Shown piece by piece: positions 1 through 64,000 of a DNA stretch of 64,000 nt. The notes under the pieces are model-generated. The model saw only the letters and a list, made by a program, of their open reading frames with translations. It had not been told where the DNA came from and did no database searches. Each line of letters begins with the position of its first letter. The stretch's first letter is position 1. The translations under genes and the position numbers were made by a program. The stretch lies in the NCBI GenBank assembly GCA_943331005.2, contig CALQJX020000013.1, positions 49,978-113,977 on the forward strand, read 5' to 3'. Source of the stretch: Bordetella parapertussis. GTDB lineage: Bacteria > Bacteroidota > Bacteroidia > Chitinophagales > Chitinophagaceae.

Positions 1-69
1 CTCTAGCAGAGGTTGTGTATGCGCCTGCTGCATCGATATATAGCTATTTATGTCTGTAAAGGTGGTCAT
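1..69 (-). CDS. DUF1801-like protein, N-terminal fragment
   Basis: An open frame starts with ATG at 69 and leaves the window after 23 codons. The visible residues begin MTTFTDINSYISMQQ. This fits the start of small DUF1801 proteins, which often follow DoxX and SRPBCC genes in Bacteroidota. It lies 10 nt downstream of the DoxX stop on the same strand, so it is probably the last visible member of that operon. Only the first 23 residues are available, so the family call rests mainly on context. Confidence 0.45.
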   Translation of the reverse strand, partial: MTTFTDINSYISMQQAHTQPLLE

Positions 70-79
70 AATGAAGGTG

Positions 80-460
80 TTATGAGTTGACCTCTTCTTT
101 TTCCAGTTTGTTGTAGAAGGTATATGATAGGGCAAAAAGTAGCACCCAAACCAGCAATATCATAGACTGCGGTTGCAACCCATCTACTGAATATACCGAA
201 TACATGGCACCTGCCAGATCAAAAGCAAGACCGGCATAGGCCCATTCTTTCAGCCTGGAAGGTATGGGAAGCAAAATGGCTACAGATCCTAATATTTTTG
301 CCACACCTATGAATACAGTGAAGTAGTTTGGGTAGCCCAAATGGTCTTTCATGAATTTTACAGTATCTGCATTAAGTAGCACATTAGGAATTGCAGTTAC
401 CAGCATCGAAACTGAGAATAACACTGTAAATATCCAGCATAGAGTTTTCGTCTTTTTCAT
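80..460 (-). CDS. DoxX-like integral membrane protein
   Basis: This 126-residue protein has four predicted hydrophobic segments, at roughly residues 7-27, 45-63, 72-90 and 97-115. It has the length and composition of the DoxX-like family: small inner-membrane proteins linked to quinone/thiosulfate or general redox functions, whose biochemical role is mostly unknown. The central segment with GVAKILGSVAILLP is typical of the family. It sits 30 nt downstream of an SRPBCC gene on the same strand, and the SRPBCC-SRPBCC-DoxX-DUF1801 order is a recurrent Bacteroidota arrangement. The exact substrate cannot be read from the sequence. Confidence 0.8.
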   Translation of the reverse strand: MKKTKTLCWIFTVLFSVSMLVTAIPNVLLNADTVKFMKDHLGYPNYFTVFIGVAKILGSVAILLPIPSRLKEWAYAGLAFDLAGAMYSVYSVDGLQPQSMILLVWVLLFALSYTFYNKLEKEEVNS

Positions 461-490
461 ACTATTTTCTTGTTTACGTATAGATGTGTG

Positions 491-1027
491 TTATTGCTCA
501 GCAAATTTTTTCAGATTCGCCAGGCTTTGGTCCAGACTTTTGGAAAGCATACTTATCATAATAGGTTTCAAAGCGTTCATCGGGAATTTCATTTTGCTGT
601 TGAAGCTCCACTGAACCAGTGTTTTACCGTCGGTAGTAGCAGTTGTTTTTATTGCAGCAGCAGCTATGTCCTGCATTGGTCTGATGAAGCGTAGTTCATA
701 ATTAATAGACTTGTCCTGCTCTATTTTCAGGATCTTTTGTGCTCCCGCACCCACATTTCTATGATTGGTGCTGTCCCATGAATAAACAAAGCCTTCCTGA
801 CCATCTGTACCGCTATATTCTTTTTTCATGCCCGGATCCATCATCATCCACATATTGAAGTTGTCGTGGTTTTTAAGGAGTCGTACATGCCCGAATACTT
901 GCTGCACCGGCTTGTCTATCATTATGCTACGCTCTATGTTCATATCCTTGCCCGTAAATGCAGCAATGAGCAGCAATAAAATGGCAATAGCAGCTATCAC
1001 CATTAGTATGGTAAGAAAAACACTCAT
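491..1027 (-). CDS. SRPBCC-family (polyketide cyclase-like) protein with N-terminal membrane anchor
   Basis: A 178-residue protein. Residues 4-25 form a single hydrophobic segment, followed by a START/SRPBCC domain starting near INIERSIMIDKPVQQVF and ending with a C-terminal helix (SKSLDQSLANLKKFAEQ). SRPBCC folds are deep hydrophobic ligand pockets, and members annotated as polyketide cyclase 2 usually have no known ligand. The anchor suggests the domain works at the cytoplasmic membrane. The gene is 22 nt downstream of a second SRPBCC gene and 30 nt upstream of DoxX, so the three are probably co-transcribed. Confidence 0.8.
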   Translation of the reverse strand: MSVFLTILMVIAAIAILLLLIAAFTGKDMNIERSIMIDKPVQQVFGHVRLLKNHDNFNMWMMMDPGMKKEYSGTDGQEGFVYSWDSTNHRNVGAGAQKILKIEQDKSINYELRFIRPMQDIAAAAIKTTATTDGKTLVQWSFNSKMKFPMNALKPIMISMLSKSLDQSLANLKKFAEQ

Positions 1028-1049
1028 TTTGTTTTAATTATTAAGTTAC

Positions 1050-1472
1050 TTAATTGGATTCAACATAGTTTTTGAAATTATCAAGTATACATTGCCAGCC
1101 AAATCTTTGCATTTCTTCAGGATTCTCATTTTCCATCTCGAAGGTTTCTACAATGTTGGTGGTGTTGTCGCTGGTACTGAAAGTGATTGCTACTGTCCGG
1201 TTATCATCCAGCGTATATGCTAAGTGAGCATTTTCAATTACCTCAGTATAGGTGCCGCTAAAGTCGAATCCGAAACTACCGTCTTTTGCTTCCATTCTGG
1301 TCAGGAATCTTCCTCCTGTGCGTGCATCATTTTCGGCACGGGGAGTATGCCAGTCGGCCGATGCGGAGCACCATCTGGTTATATGTTCGGGGGTATTCCA
1401 GTATTCCCATACTTTATCTACTGGGGCATTTATGTTGGTTTCAATTGTGATCTTTTTATTTGCGTTCTCCAT
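1050..1472 (-). CDS. SRPBCC domain protein, AHSA1 (Hsp90 ATPase activator homologue)-like
   Basis: A soluble 140-residue protein with the hallmark AHSA1-like start: ITIETNINAPVDKVWEYWNTPEHITRW, followed by the GGRFLTRMEAKDG strand region and a C-terminal helix containing FGWQCILDNFKNYVE. I chose the ATG at 1472 rather than an upstream start at 1550, because the family alignment begins at MENANKKITIE and the extra 26 residues look like untranslated leader. In bacteria these proteins bind small hydrophobic ligands, and their substrates are usually unknown. This is the first gene of the SRPBCC-SRPBCC-DoxX-DUF1801 operon. Confidence 0.85.
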   Translation of the reverse strand: MENANKKITIETNINAPVDKVWEYWNTPEHITRWCSASADWHTPRAENDARTGGRFLTRMEAKDGSFGFDFSGTYTEVIENAHLAYTLDDNRTVAITFSTSDNTTNIVETFEMENENPEEMQRFGWQCILDNFKNYVESN

Positions 1473-1648
1473 TTTGAAATAGTTTGCGGGATGAATATAT
1501 ATGCAAATATGCGACGTAAAAATGTAAAATGCGATGTGCAAATAAGACAATAAAAGGGTGTGTTTGCGACAAATGTTCAGATTTTAATTAAGATTTAATG
1601 AGATGTGTTTATTCTTGCTGGTATGTATCACAGTGTGGCTTGTGTTGT

Positions 1649-1656
1649 TACCTTTG
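1649..1656 (+). promoter_or_regulatory. -7 element of the rnpB promoter
   Basis: TAccTTTG matches the Bacteroidota housekeeping sigma -7 consensus TAnnTTTG exactly. It ends 5 nt before the P1 helix of RNase P RNA begins, which is the expected distance to the transcription start. No clear TTG -33 element is present at the usual spacing. Confidence 0.65.
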
Positions 1657-1660
1657 CTGT

Positions 1661-2066
1661 GCTACAATGCCGGGTTATCGCCTGTATCTATGAGATATTG
1701 GAGGAAAGTCCGGACAGCATAGAGCAGCGCACTACCTAACGGGTAGGCCTTCAGTAAAACGGGGGACAGACAGTGCCACAGAAAATAACCGCCGGTCGTG
1801 GTTGCAGTAGATGCGGTTTTCGTATTTGTTGCAGCTACGGCAGGTAAGGGTGAAAACGTAGTGTAAGAGACTACGGTGTGTTGCGGCAACACAACACAGG
1901 GGTAAACCTTGCGTGCTGAAATGCCAAATAAGCATGCGCTTGAGGATGGCTCGTCCGATGCATGTGGGTTGGCAGCGAGAGGCAATATGTGAGTATTGTC
2001 CCAGATAAATGATAGCCCATTTCCTGCAAGGGAGAGGACAGGATCCGGCTTACAGGCATTGTAGTT
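1661..2066 (+). ncRNA. rnpB: RNase P RNA, bacterial class A
   Basis: The catalytic RNA of RNase P, which matures tRNA 5' ends. Conserved blocks appear in order: GAGGAAAGTCCGGACA near 1700, GACAGTGCCACAGAAAATAA near 1768, GGTAAGGGTGAAA near 1842, AGAGACTACGG near 1865, GGTAAACC near 1911, and AGGACAGGATCCGGCTTACA near 2035-2054. The ends are set by a perfect 10-bp P1 helix, CTACAATGCC at 1662-1671 pairing with GGCATTGTAG at 2055-2064. A T-rich tract at 2065-2077 follows immediately and probably serves as the terminator. Confidence 0.97.
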
Positions 2067-2123
2067 TTTCTTTTTTTGATAATTGCCCTATCTTACCCCG
2101 TAGGTAGCCCTTGGTGAAAGCAT

Positions 2124-3509
2124 ATGGTATTCAACTCTCCTCAATTTCTGGTCTTTTTCCTGATAGTGACCATCGGTTTCTTCAGGCTGAAAAATCAGAA
2201 TGCCCGTGTGTGGTTGTTGCTGCTAGCCAGTTGCTATTTCTACATGACCTTTGTTCCGGTCTATATCCTGATTCTGTTTTTTACCATTGCAGTAGACTAC
2301 GTAGCCGGTATACATATTCACAAGTCAGCCGGACAAAAGAGGAAACTATTGCTGATAGCCAGTATAGTTGCCAATCTGGGGGTACTCATCTTTTATAAGT
2401 ATTTCAATTTTTTGCTTGGCAATCTGGCACCGGTCATAGGCTATATTGTGCCACATTGCCAACTACCCTACATAGATATTTTATTACCTGTCGGATTGTC
2501 TTTTCATACCTTTCAGGCAATGAGCTATACCATAGAGGTATACAGAGGTAATCAGCAACCAGAACGCGATCCTGTGGTTTATGCATTATATGTTATGTAT
2601 TACCCTCAGCTGGTAGCAGGCCCTATAGAAAGGCCGCAAAACATGTTGCACCAGTTTCACGAATTCCGCCCCTATGACCGAAACAGATTGAAAGAAGGAA
2701 TGGCCAGAATGATGTGGGGTTTCTTCAAAAAAGTGGTGATAGCAGATCGTATGGCATTGGCTGCAGACTATACTTTTGGCAATTATACTGATCTGTCCTC
2801 TCTTTCTCTTATAGTTGGAGCCATTTTCTACTCCATTCAGATATACTGCGATTTCTCCGGCTATTCGGATATTGCTATCGGGGCGTCAAAGGTCATGGGA
2901 ATAAACCTAATGGAAAACTTCAACCAACCCTACATTTCCAGGAGTATTGCTGAATTCTGGACAAGGTGGCATATTTCGCTTTTTACCTGGTTCAGAGATT
3001 ATGTCTACATACCATTGGGGGGAAACAGAACAGGTGCGGGTAGGAGGAAGCGCAATGTAATAGTGGTGTTTCTGTTAAGTGGGTTTTGGCATGGCGCCAA
3101 CTGGACTTTTATAGTATGGGGAGCGCTACACGGCATATTCACTCTTGTCTTACCTAAACGATCAATACTTTCAAATACTGTTTTGAAGGGAGTTTTTCAG
3201 GCGCTGTCTACTTTTTGTTTGGTTACAATATGTTGGGTGTTTTTCAGGGCTTCCGGTATCAGGGAGGCTTTTACCTATATCTGCAGAATGTTTGCCTTAG
3301 AAAATGGGGAATTCAGGATTGGACTAAATCGGTTGGAGATGGTTTTCGGGATTTTACTCACTGCAATTATGATGTTAGTAGAAAATAGGCGAAATACACA
3401 CCTGATAAAAAGTGAATCTCTCTATTATTTATACATGGTTTCTATGGTATTCGTTTGTTATTTCTTTGGCGTTTTTAGTGAACATCAGTTCATTTATTTT
3501 CAATTTTAA
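2124..3509 (+). CDS. MBOAT-family membrane-bound O-acyltransferase (AlgI/PatA type)
   Basis: A 461-residue polytopic membrane protein. MBOAT signatures seen are PVGLSFHTFQAMSYTIEVYRG-like residues near 122-141, YCDFSGYSDIAIG near 241-253, FWTRWHISLFTWFRDYVY near 278-295, and the catalytic block GFWHGANWTFIVWGALHG with the active histidine at about residue 323. AlgI/PatA/DltB enzymes move acetyl groups across the membrane to O-acetylate exported polysaccharide or cell-wall polymers. The stop overlaps the start of the next gene (TAATG), indicating translational coupling to an SGNH-fold partner, which is the usual two-protein arrangement. No polysaccharide synthase lies beside it, so the target polymer is unknown. 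Confidence 0.92.
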   Translation: MVFNSPQFLVFFLIVTIGFFRLKNQNARVWLLLLASCYFYMTFVPVYILILFFTIAVDYVAGIHIHKSAGQKRKLLLIASIVANLGVLIFYKYFNFLLGNLAPVIGYIVPHCQLPYIDILLPVGLSFHTFQAMSYTIEVYRGNQQPERDPVVYALYVMYYPQLVAGPIERPQNMLHQFHEFRPYDRNRLKEGMARMMWGFFKKVVIADRMALAADYTFGNYTDLSSLSLIVGAIFYSIQIYCDFSGYSDIAIGASKVMGINLMENFNQPYISRSIAEFWTRWHISLFTWFRDYVYIPLGGNRTGAGRRKRNVIVVFLLSGFWHGANWTFIVWGALHGIFTLVLPKRSILSNTVLKGVFQALSTFCLVTICWVFFRASGIREAFTYICRMFALENGEFRIGLNRLEMVFGILLTAIMMLVENRRNTHLIKSESLYYLYMVSMVFVCYFFGVFSEHQFIYFQF

Positions 3510-4528
3510 TGGATTTGAGAAAAGTTCTGACATATGTATTATTGGTTGCAGGAGTGGTTGTTTTGGCAACTGCTTCCAGCAGATCATTAGTGCTGGCTAT
3601 ATGGAACTGGGATAACACATACAAAGACAACAGAGATTGGTACCGTATCTATCATTCGCCGTGGGGCGATCTTGTTGCGCAGGCCAATATGGATGGAATG
3701 GAGAAATTCCGAGAGCCTAAGTTATACAGTTACAGCAGGCCATCTCATTGTTCTGGTGGCAATGTGGCATTATTTATTTTTGGCGATAGCTATACCCGCG
3801 ATATACCTGATTCTGCATTTTGTAATATCAGTAATTATAAAAACGAACGTGTTACAGGTAAATTCAATTTTGTACCGGTTGCAGGTAAGAAGAATGTACT
3901 GATCTTAGAAATGACAGAAAGAAACATAAGAAGTATTCTTCATTCAAGAATAGATTTCATCCAGGCTCCAGCAGCAAATGTTTCTATGGCCGTTGAGGAA
4001 AGGAAAAGTTATGGTGCTTTCGTAAATAAGAATCTGGATTACTTATTGTTTCGTTTCAATTTTCTGAATCCGGTGAAGTTTTTGAAAGGAAAAATGAATT
4101 ACACACTTTTTGACAGAGGGGACGGAAATAGTGTACTATCAGATGACGGCAGATATCTTTTTTACAAACCTACCGTCCTGAATACTGGCATATATAGTAG
4201 CTATGCATCACTGCACGATACAGAGGTGACCTATCTGGCGCGGAAACTTAATAATATATATACCAATTTCAGGAAAATGGGTTTTGATGAGGTGTATTTG
4301 TCAGTTATTCCCAGTCCGGCAAGTATTTTGCAACCAGCTGGTTATAACAGGCTTATACCATTATTGCAGTCTTATCCTGATTTCCGAATAAAGGTCATTG
4401 ATATTTATAAGCCATATAGTAGCTCTTCCCATCCTGAAGCTTATTACCGTCTTGGTGATACGCATTGGAACAATGATGGTATGCACTTATGGCTGGATAT
4501 GGTTAATCTGGAATTGAATAAATATTAA
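3509..4528 (+). CDS. AlgX/AlgJ-like SGNH-fold acetyltransferase partner of the MBOAT protein
   Basis: A 339-residue exported or membrane-anchored protein with one N-terminal hydrophobic segment (residues 7-29). Two motifs of the AlgX/AlgJ/DHHW SGNH-hydrolase superfamily are visible: GDSYTR at 92-97, carrying the nucleophilic serine, and DTHWN at 317-321, carrying the catalytic Asp-His. In alginate and cellulose acetylation systems, such proteins take acetyl groups from the MBOAT channel and pass them to the polymer in the periplasm. It overlaps the MBOAT stop by one base. The middle third is divergent, so polymer specificity cannot be assigned. The family call rests on the motifs and the coupled MBOAT gene. 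Confidence 0.72.
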   Translation: MDLRKVLTYVLLVAGVVVLATASSRSLVLAIWNWDNTYKDNRDWYRIYHSPWGDLVAQANMDGMEKFREPKLYSYSRPSHCSGGNVALFIFGDSYTRDIPDSAFCNISNYKNERVTGKFNFVPVAGKKNVLILEMTERNIRSILHSRIDFIQAPAANVSMAVEERKSYGAFVNKNLDYLLFRFNFLNPVKFLKGKMNYTLFDRGDGNSVLSDDGRYLFYKPTVLNTGIYSSYASLHDTEVTYLARKLNNIYTNFRKMGFDEVYLSVIPSPASILQPAGYNRLIPLLQSYPDFRIKVIDIYKPYSSSSHPEAYYRLGDTHWNNDGMHLWLDMVNLELNKY

Positions 4529-4601
4529 TTTAATTTTGAGTTTGCGTTAGCTACTTTATTTTTTTGTGAATTTCTGTGTAGGGATTCTAGTGCGCTTTTT
4601 A

Positions 4602-4609
4602 TACCTTTG
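4602..4609 (+). promoter_or_regulatory. -7 element upstream of prs
   Basis: TAccTTTG matches TAnnTTTG exactly and ends 17 nt before the prs ATG, giving a predicted 5' leader of only about 10-13 nt. No convincing TTG -33 element is present. Confidence 0.6.
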
Positions 4610-4626
4610 CACTCCATTCAGCGTTT

Positions 4627-5571
4627 ATGGATTCTTCAGTAAAGATATTTTCAGGTACAGGTTCTTCTTACCTCGCAGAGCAAATTGCGAATAGTTTCGG
4701 CAAAAAGCTCGGCGAACTTACCATTCAGAAGTTTAGTGATGGTGAATTTCAGCCTGTTTTTCAGGAGTCCATCCGTGGCGATTATGTTTTTCTGGTGCAG
4801 TCAACATTTGCCCCTTCAGACAATCTGATGGAGTTATTGATGATGATCGATGCAGCCCGCAGAGCTTCTGCAGGTTACATTACAGCAGTAATACCATATT
4901 TCGGTTTTGCACGTCAGGACAGGAAAGACAAGCCCAGGGTTTCTATTGCATCTAAACTGGTTGCAAATCTGCTTACAGAGGCAGGTGCCAACCGTGTTAT
5001 GACCATGGATCTGCATGCGCCACAAATACAGGGTTTCTTCGATATTCCTGTAGATCATCTGGATGCTTCTGCCATCTTCATTCCTTATATTGAGAAGTTG
5101 AATATAGATAATCTTATTTTTGCTTCTCCGGATGTAGGCAGTACAAACCGAGTTCGTGAGGTGGCTAAATATTTCGAGGTGGATATGGTGATCTGTGACA
5201 AACAGCGCAAACGTGCCAATGAAATTGCTGCTATGACCGTTATAGGCGATGTATCCGGCAGAAATGTGGTACTGATCGATGATATCTGCGATACAGCAGG
5301 TACTTTATCAAAATCTGCTCAGATACTCAGAGATCGTGGCGCATTATCGGTAAGAGCTTTCTGTACACATCCGGTTTTGAGCGGTAATGCATACGAAAAC
5401 ATTGCAAACTCTCAACTGGAAGAGCTTGTAGTATGTGATACTATCCCGCTAAAACGCCAGATAGATAAAATAAAGGTATTGCCTACTGCAGATCTTTTTG
5501 CTGTGGCAATCCGCAATACATTCGAGAATAAATCAATAAGCTCTCTGTTCATACACAGCAACAAGAAGTAG
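4627..5571 (+). CDS. prs: Ribose-phosphate pyrophosphokinase (PRPP synthetase)
   Basis: A 314-residue cytosolic enzyme that converts ribose 5-phosphate and ATP to PRPP, the precursor for purine, pyrimidine, histidine, tryptophan and NAD synthesis. Class I features are present: N-terminal IFSGTGSSYLAEQIA, QKFSDGE at 34-40, the flexible catalytic loop RQDRKDKPR at 96-104, MDLHAPQIQGFFDIPVDHL around 127-145 with His130, and the PRPP-binding loop IDDICDTAGT at 217-226. Length is normal for the family. It is followed by the L25 gene, a linkage seen in many bacteria. Confidence 0.97.
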   Translation: MDSSVKIFSGTGSSYLAEQIANSFGKKLGELTIQKFSDGEFQPVFQESIRGDYVFLVQSTFAPSDNLMELLMMIDAARRASAGYITAVIPYFGFARQDRKDKPRVSIASKLVANLLTEAGANRVMTMDLHAPQIQGFFDIPVDHLDASAIFIPYIEKLNIDNLIFASPDVGSTNRVREVAKYFEVDMVICDKQRKRANEIAAMTVIGDVSGRNVVLIDDICDTAGTLSKSAQILRDRGALSVRAFCTHPVLSGNAYENIANSQLEELVVCDTIPLKRQIDKIKVLPTADLFAVAIRNTFENKSISSLFIHSNKK

Positions 5572-5721
5572 TTTATTAAAAATAATTTTAGAGTAACGAC
5601 TGTTTATACAACAAAATCCGCCTCCCGAACAGACAGGGACAACCTTTATTAAGAATCAGATTTCAACGACCGGATGTTTGGCGGAATAGCGACCGGCGCT
5701 GAAAGAACAAAAACACTAAAA

Positions 5722-6315
5722 ATGAAAAGTGTAAAAATTGAAGGTAGCAAAAGAAGCGAATTGGGCAAAAAAGCAACACGCCAGGTTCGTTCTGAAGGTG
5801 GTGTACCAGCTGTAATCTATGGTGGTAAAGAAACAATTCATTTCAGCGCTCCGCTGATGACTTTCCGTCCACTGGTTTACACACCTGAATTCCAGATCGC
5901 AGAGATCGTACTGGATGGTAAAACATACAGGACTATCATGAAAGACATCCAGTTCGACGTAGTAACTGACGAACTGAGCCACATCGACTTCCTGGAGCTG
6001 GTTGAAGACCGCAAGGTTATCGCTACGCTGCCACTGAACTTTACAGGTCAGTCACAGGGTGTAAAAGACGGTGGTCGTCTGGAACTGAAGATCAAATCTC
6101 TGAATGTTCGTACCTATCCTAAGTACCTGAAAGAGTCTATTGAAGTGAAAATAGACAACCTTCAGCTGCATGGCAACATCCGCGTTCAGGACGTTATCGC
6201 TGAGAACATGGAGATCATGAACTCTCCACGTATTCCTATCGCATCTGTAGTTACTACACGTGCTCTTCGCCAGGCCGACAGCGAAGCAGCTGCAGGCGGA
6301 AAAGCAAAAAAATAA
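5722..6315 (+). CDS. rplY: 50S ribosomal protein L25 (Ctc/TL5 type)
   Basis: A 197-residue 5S rRNA-binding protein of the long L25/Ctc form. The N-terminal L25 domain (about residues 1-92) begins MKSVKIEGSKRSELGKK and contains VPAVIYGG and FDVVTDELSHIDFLE. A TL5-type C-terminal beta domain (about 95-180) and a low-complexity Ala/Lys tail follow. I chose the ATG at 5722, which fits the family start; an in-frame ATG at 5674 would add 16 unrelated residues. It is downstream of prs and is closed by a strong terminator at 6341. Confidence 0.95.
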   Translation: MKSVKIEGSKRSELGKKATRQVRSEGGVPAVIYGGKETIHFSAPLMTFRPLVYTPEFQIAEIVLDGKTYRTIMKDIQFDVVTDELSHIDFLELVEDRKVIATLPLNFTGQSQGVKDGGRLELKIKSLNVRTYPKYLKESIEVKIDNLQLHGNIRVQDVIAENMEIMNSPRIPIASVVTTRALRQADSEAAAGGKAKK

Positions 6316-6340
6316 TTCAGCATTTTGCAAATTATATTTC

Positions 6341-6374
6341 AGATACGCTCCTAAACAGGAGCGTATCTTTTTTT
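6341..6374 (+). terminator. Rho-independent terminator after rplY
   Basis: A perfect 12-bp stem (6341-6352 with 6357-6368), loop AAAC, followed by a run of seven T. It ends the prs-rplY transcript. Confidence 0.9.
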
Positions 6375-6511
6375 GTCAAAAAATGGCATTATTCATGCAT
6401 AAAAGACGTTTCCGGCAAATCTGTAATGACCAATTTTGCCAGTTTTTGCCAAATATGAAAGTGCTCTTTCATTTTCAGATAGTTTTTTATTAACTTGGCT
6501 GCTTATTGTAC

Positions 6512-6519
6512 TATTTTTG
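6512..6519 (+). promoter_or_regulatory. -7 element upstream of the 6548 gene
   Basis: TAttTTTG matches the Bacteroidota -7 consensus exactly, 28 nt before the ATG at 6548. A TTG lies at 6495-6497, but the 14-nt spacer is shorter than usual. Confidence 0.5.
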
Positions 6520-6547
6520 ACACTTACTATTCAGTAATTTCACTATT

Positions 6548-7507
6548 ATGTCTTTAATGAGGAATTTCAAGGCTATTCAATTTGCAACCATCGCTCTTGC
6601 CGCTCTTGCAGCCAACCCTGTGTCGGCTCAGAAGACCTGCAAAAATCTGTACCCTTGTGGCGAGTGTGCTGTTTTTGATAATAATGGTAATGACCTTGCC
6701 GGTTTTACCACAAATTACAAGAAACAACTGTTCCTCAACGGCAGTAAGGTAAATGAGTTTTCTGGTGGCGAGTGGGGTTATTTGCTTGTTCGCACTGCCA
6801 ATGTGCCTTCTGTAAGTACTAAATGGGAAACTAAGGGCAATCTGAACCATGCTGCACCGATTCGTACCACACTGGTAATGAACAAAACCAAGGATGGTGC
6901 TATGGCTACATGGTGGGCACGCGAGTGTAACACCGACAATGGTGCTATGCTGCAGCTGAAGACTAAGGATGAAGGTAAAGTAGAAATGGAGCAATCCAGA
7001 TATGACAAACTGATGGGGGGACTTCTTGGGAAGAAGTTTACCTTGGTTGAATACCTGGATACTTTCAATATGAGAGATTATGATTACCTGTTGAAGAACC
7101 ACATTGTGTCTCAGTGCGGTACTGTAAAGCAGGATGATTATAAAGGTATGATCGCTTATTTCAACAACTTCCTCAGCAAATTCAGCTATGTTGATGATCC
7201 GGTAGTTGCTAAGATGTCTTTTATAGCATTTTATGAAGGTGCCAGTAAAACACAATATGTAGCTTACTTCAATGTTGCCAATTCAAAACTTTCGGGCAAA
7301 CTCGAAGCAATGGATATTCAGTACGAAAGAGACAGGGATATAGAAGTAAAGCATATCTTTAAACATCTTACCGGCAAAACTGTTTATGTATTTGGTGATA
7401 ATTCCTTCGGCCTCGATAAGTCTCTTATCAAGTATGCTAAGAACAACGAAATAAAATTGCGCCGCAGGAAAGTAAATACTACCTCTAAGTTCAATAACGA
7501 ACAATAG
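6548..7507 (+). CDS. Exported protein of unknown function (319 aa)
   Basis: I do not recognise this protein. Residues 1-28 form a signal peptide ending in an Ala-X-Ala-like NPVSAQ site. The mature part starts with a Cys-rich stretch (CKNLYPCGEC, residues 31-40) and later has isolated cysteines in ARECNTDNG and SQCGTVKQDD, which could pair as disulfides outside the cytoplasm. There is no lipobox, no T9SS sorting domain and no obvious catalytic motif. The C-terminus is basic (LRRRKVNTTSK). It is monocistronic, between two terminators, with its own -7 element. A structural or binding role in the periplasm or on the surface is only a guess. Confidence 0.75.
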   Translation: MSLMRNFKAIQFATIALAALAANPVSAQKTCKNLYPCGECAVFDNNGNDLAGFTTNYKKQLFLNGSKVNEFSGGEWGYLLVRTANVPSVSTKWETKGNLNHAAPIRTTLVMNKTKDGAMATWWARECNTDNGAMLQLKTKDEGKVEMEQSRYDKLMGGLLGKKFTLVEYLDTFNMRDYDYLLKNHIVSQCGTVKQDDYKGMIAYFNNFLSKFSYVDDPVVAKMSFIAFYEGASKTQYVAYFNVANSKLSGKLEAMDIQYERDRDIEVKHIFKHLTGKTVYVFGDNSFGLDKSLIKYAKNNEIKLRRRKVNTTSKFNNEQ

Positions 7508-7530
7508 TTTATAAAATAATATCATATTTA

Positions 7531-7559
7531 AGGGCTTGCCACATGGTAGGCCCTTTTTG
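7531..7559 (+). terminator. Rho-independent terminator after the 6548 gene
   Basis: A hairpin AGGGCTTGCC / GGTAGGCCCT (two G-T wobbles) with loop ACAT, followed by five T, 24 nt after the stop codon. Confidence 0.8.
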
Positions 7560-7652
7560 TTGCTGTATATCAGCACTTAAAAGCGGTATAATATTTGCTT
7601 GCATTATTCTGTGTGGTAAATCGGGGAGTGGTATTATCTTTACAGTATACAG

Positions 7653-8741
7653 ATGAAGGGCAAAAGAATAGTATGTACCGTTACCAATGACCTGAATTAT
7701 GACCAGCGCATGATACGTATCTGCACTACGCTGACAGATGCAGGTTATGATGTGACACTGGTAGGTTTCGAAAGAAAGAAAAGCAAGCCGCTTATAGAGC
7801 GCCCTTTCAAACAGGTGCGCCTGCCCATTATGGCAGAGCAGGGCAAGTTGCTTTATGCCCATTATTGGTTCAATTTGTTCTTTTTTCTGCTTTTTCGCAA
7901 GGCCGATATCTTATGTGCCATAGACCTCGATACCATTTTGCCGGTCTACTATGTATCTAAGATTAGAGGGCTGAAGCGGGTACATGATGCGCACGAGATC
8001 TTTACGGATCTCCGCGAGGTGATAACCCGTCCGTCGGTGCATAAAATGTGGAACTGGATCGCTAAACATACGCTACCACATTTTCCGGTAGGGTATACTA
8101 TCGGCGAAAGCTATGCTGAAGATTTTAGGAAAAGATATGGAGTGAACTACGGTGTAGTACGCAATGCTACTATACTGAGGCAGGTAACCATTCCGGAAAA
8201 AAAGGAACATTTTATATTATATCAGGGGGCTGTAAATGTGGGGCGTTGTTTCGAGCAGCTTATACCTGCCATGAAGCACGTAAACGCCAGACTCATCATT
8301 TGCGGAGAGGGCAATTTCTATGCACAGGCGGTAGCATTGGCCGAAGAGTATATGGTAACTGATAAAGTTATTTTCAAAGGATATGTGCCGCCGGCAGAGC
8401 TTACCAGCTACACTATTCAGGCATACATAGGCATTACTCTTTTTGAAGATACAAGCCTCAGTAATCGTTTGTCGCTGGCCAACAGGTTCTTCGACTATAT
8501 GCACTCTGGTGTGCCACAGCTTTGCATCAAATACCCTGAATATGAAAGAGTAAATGAGCAATTTGAGATAGCTATGTTGATAGAAGAGGCCTCGCCCGAG
8601 CAAATTGCAGCAGCATTGAACAAACTATTGACTGACGATGGCTATTATAGCCGCTTGCAACAAAACTGTATGGAGGCCAGGAAAGTTTATTGTTGGCAGG
8701 AGCAGGCTAAAACCCTGCTTTCTACCTATGAAGGTTTATAA
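7653..8741 (+). CDS. Glycosyltransferase, GT-B fold (GT4-like)
   Basis: A 362-residue cytosolic or membrane-peripheral transferase. The N-terminal Rossmann domain begins KRIVCTVTNDLNYDQRMIRICTTL and includes VTLVGFERK. The C-terminal domain carries the nucleotide-sugar side: LILYQGAVNVGR-like residues near 190, LIICGEGNFY, VIFKGYVPPAELTSYTIQA, and the acidic end IGITLFEDTSLSNRLSLANRFFDYMHSGVPQ. This is the usual GT4-type donor-site layout. It precedes a GT2 gene by 2 nt, so the pair is probably one operon for a surface glycan. Donor and acceptor are unknown. A TAtcTTTA element 10 nt before the ATG suggests a very short leader. Confidence 0.85.
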   Translation: MKGKRIVCTVTNDLNYDQRMIRICTTLTDAGYDVTLVGFERKKSKPLIERPFKQVRLPIMAEQGKLLYAHYWFNLFFFLLFRKADILCAIDLDTILPVYYVSKIRGLKRVHDAHEIFTDLREVITRPSVHKMWNWIAKHTLPHFPVGYTIGESYAEDFRKRYGVNYGVVRNATILRQVTIPEKKEHFILYQGAVNVGRCFEQLIPAMKHVNARLIICGEGNFYAQAVALAEEYMVTDKVIFKGYVPPAELTSYTIQAYIGITLFEDTSLSNRLSLANRFFDYMHSGVPQLCIKYPEYERVNEQFEIAMLIEEASPEQIAAALNKLLTDDGYYSRLQQNCMEARKVYCWQEQAKTLLSTYEGL

Positions 8742-8743
8742 CT

Positions 8744-9508
8744 ATGAAGTTTAGTGTAGTGATACCGGTCTTCAATGGAGTGCAGACAATTGTTCGCACT
8801 GTAGATGCTGTATTGGCACAAACCTTACTAGCCCAAGAAGTAATAATAGTAGACGATGCCAGTACAGATGATACTTGCGCACTCATAATTGAAAAATATG
8901 GTAATAAGGTAAGTTTGTTGAAATTACCCCGGAACAGTGGTAGTTCTGCCGCAAGAAACGCAGGCATAGCTGCCGCAACTGGCGATTTCATTGCATTCAT
9001 TGATGCAGATGATGCCTGGCACAGAGATAAATTGTTGCTGATGGACAGGATACTTACATCATATCCATCAATATCATTTCTTTTTCACAGATATACCTTG
9101 GCAAACGTTCATGAGCTTGTGCCGGATATTGATGCATTTGAGAATGTTCAAAAATTATCTTTTGCCAGATTGCTGGCTGGCAATGTAATTTCTACCTCTT
9201 GTGCATTGATACGTAATGATAAGACCGAGCTCTTTAATGAAAAGATGCGCTTTGCTGAAGATTATGATCTGTGGTTGCGCATAGCATACCTACAAGGGGC
9301 TTATCTGGCAGATGTGCCGTTGACGCAGTTGTTCAGACCCATAACATCTGCAGGGGGCATAAGCAGTAATAGATGTCAGATGCGCATTGGTGAAATGAAG
9401 GCTTATGCAGGCTTTGCCACGCAAAATCCTTTATTCTTGTTTCTGCTACCTTTGTTATTTGTAAGTAGTTTGCTGAAGTATCTGCTGAAGATGACAGGCA
9501 TGTTGTAA
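8744..9508 (+). CDS. Glycosyltransferase family 2
   Basis: A 254-residue inverting GT-A enzyme. The family start FSVVIPVFNGVQTIVRTVDAVLAQTL is followed by IIVDDASTDDT (34-44), the RNSGSSAARNAGIAAATGDFIAFIDADD block with the metal-binding DADD at 87-90, and FAEDYDLWLRIA, which carries the ED catalytic-base motif. A hydrophobic C-terminal segment (about 229-248) may anchor it to the membrane. It starts 2 nt after the upstream GT4-like gene, implying co-translation and a shared pathway. The sugar transferred cannot be deduced. Confidence 0.92.
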   Translation: MKFSVVIPVFNGVQTIVRTVDAVLAQTLLAQEVIIVDDASTDDTCALIIEKYGNKVSLLKLPRNSGSSAARNAGIAAATGDFIAFIDADDAWHRDKLLLMDRILTSYPSISFLFHRYTLANVHELVPDIDAFENVQKLSFARLLAGNVISTSCALIRNDKTELFNEKMRFAEDYDLWLRIAYLQGAYLADVPLTQLFRPITSAGGISSNRCQMRIGEMKAYAGFATQNPLFLFLLPLLFVSSLLKYLLKMTGML

Positions 9509-9529
9509 TACTTTCTAAACCTGATAAAC

Positions 9530-10093
9530 ATGATAAAATATCTGGATAGTGCCAGACGCCAGTTTATGATGTATAAAAGACTGGGCGAGAAAGCAATGGC
9601 ACAAATTGCCGACGATCAGCTGAACTGGCAGGCAAATGAAGATAGCAATAGTGTGGCAAACATCGTAAAGCATCTATGGGGCAATATGATGAGCCGCTGG
9701 ACAGATTTCCTGACATCAGACGGTGAGAAACCCTGGCGCGAGCGCGATGCGGAATTTGAGCAAACTACGCCTGACAGGGCAACCGTTATGCAGTGGTGGG
9801 AAGAGGGCTGGAAATGTCTGTTTGATGCGCTTGACAGTATCACAGACGAGGATCTGGAACGGGTCATTTACATAAGAAATGATGGGCACAATATATTGGA
9901 AGCGGTGAACAGGCAAATAGCGCATTATTCGTATCACGTGGGTCAGATAGTATACTTGTCTAAACTGAAAACTACGGATGGCTGGAAAAGTCTTTCCATA
10001 CCTAGAAACCAGTCTGGTACTTACAATGCCGGCAAATTTGCTCAGGAGAAACAGGTGCGGCATTTTACCGACGACTGGACAGAAAATAAGTAA
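9530..10093 (+). CDS. DinB-like protein (DUF1572 type)
   Basis: A 187-residue protein with the four-helix DinB/YfiT-like layout. It starts MIKYLDSARRQFMMYKRLGEKAMAQI, then has NSVANIVKHLWGNMMSRWTDFLTSDGEKPWR with the first metal-ligand histidine, and HYSYHVGQIVYLSKL with the two further histidines. Such His3 sites bind a divalent metal, and some relatives are thiol transferases, but DUF1572 members have no defined reaction. It lies 21 nt after the GT2 gene on the same strand and may simply be read through. Confidence 0.85.
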   Translation: MIKYLDSARRQFMMYKRLGEKAMAQIADDQLNWQANEDSNSVANIVKHLWGNMMSRWTDFLTSDGEKPWRERDAEFEQTTPDRATVMQWWEEGWKCLFDALDSITDEDLERVIYIRNDGHNILEAVNRQIAHYSYHVGQIVYLSKLKTTDGWKSLSIPRNQSGTYNAGKFAQEKQVRHFTDDWTENK

Positions 10094-10224
10094 CTTTACC
10101 TGCAACGGCAGTTGCCGGCAAGAGTAAAAGAATTACTGGTGTTCTGTTGGAGATAGCCAGGTTCTTATTTTCTGATTATTAATTATTACTTTAACAGTAC
10201 ATTCGCTTACCGAATGTAATTCAC

Positions 10225-10878
10225 ATGGCCAAAGCAGAACCAAAAAGAGAGACCAAACACATTGCAATTGCGGGCAACATAGGCTCGGGTAAGACTACAT
10301 TGACCACAATGCTGGCAAAGCACTACAAGTGGCAGCCACATTTCGAAGATGTGGAACACAACCCTTATCTGGTAGATTTCTATGAAGACATGCATCGCTG
10401 GTCTTTCAATCTGCAGGTATACTTCCTCAATAATCGTATCAAGCACCTCATAGAGATCCATAATGGAAAAGAAACAGTGATACAGGATCGTACAGTTTAT
10501 GAGGATGCCTATATTTTTGCACCCAACCTCTTTGATATGGGGCTCATGACCAAGCGCGATTATGAGAATTATTCTTCTTTTTTCCAGAATCTGAAGGCGT
10601 TGATAAAACCACCAGATCTGCTTATTTATCTCAAAGCATCTATTCCTACGCTCGTAGATCAGATTCAGAAACGCGGCAGGGGGTATGAAGAAAACATCAG
10701 GCTGGATTATCTGAAAAGGCTGAATGGCTTTTATAACAAATGGATAGAGACCTATACAGATGGACCTTTGCTGATAATAGATGTAGATAACTGCAACTTT
10801 GCTGAAAAGGAGGAAGACTTTGCTGATGTGGTGAAGAAGATCGATGCACAGCTTTACGGCTTGTTCAGCAAAAAATAG
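10225..10878 (+). CDS. Deoxynucleoside kinase (deoxyadenosine/deoxyguanosine kinase family)
   Basis: A 217-residue cytosolic kinase of the dNK/TK2-like family, phosphorylating deoxynucleosides for salvage. Seen: the P-loop GNIGSGKTT at 17-25, the catalytic-base region FEDVEHNPYLVDFYEDM at about 40-56, QDRTVYEDAYIFA with the DR(S/T) motif at 88-90, and the LID-like arginines KRGRGYE near 150. Length matches Bacteroidota members. Base specificity is not obvious from sequence. It stands alone, with 131 nt of upstream sequence that shows no clear promoter. Confidence 0.93.
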   Translation: MAKAEPKRETKHIAIAGNIGSGKTTLTTMLAKHYKWQPHFEDVEHNPYLVDFYEDMHRWSFNLQVYFLNNRIKHLIEIHNGKETVIQDRTVYEDAYIFAPNLFDMGLMTKRDYENYSSFFQNLKALIKPPDLLIYLKASIPTLVDQIQKRGRGYEENIRLDYLKRLNGFYNKWIETYTDGPLLIIDVDNCNFAEKEEDFADVVKKIDAQLYGLFSKK

Positions 10879-10942
10879 CCAACTCTGTTTCTGTAACTTT
10901 TCTCCTGTATCTGCGATATAAGAGTGTAATACACACCTGTCT

Positions 10943-13486
10943 ATGAGATACTTATACTGTTTTGTTCTGTTCCTCTTTTTGCACATTCATGCTTATGCCG
11001 GTGTGGTGAAAGGTAAGGTTTCAGATCAGGCTGGAGTTACACTTCCATATGCTACCATTTATATACAGGGTACCACCATGGGCGTTAGTGCCAACGGAAA
11101 TGGAGACTATGAACTATCTCTTGAGCCGGGTACGTATAAATTGGTATGTCAGTACATAGGATACAAGCAGAATTCTTTCAATATTACTATTGTTGGAAAT
11201 GAAACCATCACTCATCCTTTTGTGCTGAAAGACGAAAGTACAGAGATGAAGGAAGTGGTTATAAGGGCATCAGACGAAGATCCTGCCTATTCAGTTATCC
11301 GTCAGGCAATAAAGAGACGTCAGTTTCACCTGGATCAGGTAAAGTCTTTCCATACCGGACTCTATTTCAAAGGGGTTATGCGTTCCAGACAGTTGCCCGA
11401 TAAGTTCATGGGACAAAAGGTAAAGTCTGACGATATGGGGTTGGATAGTGCAGGCAAGGGTGTGCTATATCTTACAGAAGAAGAGGCCGAGTATTATTCT
11501 GACGGAGATAAGGAAAAGACCATCATACATTCGGTACATGAGAGCGGCGACAGAAATGGCCTTGGCTTTTCTCAGTTTCCCTCTGTTATTACATTTTACA
11601 ACAACAACGTCAGGATATTTGGCAGAACATCCCGTGGTTACATTTCTCCCATCAGCGATAATGCGCTCAATTATTACAAGTATAAAATGTTGGGCACATT
11701 TGAAGAACATGGGCGCATCATTAATAAGATACAGGTAACTCAGAAGCGGCTGTATGAACCCTGTTTTAATGGGGTCATATACATTGCCGAAGATGAATGG
11801 ACCATCCATAGTCTGGATATGACCTTGCTGAAACAGTCTGGCATGGATATGATAGACACACTGAAGCTTGAACAGGTATTCCTGCCATTGAAGAAAGATT
11901 CCTGGGTCATTAAGAGTCAGTTGATGTACTTCACAATCAAGTTCATGGTGTTTGATGTGACCGCTACCGGGGTGGCAGTTTATAACAACCAACACGTAAA
12001 TGAACCGATACCCGATTCCGTATTCGGAAGTAATATCATCAGTCAGTACGATAAGACAGCAAATAAGAAGGATACATCACACTGGCAAAACCGACCAGTG
12101 CCGTTGGCTGAAGATGAACAGCGCGATTTTGTGCTGAAAGACAGTATCAGTAAAGTCATCAACAGCCCAGCTTACAGGGATTCTGTGCGTAAGAAGCAGA
12201 ATAAATTCAAGCCGGTAGCACTACTTATTGGTGAGAGTGTATTTTATGGAAAGGAATACAAAAAGTCTATAGCATTCAATTCATTGTTGCTGGGTTTGGG
12301 TACAGATAATATGCTCAACTTCAACACGTTGGAAGGTATTAATATAGCACCCAAAATAAAACTGAAACATGTGTTAGATACCGGTAAAGTAATTGCTGCA
12401 GATGTGGCTGTACGCTATGGTTTTTCCAATACGCATTTCAACGCTATTGGCAGGCTGTTTTATACAAGTACAGACCGTGCCTGGCTCAATAGAACATGGC
12501 AATATGGTGTAGAAGGTGGAAAGTATGTATTTCAGTATAATGGTGACAATCCGGTCATTCCCATGCTGAATACCTATCGTAGCTTGTTGGCGCGCCAGAA
12601 CGATTTGAAATTGTACGAGCGATGGGAAGCAGCAGCTTTTGTAAAGCGCAATTACGGTAACGGTTGGACCTGGTCATTGAAAGGTTCATTCCAGCAAAGG
12701 CTACTGTTAGAGAACATAACCACTTATACATTCGCAAAAGCCACCGTTAGAGGATATACTGATAATACTCCTGCTGTTTTGCAGCTGGCATCTCCTCTGT
12801 GGCAGCAGCATAATGCATTTATTGTAAATGCATCTCTTACCTATAAACCAGGGTTTACCTACACTCAGTTCCCCGATTACAAAGTTGCTAATGGAAGTTC
12901 CTGGCCTCGGTTTACATTGTCTTATCAGAAAGGAATTGCCGGAATACTGGATAGCAAGACCGATTTTGATAAATGGAAGTTCAGCATAAGTGACGATGTG
13001 AATCTGAAATTATTGGGTAGTTTCAGGTATAATTTCATCACAGGTGGCTTCCTCAATACCGCCTATGTTGCCTTACCCGATAAGATGCACCTGAATGGTA
13101 TCAGAGGGGTAGGGTATGCTGCTCCATATATGCGTAGTTTTCAGTTTGCACCATACTATTTGTTCAGTAATACCGCAAAAGTATATGGCGAAGGGCATAT
13201 AGAATATCACCTTAACGGTTTGATAAGCAATAAGATACCATTGCTCAGGCAGGCCAGATATTATTTGTTGTTCGGTGGAAATGCGTTTTACAGCGGCGCT
13301 AACAGTTATTATGTAGAAGCATTTGCTGGCATAGACAATATAGGTTGGAAGTTGTTGAGAATTTTGCGTGTAGACTTCGTACAATCATGGGACAGCTATA
13401 AGGGCAGAAATTCGGGAGTGCGTTTCGGCATTAATATGAGAGGCGTTTCAGTTGTAAGAAATAATGCTTCCGATAGCGAATGGTAA
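10943..13486 (+). CDS. DUF5686 outer-membrane protein with carboxypeptidase-regulatory-like N-terminus
   Basis: An 847-residue exported protein. The signal peptide is residues 1-19 (ends HAYAG). A CarboxypepD_reg-like beta-sandwich (about 20-95) contains GVVKGKVSDQAGVTLPYATIYIQGT and LVCQYIGYKQNSF, as found at the N-terminus of TonB-dependent receptors. The remainder, including EVVIRASDEDPAYSVIRQAIKRR, is the DUF5686 region, whose second half is rich in amphipathic strands and should form an outer-membrane beta-barrel. No TonB plug is recognisable. The C-terminus (NNASDSEW) lacks a T9SS sorting domain. Function is unknown. The gene is monocistronic. Confidence 0.88.
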   Translation: MRYLYCFVLFLFLHIHAYAGVVKGKVSDQAGVTLPYATIYIQGTTMGVSANGNGDYELSLEPGTYKLVCQYIGYKQNSFNITIVGNETITHPFVLKDESTEMKEVVIRASDEDPAYSVIRQAIKRRQFHLDQVKSFHTGLYFKGVMRSRQLPDKFMGQKVKSDDMGLDSAGKGVLYLTEEEAEYYSDGDKEKTIIHSVHESGDRNGLGFSQFPSVITFYNNNVRIFGRTSRGYISPISDNALNYYKYKMLGTFEEHGRIINKIQVTQKRLYEPCFNGVIYIAEDEWTIHSLDMTLLKQSGMDMIDTLKLEQVFLPLKKDSWVIKSQLMYFTIKFMVFDVTATGVAVYNNQHVNEPIPDSVFGSNIISQYDKTANKKDTSHWQNRPVPLAEDEQRDFVLKDSISKVINSPAYRDSVRKKQNKFKPVALLIGESVFYGKEYKKSIAFNSLLLGLGTDNMLNFNTLEGINIAPKIKLKHVLDTGKVIAADVAVRYGFSNTHFNAIGRLFYTSTDRAWLNRTWQYGVEGGKYVFQYNGDNPVIPMLNTYRSLLARQNDLKLYERWEAAAFVKRNYGNGWTWSLKGSFQQRLLLENITTYTFAKATVRGYTDNTPAVLQLASPLWQQHNAFIVNASLTYKPGFTYTQFPDYKVANGSSWPRFTLSYQKGIAGILDSKTDFDKWKFSISDDVNLKLLGSFRYNFITGGFLNTAYVALPDKMHLNGIRGVGYAAPYMRSFQFAPYYLFSNTAKVYGEGHIEYHLNGLISNKIPLLRQARYYLLFGGNAFYSGANSYYVEAFAGIDNIGWKLLRILRVDFVQSWDSYKGRNSGVRFGINMRGVSVVRNNASDSEW

Positions 13487-13530
13487 TATTATTTGCCTGC
13501 TAATCCTTCTCTCTTTGTGTGCATAATTGG

Positions 13531-13538
13531 TATATTTG
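13531..13538 (+). promoter_or_regulatory. -7 element upstream of the response-regulator gene
   Basis: TAtaTTTG matches TAnnTTTG exactly, giving a predicted leader of about 30 nt before the ATG at 13575. This also argues against a longer reading from 13527. A TTTG at 13514-13517 is only 13 nt upstream. Confidence 0.55.
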
Positions 13539-13574
13539 GCTAACGGCAGTAACAAACCGGAGGTTAATACAGAT

Positions 13575-15011
13575 ATGCAAAGGATCCTGGTAGTAGATGA
13601 TGATAAAGATATGCGCCTGCTGCTTACCCGTTTTCTTACTAAGAATGGGTATGTAACAGACAATGCAGATAGTGGTGCAGGTGCACTGGCATGGCTGAAG
13701 AGCAATACTCCTGATCTTGTTTTGTGCGACTTCAGGCTAGATGATATGACAGGGACGCAGTTGCTGAGAGGCGTAAAAGAACTGCATCCGCATGCGCCGG
13801 TTATCGTTATTACAGGCTATAGCGATGTGAAAGACGCAGTGGAGGTAATGAAACTGGGCGCATATGACTATGTAACCAAACCACTTTTCCCCGATGAGAT
13901 CTTACTTACCATAAAAAAGGCTTTAGCTTCTACTTCCGACAATGTTACAGAGCAGGAATCAGCAAAGACTTATGTAATGCCTACTGCAGGTATAAAAGAT
14001 TTGGGTAGTGACTTTTTATCTGGTAAAAGTGCACAATTGCAAGCCATACTCAGGCAGGTAAGTCTGGTTGCTCCAACCAATTTTAGTGTTATCATTTACG
14101 GAGAGAGTGGTAGTGGCAAGGAGGTAATATCCAAGCAAATTCATCTGCAAAGCAAAAGGGCAGGAAAGCCATTTGTGGCAATAGATTGTGGTGCATTGTC
14201 TAAAGAACTTGCAGGTAGCGAGTTGTTCGGGCATGAGAAAGGTGCATTTACAGGCGCTCATAATAAGAAGATAGGTAGTCTGGAACTTGCAAATGGAGGA
14301 ACTATTTTTCTTGATGAGATAGGGAATCTTTCATACGATATTCAGGTGTCGCTGTTGCGGGTAGTACAGGAACGTAAGATCAGGCGTATAGGAGGTATCA
14401 ACGATATTGATATTGATGTGCGCATCATCATAGCCAGCAACGAGCGTCTTTGGGATATGGCACGTGCCGGAAAGTTCAGGGAAGACCTTTATCACCGTTT
14501 CAACGAATTCAGTATAGAAGTCCCTCCGTTGCGCGATCGCAAAGAGGATATCATGTTGTTCGCTCATTATTTCCTGCAGCAGACGAATGAAGAATTGGGA
14601 AAGAATATAAAGGGCTTTACCAGAGAGGTAGAACATGCGCTTACCAGTTATATATGGTATGGCAACTTACGAGAGTTGAAAAATGTGATAAAACGCGCCA
14701 CATTGTTGACAGATGGCCCCATTATTGAAGTGCGTTCCCTCCCGTTTGAGATCAGTAATTTTTATAAACTGCAGTTTGATGGGAATGAAAATTTTGCAAA
14801 TGTACCTGTGCAAGATGTAGTTGTGAGGGAAGAGCCGCACCAGCAGATGAAGAACAAACTTAAAGCTGCAAATCTTGGCACGGAATATGAGGTGATCTTA
14901 AATGCATTGAAAGAGTCGGGATATAACAAAAGTAAGGCTGCAAAACTCCTGAATGTGGACAGGAAGACGCTATATAATAAGATGAAACAATTCAAAGAGT
15001 TTAACTTTTAG
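13575..15011 (+). CDS. Sigma-54-dependent response regulator (NtrC family)
   Basis: A 478-residue transcriptional activator. Receiver domain at 1-118, with acidic pocket DDD at 8-10, phospho-acceptor Asp52 (LVLCDFRLDD) and Lys102 (VTKP). AAA+ domain at about 148-385, with Walker A GESGSGKE 176-183, the sigma-54-contacting GAFTGA loop 223-228, Walker B FLDEIG 245-250, and arginine-finger region FREDLYHRFNEF. Fis-type HTH at the C-terminus (KSKAAKLLNVDRKTLYNKM). All catalytic motifs are intact. The next gene is a histidine kinase on the same strand, 42 nt away, so they form a likely two-component pair. The target promoters are not evident in this window. Confidence 0.95.
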   Translation: MQRILVVDDDKDMRLLLTRFLTKNGYVTDNADSGAGALAWLKSNTPDLVLCDFRLDDMTGTQLLRGVKELHPHAPVIVITGYSDVKDAVEVMKLGAYDYVTKPLFPDEILLTIKKALASTSDNVTEQESAKTYVMPTAGIKDLGSDFLSGKSAQLQAILRQVSLVAPTNFSVIIYGESGSGKEVISKQIHLQSKRAGKPFVAIDCGALSKELAGSELFGHEKGAFTGAHNKKIGSLELANGGTIFLDEIGNLSYDIQVSLLRVVQERKIRRIGGINDIDIDVRIIIASNERLWDMARAGKFREDLYHRFNEFSIEVPPLRDRKEDIMLFAHYFLQQTNEELGKNIKGFTREVEHALTSYIWYGNLRELKNVIKRATLLTDGPIIEVRSLPFEISNFYKLQFDGNENFANVPVQDVVVREEPHQQMKNKLKAANLGTEYEVILNALKESGYNKSKAAKLLNVDRKTLYNKMKQFKEFNF

Positions 15012-15053
15012 TACCCTGATCATATCGAATTATTAGATTTTCACGAACTTAAG

Positions 15054-16598
15054 ATGAGTGTATATCCAGAAGTAAGTCAGCAATTAAGCAGCTCATTGCC
15101 TGAACGTGTGGCAATGAGTGGGCCTGGTTTGTCTGTTGTTGTTAGAGCTAGAGATTTTAGTGTTGTCTTTTCAAACAGAATGTTCCTTGACTATTCAGGT
15201 TGTTCTGCAGATGAATTGAACAAGTTTCGTATTTCTGATATCATAGAGCCATTTTTTATGGACAGGTTCTTCAGGCATATGAAGGAAGTCGAAATCAGAC
15301 CTGAAGTAGGAAATAGTTTTGTGATCTATGAACTGAAAAATAAGGATGGCCAGTATAAGCCTTTTTACGTGTACGCATCAATGGTAGATAGAGACAGTAT
15401 TAATGCTGAGAAATTGTATCAGTTGTTCATGATGCCCGACCAGTCTAAGTGGGGTATGCCCTTTACCTCTTTCGATACCAGGGAACTTTTCCTGGAACAG
15501 TTCAAAGCAGAAGACTTTGGTACTTTTGAGTGGATCATTGACTTAGACAAAATATATTGGTCGGCGGGTTTGTATCATATTTACGAACTCGATAAGAATT
15601 TAAGGGATCTGAATTCTGAGTTTACAATTAAATTCATTCATCCGCACGACAAGGATGTAATGATGAAACAGGTATACGAAGCTTTTGAAAACGGAGGAGA
15701 TCTTAATATTGAATATAGGGTTATTACTGGTCGCAATAATCTGAAACAGGTACATTGCCTGGCTAATGTGATAAGAGATGAGGCAGGAAAACCCTTGAAA
15801 CTTGCTGGAAGCGTAAGAGATATTACAGGGCAGCGTACCATAGAATTGAATATGAAAGACATGGTCGATGAGCTGCATCGTTCCAACAGAGAGCTGGAAG
15901 AATTTGCCTATGCTGCCAGCCATGACCTTCAGGAGCCTCTTAGAAAGATCACTACTTTCAGTGACAGGCTATCTGAAAAATACAAGAACGTACTTATAGG
16001 TGACGGTCAGATGTATTTGTCAAGAATGGTTGCGTCTGCAGAAAACATGCGACTGCTTATCAATGGCTTATTGGAATTCTCCAGAATATCTCAGCTGTCA
16101 GTGCCGTTTGAGCCTGTATCATTGGATAGTGTGCTGCAGGAGGTAATGAATGAACTGGAATTGAAGATCGAAGAAACAGGCACTGCAATACGATGCAGCG
16201 GTTTACCTGTTGTTGCTGCTATTGCTCCGCAAATGAAGCAGTTATTTACGAATCTTATAAGTAATGCTATCAAGTTTCACAGAGAGGGTATACCGCCAAT
16301 AATCAGGCTGGAAATGCTGGAGATCGAAGAAGGAGAATTGCAACGTTATAACCTACAACCACAAAAGCGATACTATAAAATAGCTATCACCGATAATGGT
16401 ATTGGTTTTGAAAATGAATACGCATCTCGCATTTTTCAGGTGTTTCAGCGATTGCATGGCAAATCCGAATATCCCGGTTCAGGTATAGGTCTGGCTATTT
16501 GCAAGAAGATACTGGAATGCCATCATGGTGTGATCTATGCCGAAAACATGAACGGACAAGGCGCACGCTTCATATTCCTGATGCCGGAACATCATTAA
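15054..16598 (+). CDS. PAS-domain sensor histidine kinase
   Basis: A 514-residue kinase without predicted membrane segments. Two PAS-like regions occupy about 25-130 and 150-262 (the second ends LKLAGSVRDITGQ). A coiled linker leads to the H-box FAYAASHDLQEPLRKITTFSD with His290, then the HATPase domain: NLISNAIKFHREG (N-box), ITDNGIGFENEYASRIFQVFQRLHG (G1/F) and YPGSGIGLAICKKILECHHG (G2). This DLQEPLRKI class is typical of phytochrome-like and PAS kinases. It is probably cytosolic and senses an internal or redox cue. The gene is paired with the sigma-54 response regulator just upstream. Confidence 0.93.
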   Translation: MSVYPEVSQQLSSSLPERVAMSGPGLSVVVRARDFSVVFSNRMFLDYSGCSADELNKFRISDIIEPFFMDRFFRHMKEVEIRPEVGNSFVIYELKNKDGQYKPFYVYASMVDRDSINAEKLYQLFMMPDQSKWGMPFTSFDTRELFLEQFKAEDFGTFEWIIDLDKIYWSAGLYHIYELDKNLRDLNSEFTIKFIHPHDKDVMMKQVYEAFENGGDLNIEYRVITGRNNLKQVHCLANVIRDEAGKPLKLAGSVRDITGQRTIELNMKDMVDELHRSNRELEEFAYAASHDLQEPLRKITTFSDRLSEKYKNVLIGDGQMYLSRMVASAENMRLLINGLLEFSRISQLSVPFEPVSLDSVLQEVMNELELKIEETGTAIRCSGLPVVAAIAPQMKQLFTNLISNAIKFHREGIPPIIRLEMLEIEEGELQRYNLQPQKRYYKIAITDNGIGFENEYASRIFQVFQRLHGKSEYPGSGIGLAICKKILECHHGVIYAENMNGQGARFIFLMPEHH

Positions 16599-16626
16599 TG
16601 AATCAGTCGGATTATTTTACAGACGA

Positions 16627-17994
16627 TCATTCCATACCGTGTTCGCAAACAAGGTAAATAAATTGAGATAGTATCACAGCGCCCAGTTTCAGTTCGCGGT
16701 GGTTTACATTCTCGAATACATCATTTGCAGTGTGGTGGTAGTCGAAATATCGCTGAGAATCGGGCATTAGTCCCGCTGCAGGTACATTTTTCTTGTTGTG
16801 CAGTGGCGAAATGTCTACACCACCTTCTTCTTTAGAGAAGTCATATACATTGTATGGTAGGAATAGCTGCTCGTACTTGCGTATGTGTTCCTTCTGTGCT
16901 TCCGCCATTTCCAGCCCTATACCGCGAGGAGAGAAGCCGCCTGCATCACTTTCTATTGCCAGTATATGTTGTTCATTGCGTGCGTTGGCAGAGTCCAGGT
17001 AAGCCCAACCCCCTTTGTTGCCATTCTCTTCGTTCATGAACAAAACAGCCCTCACTGTGTAACGAGGTTTGTAGCCAATTGCTTTAAATGTTCTGATTAC
17101 CTCTATAGACTGTGCACAGCCTGCGCCATCGTCATGTGCGCCTTCACCTACATCCCACGAGTCCAGGTGACCACCTACAGTAATAATTTTTTCTGGTGTT
17201 TCTGTGCCCTTTATTTCGCCTATCACATTGAAGGAGGGCCTCATACCCATCATCTTACATTCAGAAGTCATTCGTGCAGTTACAGCAACCTTGCTACAAG
17301 CCTTAGACAGCTCGTCTGCGCTATAGTTGCCTATAGCCATTTCGGGTAGTTTCTTTGCTGTACTATCGTCATAATGCATACTGCCTGTGTGCGGGTAGTC
17401 ATCTTCTCCGGTAGACATAGATCTGATGATTACCCCTGCGGCACCTCGCTTCACAGCCACGTTCGGACTGTTCCATCTGTAGTTCACAGCATCTCCATAG
17501 CCCTCAAAGCTGTTTATGAAATCCTGCCTGAAACGGTAATTGAAAAAGATGATCTTACCCTTCACAGCATTATCTGGCAGTGCCTTCAGTTCATCGTAGT
17601 TGTTTACCATAACCACCTCTGCTTCCAGAGGTTTGCCATTTGTACCCTGGCTATTACCCAGCGAAAGTGCGGTGATCTTTTTGTAGCCTTTTCCTGTTTT
17701 TATCTCCAGACTTTCTTTGCCTCTATACCAGTAAGGTACGTTAACCGGTTGTAGCCATACTTTGTCTGCACCGGCCTCTACCATTGCCTTGCGTCCCCAT
17801 TCCACAGCCTTTGCTGCTGCAGGCGTGCCGCTAAGCCTGTGACCCACTGTTTTGCACAGTACCCTCAGGTTTTCGTAGCAGGTACTATGCAGCAATACTT
17901 CTTTCGAAATATTGTGAAACATTACCGAGTCTTGTGAGTAGGAGGTACCGGTGCTGCAGGCAGCAATTAATAGTATGGCAGATTTCAGTTTCAT
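16627..17994 (-). CDS. M28-family zinc exopeptidase with PA domain, exported
   Basis: A 455-residue enzyme of the carboxypeptidase Q/aminopeptidase group. The di-zinc ligands are visible: HLD at 276-278, HDD at 287-289, the catalytic pair EE at 322-323, ESD at 348-350, and the last histidine in DYHHTAND around 420. A PA-like insertion lies at about 125-240. The N-terminus is a signal sequence with two possible readings: a lipobox IAAC with Cys13, or signal peptidase I cleavage after TSYSQ. It acts outside the cytoplasm, trimming peptides. The stop is 28 bp from the convergent histidine kinase gene. Confidence 0.93.
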   Translation of the reverse strand: MKLKSAILLIAACSTGTSYSQDSVMFHNISKEVLLHSTCYENLRVLCKTVGHRLSGTPAAAKAVEWGRKAMVEAGADKVWLQPVNVPYWYRGKESLEIKTGKGYKKITALSLGNSQGTNGKPLEAEVVMVNNYDELKALPDNAVKGKIIFFNYRFRQDFINSFEGYGDAVNYRWNSPNVAVKRGAAGVIIRSMSTGEDDYPHTGSMHYDDSTAKKLPEMAIGNYSADELSKACSKVAVTARMTSECKMMGMRPSFNVIGEIKGTETPEKIITVGGHLDSWDVGEGAHDDGAGCAQSIEVIRTFKAIGYKPRYTVRAVLFMNEENGNKGGWAYLDSANARNEQHILAIESDAGGFSPRGIGLEMAEAQKEHIRKYEQLFLPYNVYDFSKEEGGVDISPLHNKKNVPAAGLMPDSQRYFDYHHTANDVFENVNHRELKLGAVILSQFIYLVCEHGME

Positions 17995-18081
17995 TATTAA
18001 ATGTTCGTTTGTTCCTCCGAAGAGGTTGTGTAAATTTTGCCGCAGTTATCAGTATAAAGAATATTGTTTAAGACCAAGATC

Positions 18082-18627
18082 TTATTCTTTGCCACTCATG
18101 CCTTTGAACTGGTGATGTGCTTCTTTGAAAAGTACGTTGAAGGTAGTAAGCGAACCATAGATAGCAGTAATATATTGCTGCAGCTCTACTTTTTCATCGT
18201 CTTCCATCACTTTGTGGGCGTTTATTTTTTGCTCCATCACTCTCAGCCTGTCGCGTACCATCACTATTTTATGGAAAAACGTTTCTATCGGAATCTCTTT
18301 TGATTGCATAGTAGGGTCTCCCGGTTTCAGGATCATATTACCTTTTTTCCAGCGAATGGCTATTGGCACCATTTGGGTGTCGTGCAGGCGTTGATCCAGT
18401 ATGTTACTGAGTGCCTGTTCTATATCAGCTATGGTTATTTTGTCGCTGCTGCCATCTACTTCTGTTGCAGAGATGGTCTTTAGCTCATCATAATCTTTGC
18501 TGATACTTTTAGTGCCTTGCTGAGATTTGAACCAGATAATATAAAATTCAAGAGCAGTATCTACTACAACTCCTTTGCCGAAATGCGGGTGATCTACCCT
18601 TGATCCTATTCCTAATTGAGTGCTCAT
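18082..18627 (-). CDS. Conserved protein of unknown function with Tudor/UvrD-tail-like N-terminus
   Basis: A 181-residue soluble protein. Residues 1-55 (GIGSRVDHPHFGKGVVVD, then YIIWFKSQQGTKSISK) resemble the small beta-barrel module found at the C-terminal tail of UvrD/PcrA helicases and in CarD-like RNA polymerase binders. The remainder is charged and mostly helical: about 70-95, and about 125-175 with RDRLRVMEQKINAHKVMEDDEKVELQQYI. No enzyme motif is present. The fold resemblance suggests a nucleic-acid or polymerase-binding protein, but that is inference. It is followed by the M28 gene on the same strand with an 87-nt gap. Confidence 0.75.
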   Translation of the reverse strand: MSTQLGIGSRVDHPHFGKGVVVDTALEFYIIWFKSQQGTKSISKDYDELKTISATEVDGSSDKITIADIEQALSNILDQRLHDTQMVPIAIRWKKGNMILKPGDPTMQSKEIPIETFFHKIVMVRDRLRVMEQKINAHKVMEDDEKVELQQYITAIYGSLTTFNVLFKEAHHQFKGMSGKE

Positions 18628-18710
18628 AAATGATATTGAAGCTACAAAATAAGGAAAAGAATGAATTGCTTATTGCAGGAAACATATTTTTGAAAAATAT
18701 GCTCTTAGCC

Positions 18711-20015
18711 TCACTTTGCGGTGAGCAGCTTATTCTCCAGTTCCAACACCTGAGTCTCGTAGACTTTCACATTGAATTCGGCGGCATAGAGCCTGATGAG
18801 TGACTGTACAAAGGCGTTCTCTGCTTCTCTCGATTCCAGCGTAGTGCCTGCGCCCACACGAAAACGAGCCAGTTGCACATCCAGATTTTCGCGGGCAAAT
18901 TTCATGTCTTCATTTGCAAGGTTCAGCGATGCTACTGCTAAAGAATAGTTGCGCCATGCAGTACGATACTGGCGACCAATTATAGTGTTTTGCCTTTCGT
19001 ATTGTAACTCTTCGCGCATAGATTGCAGTGAAGCTACCTTCGTCTGTCGACGAATATTGCCTCCCTGGAAAACAGGAACACTCAGGTTCACTGTGCCATT
19101 AGCACCATAGTTGCGGGAGAAAAGTGCAAATCCTGTAGCACTGGTACTGCGGTTGTATACATATCCGCCATTTATGGTAAGGGTAGGCAGTGCATATGTT
19201 TTGGCAATGTCCGCATTGATCTTTGCGATCTTAGCATTGTATTTATAGGCCGATAATGAAAGATTCAATTCCGGTAGTTGATCTTTATCTGTCCTTTGCA
19301 GGGTAGTGTTCAGTGGCAACGTTTCATCTACTTTATACAATACATCTTCATTTATTCCCATCAACACACTCATAGAGTCGCAGGCCTGAGCAAATGTTGC
19401 CATATAGTTCAGTGAGTCTGCTTTGCGTGCGTTATAGTCCACTCTCGCCTGCAGGTAATCCACTTTGGCTCCGGCACCTGTCTTGTATTTCATTTCTGTA
19501 AGGTCCATACGTGCTTTAGCAAGGTGCAGCGCAGTGTCTACAGCAATGAGTTGTTTTTGTTGCAGGGCCACCTGTGCATACATCTGTATAGTACGGGATA
19601 CCATAGTTTGCATCTGTATGCGCAATTGCAGCTGGCTTAATGCTTCCACCTCATTGAGCTGTTTCTTTACCAGAAACATCCTTCCGCCATCAAAAAGGGT
19701 CCAGCTGGCCGTTATTGCAGGGTTTATGTTGGTATTCACTGCATTCGGGTTGTTCTGTTGTGTACCATTGGCAAGATCACTTTTTACGTTGCTTCTGCTT
19801 TCGGTAGCCGCTATTCCTGCATTGATATTGGGCAGAAAACCGGCATTGCCATAAGTGTTGTTGGCTTCAGCCTGCTGTATGGTTACATTGGCTATACTTA
19901 TATCATAGTTCTTCTTTAATGTTCTGGTTATTGCATCCTGTAGTGTTAGCCTTTCCTGAGCATTGCATAAAGTAGCAGCAGCAAGTGTTAGAAAAGACAG
20001 AATATACTTATTCAT
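18711..20015 (-). CDS. TolC-family outer-membrane efflux protein
   Basis: A 434-residue outer-membrane channel subunit. Signal peptide 1-19 (ends LCNAQ), then two OEP repeats, each starting with long helices: LTLQDAITRTLKKNYDISIANVTIQQAEANN in repeat 1, and a second repeat ending LDVQLARFRVGAGTTLESREAENAFVQS. The conserved YKTGAGAKVDYLQARVDYN segment is also TolC-like. Trimeric TolC proteins connect RND, ABC or MFS pumps to the outside. No pump or membrane-fusion gene is adjacent, so its partner must be encoded elsewhere. An 83-nt gap precedes the next gene downstream. Confidence 0.92.
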   Translation of the reverse strand: MNKYILSFLTLAAATLCNAQERLTLQDAITRTLKKNYDISIANVTIQQAEANNTYGNAGFLPNINAGIAATESRSNVKSDLANGTQQNNPNAVNTNINPAITASWTLFDGGRMFLVKKQLNEVEALSQLQLRIQMQTMVSRTIQMYAQVALQQKQLIAVDTALHLAKARMDLTEMKYKTGAGAKVDYLQARVDYNARKADSLNYMATFAQACDSMSVLMGINEDVLYKVDETLPLNTTLQRTDKDQLPELNLSLSAYKYNAKIAKINADIAKTYALPTLTINGGYVYNRSTSATGFALFSRNYGANGTVNLSVPVFQGGNIRRQTKVASLQSMREELQYERQNTIIGRQYRTAWRNYSLAVASLNLANEDMKFARENLDVQLARFRVGAGTTLESREAENAFVQSLIRLYAAEFNVKVYETQVLELENKLLTAK

Positions 20016-20191
20016 TTTTGTGATCGTTTGTGTAAAATGAGCTTGTCTGCACTATAGTGACAAGCCTTAAAGCGGCCTGATAAAACGCTTGATTTTGCGT
20101 GATGAACAGACTTGTCAAAAGTCCCAATTATACCGCATATTATCAAATGGCATATTGTGGTAATTGGTTTTAATGTGGTTTTATTAACAGT

Positions 20192-20232
20192 TCTATAAAA
20201 AGAGAAGATCGCACAGTTCGTGCGATCTTCTC
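20192..20232 (-). terminator. Rho-independent terminator of the giant SBBP adhesin gene
   Basis: A perfect 13-bp stem (20202-20214 with 20220-20232), loop of 5 nt, followed on the minus strand by TTTTTATAG. It lies 22 nt beyond the ancestral stop codon at 20255, which is where this transcript should end if the full sorting domain were translated. Confidence 0.88.
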
Positions 20233-20254
20233 AAAAAATGAACTACTTATCCGT

Positions 20255-20323
20255 TTATCTGAGCAATGTAATATTACCCGACTTAGTTATCAATTTTCCC
20301 TTGTCTGTTACGGCTTCAATAGT
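20255..20323 (-). pseudogene. Untranslated remnant of the type B sorting domain
   Basis: In-frame continuation of the adhesin gene beyond its TAA at 20326-20324. It encodes 22 further residues, T-I-E-A-V-T-D-K-G-K, then L-I-T-K-S-G-N-I-T-L-L-R, before TAA at 20257-20255. The ending GNITLLR is identical to the true C-terminus of the second adhesin in this window (ending at 56145). Alignment of the two tails without gaps places the premature TAA opposite a tyrosine. The frame is otherwise intact, so one substitution (TAT or TAC to TAA) explains it. Confidence 0.85.
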
Positions 20324-23300
20324 TTACACATATACACCCATTGGTTGAGCAGCGCCCTTATATGTCCCATCCCAGCCGGCATCTATATCTGCAGATTCGT
20401 ACACCAGATTTCCCCACCTGTTGAAAATGCGGAATGATTTAAGCGAAACCAGACCGCGGCGCATAGGAAATATTTTGTTGTTGGCGCCACTGCCCGGCGT
20501 AAATGCATTTGGTACTTCTACAAGCGCATTATCATTCAGGGTAATAGTGATGGAGTCTTTTGCTATACAACCTTCTTCGGTTGTGGCCATAAGTATGTAT
20601 TTGGTACTAACCTCTGGTGTTGCCAACGGATTGGCAATATACTTTCCACTCAGTCCGCCAGATGGGGTCCAGGAGAACTTCGTACCGTTCGTTTGAGGAT
20701 TGATCTGATAGGATTCTCCTGAGAATATGGTCACTGAATCCTCCAGATGTACCACAGCGGCAGGATGCACTTTCAGTAACATGCTCAGCGTATCTCTGCA
20801 GCCATCGCTGTTGGTGGCTATTACAGAATATACCTGTGTAGTAATAGGTTTTGCCCATGGTCTTGCAGCATTTGGGTTGTCCAGATACATTGCAGGAGAC
20901 CATTTGTAGCCAACACCACCTGTTGCCACAAGCTGCACAGAATCATTTGGGCAGAGACTGGTATCTGCAGTTATACCTGCAAAGTCGCCGGGATGTGCTA
21001 CTATCATTACAGAGTCTTTACCCGAACAGCCTGCAGGGGTGGTTACTGTAAGTACAAGGCTTATTGTAGTATCTCCTTTGAACACTACAGAAGGTAGTGT
21101 AGGGAAGTCTATCTGCGTTGCAGGACTCCAGCTGTATGAATAATGAGTGTACCATGGCGGGTCTACATAACTATGTATTTTCAGAGAGTCATACTGACAT
21201 ACATGTCTGGTAGTGCCGAGGAAAGGATCCGGATTTGGTTGTACATCTATATGGAAAGAATCTATTCCATCCGAACAACCTTCCAGATGAGCTATGAGGT
21301 AATAAGTAGCAGATGTATCAGTAGTGATCATCGGGTTGATGATATAAGGAGTGGCTATGCCGGTAGTAGGTACCCAATGAAAAACAATATCGGGGTGACC
21401 GGTAGCATATACCTGTACAGATTGACCTTTACAAATAGCAGTATCCGGATTGTAAAGCGTAAAGGTGTCATATTTGATCTCCACATGTATGGTATCGGCA
21501 CCACTGCAGCCATTTTCTGAAACCTGCAGCCAATAGGTACCGGTTGCAGTTGCTGTAAATGTAGGACCTACACTGGCATTGTGCCACAGATATACAGGTG
21601 TGGTGTACATTACAGAAGACATTAGTAGAATTGGTGCGCCTGTACAGTTCACCGTATCCGGCCCAAGGTCTACGATTGGTGGCGGGCCGACTACAATGTC
21701 TACAGAATCCTTACCTACACAGCCATCACTGTTGGTTACCGTAAGTACATAGTGACCTGATGAAGATACCTCTATTGTATCGCCGGTGCTTCCAGTACTC
21801 CATATTAGAGTGCTTCCAGCAGGTTGTGTAGTAGATAAAACATAAGTGTTCCCGATACAGAAGCCGGTATCATTTCCCAGATTCACTATTGGGGATGGGT
21901 AGGTGCTGACCTTAAAGGTATCTGAAACTATAGAACAATTGCTCTGTGCTGTAACCCAGTAGGTTCCGGCTGTTGCTGCGCTTATTGTTGTGGGAGAGGT
22001 GCTTCCGGTACTCCATAAGTAGGTAGTATGACCCGAAGGAGCACTAAGGTTGATTGGCAGAGTAGCCGCACAAACAGTATCGTTAGTTACTGAAGTGGTA
22101 GTGTCAAAATTATTTACCAGCACATAAACACTATCGGTAGTGCTGCATATCCTTTGGAAGAGTATGTCATCAATGGCAAAGTCGTTGCCGGAAGCAGTTG
22201 TAAGCGCATCATAGATACAGATACTGGCTGTTGTGCTCGGGCCGCTGTTCCATGTAGTTGCAAAGTTCATCCATGTACCCGGGGCTGCTGTAACAGTAGT
22301 TGGTGTGCCCTGCAGTATTCCATTGATCCTGAATTGAAGTACAGGCACATCCGGTCCTGTCGTTACAGAAGAGCAGTTGGCAAACCATGCAGAGAAGTTA
22401 TAGTCGGTATTCGGTGTTACACTTATGGTCTGGCACCATACATCTACAGGAGATGGGCCACCGTTAATGATCATCATGTTCCCGGTGCCGGTAGTATGAT
22501 CGCCCATGGTAGTGAAGCCGGTGTGCACACCAAATGGATTGGTGTATACTGAATAACGCCCTTCGAGCAACACAGAGCTTGGTGGTGGAGAATAGGTATA
22601 TGAACTTGAAAAACCCGAATTGCCACCGGAAAAATCTCCGTTCATAACCAGATTGCTCTCATTAAGCGAACGGAGTGTAAGGAAATAATATCCGGATGTG
22701 GCTGCTGTGACCACAGGTGTAAGAATGGTGGTAGAGGAAAGTCCGATTGCCGGAGACCATGCATAACTCAGTACAGAATCAGTACCTCCCATTACAGCAG
22801 GTATGGTCATGGTGTCGCCTATGCATAGTTTTATGGTGTCTGGCAGGGTAAGGGTATTGCAGAACGTACCAAGACATGCAGGGTCGTATTTTCCGAAATA
22901 GCCATCTATTACGCCTGTTGTTGTGAGCGGAATAGATGATGCAGATGGGTCAAAATCTACAGATGTACCAATATATTGACCGGTAGCATAGATATAGCCT
23001 GCCGGATCGTGATGGATGCCAAACCCGCCATCATCGCCGGTAGCGCCTACCTTGAAGCTACATTGATAGTTGCCACCAAGATCGTACTTGGTTACAAAAA
23101 TATCGTTGCTGCCTGCACTTGTCATGTTGCCTCCAGCAGCAGCAGGCGCAAAATCAACAGTACCCGAAAACTGTCCTGTACAATATATATAGCCTCCGGC
23201 AACATCTATACAATAGCCAATATCGTGACCGGTACTACCCATTACTTTTCCCCACAGATAGTTTCCGGCATTATCGTATTTGGCCATTATTATGTCTGTG

Positions 23301-24349
23301 TTGCCGCCGCCACCCGGTGTAGATACTGTAGTAGTAAGCGGAGTTGCAGGGTCAAATACTATAGTGGCACTGCTTGTTTCTCCCAATACGTAAATATTGT
23401 CAGAAGCATCTAGAGAAAGACTCATAAACTCATCAATATCTGTTCCTCCGGTTCCGCTTATTTTTTTTGCGAAAATGAGATTCGCATCAACATCATATTT
23501 TGCAACATACAGATCATAAGTGCCTGATGAGGTAAGGAAGATAGGGGTGCCCCATGGGCAGAAATTGGATAGTCCCTGAAAGAAACCGGCAACATATATA
23601 AAACCTCCACTTACTTTCAGTGATCTGGGAAAACAATCTACACTGGAAATTCCCGGCAGACCATAGTTATGTCCCCAAATTACAGTGCCTGCTGCATCAT
23701 ATTTTATCAGGTAAGCTGTGCCATCAGTAGCACTTGTAAGGGTTATTGTAGGAGAAACAACCATTGATGTATTAAAAACGCCACCCACATATACATTGCC
23801 TGCAGGGTCTGTATCTAAAGAAAGAGCAATATCGTAAACAGTAGGACCACCCAATGCTTTCGCCCACTGGAAAGTTCCTGCTGCAGAGTATTTCGCTACA
23901 AAACCATCGCCATAATAGGTTAGGGTAGTACCTCCTGCAAATGGTAAAGTAGTGGTTCCTCCTCCCGGATCAAAATCTATGCCTGCTGTCTGGAAATATC
24001 CTGATATGATAACATTGTTACTTGCATCTATGGTCATGTACCAGGCTGCATCATACCTGTTGCCTCCTATGCCAAATCCCCAGAGAAAGCCTCCGGAAGA
24101 ATTATAGCATGCCAGATATATATCGTCGAGTCCATTGCTTGTTACATTATAAACCCCCGGACCCGGATCAAGATCCATTGTACCTGTAAACTTACCTGCT
24201 ACACATACATTGCCATTTGGTGCCACTTTTATAGTTCTTCCTTCATCATTGGTAGTGCTGCCAAGGCTATTTACCCATAAACCGGTCTGTGCAAATGAAG
24301 AAAATTGTGATAGGAAACTAAGGAGTATTATAGAGTATATTTTCTTCAT
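20324..24349 (-). CDS. Giant SBBP-repeat adhesin with Ig-like repeats and truncated T9SS type B sorting domain
   Basis: A 1341-residue exported protein. Signal peptide MKKIYSIILLSFLSQFSSFAQ; I start at the ATG at 24349 rather than 24388 because the signal begins there. About residues 25-500 are SBBP-type beta-propeller repeats (DAAGTVIWGHNYG, DNAGNYLWGKVMGSTG, each followed by IYVLGET-like strands). A jelly-roll-like section (about 575-750, MNGDFSGGNSGFSSS) follows, then six or more Ig-like repeats of the CSGADTIHVEI kind. The last 90 residues are a gliding-motility-associated type B domain (VEVPNAFTPGSGANNKIFP, FRIFNRWGNLVYES, GWDGTYKG) cut off after MGVYV by an in-frame TAA. If the stop is real, secretion through T9SS should be impaired. 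No PorP/SprF gene is adjacent. Confidence 0.9.
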   Translation of the reverse strand: MKKIYSIILLSFLSQFSSFAQTGLWVNSLGSTTNDEGRTIKVAPNGNVCVAGKFTGTMDLDPGPGVYNVTSNGLDDIYLACYNSSGGFLWGFGIGGNRYDAAWYMTIDASNNVIISGYFQTAGIDFDPGGGTTTLPFAGGTTLTYYGDGFVAKYSAAGTFQWAKALGGPTVYDIALSLDTDPAGNVYVGGVFNTSMVVSPTITLTSATDGTAYLIKYDAAGTVIWGHNYGLPGISSVDCFPRSLKVSGGFIYVAGFFQGLSNFCPWGTPIFLTSSGTYDLYVAKYDVDANLIFAKKISGTGGTDIDEFMSLSLDASDNIYVLGETSSATIVFDPATPLTTTVSTPGGGGNTDIIMAKYDNAGNYLWGKVMGSTGHDIGYCIDVAGGYIYCTGQFSGTVDFAPAAAGGNMTSAGSNDIFVTKYDLGGNYQCSFKVGATGDDGGFGIHHDPAGYIYATGQYIGTSVDFDPSASSIPLTTTGVIDGYFGKYDPACLGTFCNTLTLPDTIKLCIGDTMTIPAVMGGTDSVLSYAWSPAIGLSSTTILTPVVTAATSGYYFLTLRSLNESNLVMNGDFSGGNSGFSSSYTYSPPPSSVLLEGRYSVYTNPFGVHTGFTTMGDHTTGTGNMMIINGGPSPVDVWCQTISVTPNTDYNFSAWFANCSSVTTGPDVPVLQFRINGILQGTPTTVTAAPGTWMNFATTWNSGPSTTASICIYDALTTASGNDFAIDDILFQRICSTTDSVYVLVNNFDTTTSVTNDTVCAATLPINLSAPSGHTTYLWSTGSTSPTTISAATAGTYWVTAQSNCSIVSDTFKVSTYPSPIVNLGNDTGFCIGNTYVLSTTQPAGSTLIWSTGSTGDTIEVSSSGHYVLTVTNSDGCVGKDSVDIVVGPPPIVDLGPDTVNCTGAPILLMSSVMYTTPVYLWHNASVGPTFTATATGTYWLQVSENGCSGADTIHVEIKYDTFTLYNPDTAICKGQSVQVYATGHPDIVFHWVPTTGIATPYIINPMITTDTSATYYLIAHLEGCSDGIDSFHIDVQPNPDPFLGTTRHVCQYDSLKIHSYVDPPWYTHYSYSWSPATQIDFPTLPSVVFKGDTTISLVLTVTTPAGCSGKDSVMIVAHPGDFAGITADTSLCPNDSVQLVATGGVGYKWSPAMYLDNPNAARPWAKPITTQVYSVIATNSDGCRDTLSMLLKVHPAAVVHLEDSVTIFSGESYQINPQTNGTKFSWTPSGGLSGKYIANPLATPEVSTKYILMATTEEGCIAKDSITITLNDNALVEVPNAFTPGSGANNKIFPMRRGLVSLKSFRIFNRWGNLVYESADIDAGWDGTYKGAAQPMGVYV

Positions 24350-24651
24350 ATAATTACTGTCTAATGAATATGTACAAATGTAATTCAAAAAACTGTCATT
24401 AAGAACCGATCAGACTATTATAAACGGACTTTATGATCAGATATGGAATTGACTGTACAGTCAATTTTTATGAATTAGTTATCCACAAAAGACATGTTAT
24501 AAATGCAATCAGTTGGAAAATTATACTTGCATGTAGACATATAAATTATTCCCTTATTGCATGCTTTAATTTCTTGCCGGTGTTGGCATTCTTTTAACGA
24601 TTCTTTTCTGAAATGGAGAATGGGCTTTCTGCCATTTGTCAACTAATCCGT

Positions 24652-24659
24652 TATCTTTG
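24652..24659 (+). promoter_or_regulatory. -7 element upstream of the 24682 lipoprotein gene
   Basis: TAtcTTTG matches the -7 consensus exactly, 22 nt before the ATG. The preceding intergenic region (24350-24651) is AT-rich and shows no other feature I can support; a TTTG at 24635-24638 is 13 nt from the -7 box. Confidence 0.6.
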
Positions 24660-24681
24660 TCTGCTTTTTAGCTATTTATAA

Positions 24682-25785
24682 ATGAAAAAATTAGTACTTC
24701 CCCTCATCGCTGCAAGCACTTTGTTTGCAACTTCATGTTCAGAAAAATTTGAGGTAGCTGCACCCTACAAAGATATTACTGTGGTGTATGGTTTTCTGGA
24801 TATGGCTGATACTGCCCATTACATTCGTATACAGAAAGCATTTCTTGATGAGAACAAGAGTGCTGTGAATATGGCCAAAGAGGCTGATTCGAATTTCTAT
24901 TCCAACATTAACGTCAGAATAGAACGGTACAGCTCTACCGGAAATAATGTAATGATCGATTCGCTGCATCTTGATAAGGTAGATCTGACTCAGGAGGGGT
25001 ATCCAAAGCAGCCGGGCATTTTCTTTAATGCACCCAATTATGCCTACAAATTCAAGGCAGCACTAAACCCTGCTTATATCTATCGTCTTAAGATAGTGAA
25101 TCTCACTACAGGCAATGTTGATTCTGCAGATGCACCCGTTATCAATAATCAGCTTCCGGCTACCAGCTCAGGCCCGGGTTTTAAATTGGATCCGGTTGAT
25201 AATAATGACGTAAATACTGTGGGGATGTCTTTCTTCTCGGTATTGCCATACAGGTATTATACACTAAATGCAACTTACAATCCTATAACTAATTACTCTT
25301 TCAAAGGCGAAACTAACCCTGCAAAGGTGGCGCAGGCAGTAATAAGGTTCAATTGGAGTGATTCTGATTTTGTAAATAAAACCACAACCCCAAGGTATTA
25401 CGACTATGATGCCGGTTATGTGAGTCTTGCAAATTCTAATATTGAATACAAGATAGAAAACAAGAGTTTATACAATGCAATAAGTACTGGTATGGGCAAG
25501 GCTCCTGAAAATGTTATCAGGTTGCTGAACAGGTGCGATGTTACCATGTATCTGAGCACATCAGACTACAATAATTACAGGTTGGCAATGCTTTCTCAGG
25601 GTACTGGTCTTACTGCAAGCGAAATTGCACCGGTTTATACTAACATCAAAGGCAAAAACGTTTTGGGTCTGTTCACTTCAAAAGCAATGCGCACAGGCAA
25701 GATAACGATCACCTCTAAAACTGTTGATTCACTGATAGGAAGCCCTACACTGAGCCATGTGAAGATAAAGGGTACAGTATATTAG
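24682..25785 (+). CDS. Bacteroidota lipoprotein of unknown function (DUF4249-like)
   Basis: A 367-residue lipoprotein. The N-terminus MKKLVLPLIAASTLFATSC has a lipobox ATSC with the lipidated Cys at 19, followed by SEKFEVAAPYKD. The rest is beta-rich, including DITVVYGFLDMADTAHYIRIQKAFLDEN and AYIYRLKIVNLTTGNVDSADAPV. The style (outer-membrane lipoprotein, one extracellular-type beta domain near the N-terminus) resembles DUF4249 and similar families, but I am not sure of the exact family. It is a monocistronic unit with its own -7 element and a strong terminator. Confidence 0.75.
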   Translation: MKKLVLPLIAASTLFATSCSEKFEVAAPYKDITVVYGFLDMADTAHYIRIQKAFLDENKSAVNMAKEADSNFYSNINVRIERYSSTGNNVMIDSLHLDKVDLTQEGYPKQPGIFFNAPNYAYKFKAALNPAYIYRLKIVNLTTGNVDSADAPVINNQLPATSSGPGFKLDPVDNNDVNTVGMSFFSVLPYRYYTLNATYNPITNYSFKGETNPAKVAQAVIRFNWSDSDFVNKTTTPRYYDYDAGYVSLANSNIEYKIENKSLYNAISTGMGKAPENVIRLLNRCDVTMYLSTSDYNNYRLAMLSQGTGLTASEIAPVYTNIKGKNVLGLFTSKAMRTGKITITSKTVDSLIGSPTLSHVKIKGTVY

Positions 25786-25825
25786 TATTCAATGCTTTAG
25801 GGTAATTTTGATATTTATTATATAG

Positions 25826-25859
25826 AAACAGGCAGCATTATTGTTGCCTGTTTTTTTTT
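25826..25859 (+). terminator. Rho-independent terminator after the 24682 gene
   Basis: A 9-bp stem AAACAGGCA (25826-25834) with TGCCTGTTT (25845-25853), loop of 10 nt, then a T run to 25859. Confidence 0.85.
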
Positions 25860-25916
25860 ATGTCTACAGAAACAGGCTGTAATTACAGGCTGAGAAATAA
25901 TGGCTACTTTTATTTT

Positions 25917-26642
25917 ATGAAGAAGTATCTCTCTTATCTGTTGCTGATCCTATTATCAGTTTCATATTCATTGCATGCCCAGACCAGTGAAACTCTAAAT
26001 GATCTTTCACTGACATATCTGGCAAGGGTTCCTGCTATTCACAATACAAAAACACCTGTAGTTATTTTGCTACACGGATATGGCAGTAACGAACAAGATC
26101 TGTTCGGGCTTCAGAATTTCTTCCCTTCAAACTATATCTTGCTATCTGCCAGGGCTCCTTATGCTATTGGCACAGGTGGATATCAATGGTTTGAGCGTCA
26201 AATGGTGAATGGCAAATTCAGCGGACGAATGGAAGACATAGATAACAGCCGTAAAAGCATACTGAAATTTGTAACGGAGGTAGTAAAGAAATATAATGCT
26301 GATGCAGGTAATGTGTATCTGGTAGGGTTCAGTCAGGGGGCAATGATGTGTTATGAGATTGGCCTCACAGCACCCGGCATTGTAAAAGGTATAGGTGTTT
26401 TGAGTGGCAGATTATCTGAACCACTTAGGACTGCTCTGAAACCAAATAGCAATTTCAGTAAACTGAAGATCTTTATAGCACACGGCACTGCAGATAGCAG
26501 AATATCATATGCTGAGGGTAAAGCAGCATTTGATATCCTCTCGGTACTGAGCCTGAAACCTGAGTTTCATACTTATCAGGGCATGGATCATACCATCACA
26601 AATGAAGTGATGGCAGATCTGCTCAACTGGTTAAAAAAATGA
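25917..26642 (+). CDS. Exported alpha/beta-hydrolase, phospholipase/carboxylesterase family
   Basis: A 241-residue serine esterase. Signal peptide at 1-22 (ends SLHAQ). The start is set at the ATG at 25917, because an upstream in-frame ATG at 25860 lies in the T tract of the previous terminator. The oxyanion-loop motif LLHGYGSNEQDLF (51-63), nucleophile elbow GFSQG with Ser139, Asp193 (HGTADSRI) and His225 (GMDHTI) form a full catalytic triad. Family members hydrolyse short acyl esters and lysophospholipids. Unlike most family members it is exported. A TActTTTA element ends 4 nt before the ATG, suggesting a leaderless transcript. Confidence 0.92.
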   Translation: MKKYLSYLLLILLSVSYSLHAQTSETLNDLSLTYLARVPAIHNTKTPVVILLHGYGSNEQDLFGLQNFFPSNYILLSARAPYAIGTGGYQWFERQMVNGKFSGRMEDIDNSRKSILKFVTEVVKKYNADAGNVYLVGFSQGAMMCYEIGLTAPGIVKGIGVLSGRLSEPLRTALKPNSNFSKLKIFIAHGTADSRISYAEGKAAFDILSVLSLKPEFHTYQGMDHTITNEVMADLLNWLKK

Positions 26643-26658
26643 TCCCTTAAATAGATTC

Positions 26659-29400
26659 TTAAGCAAAAGCCTGATCTACAAGACTAGTCTGTTCCAGTGC
26701 ATGTTTCTTAGCAAAGCCTGTTGCGGTAGATGCACTTGCATTCCTGCTGATGTACTTCATCTTGAACGTCTCGTTGAGATTCATCTGCAGATACCAGAAT
26801 GCACCCATATTCTGTGGTTCTTCCTGAACCCAGATCCATTCTGCTTTCTTGTATTTATCGCGCAAAGCCATTAACTGGTTTACAGGAAGCGGATACAATT
26901 GTTCCAGACGAACTATAGCTACATCTTCGCGCTTGTCAGTAAGTTGTTTTTCGCTCAGGTCAAAATACATCTTTCCGCTGCAAAGCAGTACTCTTTTCAC
27001 TTTAGTTGCTGACTTAACTGTTGTATCGTCCAGTACTTCCTGGAAACCACCATCAGTAAATTCACTCATTGCTGAGTAGGAACGTACGTGTCGCAGGTTG
27101 GCTTTCGGAGAGAAGTTGACCATTGGTTTGCGGAATTCCCACGACATCTGCCTACGCAGAGCATGGAAGAAGTTGGCAGAGGTAGTGATATTGGTGATCA
27201 CCATATTATACTCAGCACAGTTCTGCAGGAAACGTTCCAGACGGGCACTGGAGTGTTCTGGTCCGCCACCTTCATAACCGTGAGGTAACAGCATTAACAG
27301 ACCGCACATGTTGCTCCATTTCTGCTCTGCACTGGCTATGTACTGATCTATAATTATCTGTGCGCCGTTGGCAAAGTCGCCATACTGTGCTTCCCACAAT
27401 ACAAGATTGTGAGGATTGGCCATTGCGTAACCATACTCGAAGCCCAAAACTGCATATTCGCTTAGCAGAGAGTTGTATATATATGGTGTGCCCTGGTTTT
27501 CCTGTATTCTGGATAAGCGATTGTATGGTTGGTTGGTGTTCTGGTCGTAGATAACCGCATGACGGTGAGAGAAAGTACCTCTTTTTACATCTTCTCCACT
27601 CAGCCTCAGCTCTTTGCCATCTGCTACCAGACTAGAATAGGCAAGTAGTTCACCTGTAGCCCAGTCGATCTTTCCTTCAGTTTCAAATAATTTTATCTTA
27701 TCCTGCAGTAGTTTCTCCACCTTACGTAATGGGCTGAAACCTTCTGGCCATTGCATCAGTGAATTAAAGTAATGCTTGAACTGATCTTCGCTAATGCCGG
27801 TTTTTGGCGACTTTTCGAAGTCTGCAGCATTTGCCTTACGCAGTTCTTTCCACCACATTTCGGGCTTCTGATATTTGTAAGGTAATGGTTTTTGTTTTAC
27901 TTCGTCCAAACGCAGTTGGAGATCGTTCCAGAACAATGTCTCCATTTCCTTGGCCATTGCCTTCACATCTGCATCAATATGCTGCATCAGGTATTGAGCA
28001 TAAACTTCGCGTGGATTGAGGTGTTTCTCGATCAGCGCATACAATTGAGGCTGTGTGAATTTTGGTTCATCACCCTCATTATGTCCGTGTTTGCGATAAC
28101 AAACTACGTCAATAAAGATATCCTCATTGTATTTCTGACGGTAAGCTATTGCCAGCATGCTGCATTTTACAACTGCTTCAGCATCATCGCCATTTACATG
28201 CAGTACCGGGCACTGCACCATAGATGCAATACTGGTACAATAGTCTGATGAGCGAGCGTCGTCGAAATCGGTAGTGAAGCCTATCTGGTTGTTGATTACA
28301 TAGTGTATGGTACCGCCAGTATGATAGCCAGCCAGCTTAGACATCTGCAACAATTCGTAGATGATACCCTGACCTGCAACAGCAGCATCGCCATGTATAA
28401 GTATGGGAAGAACCTTGTCGTATTCCTGATTGTAAAGTGTATCTGCTTTAGCTCTTGCAAAACCAACTACCACAGGGTCTACTGCCTCCAAGTGAGATGG
28501 GTTTGGTGCCAACTGCACATTGATGGCTTTGCCATTTGGTGTTACTATATCGCTCTGGAAACCAAGGTGATATTTTACGTCGCCGCTACCCATGGTCATG
28601 TCTTCAGGCATATTACCTTCAAACTCAGAGAATATCTGCTGGTAGGTCTTTTTCAACGTATTGGCAAGTATATTCAGCCTGCCACGGTGCGCCATGCCTA
28701 TTACCACTTCCTGCACGCCAGCATCTGCCGCGTCATTGATCATGGTGTCAAGCGCAGCTATAGTAGCTTCACCTCCTTCCAGACCAAAACGTTTCTGACC
28801 TATGAATTTGGTATTGAGGAACTTTTCAAAGATCACACCTTCGTTTAGTTTCTCCAATATGCGCCTCCTCTGGTCCAGAGAAAGAGAGGTAAGCATCAGC
28901 TCCTCAAACTTATTCTGAACCCAGTTGCATTTTTCAATGTCGTTTATGTATCTATGCTCTATACCAACATTGCTGGTATAAATTGATTTCAGTTTTGCGA
29001 TGATATCTTTCAGCTTACCATCTTTGAGGCCTATATACCTGCCTGCAAAGAAAGTAGATTCCAGATCAGCATCAGATAGATTGAAGTGAACAAGTTCCAG
29101 TTGTGCATTACGGTTTTTACGAGCCCTTATAGGGTTAGTAGTAGCTGCAAGGTGTCCTCTTTTTCTATATGCACGTATCAGTTCGAATACACCAATTTCT
29201 TTTTCCAGCTGGTTGCTGCTTACAGTTGCCTTTCCGGCTTCAGGTGCTGCGCCAACAATTCCGTTGTTAACGGCAAAGTCGAAGCCTTCAAAAAACTTTT
29301 TCCACTCAGGATCAACCATTGTTGCGTCTTTAGCAAACTCCTGGTACAATGATTCGATATAGGCAGGTGTAGGACCTGTTACGTAAGAAAAATCTTTCAT
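26659..29400 (-). CDS. sucA: 2-oxoglutarate dehydrogenase E1 component
   Basis: A 913-residue thiamin-diphosphate enzyme that decarboxylates 2-oxoglutarate in the TCA cycle and passes the succinyl group to lipoyl-E2. Family features: the N-terminal YIESLYQEFAKDATMVDPEWKKFFEGF helix for E2 binding, GVQEVVIGMAHRGRLNILAN near 230, LPILIHGDAAVAGQGIIYE near 330, ThDP-binding region VNNQIGFTTD near 368, and the C-terminal LPHGYEGGGPEHSSARLERFLQ and WVQEEPQNMGAFWYLQ blocks. Length is normal for this phylum. The E2 gene (sucB) is not adjacent in the visible sequence; downstream is a convergent esterase gene 16 bp away. Confidence 0.97.
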   Translation of the reverse strand: MKDFSYVTGPTPAYIESLYQEFAKDATMVDPEWKKFFEGFDFAVNNGIVGAAPEAGKATVSSNQLEKEIGVFELIRAYRKRGHLAATTNPIRARKNRNAQLELVHFNLSDADLESTFFAGRYIGLKDGKLKDIIAKLKSIYTSNVGIEHRYINDIEKCNWVQNKFEELMLTSLSLDQRRRILEKLNEGVIFEKFLNTKFIGQKRFGLEGGEATIAALDTMINDAADAGVQEVVIGMAHRGRLNILANTLKKTYQQIFSEFEGNMPEDMTMGSGDVKYHLGFQSDIVTPNGKAINVQLAPNPSHLEAVDPVVVGFARAKADTLYNQEYDKVLPILIHGDAAVAGQGIIYELLQMSKLAGYHTGGTIHYVINNQIGFTTDFDDARSSDYCTSIASMVQCPVLHVNGDDAEAVVKCSMLAIAYRQKYNEDIFIDVVCYRKHGHNEGDEPKFTQPQLYALIEKHLNPREVYAQYLMQHIDADVKAMAKEMETLFWNDLQLRLDEVKQKPLPYKYQKPEMWWKELRKANAADFEKSPKTGISEDQFKHYFNSLMQWPEGFSPLRKVEKLLQDKIKLFETEGKIDWATGELLAYSSLVADGKELRLSGEDVKRGTFSHRHAVIYDQNTNQPYNRLSRIQENQGTPYIYNSLLSEYAVLGFEYGYAMANPHNLVLWEAQYGDFANGAQIIIDQYIASAEQKWSNMCGLLMLLPHGYEGGGPEHSSARLERFLQNCAEYNMVITNITTSANFFHALRRQMSWEFRKPMVNFSPKANLRHVRSYSAMSEFTDGGFQEVLDDTTVKSATKVKRVLLCSGKMYFDLSEKQLTDKREDVAIVRLEQLYPLPVNQLMALRDKYKKAEWIWVQEEPQNMGAFWYLQMNLNETFKMKYISRNASASTATGFAKKHALEQTSLVDQAFA

Positions 29401-29452
29401 CTAAATTGGTGGTTCAAAAATGGACTGCGAAGTTAAGACAATATTTTACTTG

Positions 29453-29460
29453 TACCTTTG
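29453..29460 (+). promoter_or_regulatory. -7 element upstream of the IPExxxVDY gene
   Basis: TAccTTTG is an exact consensus match, placed 32 nt before the ATG at 29493 in the divergent interval with sucA. Confidence 0.55.
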
Positions 29461-29492
29461 ATAAAGTATACTTTTATCAGCAGGTTTTTCAT

Positions 29493-30017
29493 ATGACAAA
29501 TATAGTTCTTGACGTAGGTGAAATGAAGGAAACTTTTTTTGCCGACACAGCTATGATCGGGATAACTGCCGCTATGCCCGGATATCGCTTTTGCTGGTTA
29601 CTGAACAAATATCTGGAAATGTCTTTTGTAAATGATCCCGAGAATACCCTGGTAATGAATGAGTCAAAATCGGGAAAGCAAACCATTAAACATATTGTTA
29701 GCAAGCCACAAGTATCTATGTTCCCAGATACTGAAGACATTGTACACGATAGGACAGAAGGAGTATTTTTTCCAACTTACCTTCACAAAGTGCCCCATAG
29801 TAGTCATTATCATATGTTATACCAGCTAAAAAATGGCAAAAAATTATTGCTGCCTGAAGCAAAGCATCTGGACTTTCTATGGTTGATACAGACTGCAGAT
29901 CCGCTGCACGATGAACACATTGTTGTGTCTTATCTGAAAAAGATAGCAGAGATACAACTTGTACAGCCACTTACAGCAGATCAGATAAGGAAGAGTATGA
30001 CAAATCTGCTTCCGTAA
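29493..30017 (+). CDS. IPExxxVDY-family protein
   Basis: A 174-residue soluble protein. The family layout is visible: an N-terminal block with IGITAAMPGYRFCWLLNKYLEM (residues 22-43), and a C-terminal block LLPEAKHLDFLWLI (119-132), a variant of the IPExxxVDY signature with Leu-Pro-Glu and Leu-Asp-Phe replacing Ile-Pro-Glu and Val-Asp-Tyr. The family is widespread in Bacteroidota and has no known function. I use the ATG at 29493, since the region upstream contains the promoter. The middle (50-105) is less conserved and longer than I expect for the family. Confidence 0.72.
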   Translation: MTNIVLDVGEMKETFFADTAMIGITAAMPGYRFCWLLNKYLEMSFVNDPENTLVMNESKSGKQTIKHIVSKPQVSMFPDTEDIVHDRTEGVFFPTYLHKVPHSSHYHMLYQLKNGKKLLLPEAKHLDFLWLIQTADPLHDEHIVVSYLKKIAEIQLVQPLTADQIRKSMTNLLP

Positions 30018-30113
30018 ATTACCTGTGGTTAATAAAATGAAATAAAGAACGGTTCTGTTCGTTATTTACTTTTCTCTAATGTTGCAATTAACCTTTATTA
30101 AACAACTAAAATA

Positions 30114-30142
30114 TTGATAACTGGCAACTTTTGTTATTTTTG
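30114..30142 (+). promoter_or_regulatory. Promoter of the DUF2723 gene
   Basis: TTG at 30114-30116 and TAttTTTG at 30135-30142 are separated by 18 nt, matching the TTG-N17-23-TAnnTTTG layout of Bacteroidota housekeeping promoters. The ATG follows at 30164. Confidence 0.65.
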
Positions 30143-30163
30143 TCGCCTTACTAATAATGTATC

Positions 30164-33100
30164 ATGAATTACCGTAAAGTCAATAATCTTACAGGTTGGA
30201 TCATAGGAGGTATAGCCGCTATCGTTTATCTCAAAACAATGGAGCCCACAACCAGTTTCTGGGATTGTGGTGAGTTCCTGTCCTGCGCTTACAAACTTGA
30301 AGTGGGTCACTCTCCGGGAGCCCCGTTCTTTATGCTGCTGCAGCGCATATTTGCTCTGTTTTCCGGTGGAGAAGCCCTGACAGGTGGTCCTGCACCCAAT
30401 GCTGCTTTCATGATCAACTCACTGTCTGCATTGGCAAGTGCGTTTAGTATATTGTTCCTATTCTGGACCATCACACATTTTGGCAAAAAACTTCTTGCCG
30501 GCAAAGATACTGACCCTGACATGGGGCAGACCATAGCAATTATGGGTGCCGGTGTGGTTGGTGCACTTGCCTGTACTTTCTCCGATACATTCTGGTTCTC
30601 TGCTGTAGAGGCCGAGGTTTATGCAACTTCTTCCCTGTTCACAGCCTTTACTTTCTGGGCTATGCTGAAGTGGGAAAACATTGCTGACGAAAAATATGCC
30701 GACCGTTGGATATTGCTCATCGCATTCTTAATTGGTCTCTCAGTCTGTGTCCATCTACTTAACCTCCTTACTATACCTGCATTGGCAATGATCTACTACT
30801 ACCGCAGGTATGAAGCAACCCCTAAGGGTACAGTAATAGCTTTCCTTGTAGGTTGTGTGATACTGGCATTCATTCAGTTTGGCGTTATACAGTATATACC
30901 TCGTTTTGCTTCAGCATTCGATAGGGTGTTTACAAACGATATGGGTATGCCTTTCGATACCGGTGCGATCATTTTCCTGTTGTTGATGTCTGCATTCCTG
31001 GTATTCATGCTCATGTTTGCCAGAAAGAAGAACTGGTATCTGGTGCATACCGGTGTGCTTAGTGTTATCTTCATCATCATCGGTTATTCCTGCTATTTCA
31101 CAGCTATCATTCGTTCAAGGGCAGATGTTCCGATCGATATGACGAACCCTGACAACCCTGCCAGCTTCCTTGATTATGTGAACCGCGAGCAGTTTGGTCA
31201 GCAGCCATTGTTTACCGGTCCCTATTTCAACAGCATATATACTGACATCGACAACTCTAAGCCGATGTATGCTGCAGGTAAGGTTGATGGTAAGGATGCT
31301 TACATAAAAGTGGGTACAAAGTCTGAGCCAATCTTTGGTGTAGATCCAAGAACAGGCGAAAGCCAGACCCATTTCTTCCCACGTATATGGGATTACAACA
31401 ACCCGAGTCATGCTAGTTTCTATCGTAGTTATCTGAATCTGGCAGACGGAGAAGATCCGACTTCAGCGCACAATATGAAGTTCTTCTTCCAGTATCAGAT
31501 GAACTGGATGTGGTGGCGTTACTTTATGTGGAACTTCGCAGGTCGTGAAAATGATGTGGAAGGTCAGGGCGACCCAATGCGTGGTAACTGGATATCCGGT
31601 ATTACATTCCTCGATAAAATGCTGGGTCTTGGCGATACAGATGCTATGGGTGACCTCAGCGAAAGCCCTGCTCACAACAAACTTTATCTGTTGCCATTCC
31701 TGCTGGGTGTGCTGGGTCTTGTTTACCAGTTCAACAGGAATAAGAAAGATGGTATCATAGTGCTTACTCTGTTCTTCTTTACAGGTGCAGCTATCGGTAT
31801 CTTCCTGAATATGACACCGGTTCAGCCACGTGAGCGTGATTATGCGTTCGCAGGATGTACCTATACATACACTATCTGGATAGGTCTTGGCGTTCTGATG
31901 ATCTACCAGTGGTTCCTGAAATCACTGGGCAAAGGTGCGGCTGCAGCTTATGGTGCTATCGCTGTAAGTATGCTGGCAGCTCCGGTGCTTATGGCCAAGG
32001 AAGAGTGGAATGACCACGATCGTAGCCGCAAAACACTGGCAAATGCAGAAGCATTCAACACACTTTCATGCTGTGCGCCAAATGCTATCCTCTTCACTTA
32101 TGGCGATAACCAGACCTACCCACTGTGGTATCTGCAGGAAGTAGAAGGTTTCCGCAAGGATGTGCGTATCATCAATACCAGCTTGCTGGGTATAGACTGG
32201 TATATAGATCAGCTGAACTACCGTATCAATGATGCGATGCCGGTGCCAATGATCTGGAAGAAAAATGACTATCTGGGCGATAAACATAACTATGTTCAGT
32301 ATCTGGAGAATCCTTCAATAAAGGTTCCTAAAGATCAGTATTTCAATTTGATAGACATCTGTAACTTCATGAACAGCGAAGACCGTGATAAAATGGCGCA
32401 GCGTGGAAGTGAAGGTGTGAACTATATGCCTGCCAAGAACTTCTTTGTACCTACACTGACTAAAGATGAACTGGTTTCGCGTGGTCTTATCTCTGCTGCA
32501 GATACTGCCAGGTTAACTACAGATATGAAATTTACCTTCCCTAAAAATGGTGCTACCAAGAGCGATCTGGCAGTAATGAATATCATTGCAGCTGTAGCCA
32601 AGGAAGGCTGGAAAAGGCCGCTTTATTTCGATGCAGGTCTGCGTCAGGGCGATTATGCCGGTACCGGAGAATATATGAGGCTCGAAGGTATGGTTTGCCG
32701 ACTGATGCCATATAAAGTGATAGACTCTGTAAAAGTGAACTACAACGTTACAGGTTCACTGGATACTAAGAAAAGCTATGATCTGTTCATGAAGACCTTC
32801 AAATTCGGAGGTGCCGATCGTAATGACGTTTACTTCGACGAACCAAACCGTCATGTGCTGATCACTTATCGTATGAATGCTGCTTCTCTGGCAAATCAGC
32901 TGGTTGTAGATGGCGAAAGAGAAAAAGCGATACAGGTGCTTGATAAAGTGTACAATGGTATCTCCGATCGTTCTTATCCTTACAGCTACGAGTATTCCGG
33001 TTACTTCATGGCTACTGCTTATTACAGAGCGGGAGACAGGAAAAAAGGACAGGAAATTGCTGATAAGATCAAGAATAGCTCTGTAAAAACTATGAGCTGG

Positions 33101-33322
33101 ATCAATGCACTTGACGATGAAGGCAGGTATTCTGTTGCTGATGTGGTAACACAGCAGTACCAGATACTGGGTGGTATTGCTCAGGCAGCACTGCAGGAGG
33201 GCGACAGCGTCTACGCCAAGTCTCTCTTCAACAGGCTGGAAGGAATGCAGAAAGATCCTAAGATCATGGAACTGCTCAGGGCTGCCGGCCGCGCTAACCA
33301 GGGTGGTGGCGAAGAGGAATAA
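30164..33322 (+). CDS. DUF2723 polytopic membrane protein, putative GT-C glycosyltransferase
   Basis: A 1052-residue inner-membrane protein. The N-terminal half (to about residue 620) has a dozen or so hydrophobic segments and the DUF2723 signature: TTSFWDCGEF (29-38), with an acidic DCGE pair in the first periplasmic loop where GT-C enzymes keep their catalytic residue, and VGHSPGAP (47-54). The second half (after about 640) is soluble, containing LFTYGDNQTYPLWYLQEVEGFRKDVRIINTSLL and, near the end, TPR-like helices around AQAALQEGDSVYAKSLFNRL. DUF2723 is related to protein O-mannosyltransferases. A role in protein or surface glycosylation is likely but not proven. Confidence 0.85.
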   Translation: MNYRKVNNLTGWIIGGIAAIVYLKTMEPTTSFWDCGEFLSCAYKLEVGHSPGAPFFMLLQRIFALFSGGEALTGGPAPNAAFMINSLSALASAFSILFLFWTITHFGKKLLAGKDTDPDMGQTIAIMGAGVVGALACTFSDTFWFSAVEAEVYATSSLFTAFTFWAMLKWENIADEKYADRWILLIAFLIGLSVCVHLLNLLTIPALAMIYYYRRYEATPKGTVIAFLVGCVILAFIQFGVIQYIPRFASAFDRVFTNDMGMPFDTGAIIFLLLMSAFLVFMLMFARKKNWYLVHTGVLSVIFIIIGYSCYFTAIIRSRADVPIDMTNPDNPASFLDYVNREQFGQQPLFTGPYFNSIYTDIDNSKPMYAAGKVDGKDAYIKVGTKSEPIFGVDPRTGESQTHFFPRIWDYNNPSHASFYRSYLNLADGEDPTSAHNMKFFFQYQMNWMWWRYFMWNFAGRENDVEGQGDPMRGNWISGITFLDKMLGLGDTDAMGDLSESPAHNKLYLLPFLLGVLGLVYQFNRNKKDGIIVLTLFFFTGAAIGIFLNMTPVQPRERDYAFAGCTYTYTIWIGLGVLMIYQWFLKSLGKGAAAAYGAIAVSMLAAPVLMAKEEWNDHDRSRKTLANAEAFNTLSCCAPNAILFTYGDNQTYPLWYLQEVEGFRKDVRIINTSLLGIDWYIDQLNYRINDAMPVPMIWKKNDYLGDKHNYVQYLENPSIKVPKDQYFNLIDICNFMNSEDRDKMAQRGSEGVNYMPAKNFFVPTLTKDELVSRGLISAADTARLTTDMKFTFPKNGATKSDLAVMNIIAAVAKEGWKRPLYFDAGLRQGDYAGTGEYMRLEGMVCRLMPYKVIDSVKVNYNVTGSLDTKKSYDLFMKTFKFGGADRNDVYFDEPNRHVLITYRMNAASLANQLVVDGEREKAIQVLDKVYNGISDRSYPYSYEYSGYFMATAYYRAGDRKKGQEIADKIKNSSVKTMSWINALDDEGRYSVADVVTQQYQILGGIAQAALQEGDSVYAKSLFNRLEGMQKDPKIMELLRAAGRANQGGGEEE

Positions 33323-33341
33323 TAATTACATTATTTCAAAT

Positions 33342-33379
33342 AACGAGAACAGGCAGCCAATTGGCTGCCTGTTCTCGTT
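33342..33379. terminator. Perfect palindromic bidirectional terminator
   Basis: Two 19-nt arms (33342-33360 and 33361-33379) are exact reverse complements with no spacer, lying between two convergent genes. Only short T tracts flank the hairpin on either strand. Confidence 0.75.
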
Positions 33380-33424
33380 TGAATAAGTATTGATGAAAAA
33401 AACGCTGTTCCTTTCTGTGATTAT

Positions 33425-33895
33425 TTAGTTCTGAGATACTGAGCTGTTGAGTGCATGTCTCAGGTCTGTACTCAGCTGTTCGCTCAGTTCGGGGCGGCCA
33501 TGGAAAGCAGCTGGTGTGTTCTGAAACAGCGCTACCCGCCATTTACCTTCTTCCAGCATAGCAGTCATACTTTGAATGGCATTCACTTCAGGGCTGATAT
33601 CAGTCTGTCCCTGAGCTACCATTCCAACAACTGCAGTTACAATAGCAGCATTGTCTGAAAGGATCTTCACATCTTTCACTATAGATATATAGGCTGCAGT
33701 AGGGAAATTGGCAAAGATCTCATCGAGTACAGAATAGATTTCAGGGCGGCCGTTCAGTTGGCTGCCATCAAATCCTATCAGGCTGCCATTGGTAGCAAAC
33801 AAGCCGGTCATACCTGCTGCGTTTCTTTTATTCCATTGTTGCAACAACCCCTGATAAAGAGACAGTGCATTGTCTTGAACAGATAATGTTTCCAT
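33425..33895 (-). CDS. SnoaL-like/NTF2-fold protein (SgcJ/EcaC type)
   Basis: A 156-residue NTF2-fold protein. Features: ALSLYQGLLQQWNKRNAAGMTGLFATNGSLIGFDG at the start, LNGRPEIYSVLDEIFANFPTAAY in the middle, and the closing strand EEGKWRVALFQNTPAAFHGRPEL. SgcJ/EcaC proteins are annotated as oxidoreductases but most have no known substrate. I take the ATG at 33895 over one at 33922, because a -7-like CAATTTTG ends 4 nt before it, making the upstream residues untranscribed. Convergent with the DUF2723 gene. Confidence 0.85.
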   Translation of the reverse strand: METLSVQDNALSLYQGLLQQWNKRNAAGMTGLFATNGSLIGFDGSQLNGRPEIYSVLDEIFANFPTAAYISIVKDVKILSDNAAIVTAVVGMVAQGQTDISPEVNAIQSMTAMLEEGKWRVALFQNTPAAFHGRPELSEQLSTDLRHALNSSVSQN

Positions 33896-33920
33896 GCCGC
33901 AAAATTGCTGTTTTTTGTTC

Positions 33921-33963
33921 AAAATAAATCAGCCTGCATCTTCTGTGGAAAGATACAGGCTGA
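33921..33963 (-). terminator. Terminator after the NHL-repeat gene
   Basis: Hairpin with arms 33929-33942 and 33950-33963 (one C-A mismatch), loop of 7 nt, followed on the minus strand by TTTATTTTG. It lies 49 nt past the stop of the 34012 gene. Confidence 0.7.
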
Positions 33964-34011
33964 ATATTTTATTGAAGTTGCTTTAGTATTTGTAGATTAA
34001 TATATTGACTA

Positions 34012-35337
34012 TCAGTGTGCTACAGTAAATGTTTGTGTCTGAGTGACATTGTTGCTGCTAAGTTTCAGCAGGTAAGTGCCATTGGCCAATGTTGCAATTT
34101 CTGATATTGTGGTAGCAATTTCTCCGTTCCTGCAAGTTAGCTGGATGTTCATTACAGAACGGCCGGTTACATCCAGTATTTCCGCAGATATGAATTGTTG
34201 CTGTCCCTGCCAGGTACCTTTTATGGAAAGTGCGGTACTGCATGGGGTAGGGAAGATATTAACTTCATTTTTAGTAATGACATTTGTTGTTCCCAATCCT
34301 CCCGGAGTAATTTTACGTACTCTGTTATTGCCTTTGTCAGCAATATATAAATAGCCGTTGGCGTCTATAGTAATACCTGCTGGTGCAGATAAAGCGGCAT
34401 CAATAGCTGGTCCGCCATCGCCACCAGATCCGTACTTGCCACCTGCAATTGTATTAATGATACCGTTGGTATCTATTCTCCTTATTCTGAAATTACCTCC
34501 GTCAGAGAATATAACGTTGCCTGCATTGTCAATGGTCAATCTGCGCGGACCATTCAGTGTAGCCATATCAGCAGGACCGCCATCACCATCATATCCTCCG
34601 TTGCCAATTCCTGTTTTGCCTGCTATTACGAATGAAGTACCATCAGGTGTTATTTTTCTTATTACGTTATCCCAATGGTCGGCAATGTACACATTCCCCT
34701 TTTTGTCTACAGCTATGCCGGAAAGTCTGCAGTTGGAAAACCACCATAGATCACCTGTATATCCGTAAGGGCCTGCAGGCAGGTAAGTGCTGAATCCATT
34801 AGCTATTATTGTATTGGTTCCCGTCGGAGTGCATTTCATTAAAGCATTGCCCAGTGCCATGGTGTAATATATGTTTCCTGAATCGTCTGCTGCAATGTCG
34901 AAAGGTTCACTGATGCTGGTGATATAGTTATTGATCACACCTGCAGGGTTTACTTTCCTTATGCTGTTGTTCTTTGTGTCTGCTATGAAAATATTGCCAT
35001 TGTGGTCTGCAGCAATGCCATATGGCTGGTTTAGCTGCGCTTCCGTAGCCCGCAGCCCATTGCCATATGTACCGGCTGTACCTATACCTGCGAATGTGGA
35101 GATGTTACCGGATATGTCAATCTTTTTTATTGAATGCCTGTCAGGCTCTGTAAAATAGGTGTTCCCCAGATCATCTCTTGTTATTGCCCAGACAGGTAAG
35201 AGTTTCACAGCTGTTGCAGGCTGGTTTTCAGTGAAATCGTAAGTTCCGCCACCTGCAATAGTAGATATTATCTGCGCTTTTGAAGATACGCTTTGCAGTA
35301 AAAAGGAAGTGAGAGAAAGTAGATAAATACGTTTCAT
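34012..35337 (-). CDS. NHL-repeat beta-propeller protein with T9SS type A sorting domain
   Basis: A 441-residue secreted protein. Signal peptide at 1-21 (ends SSKAQ). About residues 25-350 are six NHL-type repeats (DGNGNIFIADTKNNSIRKV-like units such as NGNIFIADTKNNSIRKVNP and KGNVYIADHWDNVIRKITP), which fold as a beta-propeller. The C-terminal 80 residues are a type A sorting domain: VNIFPTPCSTALSIKG, ILDVTGRSVM and NGTYLLKLSSNN. Type A proteins are exported by the T9SS and usually attached to the cell surface. NHL propellers bind proteins or carbohydrates. Ligand unknown. Confidence 0.93.
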   Translation of the reverse strand: MKRIYLLSLTSFLLQSVSSKAQIISTIAGGGTYDFTENQPATAVKLLPVWAITRDDLGNTYFTEPDRHSIKKIDISGNISTFAGIGTAGTYGNGLRATEAQLNQPYGIAADHNGNIFIADTKNNSIRKVNPAGVINNYITSISEPFDIAADDSGNIYYTMALGNALMKCTPTGTNTIIANGFSTYLPAGPYGYTGDLWWFSNCRLSGIAVDKKGNVYIADHWDNVIRKITPDGTSFVIAGKTGIGNGGYDGDGGPADMATLNGPRRLTIDNAGNVIFSDGGNFRIRRIDTNGIINTIAGGKYGSGGDGGPAIDAALSAPAGITIDANGYLYIADKGNNRVRKITPGGLGTTNVITKNEVNIFPTPCSTALSIKGTWQGQQQFISAEILDVTGRSVMNIQLTCRNGEIATTISEIATLANGTYLLKLSSNNVTQTQTFTVAH

Positions 35338-35488
35338 TAGCGTTTATATTAGAAAAATGAGCAAATGCACACCATCTTACAGAACAAGTTACTTATAAAT
35401 AGACGTATGAAATAACATGTTTCTTTGTTGAAGAGATACATTTATTTATTTCCTGTTCGTAGTCATGCTTTCTAAATCCATTATAGGC

Positions 35489-35496
35489 TAATTTTG
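35489..35496 (+). promoter_or_regulatory. -7 element upstream of the 35524 lipoprotein gene
   Basis: TAatTTTG is an exact consensus match, 27 nt before the ATG at 35524. It overlaps a possible TTG start at 35494, which it therefore argues against. Confidence 0.5.
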
Positions 35497-35523
35497 AGTT
35501 CAATAAAATATATTTTTCTTTTC

Positions 35524-35949
35524 ATGTCAGGGAATATTAGGTTATTGGTTCTGTTCATTTTCATTCTTTTTTGTGTTTTTGTGTTTTCCTGCCGTAAAAA
35601 ACAGGTTTCCGGTTTGCCTGCCCCTAAAAGGTATACACTGAAGATGGCGGGGAGCAGATTATTTGCTGGCACAGATACTCTTGGGTTTGCACCAATTGTT
35701 GGAAGGGCCGATACACAAAAAATGAACATTGAAGTGCTGAATGACTCTACCTTGAAAATAATGAGCGATACAATACATTATGTGTCATATAATGAAACTG
35801 CAAAGTCACTGTTCTTTAAACGAGTGGCTCATCCCGATTCTGTTGCGATCACTTATTTCTTTCAGGAAGACAGTATCACTTATTTCATTTACAGCAGGGT
35901 CAGTTTGTGTTGTTTCAATAAAAAGGTATTGCACACAATAGACAGATAG
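35524..35949 (+). CDS. Small lipoprotein of unknown function
   Basis: A 141-residue protein I do not recognise. The start MSGNIRLLVLFIFILFCVFVFSC gives a long hydrophobic signal with a lipobox VFSC (Cys23), then a basic RKKQ. The mature part is beta-rich, with a repeated pattern of short strands (KIMSDTIHYVSYNETAKSLFF, AITYFFQEDSITYFIYSR) and ends with SLCCFNKKVLHTIDR. A lipid-anchored outer-membrane or periplasmic protein is the safest description. Monocistronic. Confidence 0.7.
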   Translation: MSGNIRLLVLFIFILFCVFVFSCRKKQVSGLPAPKRYTLKMAGSRLFAGTDTLGFAPIVGRADTQKMNIEVLNDSTLKIMSDTIHYVSYNETAKSLFFKRVAHPDSVAITYFFQEDSITYFIYSRVSLCCFNKKVLHTIDR

Positions 35950-36063
35950 TAATTAGTATTTGATGCGCTTGTTTTGATATTTTACTAATAATATCAGTTA
36001 GTGATTTTACCGAGAAAAGACAAACGCTCACCGAAAACATAGTTCCACAGAGATATAGTGGCG

Positions 36064-36071
36064 TAACTTTG
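36064..36071 (+). promoter_or_regulatory. -7 element upstream of the ABC exporter gene
   Basis: TAacTTTG matches the consensus exactly and ends 17 nt before the ATG at 36089, predicting a leader of about 10-13 nt, the same geometry as at prs. Confidence 0.6.
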
Positions 36072-36088
36072 CCACACTAATTTTATAA

Positions 36089-37900
36089 ATGGCACGACGA
36101 AGAGATAATGGCGGAGAGGAATCTCCCAAAGCAAAGATCACGAAGGAATCTCTTAAGGAATCCCTGATGGTATTTAAGTACCTGCAGCCCTATAAAGGAA
36201 CCTTTATAGGTGGTCTTATTTTCATTGCCCTTTCGGCGGGGTCAACTATGACCTTTCCTTATTTGCTCAAGAAACTTATAGACAGTGCTCACGGTGTAGC
36301 AGAGGGAGCTTTTGCATATACCCCGGGTACTATTGCATTGATGCTTATGGGAATTCTGACCTTGCAGATGTTGTTTTCCTACATGCGTATATATCTTTTT
36401 ACTTATGTAGGAGAGCACGCAGTGGCAGATATGCGTGAGGAGATATATAAGCGTATGATCATGATGCCTATGAATTTCTTTGCGCAGCATAGGGTAGGTG
36501 AGTTATCTAGCAGAATAACCGCTGACGTTGGGCAGATACAGGATGCCATTACCGGATTGCTGGCAGAGTTTCTCAGGGGTATACTCACCCTCATTATAGG
36601 TATTGGTGCCATCATGTGGATCAGTCCTAAAATGACTGCTGTTATGTTATCTGTTGTACCGGTAGTAGTGGTCATTGCCTTGGTATTTGGCAGATTTATT
36701 CGCAAAATTTCCCGCAAAGCACAAGATCAGTTGGCCGACTCAAATACGGTTGTTCAGGAAACCCTGCAGGGAATAGCCAATGTTAAGGCTTTTTCAAATG
36801 AGTGGTATGAAGTAGGCAGGTATCACAACAATGTTACAGATGTAGTAAATACCGCTATTCGCAATGGTCGTTATCGTGGTTTGTTCGTCTCTTTGATGTT
36901 GTTTAGTGTATTTGGGGCTATTGTGCTGGTGGTATGGTATGGTGCCGGGCTCATGCAGTCAGGTCATTTGTCATTTGGCGACCTTACCGCTTTTGTAGTA
37001 TATACAGCATTCGTTGGGGGTACTATGGCAGGTTTTGCCGAGATATTCAGTCAGCTACAAAAAACCATTGGTGCAACACAACGTGTGAGAGAATTACTAA
37101 AAGAAGACATCGAAAATGTCACGATTGAGAATGATGAATTAAAGTCTGAGTTCAGGTTGAATGGTAATGTTTCTCTGAAAAACATAGCTTTCAGTTATCC
37201 TTCCCGCAAGGATGTGAAAGTAATAAAGGATCTTTCGCTTGATGCGCATAGCGGTCAGCAGATTGCAATCGTTGGTCCGAGTGGTGCCGGCAAGAGTACT
37301 ATAGTTTCGCTGCTGCTCAGGTTCTATCAGCCCGATAATGGTATTATTACATTTGACGGAAGAGATGCGAATACAATACCATTATCTCAGCTCAGGAAGC
37401 AGATAGCCCTGGTGCCACAGGATATCCTGCTGTTTGGTGGCAGCATATATGAGAACATTGCATACGGTAAGCCGGATGCTACAGAAGAAGAGGTAATAAA
37501 GGCGGCACAGCAGGCAAATGCGCATGAATTCATCAATAAGTTCCCCGAAGGGTACAAGACCATGGTGGGCGAACGTGGGGTGAAGCTTTCTGGCGGTCAG
37601 CGTCAACGCATAGCAATAGCCAGAGCCATATTGAAGGATCCTGTTATATTATTGCTCGACGAGGCCACCAGCTCTCTCGATTCTGAATCGGAAGCATTGG
37701 TGCAGGATGCCCTTACCAACCTCATGAAAAACCGTACTTCGTTTGTTATTGCACATAGGTTATCTACCATTCGCAGTGCCGATCAGATACTGGTGCTGGA
37801 AGATGGCCGCATCAAAGAAAGCGGTAAACATCAGGAGTTGATGGCAATAGAAGATGGCCTGTACAGAAACTTGAACAAGCTACAACTATTTGAAGAGTAA
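36089..37900 (+). CDS. ABC exporter, fused permease-ATPase (MsbA/lipid-flippase-like)
   Basis: A 603-residue half-transporter. The N-terminal TMD (about 30-340) has six hydrophobic segments with the typical intracellular-loop sequence MPMNFFAQHRVGELSSRITADVGQIQDAI. The NBD (about 360-600) has Walker A GPSGAGKST, Q-loop VPQDILLFGG, signature LSGGQRQR, Walker B ILLLDEATSSLD and the H-loop VIAHRLSTI. It works as a homodimer in the inner membrane. Sequence style matches MsbA-like lipid or drug exporters; the substrate is not determined. It converges with the GlmU-like gene, only 13 nt apart. Confidence 0.93.
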   Translation: MARRRDNGGEESPKAKITKESLKESLMVFKYLQPYKGTFIGGLIFIALSAGSTMTFPYLLKKLIDSAHGVAEGAFAYTPGTIALMLMGILTLQMLFSYMRIYLFTYVGEHAVADMREEIYKRMIMMPMNFFAQHRVGELSSRITADVGQIQDAITGLLAEFLRGILTLIIGIGAIMWISPKMTAVMLSVVPVVVVIALVFGRFIRKISRKAQDQLADSNTVVQETLQGIANVKAFSNEWYEVGRYHNNVTDVVNTAIRNGRYRGLFVSLMLFSVFGAIVLVVWYGAGLMQSGHLSFGDLTAFVVYTAFVGGTMAGFAEIFSQLQKTIGATQRVRELLKEDIENVTIENDELKSEFRLNGNVSLKNIAFSYPSRKDVKVIKDLSLDAHSGQQIAIVGPSGAGKSTIVSLLLRFYQPDNGIITFDGRDANTIPLSQLRKQIALVPQDILLFGGSIYENIAYGKPDATEEEVIKAAQQANAHEFINKFPEGYKTMVGERGVKLSGGQRQRIAIARAILKDPVILLLDEATSSLDSESEALVQDALTNLMKNRTSFVIAHRLSTIRSADQILVLEDGRIKESGKHQELMAIEDGLYRNLNKLQLFEE

Positions 37901-37913
37901 TTGATTGTGTAGG

Positions 37914-39092
37914 TTACTTTTTGTTGTTGTAGATATGTTTGTATAGCTGTAGCTCTCCTTCAGAAAGTGTTTTGCCTCTGCGCCCCATCATGCGGTTGGC
38001 GGTTTCCATAGCTTTTTCAAAACGGTACTCGGTAAAGCCATCACTGCCGCCCCATGAAAAAGAAGGGATATATTTATTGGGGAATCCTCCTCCGTAAATG
38101 TTGCAGGAAACACCCACTACTGTACCCGTATTGAACATGGTATTGATACCGCACTTGGAGTGGTCGCCCATCATAAGTCCGCAGAAGGTAAGTCCTGAAT
38201 TCACTTCTTTGTTGCTTGATTCGTGCCATACTTTTACTGTGCCATAGTCGTTTTTGAGGTTAGAACAGTTGGTGTCAGCACCCAGGTTACACCATTCTCC
38301 AATAACTGCATTACCCAGATATCCATCATGCGCCTTATTGCTGTTGGCAAAGAAAACTACATTGTTGATCTCTCCACCTACTTTACAGCCCGGGCCAATG
38401 GTCGTGGCGCCATAAACTTTTGCGCCCATTTTTACCACACTGTGTTCGCATAGAGCTATAGGGCCGCGCATCAGCGTTCCTTCCAGCACCTCAACGTCTT
38501 TACCAATATATACCGGACCGGTTGTGGCATTTATGATACAACCGGCATAGACATTGGCTCCTTCTTCAATAAACAGATCATTGATGCCAGATACGGTTAC
38601 CCCTTCCGGTACTGGTGCGCTTTTTTTGCCTTCGGTCAACAGCTCGAAATCCAGTCTGATGGCATGATCGTTGAGCGAAAAAATGTCCCAGTTATTGTTG
38701 AGTGCCTTTATGTCGCCCTCATATTGTGTGGCAGGCATGGTGCTTATGTGGCTTATAAGCGACTGCAAAATAGCAGGGTCGAAAGTGGTTCTTGCCGCAA
38801 TGATCAGATTGTCTTTTGCCAATACTGTGTCTGCAGCCAGGTGGTTTATGGCAGTTGCCAGTTCTCTGGTGCCAAATACAGCACCGTTGATATAGGTTGT
38901 ATCATTGTCCCATCCGGCAGGGAATGCCTCCTGCAGGTAGGGCTCCGTCAGCGAATGGGTGCCGGAGCTAAGCAACATTTCCCAACGTTCGCGCATAGTG
39001 AGTATACCGCAGCGGATATCAGCAACCGGGCGAGTGTGGGTAAATGGGAGCAGATTGGCACGGGCGTCGCTATCGAAGAGGGTGTAATTCAT
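37914..39092 (-). CDS. GlmU-family protein with left-handed beta-helix (putative sugar nucleotidyltransferase)
   Basis: A 392-residue protein characteristic of Bacteroidota. The N-terminal third begins NYTLFDSDARANLLPFTHTRPVADIRCGILTMRERWE, a degenerate nucleotidyltransferase-like domain. The C-terminal half shows hexapeptide repeats of a left-handed beta-helix (GPVYIGKDVEVLEGTLMRGPIALCEHSVVKMGAKVYGATTIG and similar), seen in acyl- and uridyltransferases such as GlmU. The canonical G-x-G-T-R-M pyrophosphorylase loop is not visible, so whether it catalyses nucleotidyl transfer is unclear. A TATTTTAG element ends 4 nt before the ATG, suggesting a leaderless mRNA. Confidence 0.85.
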   Translation of the reverse strand: MNYTLFDSDARANLLPFTHTRPVADIRCGILTMRERWEMLLSSGTHSLTEPYLQEAFPAGWDNDTTYINGAVFGTRELATAINHLAADTVLAKDNLIIAARTTFDPAILQSLISHISTMPATQYEGDIKALNNNWDIFSLNDHAIRLDFELLTEGKKSAPVPEGVTVSGINDLFIEEGANVYAGCIINATTGPVYIGKDVEVLEGTLMRGPIALCEHSVVKMGAKVYGATTIGPGCKVGGEINNVVFFANSNKAHDGYLGNAVIGEWCNLGADTNCSNLKNDYGTVKVWHESSNKEVNSGLTFCGLMMGDHSKCGINTMFNTGTVVGVSCNIYGGGFPNKYIPSFSWGGSDGFTEYRFEKAMETANRMMGRRGKTLSEGELQLYKHIYNNKK

Positions 39093-39168
39093 GCTGCTAA
39101 AATAGAGATTATACAGTTAAGAGTTGTGTCATGTGCACATGAAATTTGTACAGAACATGCCGCCAATG

Positions 39169-39197
39169 AAAAAGGGCTGCATTGCTGCAACCCTTTT
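39169..39197 (-). terminator. Terminator after the L31 gene
   Basis: Hairpin arms 39170-39181 and 39186-39197 with one mismatch and loop TTGC. The A-run at its left end gives the U-rich tail on the minus strand. It starts 27 nt past the rpmE stop. Confidence 0.6.
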
Positions 39198-39223
39198 CTG
39201 AAATATGATATGCGTAAAAGCAA

Positions 39224-39475
39224 TTAAGCTTTCTTTGCGTAACGGTTTTTGAACTTTTCGATACGACCAGCTGTATCCACGAACATAGATTTACCGGTGT
39301 AGAATGGGTGAGATGTGTTAGAGATCTCGACCTTGATAACAGGATATTCGTTACCATCTTCCCAAACGATAGTTTCTTTGGAAGGAGCTGCTGAGCGAGT
39401 CAGGAACGTAGTTTCATTAGACGTGTCTTTGAAAACTACGAGGCGGTAAGATTCCGGATGAATTCCTTTTTTCAT
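39224..39475 (-). CDS. rpmE: 50S ribosomal protein L31, type B
   Basis: An 83-residue ribosomal protein beginning [27 protein letters not shown] and containing the family block [30 protein letters not shown]. The zinc-binding Cys motif of type A L31 is absent, which identifies the type B (zinc-independent, YkgM-like) form. It is bounded by its own -7 element and a terminator, so it is monocistronic. Confidence 0.97.
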
Positions 39476-39522
39476 TTTGTTGTTTTTTAAATCATGGATT
39501 TTGCCATGCGTGAATAAGAATG

Positions 39523-39530
39523 CAAAAGTA
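39523..39530 (-). promoter_or_regulatory. -7 element of the L31 gene
   Basis: On the minus strand this reads TActTTTG, an exact consensus match, giving a leader of about 40 nt before the rpmE ATG at 39475. Confidence 0.6.
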
Positions 39531-39567
39531 GGTGTTTTTGAGTAAATACCATCACTTTCTTTGAAAA

Positions 39568-40095
39568 TTACTTGATAACAACCTTGTCCAGGTCGGCTTT
39601 TGCCTGTTCAGACCTTTGGTAAGTACCTACTACCTTACCATCAGGGCCAATAAGCATAGCCTGAGGAACAAACTGTATACCATAAATAGCTGCAGCCTGA
39701 GAGTTCCAGCCACCCAGATCGCTCATGTGGTTAGGCCAGGTAAGTCCATCCTTTTTAATAGCTGCAATCCATGCCTCTTTATCTTTATCAAGAGATACGT
39801 TCAATACAGTAAAGCCGTTTTTAGCACCTTTATATTTTTTAGTAGAGTATTCTTTATACATCTCTACCAGACCCGGGTTCGACATGCGACATGGTCCGCA
39901 CCAGGATGCCCAGAAATCAATAAGTACATAACGACCTTTATTGATCTCAGAGAGTTTCAATGTTTTTCCTTCAGGGTTAGGAAACGCAAGTTCGGGCGCT
40001 TTCATGCCGGCTTTTATAGTAGTATTATCATACTGAGCATTGGCAGAAAATATGATACCCGCTGCAAGAACGAGGGTAGTGATCAGTTTTTTCAT
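39568..40095 (-). CDS. TlpA-like thiol-disulfide oxidoreductase, exported
   Basis: A 175-residue thioredoxin-fold protein. Signal peptide at 1-20 (ends FSANA). The core has [26 protein letters not shown] sequence with the redox motif WCGPC at 65-69, and the cis-proline region [19 protein letters not shown]. TlpA/ResA-like proteins reduce or isomerise disulfides in the periplasm, often for cytochrome c maturation. The gene is divergent from the metal/redox cluster that begins at 40272 and may serve it, although nothing in the sequence proves a link. Confidence 0.94.
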
Positions 40096-40256
40096 TTTAT
40101 ATTGGTTATTTGATGTTTTTCGATTGTAAATATAGGGTAAGAATGGCGAACAATTTTCACTGCTGTCACTTACTTTAACTATGTATATGGAAATATGCGC
40201 ATTTGTAACATCATTTTAACATGACAAGAAGCATATATGCATGTGTGCTAAATCCC

Positions 40257-40264
40257 TATCTTTG
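40257..40264 (+). promoter_or_regulatory. -7 element at the head of the metal/redox cluster
   Basis: TAtcTTTG is an exact consensus match ending 7 nt before the ATG at 40272. The predicted transcription start falls on or just before the start codon, so the mRNA is probably leaderless. Confidence 0.65.
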
Positions 40265-40271
40265 TTGCATA

Positions 40272-40664
40272 ATGAAAAGGCTCATTGCATCTGTTGTTAT
40301 GATCGCGTATATGGCGGCTGCCATAGGCTTTTCATTTTCCTTTCATTATTGTGGCGGCACATTGCACAGTATTTGTTTCACCGAAGACACCGAAGAAGGT
40401 TGTTGCGGCAGTAAAGAAGATAGTGATGGTTGCTGTGAGGACAAGGTGATCAGTGCCAAATACAAAGATGACCACACGCCTTCATATGCCTCTATTCCAT
40501 TAGTTAAGGTAGCTACAGATGTGGTTTTGCCACGTATATATGGTTATGTTCATACTGCGGTATGTACATATACTCATCCGGTAAGTACTTATAATAAAGG
40601 ACCGTCTCCACCTTTGTTGCGGGGCATTCCCATCTATTTGTTTATTCGTGTTCTTCGCCTTTGA
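40272..40664 (+). CDS. HYC_CC_PP-family small exported protein
   Basis: A 130-residue protein of a Cys-rich Bacteroidota family named for its motifs, all present here: HYC at 25-27, CC pairs at 44-45 and 54-55, and PP at 113-114. The N-terminal hydrophobic segment (3-23) exports or anchors it. The Cys pairs sit in an acidic stretch (TEEGCCGSKEDSDGCCEDK), which suggests metal binding, probably copper given the neighbours. The family has no demonstrated function. I start at the ATG at 40272; an ATG at 40221 would lie upstream of the -7 element. Confidence 0.8.
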   Translation: MKRLIASVVMIAYMAAAIGFSFSFHYCGGTLHSICFTEDTEEGCCGSKEDSDGCCEDKVISAKYKDDHTPSYASIPLVKVATDVVLPRIYGYVHTAVCTYTHPVSTYNKGPSPPLLRGIPIYLFIRVLRL

Positions 40665-40752
40665 TAGGTGAAATGTCTTTCTATTGCAGCAACAGCCAAT
40701 ATTCTTCTTGCTGGGTTGATTTTGTATTATTTATCATTAAACAAAAACTACA

Positions 40753-41526
40753 ATGAAAAAGATCATTTCATCTATTATACTGATGTCTTTTATTGGTGCT
40801 GCACAGGCGCAAACCACTGCAACCAACTGGACCGCAACAGATTGCAATTCTTTCAGTCATACTTTATACAGCGAGCTGGATAGCGGTAAAATAATAGTCT
40901 TTACCTGGGTAATGCCATGCATATCGTGCAAGGCAGGCGCAAAAGCAGCTTATGATGCTGTACAGAGTTTTGCCACATCCAATCCCGGGAAAATTCGTTG
41001 CTATCTGGCCGACGATCTGGGCGATGCCAGTTGTGCTACCTTATCTTCATGGGTTACTTCCAATTCTGTGGGTGCTACCAGCAATATGACCATCTTCAGC
41101 AATGCCGGCAATGTCATCAGCGAAACTGATTTCGGAGGTACAGGTATGCCGCATGTGGTAGTTATGGCAGGTACAGACCATAAGATCTACTACAACAAAA
41201 AGAACAGTGCCACCTACGATCAGCCGGGTATAACTGCTGCAATCAATGAGGCACTAACTGCACTTGCAGTAGATAAAATGCCGGAAAATGTGACCTTTAC
41301 GCTCACTCCAAACCCTGCAAAAGATATACTGGTACTTTCCGGCATAGAGAAGATCAGCAAGATCGCAATAGTTTCTTTTACCGGTAAAACGGTAAAAGAG
41401 GAATCTAACCTTAGTGGTAAAGCCAGCATGCACATGAGTGTAAACGGTCTGGCAGCAGGTATATATATGGTAAAGGTTACAGACAATAATGGTAATTCAG
41501 GTGTTCAGAAGTTTGTAAAACAGTAA
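40753..41526 (+). CDS. T9SS-exported thioredoxin-like protein (type A sorting domain)
   Basis: A 257-residue secreted protein. Signal peptide at 1-20 (ends AAQAQ). Residues 25-170 look like a thioredoxin fold: IIVFTWVMPCISCKAG with a CISC redox motif at 56-59 after a strand, and the cis-proline block GTGMPHVVVMAG (129-140) before DHKIYYNK. Two further cysteines occur at 83 and 94. The C-terminal 80 residues are a type A sorting domain (TLTPNPAKDILVLSG, IVSFTGKTVKEES, LAAGIYMVKVTDN). It would act as a surface or secreted thiol oxidoreductase. It ends 3 nt before the cytochrome c peroxidase gene, so the two are co-transcribed. Confidence 0.85.
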   Translation: MKKIISSIILMSFIGAAQAQTTATNWTATDCNSFSHTLYSELDSGKIIVFTWVMPCISCKAGAKAAYDAVQSFATSNPGKIRCYLADDLGDASCATLSSWVTSNSVGATSNMTIFSNAGNVISETDFGGTGMPHVVVMAGTDHKIYYNKKNSATYDQPGITAAINEALTALAVDKMPENVTFTLTPNPAKDILVLSGIEKISKIAIVSFTGKTVKEESNLSGKASMHMSVNGLAAGIYMVKVTDNNGNSGVQKFVKQ

Positions 41527-41529
41527 CAC

Positions 41530-42594
41530 ATGAAGAAGCTGATAATGATCTCTTGTATGACTGCAGGGATTGCAGCCATGCATGCCTGTAATAAAAAGAA
41601 GGACGATGTGGTTTATAGTCCGGTGACGTATACAGTAGCTGTACCAGATTTTGTAAAAAAATACGTAGGCGATCTGAAGCACCCTACGGATAATGCAGCT
41701 ACTGTAGATGGTGTATCGCTTGGCAGGCAACTCTTTTACGAGAAAATGCTGAGCAATGATAATATTATGAGCTGTGCTACCTGTCATAAACAGGAAAATG
41801 CTTTTGATGATCCGAGGCCATTTAGTCAGGGCACAAATGGCACATTTGGCGGACGTAATGCTATGGCTATCATTAATCTGGGTTGGAATACTCATTTTTT
41901 CTGGGATGGCAGGCGCCCCGATATGGAAGGGCAGGCACATGACCCGGTTAGCAACCCTATAGAAATGGCCAGCAAGTGGACCGATGTGGTGAGTAAGCTT
42001 CAGAACAGCAAAAAGTATCCCGATCTGTTTTACAAGGCTTTTGGCAGAAGTGTTATTGATAGTACTCTTGTAGTCAGGGCTATTGCACAGTTCGAGCGTA
42101 CTTTGGTATCCTACAATTCCAGGTTCGACAAGTATTACTTCAAAGGCGATAGCAGTGCACTGAATGCGCAGGAATTGCGCGGATTGGCAATTTTTACCGG
42201 CAAGGGTATGTGTAACAACTGCCACCTGATGAATACACAATTTACCGACAATATGCTGCGTAACAACGGACTGGACGCAAACCCGTTAGATGAAGGGCAA
42301 ATGAAATTTACCGGTCTGGTAACAGATAAGGGAAAGTTCAAAGTGCCTACACTCAGAAATATTGGGGTAACTGCACCATACATGCATGATAGCCGATTTG
42401 CTACATTGAATGATGTAGTAAATTTCTACAGCAGTGGCATTAAACAATCCAGTCCCAATATAGATGAGCATATGCCCGACTATGGTTCTGGTCTCAACCT
42501 CACTAAAGAGGAGAAGGCAGATCTGGTTGCTTTTCTCAACTCGCTTACAGACACTGATTTCATTACCAACAAAGCTTTCAGCGATCCCAACTAA
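41530..42594 (+). CDS. Di-haem cytochrome c peroxidase (CCP/MauG family), lipoprotein
   Basis: A 354-residue periplasmic enzyme that reduces hydrogen peroxide with electrons from c-type cytochromes. Two haem-attachment sites are present: CATCH at 82-86 and CNNCH at 228-232. The block APYMHDSRFATLNDVV (about 282-297) supplies the family's distal methionine. The N-terminus has a lipobox MHAC (Cys20), so it should be lipid-anchored in the periplasm or outer membrane. It begins 3 nt after the thioredoxin-like gene. MauG relatives modify proteins instead of destroying peroxide, so that alternative stays open. Confidence 0.94.
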   Translation: MKKLIMISCMTAGIAAMHACNKKKDDVVYSPVTYTVAVPDFVKKYVGDLKHPTDNAATVDGVSLGRQLFYEKMLSNDNIMSCATCHKQENAFDDPRPFSQGTNGTFGGRNAMAIINLGWNTHFFWDGRRPDMEGQAHDPVSNPIEMASKWTDVVSKLQNSKKYPDLFYKAFGRSVIDSTLVVRAIAQFERTLVSYNSRFDKYYFKGDSSALNAQELRGLAIFTGKGMCNNCHLMNTQFTDNMLRNNGLDANPLDEGQMKFTGLVTDKGKFKVPTLRNIGVTAPYMHDSRFATLNDVVNFYSSGIKQSSPNIDEHMPDYGSGLNLTKEEKADLVAFLNSLTDTDFITNKAFSDPN

Positions 42595-42623
42595 TAATAC
42601 TGACTTATAGAAATTTCGTGAAA

Positions 42624-42671
42624 GGAACTTATCGTAAACAAGATATATGATAAGTTCCCTGAGCGTTTTTT
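42624..42671 (+). terminator. Probable terminator after the cytochrome c peroxidase gene
   Basis: A perfect 10-bp stem GGAACTTATC (42624-42633) with GATAAGTTCC (42649-42658), loop of 15 nt, followed 7 nt later by six T. The long loop and spaced T run make it weaker than the others. Confidence 0.5.
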
Positions 42672-42680
42672 GTTTACTTG

Positions 42681-42712
42681 ATAATTCAATATAAAAACAA
42701 ATAATTCAATAT
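42681..42712. repeat. 12-bp direct repeat before the first HMA gene
   Basis: ATAATTCAATAT occurs at 42681-42692 and again at 42701-42712, exactly 20 bp apart (about two helical turns). The second copy runs into the ATG at 42711. No TAnnTTTG element is present, so this could be an operator or an atypical promoter region. Confidence 0.55.
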
Positions 42713-43064
42713 GAAAAACTTTATAAAAGTTCTGGCGATAATAATATTAATGTTCTCTACTGTCAACACATGGGCGCAGCAGCGCACGGAAAAAATAACA
42801 GTATCTGGCAACTGCGGTATGTGCGAAAAGAAAATAGAGGCAGCGGCAAAAGCCGGTGGTGCTAAAAAAGCAGAATGGGACAAGAACACCAAGGTGTTAA
42901 CGGTAACCTATGATGCGTCTAAGACCAACAACGAGGCAATACAGAAAAAAGTAGCATCGGTAGGGTATGACACGGAAAAGTTTACAGCAGATATGGCTAC
43001 TTATGACAATTTGCACGAGTGCTGCAAGTACGATAATAAGCGTGTGCCAGAGGCGGTGAAGTAG
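42711..43064 (+). CDS. Exported heavy-metal-associated (HMA) domain protein 1
   Basis: A 117-residue exported metal-binding protein. Signal peptide at 1-22 (ends NTWAQ). The HMA ferredoxin-like fold occupies about 27-92, with the metal site NCGMC (Cys35 and Cys38) and the closing VASVGYDTEK. An extra tail (93-117) contains LHECCKYDNK with His102 and Cys104-105. Cytosolic CopZ-type chaperones have no signal peptide, so an exported HMA domain should trap or deliver copper-like ions in the periplasm. The next gene encodes a second such protein, 26 nt away. Confidence 0.9.
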   Translation: MKNFIKVLAIIILMFSTVNTWAQQRTEKITVSGNCGMCEKKIEAAAKAGGAKKAEWDKNTKVLTVTYDASKTNNEAIQKKVASVGYDTEKFTADMATYDNLHECCKYDNKRVPEAVK

Positions 43065-43090
43065 TATTTTTTAAATTTAAAGACACAAAA

Positions 43091-43633
43091 ATGAAGAAGT
43101 TGATAGTTATAATAATGCTGGTGCTGGGAAGCATATCGGCATTTGCACAATTGAGTTCTGCAACGCTGGTAGCCAGCGGGCTTACCTGCAGCATGTGCAG
43201 CAAAGCCATTTACAAGGCTCTGCAGAAAGTGTCATTTGTAGACAGTGTGGATGTTAACATTGAGAAGTCGAGTTATGGAATAACATTCAGGCAGGGTAGT
43301 AATGTTCAACTCGATGAGCTGAAAAAAGCTGTTCAAGATGCCGGCTTTTTTGTGGCATCGCTTAAGGTGACAGTTGTTTTTGACAATGTAGATGTATTCA
43401 ATGATGCTCATGTATCTCTTGGGGGAAGTACGTTTCATTTTGTGAATGTGACTAAGCAAATGCTGACTGGCGAAAAGTCTATAACACTAATAGATAAGAA
43501 CTATGTTCCGGCCAAAACGCATAAAAAGTACAGCAAGTTCACTAAGATGAAATGTTTTGAAACAGGGATGATGGAGGCGTGCTGCCCAAAAGAAACAGCC
43601 AAAACCAACAGAGTTTATCATGTCACGATATAG
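43091..43633 (+). CDS. Exported heavy-metal-associated (HMA) domain protein 2
   Basis: A 180-residue protein. Signal peptide at 1-19 (ends SAFA). HMA domain at about 24-88 with the site LTCSMC (Cys33 and Cys36), then an unassigned region that looks beta-rich (VTVVFDNVDVFNDAHVSLGGSTFHFVNVT) and a C-terminal Cys cluster FETGMMEACCPKE. The second half is not part of the classical HMA fold, and I do not recognise it. Its last 14 nt overlap the following barrel gene, indicating translational coupling. Confidence 0.85.
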   Translation: MKKLIVIIMLVLGSISAFAQLSSATLVASGLTCSMCSKAIYKALQKVSFVDSVDVNIEKSSYGITFRQGSNVQLDELKKAVQDAGFFVASLKVTVVFDNVDVFNDAHVSLGGSTFHFVNVTKQMLTGEKSITLIDKNYVPAKTHKKYSKFTKMKCFETGMMEACCPKETAKTNRVYHVTI

Positions 43634-44462
43634 GATCATATTAATACTAGGATTACTTTTCGTGAGTACCCCCCGGCTTTTAGCACAGGAATTGTTTGTT
43701 TATTCTGAACCCGCCAGTAATATGCCGGCAAAGTCCAGCGGGCTCAGGCTCACCAACTGGATCATGGATGAAACAGCTGCAAACAGGATCAACTATCACC
43801 TGATACCCGAACTGATGTGGGGTGTCAATAAAAGATTGATGATTCATGCAGAGGGTTTTATCAGCAATAGGGAAGGTAAACTATCAGCAGAGGGTGTAGG
43901 CTTATATGGCAAGTACAGATTTTACAGTAAGGACGATGTGTACCGTCATTTTCGAATGGCTGCTTTTGCCCGAGTATCTAGCAATAATGGCGATATTCAT
44001 CAGGAAACTATACAGACCAATGGTCATAATACCGGCTACCAGGTGGGGTGGGTCGCAACCCAGTTATTGCACAAAACTGCTTTGTCTTTCACTGGTTATT
44101 ATGAGCAGGCAACAGATAACTTCGGTAATCACAAGTTTCCGGTAAGTGCCCCTCGTCAGGCGCTTAACTATATTTTCTCTGCTGGTCACCTTATTTTGCC
44201 CAAAGCATATACCAGTTACAAGCAAACCAACTTCAACCTGATGGTAGAGGTTATAGGGCAGACCCTTCCCGAGAAAGGAAAACATGCTGTAGATATTGCG
44301 CCTTCGGTACAGTTCATTTTCAATAGTCAGGCCAGGCTTGATGTTGGGTACAGACAGGAGTTGTATAGCAATATGCTGCGTACTGCACCCAACGGCTTGC
44401 TGGTGAGGTTTGAGTATCTGTTGTTTGGCACTCCCTTTAGTGGTGTCGGAAAGAAAGAATAA
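43620..44462 (+). CDS. Outer-membrane beta-barrel protein of the HMA cluster
   Basis: A 280-residue exported protein. Signal peptide at 1-22 (ends RLLAQ). The mature part is a series of alternating amphipathic strands (GLRLTNWIMDE, NRINYHLIPELMWGVNKRLMIHAEGFI, GLYGKYRFYSKD, FNLMVEVIGQTL) with the last strand GLLVRFEYLLFG, as in small outer-membrane barrels. No plug or channel-specific motif is seen. It overlaps the stop of HMA protein 2 by 14 nt, so it is probably the outer-membrane partner of that system. Transport function is inferred only. Confidence 0.78.
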   Translation: MSRYRIILILGLLFVSTPRLLAQELFVYSEPASNMPAKSSGLRLTNWIMDETAANRINYHLIPELMWGVNKRLMIHAEGFISNREGKLSAEGVGLYGKYRFYSKDDVYRHFRMAAFARVSSNNGDIHQETIQTNGHNTGYQVGWVATQLLHKTALSFTGYYEQATDNFGNHKFPVSAPRQALNYIFSAGHLILPKAYTSYKQTNFNLMVEVIGQTLPEKGKHAVDIAPSVQFIFNSQARLDVGYRQELYSNMLRTAPNGLLVRFEYLLFGTPFSGVGKKE

Positions 44463-44497
44463 ACACAGGAGTCAGAATTGTTTCTGATTTTTGCAAT

Positions 44498-44983
44498 ATG
44501 TCTATGATAATGATAAAGCCCGTAGTCATCAACGATGAGTACGGGCTTATTGCTGAAATGATGGCCGGCCTGCACGAGAACGAACGCTTGCTGAATGATA
44601 AAACAGCTCCATGGGCAGAGATAGAAACCTCTTATATGCGCCATGTTATAGAAATGCAGCAGGACTGTGATGGATTGTGCCTGGTTGCATACGAAGACGA
44701 GATGCCTGCCGGATTCATTTTCGGTTATCTGGAGGAGCAGGATGACAGCCGGATAGAATCTTACACAGGAGCAGAGTTATATGTATCGGATGGATTTGTG
44801 AAACTACAATTCAGGCGAAAGGGCATATATAAGTTGCTGAATGATCGGCTGGAGCAACACTTCATTGCAGATGGTGTCCGTCGGATCATCCGTTTCACAA
44901 TGGTGAATAATGCTGCCATGAGAGCATTGCTGGAAGAAGAGGGCTACAAAGCCACCCGTCTCCTCTACGAAAAGTGGCTCTGA
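44498..44983 (+). CDS. GNAT-family N-acetyltransferase
   Basis: A 161-residue acetyl-CoA-dependent transferase. GNAT motifs seen: motif D/A strands GLCLVAYEDEMPAGFIFGYLE, ELYVSDGFVKLQFRRKGIYKLLND (acetyl-CoA loop of the Q/R-x-x-G-x-G/A type, here FRRKGI), and the C-terminal IIRFTMVNNAAMRALLEEEGYKATRLLYEK. The substrate is unknown. A GATTTTTG element ends 4 nt before the ATG, suggesting a leaderless transcript. Confidence 0.88.
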   Translation: MSMIMIKPVVINDEYGLIAEMMAGLHENERLLNDKTAPWAEIETSYMRHVIEMQQDCDGLCLVAYEDEMPAGFIFGYLEEQDDSRIESYTGAELYVSDGFVKLQFRRKGIYKLLNDRLEQHFIADGVRRIIRFTMVNNAAMRALLEEEGYKATRLLYEKWL

Positions 44984-45007
44984 TGTGCTATAATCGGCTA
45001 AACGATG

Positions 45008-45015
45008 TAGTTTTG
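45008..45015 (+). promoter_or_regulatory. -7 element ending 4 nt before the phosphatase ATG
   Basis: TAgtTTTG matches TAnnTTTG exactly and is followed by CGGC and the ATG at 45020. The predicted start of transcription coincides with the start codon. The 12-mer TTTTGCGGCATG is repeated exactly at the start of the unrelated gene whose ATG is at 33895. Confidence 0.65.
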
Positions 45016-45019
45016 CGGC

Positions 45020-45475
45020 ATGCGCATACTTATGGTCTGTCTGGGCAATATTTGCCGGTCGCCAATAGCAGAGGGAGTGCTGCAGCACAAAGCAAATGAC
45101 AGAGGGCTGAACTGGACAGTAGAATCTGCCGGTACAGAGTCTTACCATATAGGTGAGGCTCCTCACCGGTTTTCTCAGCAAATATGTCTGCAAAATGGTA
45201 TAGATATATCCAGTCAGCGTGCCAGGCGTTTCACTCGTGCCGATCTGGCTAAATATGATATTATTTACGCACTGGCTACAGATGTATATGCCGAAATAGA
45301 AAGCATTGTAGGTAAGAATACAGATAGCAGCAATGTGAAGCTGTTTCTCGACGAACTGCAACCAGGCACCAATGCATCTGTTCCTGATCCTTATTATGGC
45401 GGGCAGGATGGGTATACACATGTCTATGATCTCATAGACCAGACTTGTGAAGCGATCATAAAGAAGTACAATTAA
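45020..45475 (+). CDS. Low-molecular-weight protein-tyrosine phosphatase
   Basis: A 151-residue phosphatase. The P-loop CLGNICRS (residues 7-14) holds the nucleophilic Cys7 and Arg13, right at the start after a short strand. The general-acid region VPDPYYGG near 132-139 carries the Asp and a Tyr pair. Members reverse bacterial protein-tyrosine or -arginine phosphorylation, often on capsule or exopolysaccharide kinases. It lies 27 nt upstream of hisS on the same strand. Confidence 0.94.
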   Translation: MRILMVCLGNICRSPIAEGVLQHKANDRGLNWTVESAGTESYHIGEAPHRFSQQICLQNGIDISSQRARRFTRADLAKYDIIYALATDVYAEIESIVGKNTDSSNVKLFLDELQPGTNASVPDPYYGGQDGYTHVYDLIDQTCEAIIKKYN

Positions 45476-45502
45476 CAGCATTTTTAAAACGAACAAGAGC
45501 AA

Positions 45503-46894
45503 ATGAAACCATCTATACCACAGGGCACTCGTGATTTTTCACCGGAAGTGGTGCGCAAGCGTCAGTATATCTTTAATACCCTGAGGAACATTTTTGAACT
45601 CTATGGTTTTCAGCCGTTGGAAACACCGGCCATGGAAAATCTGGTGACCCTAACCGGTAAATATGGCGAAGAAGGCGACAGGCTCATCTTCAAAATATTG
45701 AACAATGGCCTGCATGAGAAGAACGATAACGATAAGGCAAAGCTGAATGCAGAGTGGAACAATTTGCTCAGTAGGCCCTATTCTACGCCTGTAGTTACTG
45801 AACGTGCGCTGCGCTACGATCTCACAATACCCTTTGCCCGCTATGTGGTAATGCATCAGAACGATCTGGCGCTGCCTTTCCGAAGGTACCAGATGCAGCC
45901 TGTTTGGCGTGCTGACAGACCTCAGAAAGGTCGTTATCGCGAGTTCTGGCAGTGCGATGCGGATGTGGTGGGCAGCACTTCGCTCATAAACGAAGCTGAA
46001 TTATTATGCATATACAGCCAGGCATTTGAAGAACTGGGACTCCCCGTGGTCATAAAGGTGAATAGCCGTAAACTCTTGCAGGGACTGGCGGTTATGTGCG
46101 GTCATCCGGATAAGATGATGGAAATTACCATTGCGCTCGATAAGCTTGATAAAATAGGCTGGAGTGGGGTAGTTACAGAATTGCAGGGGCGTGGCATTGC
46201 AGATGATGGAATAGCTATGCTGGAAAAAGCTATACTCATTTCCGGTAGCAATGAAGAAAAACTCGATGCCTTCGAAAGGCTGATGCACAACAGCGAAGCA
46301 GGTCTTGCAGGCATTGCTGAGATAAGAACTGCATTGGGTTACTACCAAGCACTGCGCAATGAAGGTGCTGCGCAGGTAGCAGTAGACATCAGCCTGGCAA
46401 GAGGATTGAACTACTACACAGGTGTTATTGTAGAGGTTGTGTGCAGCCATCCCGATGTGAAGATGGGCAGCATTGGTGGCGGTGGCCGTTACGACGATCT
46501 CACCGGACTGTTCGGACTTAAGGGGCTGTCGGGTGTAGGTGTGTCTTTTGGTATAGACCGTATCTACGATGTGTTGGAAGAGTTGAAACTGTTCCCCGAA
46601 CAACTGGTTCAGGGTACGCGTGCTATCATCGTGAATTTTGGTGGAGACAGCGAGCGCTATGCACTCAGTATTCTGCAGCAGTTGCGCAATGCGGGTGTTC
46701 CTGCAGAATTATATCCCGATGCTGCTAAGTTTGATAAACAAATGAAATATGCCAACAGGCGAGGTATACCATTTGTATTAATGCCCGGCGAAGAAGAAAT
46801 GCAGCAGGCAGAGGTAAGTGTGAAGAACTTCGTTACCGGCGATCAGCAAAAACTGAAGATAGCAGAAGCAATAAGTATGCTGCAGAACAGCTAA
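45503..46894 (+). CDS. hisS: Histidyl-tRNA synthetase
   Basis: A 463-residue class II aminoacyl-tRNA synthetase. Motif 1-like [19 protein letters not shown] at the N-terminus, motif 2 [22 protein letters not shown]-type block (seen here as [16 protein letters not shown]), the His-specific [13 protein letters not shown], and motif 3 [12 protein letters not shown] with the class II [11 protein letters not shown]. A C-terminal anticodon-binding domain (about 372-463) contains [28 protein letters not shown]. Its last four bases overlap the end of the convergent gene at 46891-47301. Confidence 0.97.
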   Translation: [463 protein letters not shown]

Positions 46895-47301
46895 TTGTTT
46901 TGTGCTGCAGAGTCTACATAGGCATGTGCCGATAGTGAGCTGAACAGGCTGTCGCTCATATGGCCGGTAAGCCACAGGTCGTTCATTTTGTGCAGGCGGT
47001 TGGTGGTCCTTAGCAACAATATGTCGTGTGCTGTAGCAGCGCCAATGCCTGCCAGGGAAACCAGTGTTTCAGAATCGGCAGTGCTGAGGTCTATTTTGCC
47101 GGTTATGGGGTCGTGTAGTTTTTTGTAGGCAGCCCATGCCTTTACCAGTTTTGCTTCCTGTTCCTTGTCGGTAATAGGGTGTACCCACAGGCTCATGGTA
47201 GTTCTTATAACTATTAGTATCAGCAGTATTGACGACAATACCAACAGCCCTGCACGTTCTGCGCGGGAAAATGAAGTTAATGACCGGATAATTTGTTTCA
47301 T
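46891..47301 (-). CDS. Helix-hairpin-helix (ComEA-like) membrane-anchored protein
   Basis: A 136-residue protein. A single transmembrane segment (about 17-35, AGLLVLSSILLILIVIR) is followed by a soluble domain with a helix-hairpin-helix motif (IDLSTADSETLVSLAGIGAATAHDILLLR, then MNDLWLTGHMSDSLFSSL), as in ComEA and related DNA-binding proteins. ComEA takes up DNA in competence, but most single-HhH proteins of this type are uncharacterised, and only one full HhH unit is evident here. The last four bases overlap the hisS stop on the opposite strand. Confidence 0.8.
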   Translation of the reverse strand: MKQIIRSLTSFSRAERAGLLVLSSILLILIVIRTTMSLWVHPITDKEQEAKLVKAWAAYKKLHDPITGKIDLSTADSETLVSLAGIGAATAHDILLLRTTNRLHKMNDLWLTGHMSDSLFSSLSAHAYVDSAAQNN

Positions 47302-47355
47302 GGGCGATCGCAGGTGAAAAATACATCATTTAAAACAAACTACACAATTTACCTT

Positions 47356-47363
47356 TACTTTTG
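47356..47363 (+). promoter_or_regulatory. -7 element of the orphan ABC ATPase gene
   Basis: TActTTTG matches the consensus exactly and ends 6 nt before the ATG at 47370. An upstream TTG start at 47361 lies inside this element and is therefore unlikely. Confidence 0.6.
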
Positions 47364-47369
47364 AATTTC

Positions 47370-47990
47370 ATGAAGATATCACTGGATCAGGTCAGCAAGC
47401 GGTTTCAGCGTCACAGGATATTTAAGGATGTGAGTCATATTTTCGTTTCGCCGGGGGCATATGCACTTTTGGGGCCTAATGGAAGTGGAAAGTCAACCCT
47501 GCTGCGCATTATTGCCGGTATGCAATCTCCATCTGCCGGTATAGTGCGCTACGAGCAGGATAACGGTACCGAGATAAAGACTGCAGATATTTTCAACTAT
47601 GTATCTTTCTGTGCGCCCGGGCAGGAGCTGGTAGAAGAGTTTACGCTGCGCGAATTCATGGATTTTCATTTCTCTTTCAAAAAGCCACTTCCCGGTCACA
47701 CGCCATCAGGTATCATTGAGCTTTCAGGACTCTCTGCAGCAGCAGATAAGCCTATTTACGATTATTCATCGGGCATGAAACAGCGGGTTAAGTTATTGCA
47801 GGCTATATTTTCAGACACCCCCATTTTAATGCTGGACGAACCTTGCAGTAACCTTGACGAAAAGGGTGTGAATCAGTACAGAGAGTGGATGGACCGGTAC
47901 GCTGCCGGCCGGCTTGTATTTGTGGCATCAAACGATATAAGAGAATATTATTTCTGCAAAGAACAGCTGGCTATAGAAGATTATCAGTGA
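47370..47990 (+). CDS. ABC transporter ATP-binding protein, no adjacent permease
   Basis: A 206-residue nucleotide-binding subunit. Walker A GPNGSGKST at 35-43, the signature region YSSGMKQRVKL (a degenerate LSGGQ), Walker B ILMLDEPCSNLD and a C-terminal switch region VFVASNDIREYYF where the H-loop histidine is replaced (ASND instead of the usual TH). It is short even for a stand-alone NBD and lacks its own membrane domain. Neighbours are the HhH gene (divergent) and a tRNA, so its permease must be elsewhere. Confidence 0.88.
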   Translation: MKISLDQVSKRFQRHRIFKDVSHIFVSPGAYALLGPNGSGKSTLLRIIAGMQSPSAGIVRYEQDNGTEIKTADIFNYVSFCAPGQELVEEFTLREFMDFHFSFKKPLPGHTPSGIIELSGLSAAADKPIYDYSSGMKQRVKLLQAIFSDTPILMLDEPCSNLDEKGVNQYREWMDRYAAGRLVFVASNDIREYYFCKEQLAIEDYQ

Positions 47991-48080
47991 TCTTAGTTTT
48001 TCAAAATCTGCACGAAAGGCTTACTTTTGCAGCCCATTAGCTGGCTTCATAATGTGTCCTGCTTTATAATAGTAGATATC

Positions 48081-48152
48081 GGCTTCGTAGTACAATGGAT
48101 AGTATAAGAGTTTCCGAAGCTCCAGATTCAGGTTCGATTCCTGACGAAGCCA
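48081..48152 (+). tRNA. tRNA-Arg (anticodon CCG)
   Basis: A 72-nt cloverleaf. Acceptor GGCTTCG/CGAAGCC, discriminator A at 48152, D stem GTAC/GTAT, T arm TCAGG/CCTGA with loop TTCGATT, and anticodon loop TTCCGAA with anticodon CCG at 48114-48116 (reads CGG). CCA is not encoded. The outermost anticodon-stem pair (27-43) is an A-C mismatch. The following 228 nt up to the hutU promoter hold nothing else I can support. Confidence 0.93.
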
Positions 48153-48380
48153 CAGCACAAATGCAAGCACCCGCTTGCATTTGTTGTTTACAGTTAGTAC
48201 TAAACATGTTGCAGGTTTTCATCTAAATTGAAATATGTTGTATTTGCTTTTTCAAATGTCTGTTTATATTAAATAGTAGCTAGTTGCATCATATACAATT
48301 TCATAGTGTTATTTATTGCGTATAATATCTTCAAAACCTATTGCATCATAAGTAATACATACCTGCAATGTGGTTGCAAT

Positions 48381-48413
48381 TTGCAGTTAGTTGTAAATAA
48401 TCGGCTAAATTTG
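48381..48413 (+). promoter_or_regulatory. Promoter of hutU
   Basis: TTG at 48381-48383 and TAaaTTTG at 48406-48413 with a 22-nt spacer, within the accepted 17-23 range for Bacteroidota. The ATG is at 48448. Confidence 0.6.
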
Positions 48414-48447
48414 GGGGCTGGTTTTTTAAAGACCACGCTACTTATTT

Positions 48448-50097
48448 ATGAGTACTACTAAACGAGTGATACGTTCGCCGCATGGCACACAACTGAATTG
48501 TAAGAATTGGGTTACTGAGGCAGCTTACAGAATGATACAGAACAACCTGGATCCGGAAGTGGCAGAAAGGCCAGAAGATCTGGTTGTATATGGTGGTATA
48601 GGAAAGGCCGCACGCAACTGGGAGAGTTTTGATAAGATACTGGAATGCCTTCGAGATCTGAATGAAGACGAAACATTGATGGTGCAAAGTGGCAAGCCGG
48701 TTGGTGTTTTACGTTCGCACAAAGATGCACCTCGTGTACTCATTGCCAACAGTAATCTGGTAGGTCGCTGGGCTACATGGGAGCACTTCCGCGAGCTCGA
48801 TGCAAAAGGACTGATGATGTATGGCCAGATGACTGCCGGAAGCTGGATATATATTGGCTCTCAGGGTATTGTACAGGGAACATATGAAACCTACCTATCA
48901 CTTGCCGACAAACATTACGGAGGTACGCTGAAGGGTACACTCAATGTTACTGCCGGTCTTGGTGGTATGGGTGGCGCTCAGCCATTGGCAATAACTATGA
49001 ACGAAGGTGTATGTCTGGCTGCAGAAATGGAAGAGTGGCGCATACTGAAGCGTATTGAAACTCGCTATCTGGATAAGTGGACAGCTGATATTGACCAGAG
49101 TATTGACTGGGCACTGGAAGCTAAAGCTAATGGTGAACGTGTATCTATAGGTGTTTGCTGCAATGTAGTGGATCTGCTGCAGCGACTCATAGACAGGAAC
49201 ATTGTTCCTGATTCGCTTACAGATCAGACATCTGCTCACGATGAACTGATAGGTTATTTTCCTGAAGGACTGAGTGTTGCTGAGGCCAATAAATTGCGTA
49301 CCGACAATCCTCAGGAATATGCAAGCAGGTCTTTGGATACTATGGCCAAACATGTGCGCCAGATGCTGGAACTGCAGAAGCGTGGTGCTATAACCTTTGA
49401 TTATGGCAATAACCTTCGCGGACAGGCGCACGACAAACGTGGTGTAGCCAATGCATTCGACTTCCCGGGTTTTGTGCCTGCCTACATCAGGCCGCTGTTC
49501 TGCGAGGGCAAGGGGCCTTTCCGTTGGGTTGCATTGAGCGGAGATCCGGAAGATATTTATACAACAGATAAAGCACTCATGGAGCTCTTCCCCGACAATG
49601 TGGGACTGCACCGTTGGTTACATATGGCCAAAGACCGCATTGCCTTCCAGGGCTTACCGGCTCGTATATGCTGGCTGGGAATGGGTGAGCGCGAAAAAGC
49701 AGGTTTGCTCTTTAATGAACTGGTACGTACCGGTAAAGTAAAGGCACCTATAGTTATTGGTCGCGATCATCTGGATACCGGTTCAGTAGCATCGCCCAAT
49801 CGCGAAACAGAAGCAATGAAAGATGGTAGTGATGCGGTTGGCGATTGGCCTATCCTCAATGCACTCATCAACACTGCAGGTGGCGCCAGCTGGGTATCAT
49901 TCCACCAAGGTGGTGGTGTGGGTATGGGCTATTCGCTGCATGCTGGAATGGTAATAGTAGCTGATGGTACTAAGGATGCTGAAGAGCGTCTGAGTAGGGT
50001 GCTGCATAATGACCCTGCAATGGGTGTTATCCGTCATGCCGATGCAGGTTACGATATTGCTATAGATACAGCCAAGAAATTCCATCTGGATATATAA
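48448..50097 (+). CDS. hutU: Urocanate hydratase
   Basis: A 549-residue NAD-dependent lyase of the histidine-degradation (Hut) pathway, converting urocanate to imidazolonepropionate. Family blocks: [23 protein letters not shown] N-terminus, [14 protein letters not shown] with the NAD-binding [49 protein letters not shown] and [23 protein letters not shown]. Full-length. None of hutH, hutI or hutG is adjacent, so the pathway genes are scattered. Followed by a strong terminator. Confidence 0.97.
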
Positions 50098-50121
50098 TTA
50101 CTGCTGTCATTTTCATTTCAT

Positions 50122-50160
50122 AACTTCAGTGTTCTTTCCGGACACTGAAGTTTTTTATTT
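50122..50160 (+). terminator. Rho-independent terminator after hutU
   Basis: A perfect 11-bp stem AACTTCAGTGT (50122-50132) with ACACTGAAGTT (50142-50152), followed by TTTTATTTT. Confidence 0.88.
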
Positions 50161-50183
50161 TCCGAATATCAATGTCATTGCTC

Positions 50184-51728
50184 ATGAAAAAGCTGTTAGC
50201 TCTGTTTATATCATTTCTGGCTGTTTCAAATACAGAAGCACAGATATCGCTGAAACATACACAAGCCATAACAGTAGCAACCGGGAAAGGCCTGCTCATG
50301 CGCCAGCCCGATGGAAAATTGCTTTATTTTACAGCAACTGAAGGTAGTTTTTATTCTGGCCGATTATTTGCCAACGGTGAAAATGACGATGCCTATAACG
50401 GCGCGCGAACTTCCAAACAAAAGCTCAATCATTTATATAGGTGTTGTACACAGTTTGTTACTACAGATAAGTGGGATCGTATACTAATTGCCGGCACTGC
50501 AGCCGCAGATTCTGCTGGTGTAGTTATGTCTACGCTGGTACGCTACACCAGAAATGGTGATCCTGATCCTGATTTTACACCGGTCATTCAGCAGTTCAGG
50601 GTAAGAGATACCTCGGAACTCGGTGGTGTTTTTTTGTTGAACGATGAAAAAATAATGACAGTAGGTTCATCCTGTAAAGAGGGTGTTTGGCAGTTGTTTC
50701 TATCCCGCTTGCAGTACAATGGTGAAAGCGATACTACTTTCAGTGCCAGTGGAGTTTTTATAGATAACAGCATTCCGGGTAGCAGCAGGGTAGGAGGAGC
50801 CATAAAGCAGACTGATGGGAAAATAATAGTTGTAGCGGGTAACGAAAATGGTGCAGAACGTAGTGTTGTTGTTTGCCGTTATTATCCCGATGGAACAAAG
50901 GATACCGCTTTCGGTATAGGTGGTAGTACGCTTATTGTACCGGGTTCAAAAGGTTACTTGCTGCCAAAGAAGGTGCAGCTCCAGTCCGATGGGAAGATAA
51001 TAATAGCTGGTATTTGTACAGGTGAAAACGGAGGAAACAACATCTTTTTGCTCAGACTCACTCAGTGGGGTGTTGCAGACACTTCATTCTCAGGTAAGCC
51101 TATGGTATTATCTAAGCCTTGTCACGAAAGTAGGGTAGACGACCTGCTCCTGTTAGCCGACGATAAGATCATACTTTCCGGTGCAGGTAATGCGGTAGGC
51201 GAACAACGTTTTGGTCGTGAGCTGTTATTGCGTTTTGCAGCAAACGGAACAGCAGATGCTACATATGGTTATGGTAATAATATAGGTGTAGGTAACTTAC
51301 TTGTCAACAAGGCTTTCACTACCGCTGCATACAATATAGCGCTGGCTGCCAATGAAGGCAAAATATATCGGTTCAGTGAAATGATCTCGGGTTATGAGAC
51401 AATATTATCTCTGACTACTTTCCTGCTCGATACCTCTTTGGGTGTAATAGATGTCCCAAACCGCAAGGTGCAAAGTAACATCTATCCAGTACCTGTACAC
51501 AACAGAATTTCCTTTTCGTTCGATCTTATTGATGATCAGACAGTTTCTACTCGGTTGCTCGATCTTTCAGGTAAAGTAGTATCGGTTATATCGGAAAATG
51601 TTGCTATGACCGAAGGTGAGAACACAGTTACCATACCTTTTCCTGCTACTGCCAGGCCAGGCAGATATTTTGCAGAGATCACTACTTCTCAGGGATATAA
51701 ACAGCTTATTGAGGTAACTAAGTTATAG
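50184..51728 (+). CDS. Delta-60-repeat secreted protein with T9SS type A sorting domain
   Basis: A 514-residue secreted protein. Signal peptide MKKLLALFISFLAVSNTEAQ; an ATG four codons upstream (50172) is also possible. The body has five or more delta-60-type repeats, each of the form (G)xxDTxF followed by GKIIIAG strands: GDPDPDFTP, GESDTTFSASG, GTKDTAFGIGGS, GVADTSFSG and GTADATYGYG. The last 80 residues are a type A sorting domain (NIYPVPVHNRISFSFDL, RLLDLSGKVVSV, RPGRYFAEITT). It is a likely surface beta-propeller-like protein of unknown ligand. Confidence 0.9.
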   Translation: MKKLLALFISFLAVSNTEAQISLKHTQAITVATGKGLLMRQPDGKLLYFTATEGSFYSGRLFANGENDDAYNGARTSKQKLNHLYRCCTQFVTTDKWDRILIAGTAAADSAGVVMSTLVRYTRNGDPDPDFTPVIQQFRVRDTSELGGVFLLNDEKIMTVGSSCKEGVWQLFLSRLQYNGESDTTFSASGVFIDNSIPGSSRVGGAIKQTDGKIIVVAGNENGAERSVVVCRYYPDGTKDTAFGIGGSTLIVPGSKGYLLPKKVQLQSDGKIIIAGICTGENGGNNIFLLRLTQWGVADTSFSGKPMVLSKPCHESRVDDLLLLADDKIILSGAGNAVGEQRFGRELLLRFAANGTADATYGYGNNIGVGNLLVNKAFTTAAYNIALAANEGKIYRFSEMISGYETILSLTTFLLDTSLGVIDVPNRKVQSNIYPVPVHNRISFSFDLIDDQTVSTRLLDLSGKVVSVISENVAMTEGENTVTIPFPATARPGRYFAEITTSQGYKQLIEVTKL

Positions 51729-51949
51729 TTTGTAAATCATAGTTGCATTCCTGTCTATTTGTTTATTGTTTTATGTTTAGAAGCATTTTGTCTTTATGAA
51801 ATGCCTGTATACACCTGTTTTCTGCATTATGTGTTAATTTCTGTATGATAATTGTGTATAAAGTGTGCATTTCATATTGGCATAGTTTTTAGATAATAAT
51901 TTGGCAATATTAATGTGGGTATCTTTAGTATAACTAAAATATATACAAG

Positions 51950-52423
51950 ATGCTTTGGAGAAGATTTAGTGGAGAACCACTTCGAATGCCGGTCAAAGCT
52001 GCCGTAGAAGAAGCCATAATAAGGGAACGAAATGCAGGTTACAAACTAAAAGTATGCATTGGCACCGATTCGCAGGTGCGTGCTGCTGAAACAGAGTTTG
52101 CTACAGTAATTGTATTTCTCCGCGAAAAACATGGTGGCTTCATGTATATGAGCAATGACCGCACTTCACAACCATACAGCATTAAGGAGCGTATGCTGGT
52201 AGAGGTGGCAAGGAGCATAGAAATTGCCTACGAACTTTGTGATCTTTTCAATAAATATGAGGTGGATATGGAGGTGCATGCCGACATTAATACCAATCCT
52301 CAGTTCAAAAGTAACGAAGCACTAAGGGAAGCAATGGGTTACATACTGGGTATGGGCTATGCTTTTAAGGCCAAACCCGATGCTTTTGCCAGCAGTTGCT
52401 GTGCCGATAAGCTGGTAAACTGA
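51950..52423 (+). CDS. YkuK-family RNase H-like protein
   Basis: A 157-residue soluble protein. The family signature is visible: VCIGTDSQVRAAETEFATVIVFLREKHGGFMYMSNDRT, RMLVEVARSIEIAYELCDLF, EVHADINTNPQFKSNEALREAMGYILGMGYAFKAKPDAFASSCCADKLV. The aspartates in GTDSQ and VHADIN fit an RNase H-like metal site. The catalytic activity of this family has not been established. A TAtcTTTA element lies 22 nt upstream of the ATG. Confidence 0.9.
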   Translation: MLWRRFSGEPLRMPVKAAVEEAIIRERNAGYKLKVCIGTDSQVRAAETEFATVIVFLREKHGGFMYMSNDRTSQPYSIKERMLVEVARSIEIAYELCDLFNKYEVDMEVHADINTNPQFKSNEALREAMGYILGMGYAFKAKPDAFASSCCADKLVN

Positions 52424-52581
52424 TCTGCTTTTCTCCTTTCTTACATTATCACCGGAACATCCGCTCCGGCAAGGGTTTCTATCCTTTTTTATTTTCTCAT
52501 ACAGCCCACTTTTTTTACTTATTTGCTGTCTTTATTAATTAGAAATAGTTAAATTTACTACGACAACTATAAATTAGATTA

Positions 52582-55500
52582 ATGAAAAGGCATTATATAC
52601 TATTATATTGCTTGCTTTCCTGTATATCCTTCGCGGCATTTGCTCAGGCGCCGCCTACCGAGTTTATTGAAAACAAAGGTCAATGGGGCGATTGGGTAAG
52701 ATACAAAGCAAAAACAATAGCCGGAGAAATGTACCTCGAAAACGATGGTTTCAGGTATGTCCTCAGCGAGGCTTCTAACACAGAAAAGATCGATTCCTTT
52801 CATCATGGACTTATTACTGAAAAGCCAAAACTGAAGTTTCACGTCTATAAAATGACGCTGGAAGGTGCTAATGATGCAACAATAAAAGGGGTAAAACAAC
52901 AGACCAACTACTACAACTATATGTTGGGCAATGACCCTAAAAAATGGAAGGGTGGCATTCATCCGTACCTTGGGCTGGAATATCTCAACATTTATAACGG
53001 CATAGATATGCATGTCTCCTCAGAGGCTAGTGCATTGGTCTATGAATTTTTTGTGCAGCCTGGTGCAGATGCCAATAAGATCAAACTGAGATTTGATGGG
53101 GTAGATCGCATGTTCGTCAATATTAACGGCAATCTCGTTATCAAGACTTCTGTAGGTCAGGTAACCGAAATGAAGCCTTATGTTTATCAGTACATAAATG
53201 ATGAGAAGACCGAAGTGGCTTGTAACTATCATTTGGAGGGCAGTCTGCTCACTTTCGATATGCCCAATGGTTATGATCATTCCAAAATGCTCATTATAGA
53301 TCCGGTTACGCTTTGGGCTTCTTTTACAGGATCCACTGCAGATAACTGGGGCTTTACTGCCACCTACGATAATGCAGGTAACTTCTACATGGGAGGTATT
53401 GTCAATTGTCTGGCTATTGCCGGTGGTGGTGCATTCCCTGTTTCTCCAGGTGCCTATCAAACAGTATGGGGTGGTGGACAAGGTGCTGGTGCTGTGCAGT
53501 TTGGGTCAGATATCGCTATAATGAAGCTGAGCCCCGATGGTACTTCGCGCATCTATGCAACCTATATTGGAGGTGTGAATAATGAGCGTCCGCACAGTAT
53601 GATAGTGAACAACAATGGTGAACTTATTATCGCGGGTCGTACACTTTCACCCAATTATCCGGTTACAGCTGGTGCTTATCAGTCTGTAAAGAACAGCGGA
53701 TGGGATATTGTGGTTTCTAAACTCAATGCTGCAGGTTCTGCAATGGTTGCTTCTACATTCATAGGTGGTTCTGCAGATGATGGCGTGAACTTCGATTCTA
53801 CAGAACTAGGTTATGGTCATCTGAAATTCAACTATGGCGATGATGCACGTAGCGAAGTTCAAGTAGATAATCTGGGAAATATTTATGTAGCAGGCTGTAC
53901 CGAGTCTGCCAATTTCCCGGTTACTCCTACAGCAATTGCCAGTACCATCAGCGGTTTACAGGCAGGTGTGGTATTCAAATTGAATCCCGGTATGACCTCA
54001 TTACTCTGGAGTACTTATCTGGATGGAGTGGGAGATGATGCAGGATACGTTTTAGCTTTCAATCCATCACAATCTTCGGTATATGTGGCTGGTGGTACTA
54101 ACAGTGCCAATTTCCCGGTTCCTGCAGGTGGCTGGCAGCCAACCTATATGGGCGACTCTGCCGATGGTTACATCCTCAAGTTCAGGAACAGTCCTCCATA
54201 CAACCTCCAGAAAGGAACATTTGTAGGTACTGCAAATTACGATCAGGTATACGGTATTCAGGTCGATTACAGTGGTAATGTATATGTGATGGGTCAGTCA
54301 TTGGGTGGCACATTTCCTGTTACTGCCGGTGTATACACCAATCCAAGTTCTTCTCAGTTCATCATGAAGATGGATAGTAACCTTACTTCAGATCTTATTT
54401 CTACTGTTTATGGTTCCGGCGACCCTATTCACACCAACATTTCTCCTGTTGCATTTCTGGTAGATACCTGCGAGAATGTATATGTATCGGGTTGGGGTGG
54501 TAACATCATGGGTTTGGCAAGCCTTGCGCACACTGGTACTACTATAGGTATGCCTACCACACCTGATGGTCACTTAACTACTACTGATGGTTTCGATTTC
54601 TATTTTATTGTACTAGGTCCGGCCATGACCACATTGCGTTATGCAACTTTCTATGGCAGGGTAGCCTCTGGTAGCTTTGGCGAGCATGTGGATGGTGGTA
54701 CCAGCCGTTTCGATAAAAAAGGAATAGTATATCAGGGTATCTGCTCCAATTGTGGTGGTACAGCGGCACCTCCATTCCCTACCACAGCGGGTGTGTGGGC
54801 TACAACAATGCCCAGTCCCAACTGCAATCAGGCAGGACTCAAGATAGCTTTCAATATAGGTCCGGTAGATTGTAACATTACTGCAGGGCCAAGTACCAGT
54901 GGCTGTGCACCGCTTACCGTTAATTTCTTTAACTCTACCACCAACGGTCTTTCCTTCCTTTGGAATTTCGGAGATGGTTCAGCTCCTGTTACTTCTTTTG
55001 CCCCATCTCACACCTTTACTGCTGCAGGTACATTTACGGTCACACTTACTTCTACCAATTCCAATGCCTGTTTCAAAACAGATGATACTGCCTATCTGGT
55101 TATTAGTGTAGATACCAATAAACTTACTCCTGATTTTACTTATGTGGTCACAGATAGTTGCGATCCCTTCATTGTAACATTAACCAATACCTCTACTACA
55201 AATATCTCTACCGGTTCACCTACATACACATGGTATCTGGGAGATGCCACAACTTTTTCAGGCACTACACCTCCGGCACACAACTATGCAGATACCGGTA
55301 CCTATACTATTACGTTAGTAATGGCGCATCCTGATGCTTGTAAATCGCCTGATACAGTACAGAAACAAGTACATATTTACTACAAGCGGGTTTCCGGAAG
55401 TTTCCAGATACCAGATTCTATATGTATTGGCGCATCGGTGCAAACAACTGTAAATGCAGTCAATGCAACCGGTTATTTCTGGGATTTTGGCGATACAACA

Positions 55501-56145
55501 ACCTCCTCTCTGGCAAATCCTGTACATGTTTATACCAGCGTAGGTACTTTCAAAGTCCGTTTGATAGTAGTTAATCCTGAAGCTTGTAATGGTGCCGATA
55601 CATTTGAGAAGAGTATCAAAGTGCTTTCTGGTCCTATTGCAGATTTTATATTCATACCTGTGAAGCCGGAAGCAAATGTGCCTACCAAATTCACGAACAA
55701 GTCATATTTCGCTACCCGTTACAGCTGGGATTTTGGAGATGACTCCAAGAGTACAGAGACCAATCCTACACATCAGTACAATAAGACAGGGAATTACAAA
55801 GTATGTCTCACAGCCTATAACGAAAGTTCATGTCCTTCTATAGCTTGTAAAACAGTTCCTACAGAGGTTGTTCCATTGTTGGGTATACCTACGGGCTTTA
55901 GCCCCAATGGAGATGGACAAAATGATATACTCTATGTAAGAGGTGCTGCCATCAAGACCATGGATCTGAAGATATATAATCGTTGGGGACAATTGGTGTT
56001 CGAATCCAATAGTCAGGATATAGGCTGGGATGGCACATTCAATGGTCAGCCTCAACCGATAGAGGCATACGGATATGTTTTGAATGCTACATTTATTGAT
56101 GGAACTGCGAAGTTGCTGAAAGGAAATATCACACTGTTACGATGA
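52582..56145 (+). CDS. Giant SBBP/PKD adhesin with T9SS type B sorting domain
   Basis: A 1187-residue secreted protein. Signal peptide at 1-21 (ends AFAQ). The N-terminal ENKGQW domain (about 25-250, annotated as DUF7948 in recent databases, from memory) precedes SBBP beta-propeller repeats (about 255-760, e.g. DIAIMKLSPDGTSRIYATYIGG). Four PKD domains follow, each with a WxFGD-like turn: FLWNFGDGS, YTWYLGDAT, YFWDFGDTT, YSWDFGDDS. The C-terminus is a complete gliding-motility-associated type B sorting domain (LGIPTGFSPNGDGQNDILYV, KIYNRWGQLVFES, GWDGTFNG, ending GNITLLR). It overlaps the PorP/SprF gene by 4 nt (ATGA), so adhesin and exporter partner are translated together. Confidence 0.95.
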   Translation: MKRHYILLYCLLSCISFAAFAQAPPTEFIENKGQWGDWVRYKAKTIAGEMYLENDGFRYVLSEASNTEKIDSFHHGLITEKPKLKFHVYKMTLEGANDATIKGVKQQTNYYNYMLGNDPKKWKGGIHPYLGLEYLNIYNGIDMHVSSEASALVYEFFVQPGADANKIKLRFDGVDRMFVNINGNLVIKTSVGQVTEMKPYVYQYINDEKTEVACNYHLEGSLLTFDMPNGYDHSKMLIIDPVTLWASFTGSTADNWGFTATYDNAGNFYMGGIVNCLAIAGGGAFPVSPGAYQTVWGGGQGAGAVQFGSDIAIMKLSPDGTSRIYATYIGGVNNERPHSMIVNNNGELIIAGRTLSPNYPVTAGAYQSVKNSGWDIVVSKLNAAGSAMVASTFIGGSADDGVNFDSTELGYGHLKFNYGDDARSEVQVDNLGNIYVAGCTESANFPVTPTAIASTISGLQAGVVFKLNPGMTSLLWSTYLDGVGDDAGYVLAFNPSQSSVYVAGGTNSANFPVPAGGWQPTYMGDSADGYILKFRNSPPYNLQKGTFVGTANYDQVYGIQVDYSGNVYVMGQSLGGTFPVTAGVYTNPSSSQFIMKMDSNLTSDLISTVYGSGDPIHTNISPVAFLVDTCENVYVSGWGGNIMGLASLAHTGTTIGMPTTPDGHLTTTDGFDFYFIVLGPAMTTLRYATFYGRVASGSFGEHVDGGTSRFDKKGIVYQGICSNCGGTAAPPFPTTAGVWATTMPSPNCNQAGLKIAFNIGPVDCNITAGPSTSGCAPLTVNFFNSTTNGLSFLWNFGDGSAPVTSFAPSHTFTAAGTFTVTLTSTNSNACFKTDDTAYLVISVDTNKLTPDFTYVVTDSCDPFIVTLTNTSTTNISTGSPTYTWYLGDATTFSGTTPPAHNYADTGTYTITLVMAHPDACKSPDTVQKQVHIYYKRVSGSFQIPDSICIGASVQTTVNAVNATGYFWDFGDTTTSSLANPVHVYTSVGTFKVRLIVVNPEACNGADTFEKSIKVLSGPIADFIFIPVKPEANVPTKFTNKSYFATRYSWDFGDDSKSTETNPTHQYNKTGNYKVCLTAYNESSCPSIACKTVPTEVVPLLGIPTGFSPNGDGQNDILYVRGAAIKTMDLKIYNRWGQLVFESNSQDIGWDGTFNGQPQPIEAYGYVLNATFIDGTAKLLKGNITLLR

Positions 56146-57176
56146 GAAAAGGATTACTGACCGGTTTGTTATCTCTTATTATGTGCGGAGCAGCTTCTGC
56201 GCAGAGTATTCATCTGTCGCAATACTACAATGCACCCTCACTTATTAGTCCGGCAAATACCGGATTGATGCCAGATCATGACTACAGGCTCGGATTGAAT
56301 TACAGAAATCAATGGGCTTCCTTGCCGGTGCCATACAATACATTCTCAGGCTGGGGCGATCTGAAGATCGGTGGCAACAAAGACAACGACCACAACAACT
56401 GGCTGGGTATGGGGCTGGTGCTATACACCGATAAGGCAGGCGATGGTCAGCTGAAGCTGAACCAGTTTCAGGCTAGTATGGCTTATCACTTACAGATGAG
56501 TACTACCTTCCTGCTTTCTCTGGGTTTATCTGCAGCATCCATTAGTCGTAGTGTGAATTACGATCTGCTGACCTATGATGCGCAATGGGACGGATTTGCT
56601 TTCAATAGCGGATTACCTACCGGCGAAAAGAAAGGTATCATCCGGGCAGGATATTATACAGTTGGTGCAGGTATCAATTTTTCCTGGTTCCCCAATGAGA
56701 ACCTGTATGTGAAACTGGGTGGTGGTGCATTCAATATCAATAATCCCGTAGAGACCTTCTACTCTGGTGGTAAGAATACTGTAGCGCTTCGCCCCAGTGG
56801 TACCCTGGATATATTATTGCGGACAGGTGAGGTTTTGATACTTAATCCATCGTTATACTATACGCAGCAGAGAGGTGCACAGGAATTGGTGGCAGGTACA
56901 TTAGTTCGTACCATTCTCAGCTCCAGTGCAAAGGGCGGCACACCTGTAGAACTGATACTGGGTGGTTTTTATCGCATTGCCGATGCTGCTATTGGTGCTG
57001 CTGGTGTGCAGGTGGGGCCAGTACAATTCATGGCCAGCTATGATCTTACATTGTCTTCTTTAGCCCCCTACAACTCATCATATGGAGCTATGGAGTTTTC
57101 TCTTATTTATCAGGATAACTACGGCAAGAATAAACAAAATGCCCGCCGCAGCTATACCTGTCCAAGATTCAACTAA
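56142..57176 (+). CDS. PorP/SprF-family T9SS outer-membrane protein
   Basis: A 344-residue outer-membrane beta-barrel. Signal peptide at 1-20 (ends ASAQ). The family start IHLSQYYNAPSLISPANTGLM is typical of PorP/SprF, followed by YRLGLNYRNQWASLPVPYNTFSGWGDL and the C-terminal strand GAMEFSLIYQDNYGKNKQNARRSYTCPRF. SprF-type proteins are needed for secretion of specific partner proteins with type B sorting domains, such as SprB. The 4-nt overlap with the adhesin gene makes that adhesin its obvious client. Confidence 0.95.
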   Translation: MRKGLLTGLLSLIMCGAASAQSIHLSQYYNAPSLISPANTGLMPDHDYRLGLNYRNQWASLPVPYNTFSGWGDLKIGGNKDNDHNNWLGMGLVLYTDKAGDGQLKLNQFQASMAYHLQMSTTFLLSLGLSAASISRSVNYDLLTYDAQWDGFAFNSGLPTGEKKGIIRAGYYTVGAGINFSWFPNENLYVKLGGGAFNINNPVETFYSGGKNTVALRPSGTLDILLRTGEVLILNPSLYYTQQRGAQELVAGTLVRTILSSSAKGGTPVELILGGFYRIADAAIGAAGVQVGPVQFMASYDLTLSSLAPYNSSYGAMEFSLIYQDNYGKNKQNARRSYTCPRFN

Positions 57177-57186
57177 CGGTATTTTT

Positions 57187-57226
57187 ACAAATAGAAAGAG
57201 CACCACTTGGTGCTCTTTCTATTTGT
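57187..57226. terminator. Bidirectional terminator between porP/sprF-like gene and pyrD
   Basis: Arms 57187-57205 and 57208-57226 are perfect 19-nt inverted repeats with a 2-nt spacer, between convergent genes. AT-rich ends give U tracts in both directions. Confidence 0.88.
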
Positions 57227-57246
57227 AGTATACTTAATATTATGGC

Positions 57247-58266
57247 TTACAGGCCATCGCAAATATTCTTTGCAATTCCGGGACCTTCATAAATAAAGCC
57301 GGTATATACCTGTACCAACGATGCGCCGGCTTCAAGTTTTTCTCTGGCATCATCAGCAGTGAATATACCCCCCGATGCAATAATAGGAATACTGCCCTTG
57401 CTATTGGTATGTATGTACCTGATCACTTCAGTTGCTCTGTCTCTCAATGGAGCCCCGCTTAGTCCTCCCATACCTATAGCATCTACGGTTTCTTTTGCGG
57501 TATACAGACCACTGCGGCTGATGGTAGTATTAGAAGATACCAGACCATCCAGTTTGGTAGTGCGAATGATGTCTATGATGTCGTCCAGTTGTTCATTGGT
57601 TAGGTCTGGTGCTATTTTCAAAAGCAATGGTTTTTTACCACCTTTCTGTTTGTTTAGTACTTGCAGTCTGCTCAATAGTTCGGTTAGAGGTTCTTTGTCT
57701 TGCAATGCTCGCAGGCCCGGTGTGTTCGGGCTGCTCACATTCACCACAAAGTAGTCTACTACATCATAAAGTTCCAGGAAGCATTTTTCATAGTCGCTTG
57801 CTGCATCTTCGTTGGGAGTGTCTTTGTTTTTGCCAATGTTTCCGCCGATGATCACTTTTTCGTTACGCTTGCGCAGGCGTTCCACTGCTGCAGCAACACC
57901 GTCATTGTTGAAGCCCATACGGTTGATAAGCGCCCTGTCGGCTGGCAGGCGGAATAGCCTTGGTTTAGGGTTGCCACCTTGTGGTCTTGGGGTAAGTGTA
58001 CCAATCTCTATAAAACCAAATCCGAGACATGCAAGTGGGTCTGTGAATTTCGCATCTTTATCAAAACCGGCTGCGAGCCCTACAGGATTAGGGAATGTAA
58101 TGCCCCATAATTTTCGTTCCAAATCATGCTTCTTCGATACGAACAGCGCCCTGAGCAGGCTGCGCAGCGGAGCAACAGAATAGGCTGTGGTCATCATGTT
58201 CATGACCATATAATGAACTTTTTCGGCATCTATGCGAAACAGTATTTTGCGTATCAGTGAGTACAT
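57247..58266 (-). CDS. pyrD: Dihydroorotate dehydrogenase, quinone-dependent (class 2)
   Basis: A 339-residue FMN enzyme of pyrimidine synthesis that oxidises dihydroorotate to orotate at the inner membrane with a quinone. Class 2 features: the N-terminal membrane-associating helices [65 protein letters not shown], the catalytic-serine loop [15 protein letters not shown], and [34 protein letters not shown] start at 58266; the upstream in-frame ATG at 58353 would add 29 residues and sits upstream of the -7 element. Confidence 0.96.
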
Positions 58267-58296
58267 ATGTATTTGTTGGGGGGCAATAATTTGTTG

Positions 58297-58304
58297 CAAA
58301 GATA
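58297..58304 (-). promoter_or_regulatory. -7 element of pyrD
   Basis: On the minus strand this reads TAtcTTTG, an exact match, predicting a leader of about 25 nt. A TTG lies 24 nt upstream (58331-58329). Confidence 0.6.
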
Positions 58305-58377
58305 CATCGCAGGTTCCTGCATTTTTAACAAAAATGAGGCATCTATAAATCATTGAAAGATTAATTTAGCAGTTCAT

Positions 58378-59076
58378 ATGCAGCGTGCATTAGCTATATC
58401 CTTACTGGTTTTGTTTTTTGGCAATGTTGCTATTGCGCAGATCATTCGCGGCGAGGCACTGGAAATGGACTCCAACAAACCATTGGATGGGGTAGCCATA
58501 GAGAATATATACACCAATGTGAATATAACTACCTTGGCAGATGGCTCCTTTGTTATTGCCGGTGCTCCCGATCAGTTGCTCGAATTCAGAAAGGAGGGGT
58601 ATAAGGTTACCCGTGTACGCATACCTCGTGGTTATTTGCCTTCATTTTTTCGAATCATTCTGGAGAAAGGTTACACTACTCCCTTAGATTCAAAAGAAGG
58701 TAACAGGTACGATCCCAAGAAAGACAGTATCCGCTTCAGAGAAATGTACAGGCAACAACTCGATTTCCCTCGTTTGTCTGCTGTAGAAAAGATAAAAAGT
58801 CCATTCTCGGCCCTCAGTAAAAAGAACCGCATGACCTGGCAGTTCCAGGAAGATTATACCAATTTTGAAAAAGAGAAATACGTAGACTTCACTTTCAACA
58901 AAGACCTGGTTACCCGCATTACCGGACTTAGCGGAGATAGCCTGAATAAATACATGAATCGTTTCAGGCCATCCTATGAGCAGCTGAGAGGCATGAGCGA
59001 CTATGCGTTCTATACTTATGTTAAAACCAGTGTGCGACGTTACCGCACCCCCAATGTACCTCGCGGGGCTCAATAG
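58378..59076 (+). CDS. Exported carboxypeptidase-regulatory-like domain protein
   Basis: A 232-residue exported protein. Signal peptide at 1-20 (ends AIAQ). Residues 21-95 form a CarboxypepD_reg-like beta-sandwich (IIRGEALEMDSNKPLDGVAIENIYTNVNITTLADGSF, then LEFRKEGYKVTRVRIPRG). The rest is charged and helical, with MTWQFQEDYTNFEKEKYVDFTFNKDLVTRITGLSGD and a basic C-terminus (YVKTSVRRYRTPNVPRG). Several Bacteroidota proteins share this layout with no known function. It is divergent from pyrD. A near-consensus TAatTTAG element ends 8 nt before the ATG. Confidence 0.78.
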   Translation: MQRALAISLLVLFFGNVAIAQIIRGEALEMDSNKPLDGVAIENIYTNVNITTLADGSFVIAGAPDQLLEFRKEGYKVTRVRIPRGYLPSFFRIILEKGYTTPLDSKEGNRYDPKKDSIRFREMYRQQLDFPRLSAVEKIKSPFSALSKKNRMTWQFQEDYTNFEKEKYVDFTFNKDLVTRITGLSGDSLNKYMNRFRPSYEQLRGMSDYAFYTYVKTSVRRYRTPNVPRGAQ

Positions 59077-59111
59077 TCTGACCGCTTATTACAAGTAGTA
59101 ATCTCAGTTTT

Positions 59112-60578
59112 TTATTTGGTTTTGAAGATCACAAAACCATAGCCATAGGGGTGATTGGCGAGTTTTATTCCCATAAAACTTACCGGCTCCTTGCTGCGCC
59201 AGTCATAGAGTACGGTGCATTTATTGGTAATATATTCCGGATAGGAGAAGTAAGCTTGTTGCAATACAATTGTATCACCATGTTCAAACTGATCCGTTAT
59301 GGTAACGAATGGTTTCTTAATGTTCTCAAATATCGGCCATATCCCGTTTGAGGTAATAACCTTTTTGTTATTTCTGGTATAGGAATTTACTATGGCTCTT
59401 GCCGATGCAAAATCTCTGCCTGTACTCACCATATCTGTAAACAGGATAAATGTGCGGAGGCATAGCAGGGTTCCTGCAAAGCAGGTAATAAGCAAGGTTG
59501 TTGTAGCAATTTTTGTACTTGAAATGTACTCGCGACTCAGCAGATTATACCCGATGTAAGTCATTAATGGCAAAATGAACTGAGTGGCATTATACACAGT
59601 AGGCGCTGCATTGAGCACATACTTGAAGAAGCCAAAGCATAAAAGAAGTAAAACTATAGCAGCAAAAACTATCTTAATTACACTGGCATTTCTAATTTTT
59701 TCGCGCACTTCCGACACAAAAAACACTGTTGCCAATCCGAAAATGGCTACAAATCCAAAGCTGAGCGGTGCATATACCCAGTAATATAAAAGCCCCTTCA
59801 GGCTATGGTCTGCGCGGTTTAGTGCCAATGCAATGTGCCAACCAATTGCATTGATCGTTTCCGTAAGCCCATGTGGTGATAAGGTCAGAATTGTGCAAAA
59901 ACCGCCAGCAATTGCAGCAAACAGAATAGTGAGTATTGCCGCTGTTTTGATTATTTGCTTTGAGGCCAATATCTCGAAAAGTGCATAGAAAAGGAAACAA
60001 AAAAACAGGCCAATGATCTGTGTGGCAAACAAAACAGAGAATAGTACTATGATCGAAGTATAGTATAGTGCTGGATGAATGTCTTCTTTTTTGTGATAGA
60101 GCAGGAATATCAGGAACACAAAAAGACCTGAAAAGTTCTCCGGACGGCCAACTGTAGGCAACAGGTACATTGCCAGAAAAGTAAAAGTTAATACCAGAGT
60201 AGTTTTGGCTGTTTTGCTTAAGGGCTCTTTTATATAACTGGCTATGGTGCGGGCATAAAGCATCAGTCCGGTAATACTGAATAAAGAACAGATAAAGAAT
60301 ATGGTGCGAATATCAGGTTTTATCCTGCTGAGCCAACCTAGTGCCATTGGGAAAAAAGGCACATAATAGTTGAACCTGTTACTGTGCGACGTATCTGTGA
60401 AGCTGGCTACATAATAGATATGGTTGGTCATACCCTCATTATTAGCAAAAGACAACGCAGGTGGCATAAACACCATTGAGTCTGTACCCGGTATGGGAAA
60501 TACATAAATGGCATATGTGATAAGCAGTATGCTGATGAGTATTGCCGATATATATATAGCAGGCCTGAAGCTGTTCAT
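59112..60578 (-). CDS. Polytopic membrane protein, putative GT-C glycosyltransferase
   Basis: A 488-residue inner-membrane protein with about ten hydrophobic segments from residue 9 onward. After the first segment comes PIPGTDSMVFMPPALSFANNEGM, a periplasmic loop with an acidic residue in the position used by GT-C (ArnT/PMT-like) enzymes, then further segments such as FVFLIFLLYHK and GLFFCFLFYALFEIL. The family is not certain; sugar-transfer to a lipid-linked or protein acceptor is a plausible but unproven role. I start at the ATG at 60578; a TTG at 60590 lies within the -7 element. Confidence 0.7.
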   Translation of the reverse strand: MNSFRPAIYISAILISILLITYAIYVFPIPGTDSMVFMPPALSFANNEGMTNHIYYVASFTDTSHSNRFNYYVPFFPMALGWLSRIKPDIRTIFFICSLFSITGLMLYARTIASYIKEPLSKTAKTTLVLTFTFLAMYLLPTVGRPENFSGLFVFLIFLLYHKKEDIHPALYYTSIIVLFSVLFATQIIGLFFCFLFYALFEILASKQIIKTAAILTILFAAIAGGFCTILTLSPHGLTETINAIGWHIALALNRADHSLKGLLYYWVYAPLSFGFVAIFGLATVFFVSEVREKIRNASVIKIVFAAIVLLLLCFGFFKYVLNAAPTVYNATQFILPLMTYIGYNLLSREYISSTKIATTTLLITCFAGTLLCLRTFILFTDMVSTGRDFASARAIVNSYTRNNKKVITSNGIWPIFENIKKPFVTITDQFEHGDTIVLQQAYFSYPEYITNKCTVLYDWRSKEPVSFMGIKLANHPYGYGFVIFKTK

Positions 60579-60587
60579 GTGTTGCGG

Positions 60588-60595
60588 CAAATTTA
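60588..60595 (-). promoter_or_regulatory. -7 element of the 59112-60578 gene
   Basis: On the minus strand this reads TAaaTTTG, an exact match ending 9 nt before the ATG. A nearly leaderless mRNA is predicted. Confidence 0.55.
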
Positions 60596-60654
60596 ATAGT
60601 AAATTGAGTAACTAGGTTTAATTGATTGTAAACCTATGGTACAGGAATGTATAA

Positions 60655-60697
60655 TAAAAGAACAGAGCAATTTCAATATCTATGAAATTGCTCTGTT
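60655..60697 (-). terminator. Terminator after the M1 peptidase gene
   Basis: A perfect 15-bp stem (60661-60675 with 60683-60697), loop of 7 nt, followed on the minus strand by CTTTTATT. It lies 21 nt past the stop at 60718. Confidence 0.85.
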
Positions 60698-60717
60698 TTA
60701 CCTTGATTTTCATTTAT

Positions 60718-63711
60718 TTATCCTCCCGAAACTGTTTTCATTAGTCGGGCTGGTGTGCGCAGCCAGTTTATATTATGTAGTTCCAGAGTGAAGGAGATAC
60801 TATGAACAAATACATTTTTGTTGCCAAATGTATTGCTGAGCTGGCTGCGGAAATCCTGACTCATAATGAGCGGGAAATAGAAAGCAACTTCTTTTGAGAG
60901 GTAGATCTCTATTCCTGCATCATATAGCAGTAATGTATTCTTTACATTCTTGAAACCAGGTGTAGGGTTGGGTACCAGGCCTGCATCTACAAAAAGACGA
61001 ATTGGTAAACCTATTTTAGGAAGATCTGTTTTCAGGTTAAGAGCCGCAAGCCAGTTGTCGGTACGGTAAGCGCCATTATAGATCGGCACCTTGAAACCAC
61101 CTTCCTGAGTTGGTGATATTTGCTGTCCCTGGAAGCCATCCTGGAACAATCTTGCGCGGTAGGTACCATCATACAGATAATCGTTTATGCCACTGTAGCT
61201 GGCATTCAGCCAGTAACGCTGTGTTACTGCAGGGTTGTTGTTGATACCAAAGAACTTACCAAAATAACCACGGACATAAAGAGATTTTTTGCGTGCATAG
61301 TAGTCTATACGAATATTGCCTTCCAGATTCAGTTTGGCAAAATCACTGTTGCCATGTGCTTGCACAATATAGCTGAACGGATTGTACATTCTATCATTGC
61401 GGTGCTGGTACCTGGCCGCAAAATAGGTGTTCTGTGCATTTTGTTTAGTTGGAATGGCAGTGCTATCTGTACCAAAGTTGAAAGACTCTTCGCTGATATT
61501 ATATTCTTTCAGTACCAGAGTACGGGTAGCCTGACTTTGCGGGTCTTTTTCTTTAAATGTAAATTCTATAGATGGTGCTACTTTCAGGTAGCGGGTATAT
61601 ATGGGTTCTTTCAGATTGATATCAGTACTATTGGAATGGAACGATTTGGCATCTGCTATCAGCATTACTGATTTGAAGGTGTTGCGGGGATACCATGAAT
61701 ATCCCACAGATCCGGCTCCTGTCAGTGTCTCGGTATTAAAAGAGAACATTGGGGCAACAGCAAATGCAAATCTGTTTTCGGGGAGGGTCATGTTGTGAAA
61801 CAGCAAACCGGCCATTACGCCATCGTATCTGTTTTGTGCCAATGCGGGTGCAATATATATCTTGTCTTTATAAGAACGGTTAAGGCCGGCTATTGGCTTC
61901 AGTGCTATGCCAAAACGGTGGAAAAGTGCACGGCGCCTGTATTCGTCGTTCGCACTTCTAGCATCTGGTATGGCATTATCTATGCGCAGGCGGCTCCAGT
62001 TAGTTCCCGGTATTTCTGTTGTGGCCTTATTGTCGAATGGCGCAGTCCATGCACTGCCGGTAATGCTGTCATTCTTGTCATAAGCAATTACATGTACCGG
62101 GCCGGCAACTCCTGTTCTGTTCGAAATGGTTACAGTAGTTTTCTGGTCATGCGTGCGTGCCTTGGTTATCGCAAAATCTATACTGCGGGTAGTATGCAGC
62201 ATAGTATCAAAGAACCAATCAAGTTGTTTATCGGTATGCTTTTGCAAAACCGCGCGCAGATCTTCCGGGTATGGATGGCTGAAACACCAGGTCTTGAAAT
62301 AGTCTTTCATCCCTTCTTCAAAATGCTCTTTCCCCATATATTTTTCCAGCCAGCCCAGCATCAATGCAGTTTTGTAATACACATCCATACCGTAGTTGGT
62401 CATATTGCGGAATCGTTCTGAGTGTGTGGCAATGGCCTGATCCTCATTGGTTCTTGCCAACTGGTAATAGATCATCGACTCATCCAGTCCTTTATTTCGT
62501 TTCCCCGTTGTGTCATTGTGCAATGCTCGGGTGGTCTTTTGTTCGTAAAATGAATTAAGCCCTTCGTCCATCCAGGCATTTTCGCGTTCGTTGCTGCCCA
62601 GCATTCCATAGAACCAGTTATGACCAGCTTCGTGCACTACTACTGTTTCCAGCGATGAACTGGCTACTCTGTCTATCAATGTAATGGTTGGGTACTCCAT
62701 GCCGCCACCACTCTTCATGTCCCCAAGAACTGCTTTAATTGTATTGTATGGGTATGGGCCCACCCATTTGCCATAGTGCATCACTGCATCTGCCAGATAT
62801 TTATTGCCATTCTTCCATTTTTCCTGATACGTTGGCATAAATGCTGTCCAGGTGGTGATCAGCTTGCCGGTGCCCGGAGACGAAACGGTGTCTTTACGTA
62901 CTATATATCTTTTGTCAGCAAACCAGGCAAAATCATGCACATTGTCTTCGTGGTAATGTACTGTTCTTGTTTGCAAAGAACTGGCAGGGAAATGTTTGCG
63001 GTAAAGGGTATCTGAAGGCAGGGGCAGCAGTGCCAGACTGTCTAGTCGGTCGTTTTCGGCTTTGTCTGTGCAATTACCTGTTGCCATAACCACATAGTTA
63101 TCGGGCAGGGTGATAGCTACATCATAACTACCGTATTCACTGAAAAACTCACCCTGATCCAGATAAGAGATCGGGTGCCAGCCCTTACGGTCATATACTG
63201 CCGGCTTAGGGAACCACTGAGATACATAGTATGCCTGTCCGGTATGTCCGTTTCTGGAGAAAACCCAGGGTAACTTTACCCTGAAAGGTGTTGCGATTTT
63301 TATTTCCTGACCCGGAAGAAGTTGGGTAGGAAGGTCAAGCCTGGCTATGTCTGGTGCGCTTTCAGTACAATAATGGTCAGCAGGTTTACCATTTACGGTA
63401 AACTGCAGGCTATCCATGTATCCTCGATTTGCTGGTTTGGAATAATAGAAGTCTGAATTATGATTCAGATCCTGTTGTTTAGCAAAAGGGGTATGATCGT
63501 TCTTGTATGCGTTAGGGAACAGATGTATGTAGAGGAATCTTAGCGTGTCCGGTGAATTGTTGGTGTACACAATTTCTTCATATCCGTTCAGAATATGTTT
63601 TTTGTCGTCCAGCTTCACTTCTATGTTGGTGGCAACATGTTGTTGCCAATAACTCTTTTGGGCAAAAGATGTAGTGTTGAGGAGCAGGCAAATGGCTAAG
63701 AAACGCTTCAT
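60718..63711 (-). CDS. M1-family zinc metallopeptidase, exported
   Basis: A 997-residue exported aminopeptidase-like enzyme. Signal peptide at 1-17 (ends TSFAQ). The N-terminal beta domain (about 25-260) precedes the catalytic domain: GGGMEYP at 335-341 (the GxMEN-like substrate motif, variant), zinc ligands HEAGH at 360-364 and Glu383 in WMDEGLNSF. The C-terminal third (about 600-997) is beta-rich with repeated aromatic strands (YVRGYFGKFFGINNN, WLNASYSGINDYLYDG) and may be a barrel-like or adhesive extension. No T9SS domain is visible. A TATTTTAG element ends 4 nt before the ATG. Confidence 0.92.
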   Translation of the reverse strand: MKRFLAICLLLNTTSFAQKSYWQQHVATNIEVKLDDKKHILNGYEEIVYTNNSPDTLRFLYIHLFPNAYKNDHTPFAKQQDLNHNSDFYYSKPANRGYMDSLQFTVNGKPADHYCTESAPDIARLDLPTQLLPGQEIKIATPFRVKLPWVFSRNGHTGQAYYVSQWFPKPAVYDRKGWHPISYLDQGEFFSEYGSYDVAITLPDNYVVMATGNCTDKAENDRLDSLALLPLPSDTLYRKHFPASSLQTRTVHYHEDNVHDFAWFADKRYIVRKDTVSSPGTGKLITTWTAFMPTYQEKWKNGNKYLADAVMHYGKWVGPYPYNTIKAVLGDMKSGGGMEYPTITLIDRVASSSLETVVVHEAGHNWFYGMLGSNERENAWMDEGLNSFYEQKTTRALHNDTTGKRNKGLDESMIYYQLARTNEDQAIATHSERFRNMTNYGMDVYYKTALMLGWLEKYMGKEHFEEGMKDYFKTWCFSHPYPEDLRAVLQKHTDKQLDWFFDTMLHTTRSIDFAITKARTHDQKTTVTISNRTGVAGPVHVIAYDKNDSITGSAWTAPFDNKATTEIPGTNWSRLRIDNAIPDARSANDEYRRRALFHRFGIALKPIAGLNRSYKDKIYIAPALAQNRYDGVMAGLLFHNMTLPENRFAFAVAPMFSFNTETLTGAGSVGYSWYPRNTFKSVMLIADAKSFHSNSTDINLKEPIYTRYLKVAPSIEFTFKEKDPQSQATRTLVLKEYNISEESFNFGTDSTAIPTKQNAQNTYFAARYQHRNDRMYNPFSYIVQAHGNSDFAKLNLEGNIRIDYYARKKSLYVRGYFGKFFGINNNPAVTQRYWLNASYSGINDYLYDGTYRARLFQDGFQGQQISPTQEGGFKVPIYNGAYRTDNWLAALNLKTDLPKIGLPIRLFVDAGLVPNPTPGFKNVKNTLLLYDAGIEIYLSKEVAFYFPLIMSQDFRSQLSNTFGNKNVFVHSISFTLELHNINWLRTPARLMKTVSGG

Positions 63712-63883
63712 AGTGCTAAAATAAGGTAAAACTGCTTGCAGAGATAAGTTGATGTTTGATTCAGTATGGTTTCAGGTTCAGGATACATAACAACCCTCAG
63801 GGAAAATAACTAGATATTACTTTGTTCTCCCAGAAGAAGGCTAATGGTTTCCCGATTTTAATAATGTAGTGTAGCTGAAACAA

Positions 63884-64000
63884 TTACTGGCTATTTACCA
63901 GAGGTATCACTTTCTGCCCGATTAGCGATATGGAATGAAGTAGTTTTTCGTTGGTTAGCGCAGCATTATCCATCTGGAAAGTGAATCTGTCTATGCCACC
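63884..64000 (-). CDS. Luciferase-like (LLM-class) flavin oxidoreductase, C-terminal fragment
   Basis: An open frame enters the window at 64000 and ends with TAA at 63886-63884, giving the last 38 residues: GGIDRFTFQMDNAALTNEK, then LLHSISLIGQKVIPLVNSQ. This matches the usual C-terminus of luciferase-like monooxygenases (a GGxxRFxLQMD strand, a helix with HEK-like residues, and IELFGTKVAPIV). The bulk of the protein is beyond the window. The 172 nt between this gene and the M1 gene show nothing beyond the M1 promoter region. Confidence 0.7.
   Translation of the reverse strand, partial: GGIDRFTFQMDNAALTNEKLLHSISLIGQKVIPLVNSQ

Follow-up and report, generated by a model that had tools for sequence, protein, structure and literature searches.

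Introduction

The closest described systems are the T9SS proteins with a type B C-terminal domain (CTD), for example SprB of Flavobacterium johnsoniae. As set out in excerpts of the primary report, the CTD of SprB holds five motifs in its last 100 residues, and a reporter fused to it is secreted only if every one of them is intact; those type B substrates that were tested also require a PorP/SprF shuttle (PMC12618676). A review, likewise in excerpt, gives a region of more than 200 residues as needed for type B domains, and the last 13 residues as needed for efficient secretion by type A domains (PMC10202324). Stop codons have also been described in this pathway: in the passages of the two reports drawn on here, they arise in gliding and T9SS genes of F. 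columnare exposed to phage (PMC9233685), and one isolate of F. psychrophilum carries such a stop in gldB (PMC8400371). Our literature search returned no paper that joins a T9SS C-terminal domain with stop codon readthrough, which does not imply absence from print.

A type B substrate gene together with a PorP/SprF gene forms the usual substrate-shuttle pair, a cognate PorP/SprF gene beside the substrate being common, not universal. Assembled contigs can carry single-base errors or a strain-mixture consensus. The gene considered here ends in the same C-terminal family as the T9SS type B proteins and scores above the Pfam cut-off even in truncated form; unlike them, its domain as read in the contig lacks the last 23 residues and falls under the TIGR04131 cut-off, while P0003, a protein found by searching the non-redundant protein set, has the full tail. 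The Flavobacterium cases share with it a stop codon in a Bacteroidota surface-secretion pathway, but in the excerpted accounts they concern machinery genes of isolates (PMC9233685, PMC8400371), whereas here a single substrate gene is affected and the stop is known from one contig only. What the locus would share with a contig that carries a single-base error or strain-mixture consensus is one isolated change in an otherwise clean region, with an intact near-identical record elsewhere.

Results

The window, by which we mean the whole 64,000-nucleotide stretch of DNA that was analysed, holds the following features of interest.

20324..24349, minus strand: the interrupted gene, 1341 codons plus TAA, with its ATG at 24349-24347, N-terminal repeats, and a C-terminal type B sorting domain cut short
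20258..20524, minus strand: 89-codon stretch of the type B sorting domain (PF13585, TIGR04131)
20326-20324, minus strand: in-frame TAA within the T9SS type B sorting domain, ending the 1341-codon frame
20258..20323, minus strand: 22 open codons past the stop, family-like to the last residue and identical to the end of P0003
20257-20255, minus strand: second TAA, at the position where P0003 ends
20202..20232, minus strand: terminator-like hairpin and T-run, from scan and fold (z -5.7)
52582..56145, plus strand: second type B protein, with a complete domain (TIGR04131 2-85 of 85), used for comparison
56142..57176, plus strand: PorP/SprF-like gene directly after the second type B protein

The sequence-only reading had described a frame of 1341 codons that stops inside a type B sorting domain, and the TAA is indeed there. 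PF13585 matches the truncated protein over profile positions 2-66 of 86 with 41.3 bits (cut-off 27), and TIGR04131 over positions 2-62 of 85 with 30.2 bits, under its cut-off of 35. The window allele has no complete C-terminal PF13585/TIGR04131 domain; P0003 has the tail intact. In the alignment of sorting domains, where conserved blocks are visible, the stop takes the place of a tyrosine that closes one such block, and the final block, GNxTLxR, is lost. We infer that these blocks correspond to the published SprB motifs, the last of them perhaps to motif E. Among solved structures, the best match to the sorting domain is a grappling hook protein of Aureispira (E 7e-7).

At its other end, the mechanically called frame begins at TTG 24388, 39 nt upstream of the ATG at which P0003 begins. 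The N-terminus resembles a Sec signal peptide when the translation is judged by eye, and the N-terminal repeats are partly like the SBBP beta-propeller family LipL53, whose model gives 93.8 bits in 3 stretches, far under its cut-off of 400. In the earlier label of "giant adhesin", "giant" is loose for an intact form of 1364 residues, and a role in adhesion can only be presumed, since the sorting domain alone reached a Pfam match.

Past the stop the frame stays open for 22 codons, which read TIEAVTDKGKLITKSGNITLLR, up to the second TAA. The terminator hairpin begins at 20232, 22 nt farther on, with a stem of 14 pairs in the scan and 13 in the fold (-24.8 kcal/mol, z -5.7) followed by TTTTT, so that translation and hairpin analysis bear out the arrangement first noticed from the sequence alone. 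This tail is genuinely coding, as opposed to a frame left open by chance, because the same 22 residues belong to the recorded protein P0003. Any recent nonsense mutation would leave an open, preserved tail of this kind.

P0003 has 1364 residues and 100% identity across the whole query: it matches the window protein residue for residue (1341 of 1341), continues with a tyrosine, and ends with the same 22 residues. At the protein level the two are one codon apart, as the single nonsense change at a tyrosine proposed beforehand requires. The single contig recorded for P0003 measures 30,742 nt, which is shorter than the window, so it is a different contig from the one read here; the identity of the two proteins indicates that an intact allele is known from what appears to be the same species. 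The neighbouring downstream efflux protein (18711-20015) occurs at 100% identity on 3 contigs, the longest of 125,677 nt, which fits the presence of several near-identical, perhaps near-clonal, contigs of the locus. These records suggest that an intact allele exists in the same population as the window allele or in a nearly clonal one. An old pseudogene was considered and rejected, the tail being open and free of further stops and the residues before and after the stop all equal to those of P0003.

The nearest relatives of the window are MAGs labelled Chitinophagaceae, Flavipsychrobacter and Taibaiella. One contig scan across genomes gave 77 loci, the best full-length match (74%) being L001, from a MAG labelled Chitinophagaceae; among the matches listed from 394 genomes of the family of L001, the best identity was 75%. 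P0003 and ten full-length orthologues (55-75% identity) all have the tyrosine, and so do all 28 of the sorting domains aligned, which come from at least 18 loci and the second type B protein of the window. Beyond the close orthologues it is not universal, P0076 and P0078 having phenylalanine, for instance.

Of the first 78 loci, 69 gave a match. With the 89-residue domain as query, none of 141 tblastn matches in 98 loci has the in-frame stop, and the window, as positive control, shows it; 15 of these matches break off ahead of residue 80 (of 89), the remaining 126 include 109 distinct ones, and some of loci L079-L098 repeat contigs of L001-L077. No stop appeared among the matches listed for PF13585 in 14 related genomes, nor among those listed for P0003 against the 394 genomes. 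In L001 the gene is kept between the same neighbours on both sides, and L003, whose contig begins inside the gene, keeps the downstream side. A search of viral contigs gave a single weak match, at 29% identity across a short stretch.

In the first protein search, 7998 candidates were scored and 1419 hits obtained, and the analysis covered the 120 listed; 117 of these 120 homologues have the normal tail when judged by a loose pattern. The ends of P0094 and P0116 differ from it. The third exception is P0037: at the protein level, the sorting domain of this homologue has an abnormal end (GVLLLLPEI) close to the position of the stop, through some other change. Separately, another MAG carries two tandem relatives of the interrupted gene (L002:4589-6754 and L002:8785-12750), and several other loci (e.g. 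L005, L017, L008 and L010) have two or more type B domains near one another.

When the 22 tail codons were compared with those of relatives, L001 differed by 10 amino-acid and 5 silent changes, L003 by 8 and 10, L004 by 5 and 11, and L002 by 5 and 14. This is a weak test, because silent changes are commoner in three of the four comparisons and the reverse holds against L001; most of the changes that separate the tail from its relatives are older than the stop.

We also looked at the state of the contig. Fifteen window ORFs in 10943-33922 that match L001 or L003 align across 94-100% of their length, and among these none but the interrupted gene was seen to be cut short. The contig is therefore not visibly error-ridden, which is still compatible with a single error. 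Asterisks in the L001 matches to two window ORFs were set aside: on our reading, one of the ORFs was called in the wrong frame (five stops), and the second case falls ahead of the true start. TAA is the stop of 30 of 49 ORFs, the interrupted gene included, in a set picked by hand from 85.

Both sorting domains of the window align end to end and without gaps to the same 89-residue query, and the stop falls opposite a tyrosine of the second protein, so that the earlier alignment holds, as does the complete domain claimed for 52582-56145. This second gene encodes a DUF7948-SBBP-PKD protein and is followed, with a 4-base overlap, by the PorP/SprF-like gene, the pair spanning 52582-57176 (+). No PorP/SprF gene was found among five scanned neighbours of the interrupted gene, which in this is like the "orphan" substrates of the excerpted SprB report (PMC12618676).

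Several other features were recorded in the window. A protein of 367 residues (24682-25785, plus strand) matches nothing in Pfam or PADLOC; it also stands beside the gene in L001 (73%), and in L004 (58%) it lies near a related shorter gene. A defence-gene scan of four window proteins gave no match. A DUF5122 beta-propeller protein (50172-51728, plus strand) has a weak type A-like tail (Por_Secre_tail, 22.5 bits, cut-off 27). A class A bacterial RNase P RNA of full model length lies at 1662-2068 (+), and the only tRNA of the window, tRNA-Arg (CCG), at 48081-48153 (+).

Discussion

The feature was correctly read and has an ordinary cause; it is no evidence for a new regulatory mechanism. Our leading explanation, to which we give about even chances, is that a conserved and otherwise intact gene for a T9SS type B surface protein has recently acquired a private nonsense point mutation, with the intact allele present in the same population. 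P0003 argues for this, agreeing at every one of the 1341 residues and continuing past the stop position with the same tail, as do the efflux neighbour, whose identical copies on 3 contigs fit near-clonal copies of the locus, the lack of a second lesion in the tail, and the other compared ORFs nearby, none of which was seen cut short. The need for all five SprB motifs in reporter secretion (PMC12618676, excerpt) and the stops in gliding and T9SS genes of phage-exposed F. columnare (PMC9233685, excerpt) lend it plausibility and precedent. Against this, a contig error fits the protein data equally well; nonsense is uncommon among random single changes, by our estimate about 1 in 20, whichever the cause; the placing of P0003 in the same population is drawn from its identity; and the tail-codon comparison is weak. 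If the change lies instead in the consensus of the contig, through a sequencing or assembly error, the gene of the organism is intact and the stop absent from cells, an explanation to which we give somewhat less than an even chance. It would account for the record, on another contig, of an intact protein that agrees at all the other residues compared, and for a position that is strongly conserved and free of stops in the relatives examined; what speaks against it is that the comparison of 15 neighbouring ORFs with L001 or L003 turned up no other obvious lesion. A real allele is slightly favoured over a consensus error, and with it the presence of the TAA change in cells. Of the four meanings that the sequence-only reading had offered, recent loss of secretion and assembly error are the two that survive.

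That the shortened domain works, the early stop being a tolerated and fixed length variant of the species, is very unlikely: PF13585 does still score above its cut-off (41.3 against 27 bits), and P0037, one of the 120 listed homologues, also ends abnormally in this region, but P0003 has the longer form in apparently the same species, the normal tail is found in 117 of the 120 by the loose pattern, and the last block was necessary in SprB if it equals motif E (PMC12618676, excerpt). Programmed readthrough of the TAA, which would give secreted and non-secreted forms from one mRNA, finds some encouragement in a tail that is open and in frame and in a terminator placed only past the second stop. 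It is unsupported, however, and we regard it as extremely improbable: the stop is not conserved, being present in none of the 141 tblastn matches of relatives, nor in the matches listed from the other searches, nor in P0003; the fold of the RNA beginning at the stop is only marginally better than that of shuffled sequences (z -1.6; 15 of 200 as good); TAA is the ordinary stop of 30 of the 49 picked ORFs; and a recent mutation would leave the same open tail. A dedicated switch, turning the secretion signal on and off by slippage, inversion or template-directed change, deserves equally little credence. Stop and intact states are both recorded for otherwise identical proteins, as such a switch would produce, but within the window, to which the search for a slippage tract, invertible repeat or template copy extended, 20271-20380 has no homopolymer of at least 5 and no short repeat of at least 3 units, 20201-20600 has no second copy, the site has no tandem array, and no inverted repeat was listed in 19900-20700 (minimum 14, in a scan that missed the terminator stem too). 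The phase-like variation suggested earlier is therefore unsupported as repeat-driven switching, while in the plain sense of two alleles in one population it agrees with P0003.

If the recent nonsense allele is real, one change at a tyrosine codon of the sorting domain would end translation 23 residues early and remove the end of the domain with its GNxTLxR block. The truncated protein would still cross the inner membrane by means of its signal peptide, would not be recognised by the PorP/SprF shuttle, and would remain in the periplasm. Were the allele real, then, the protein would probably reach the periplasm without being secreted. The cytoplasm, where the sequence-only reading would have had the non-secreted form sought, is not where it is expected, because the N-terminus looks like a Sec signal peptide.

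Should the stop prove to be an error, the case would illustrate how one contig base can mimic regulated secretion, and how near-identical database proteins expose it. A real allele, by contrast, would mean that a T9SS secretion signal has been lost naturally within a population, and it might serve as a marker of selection acting on surface proteins. A further, unlikely, possibility is that secretion is polymorphic in one natural population, the nonsense sorting-domain allele being maintained beside the intact one, for example if the secreted protein serves as a phage receptor; cells would then gain by withholding the secreted protein while the body of the gene stays intact.
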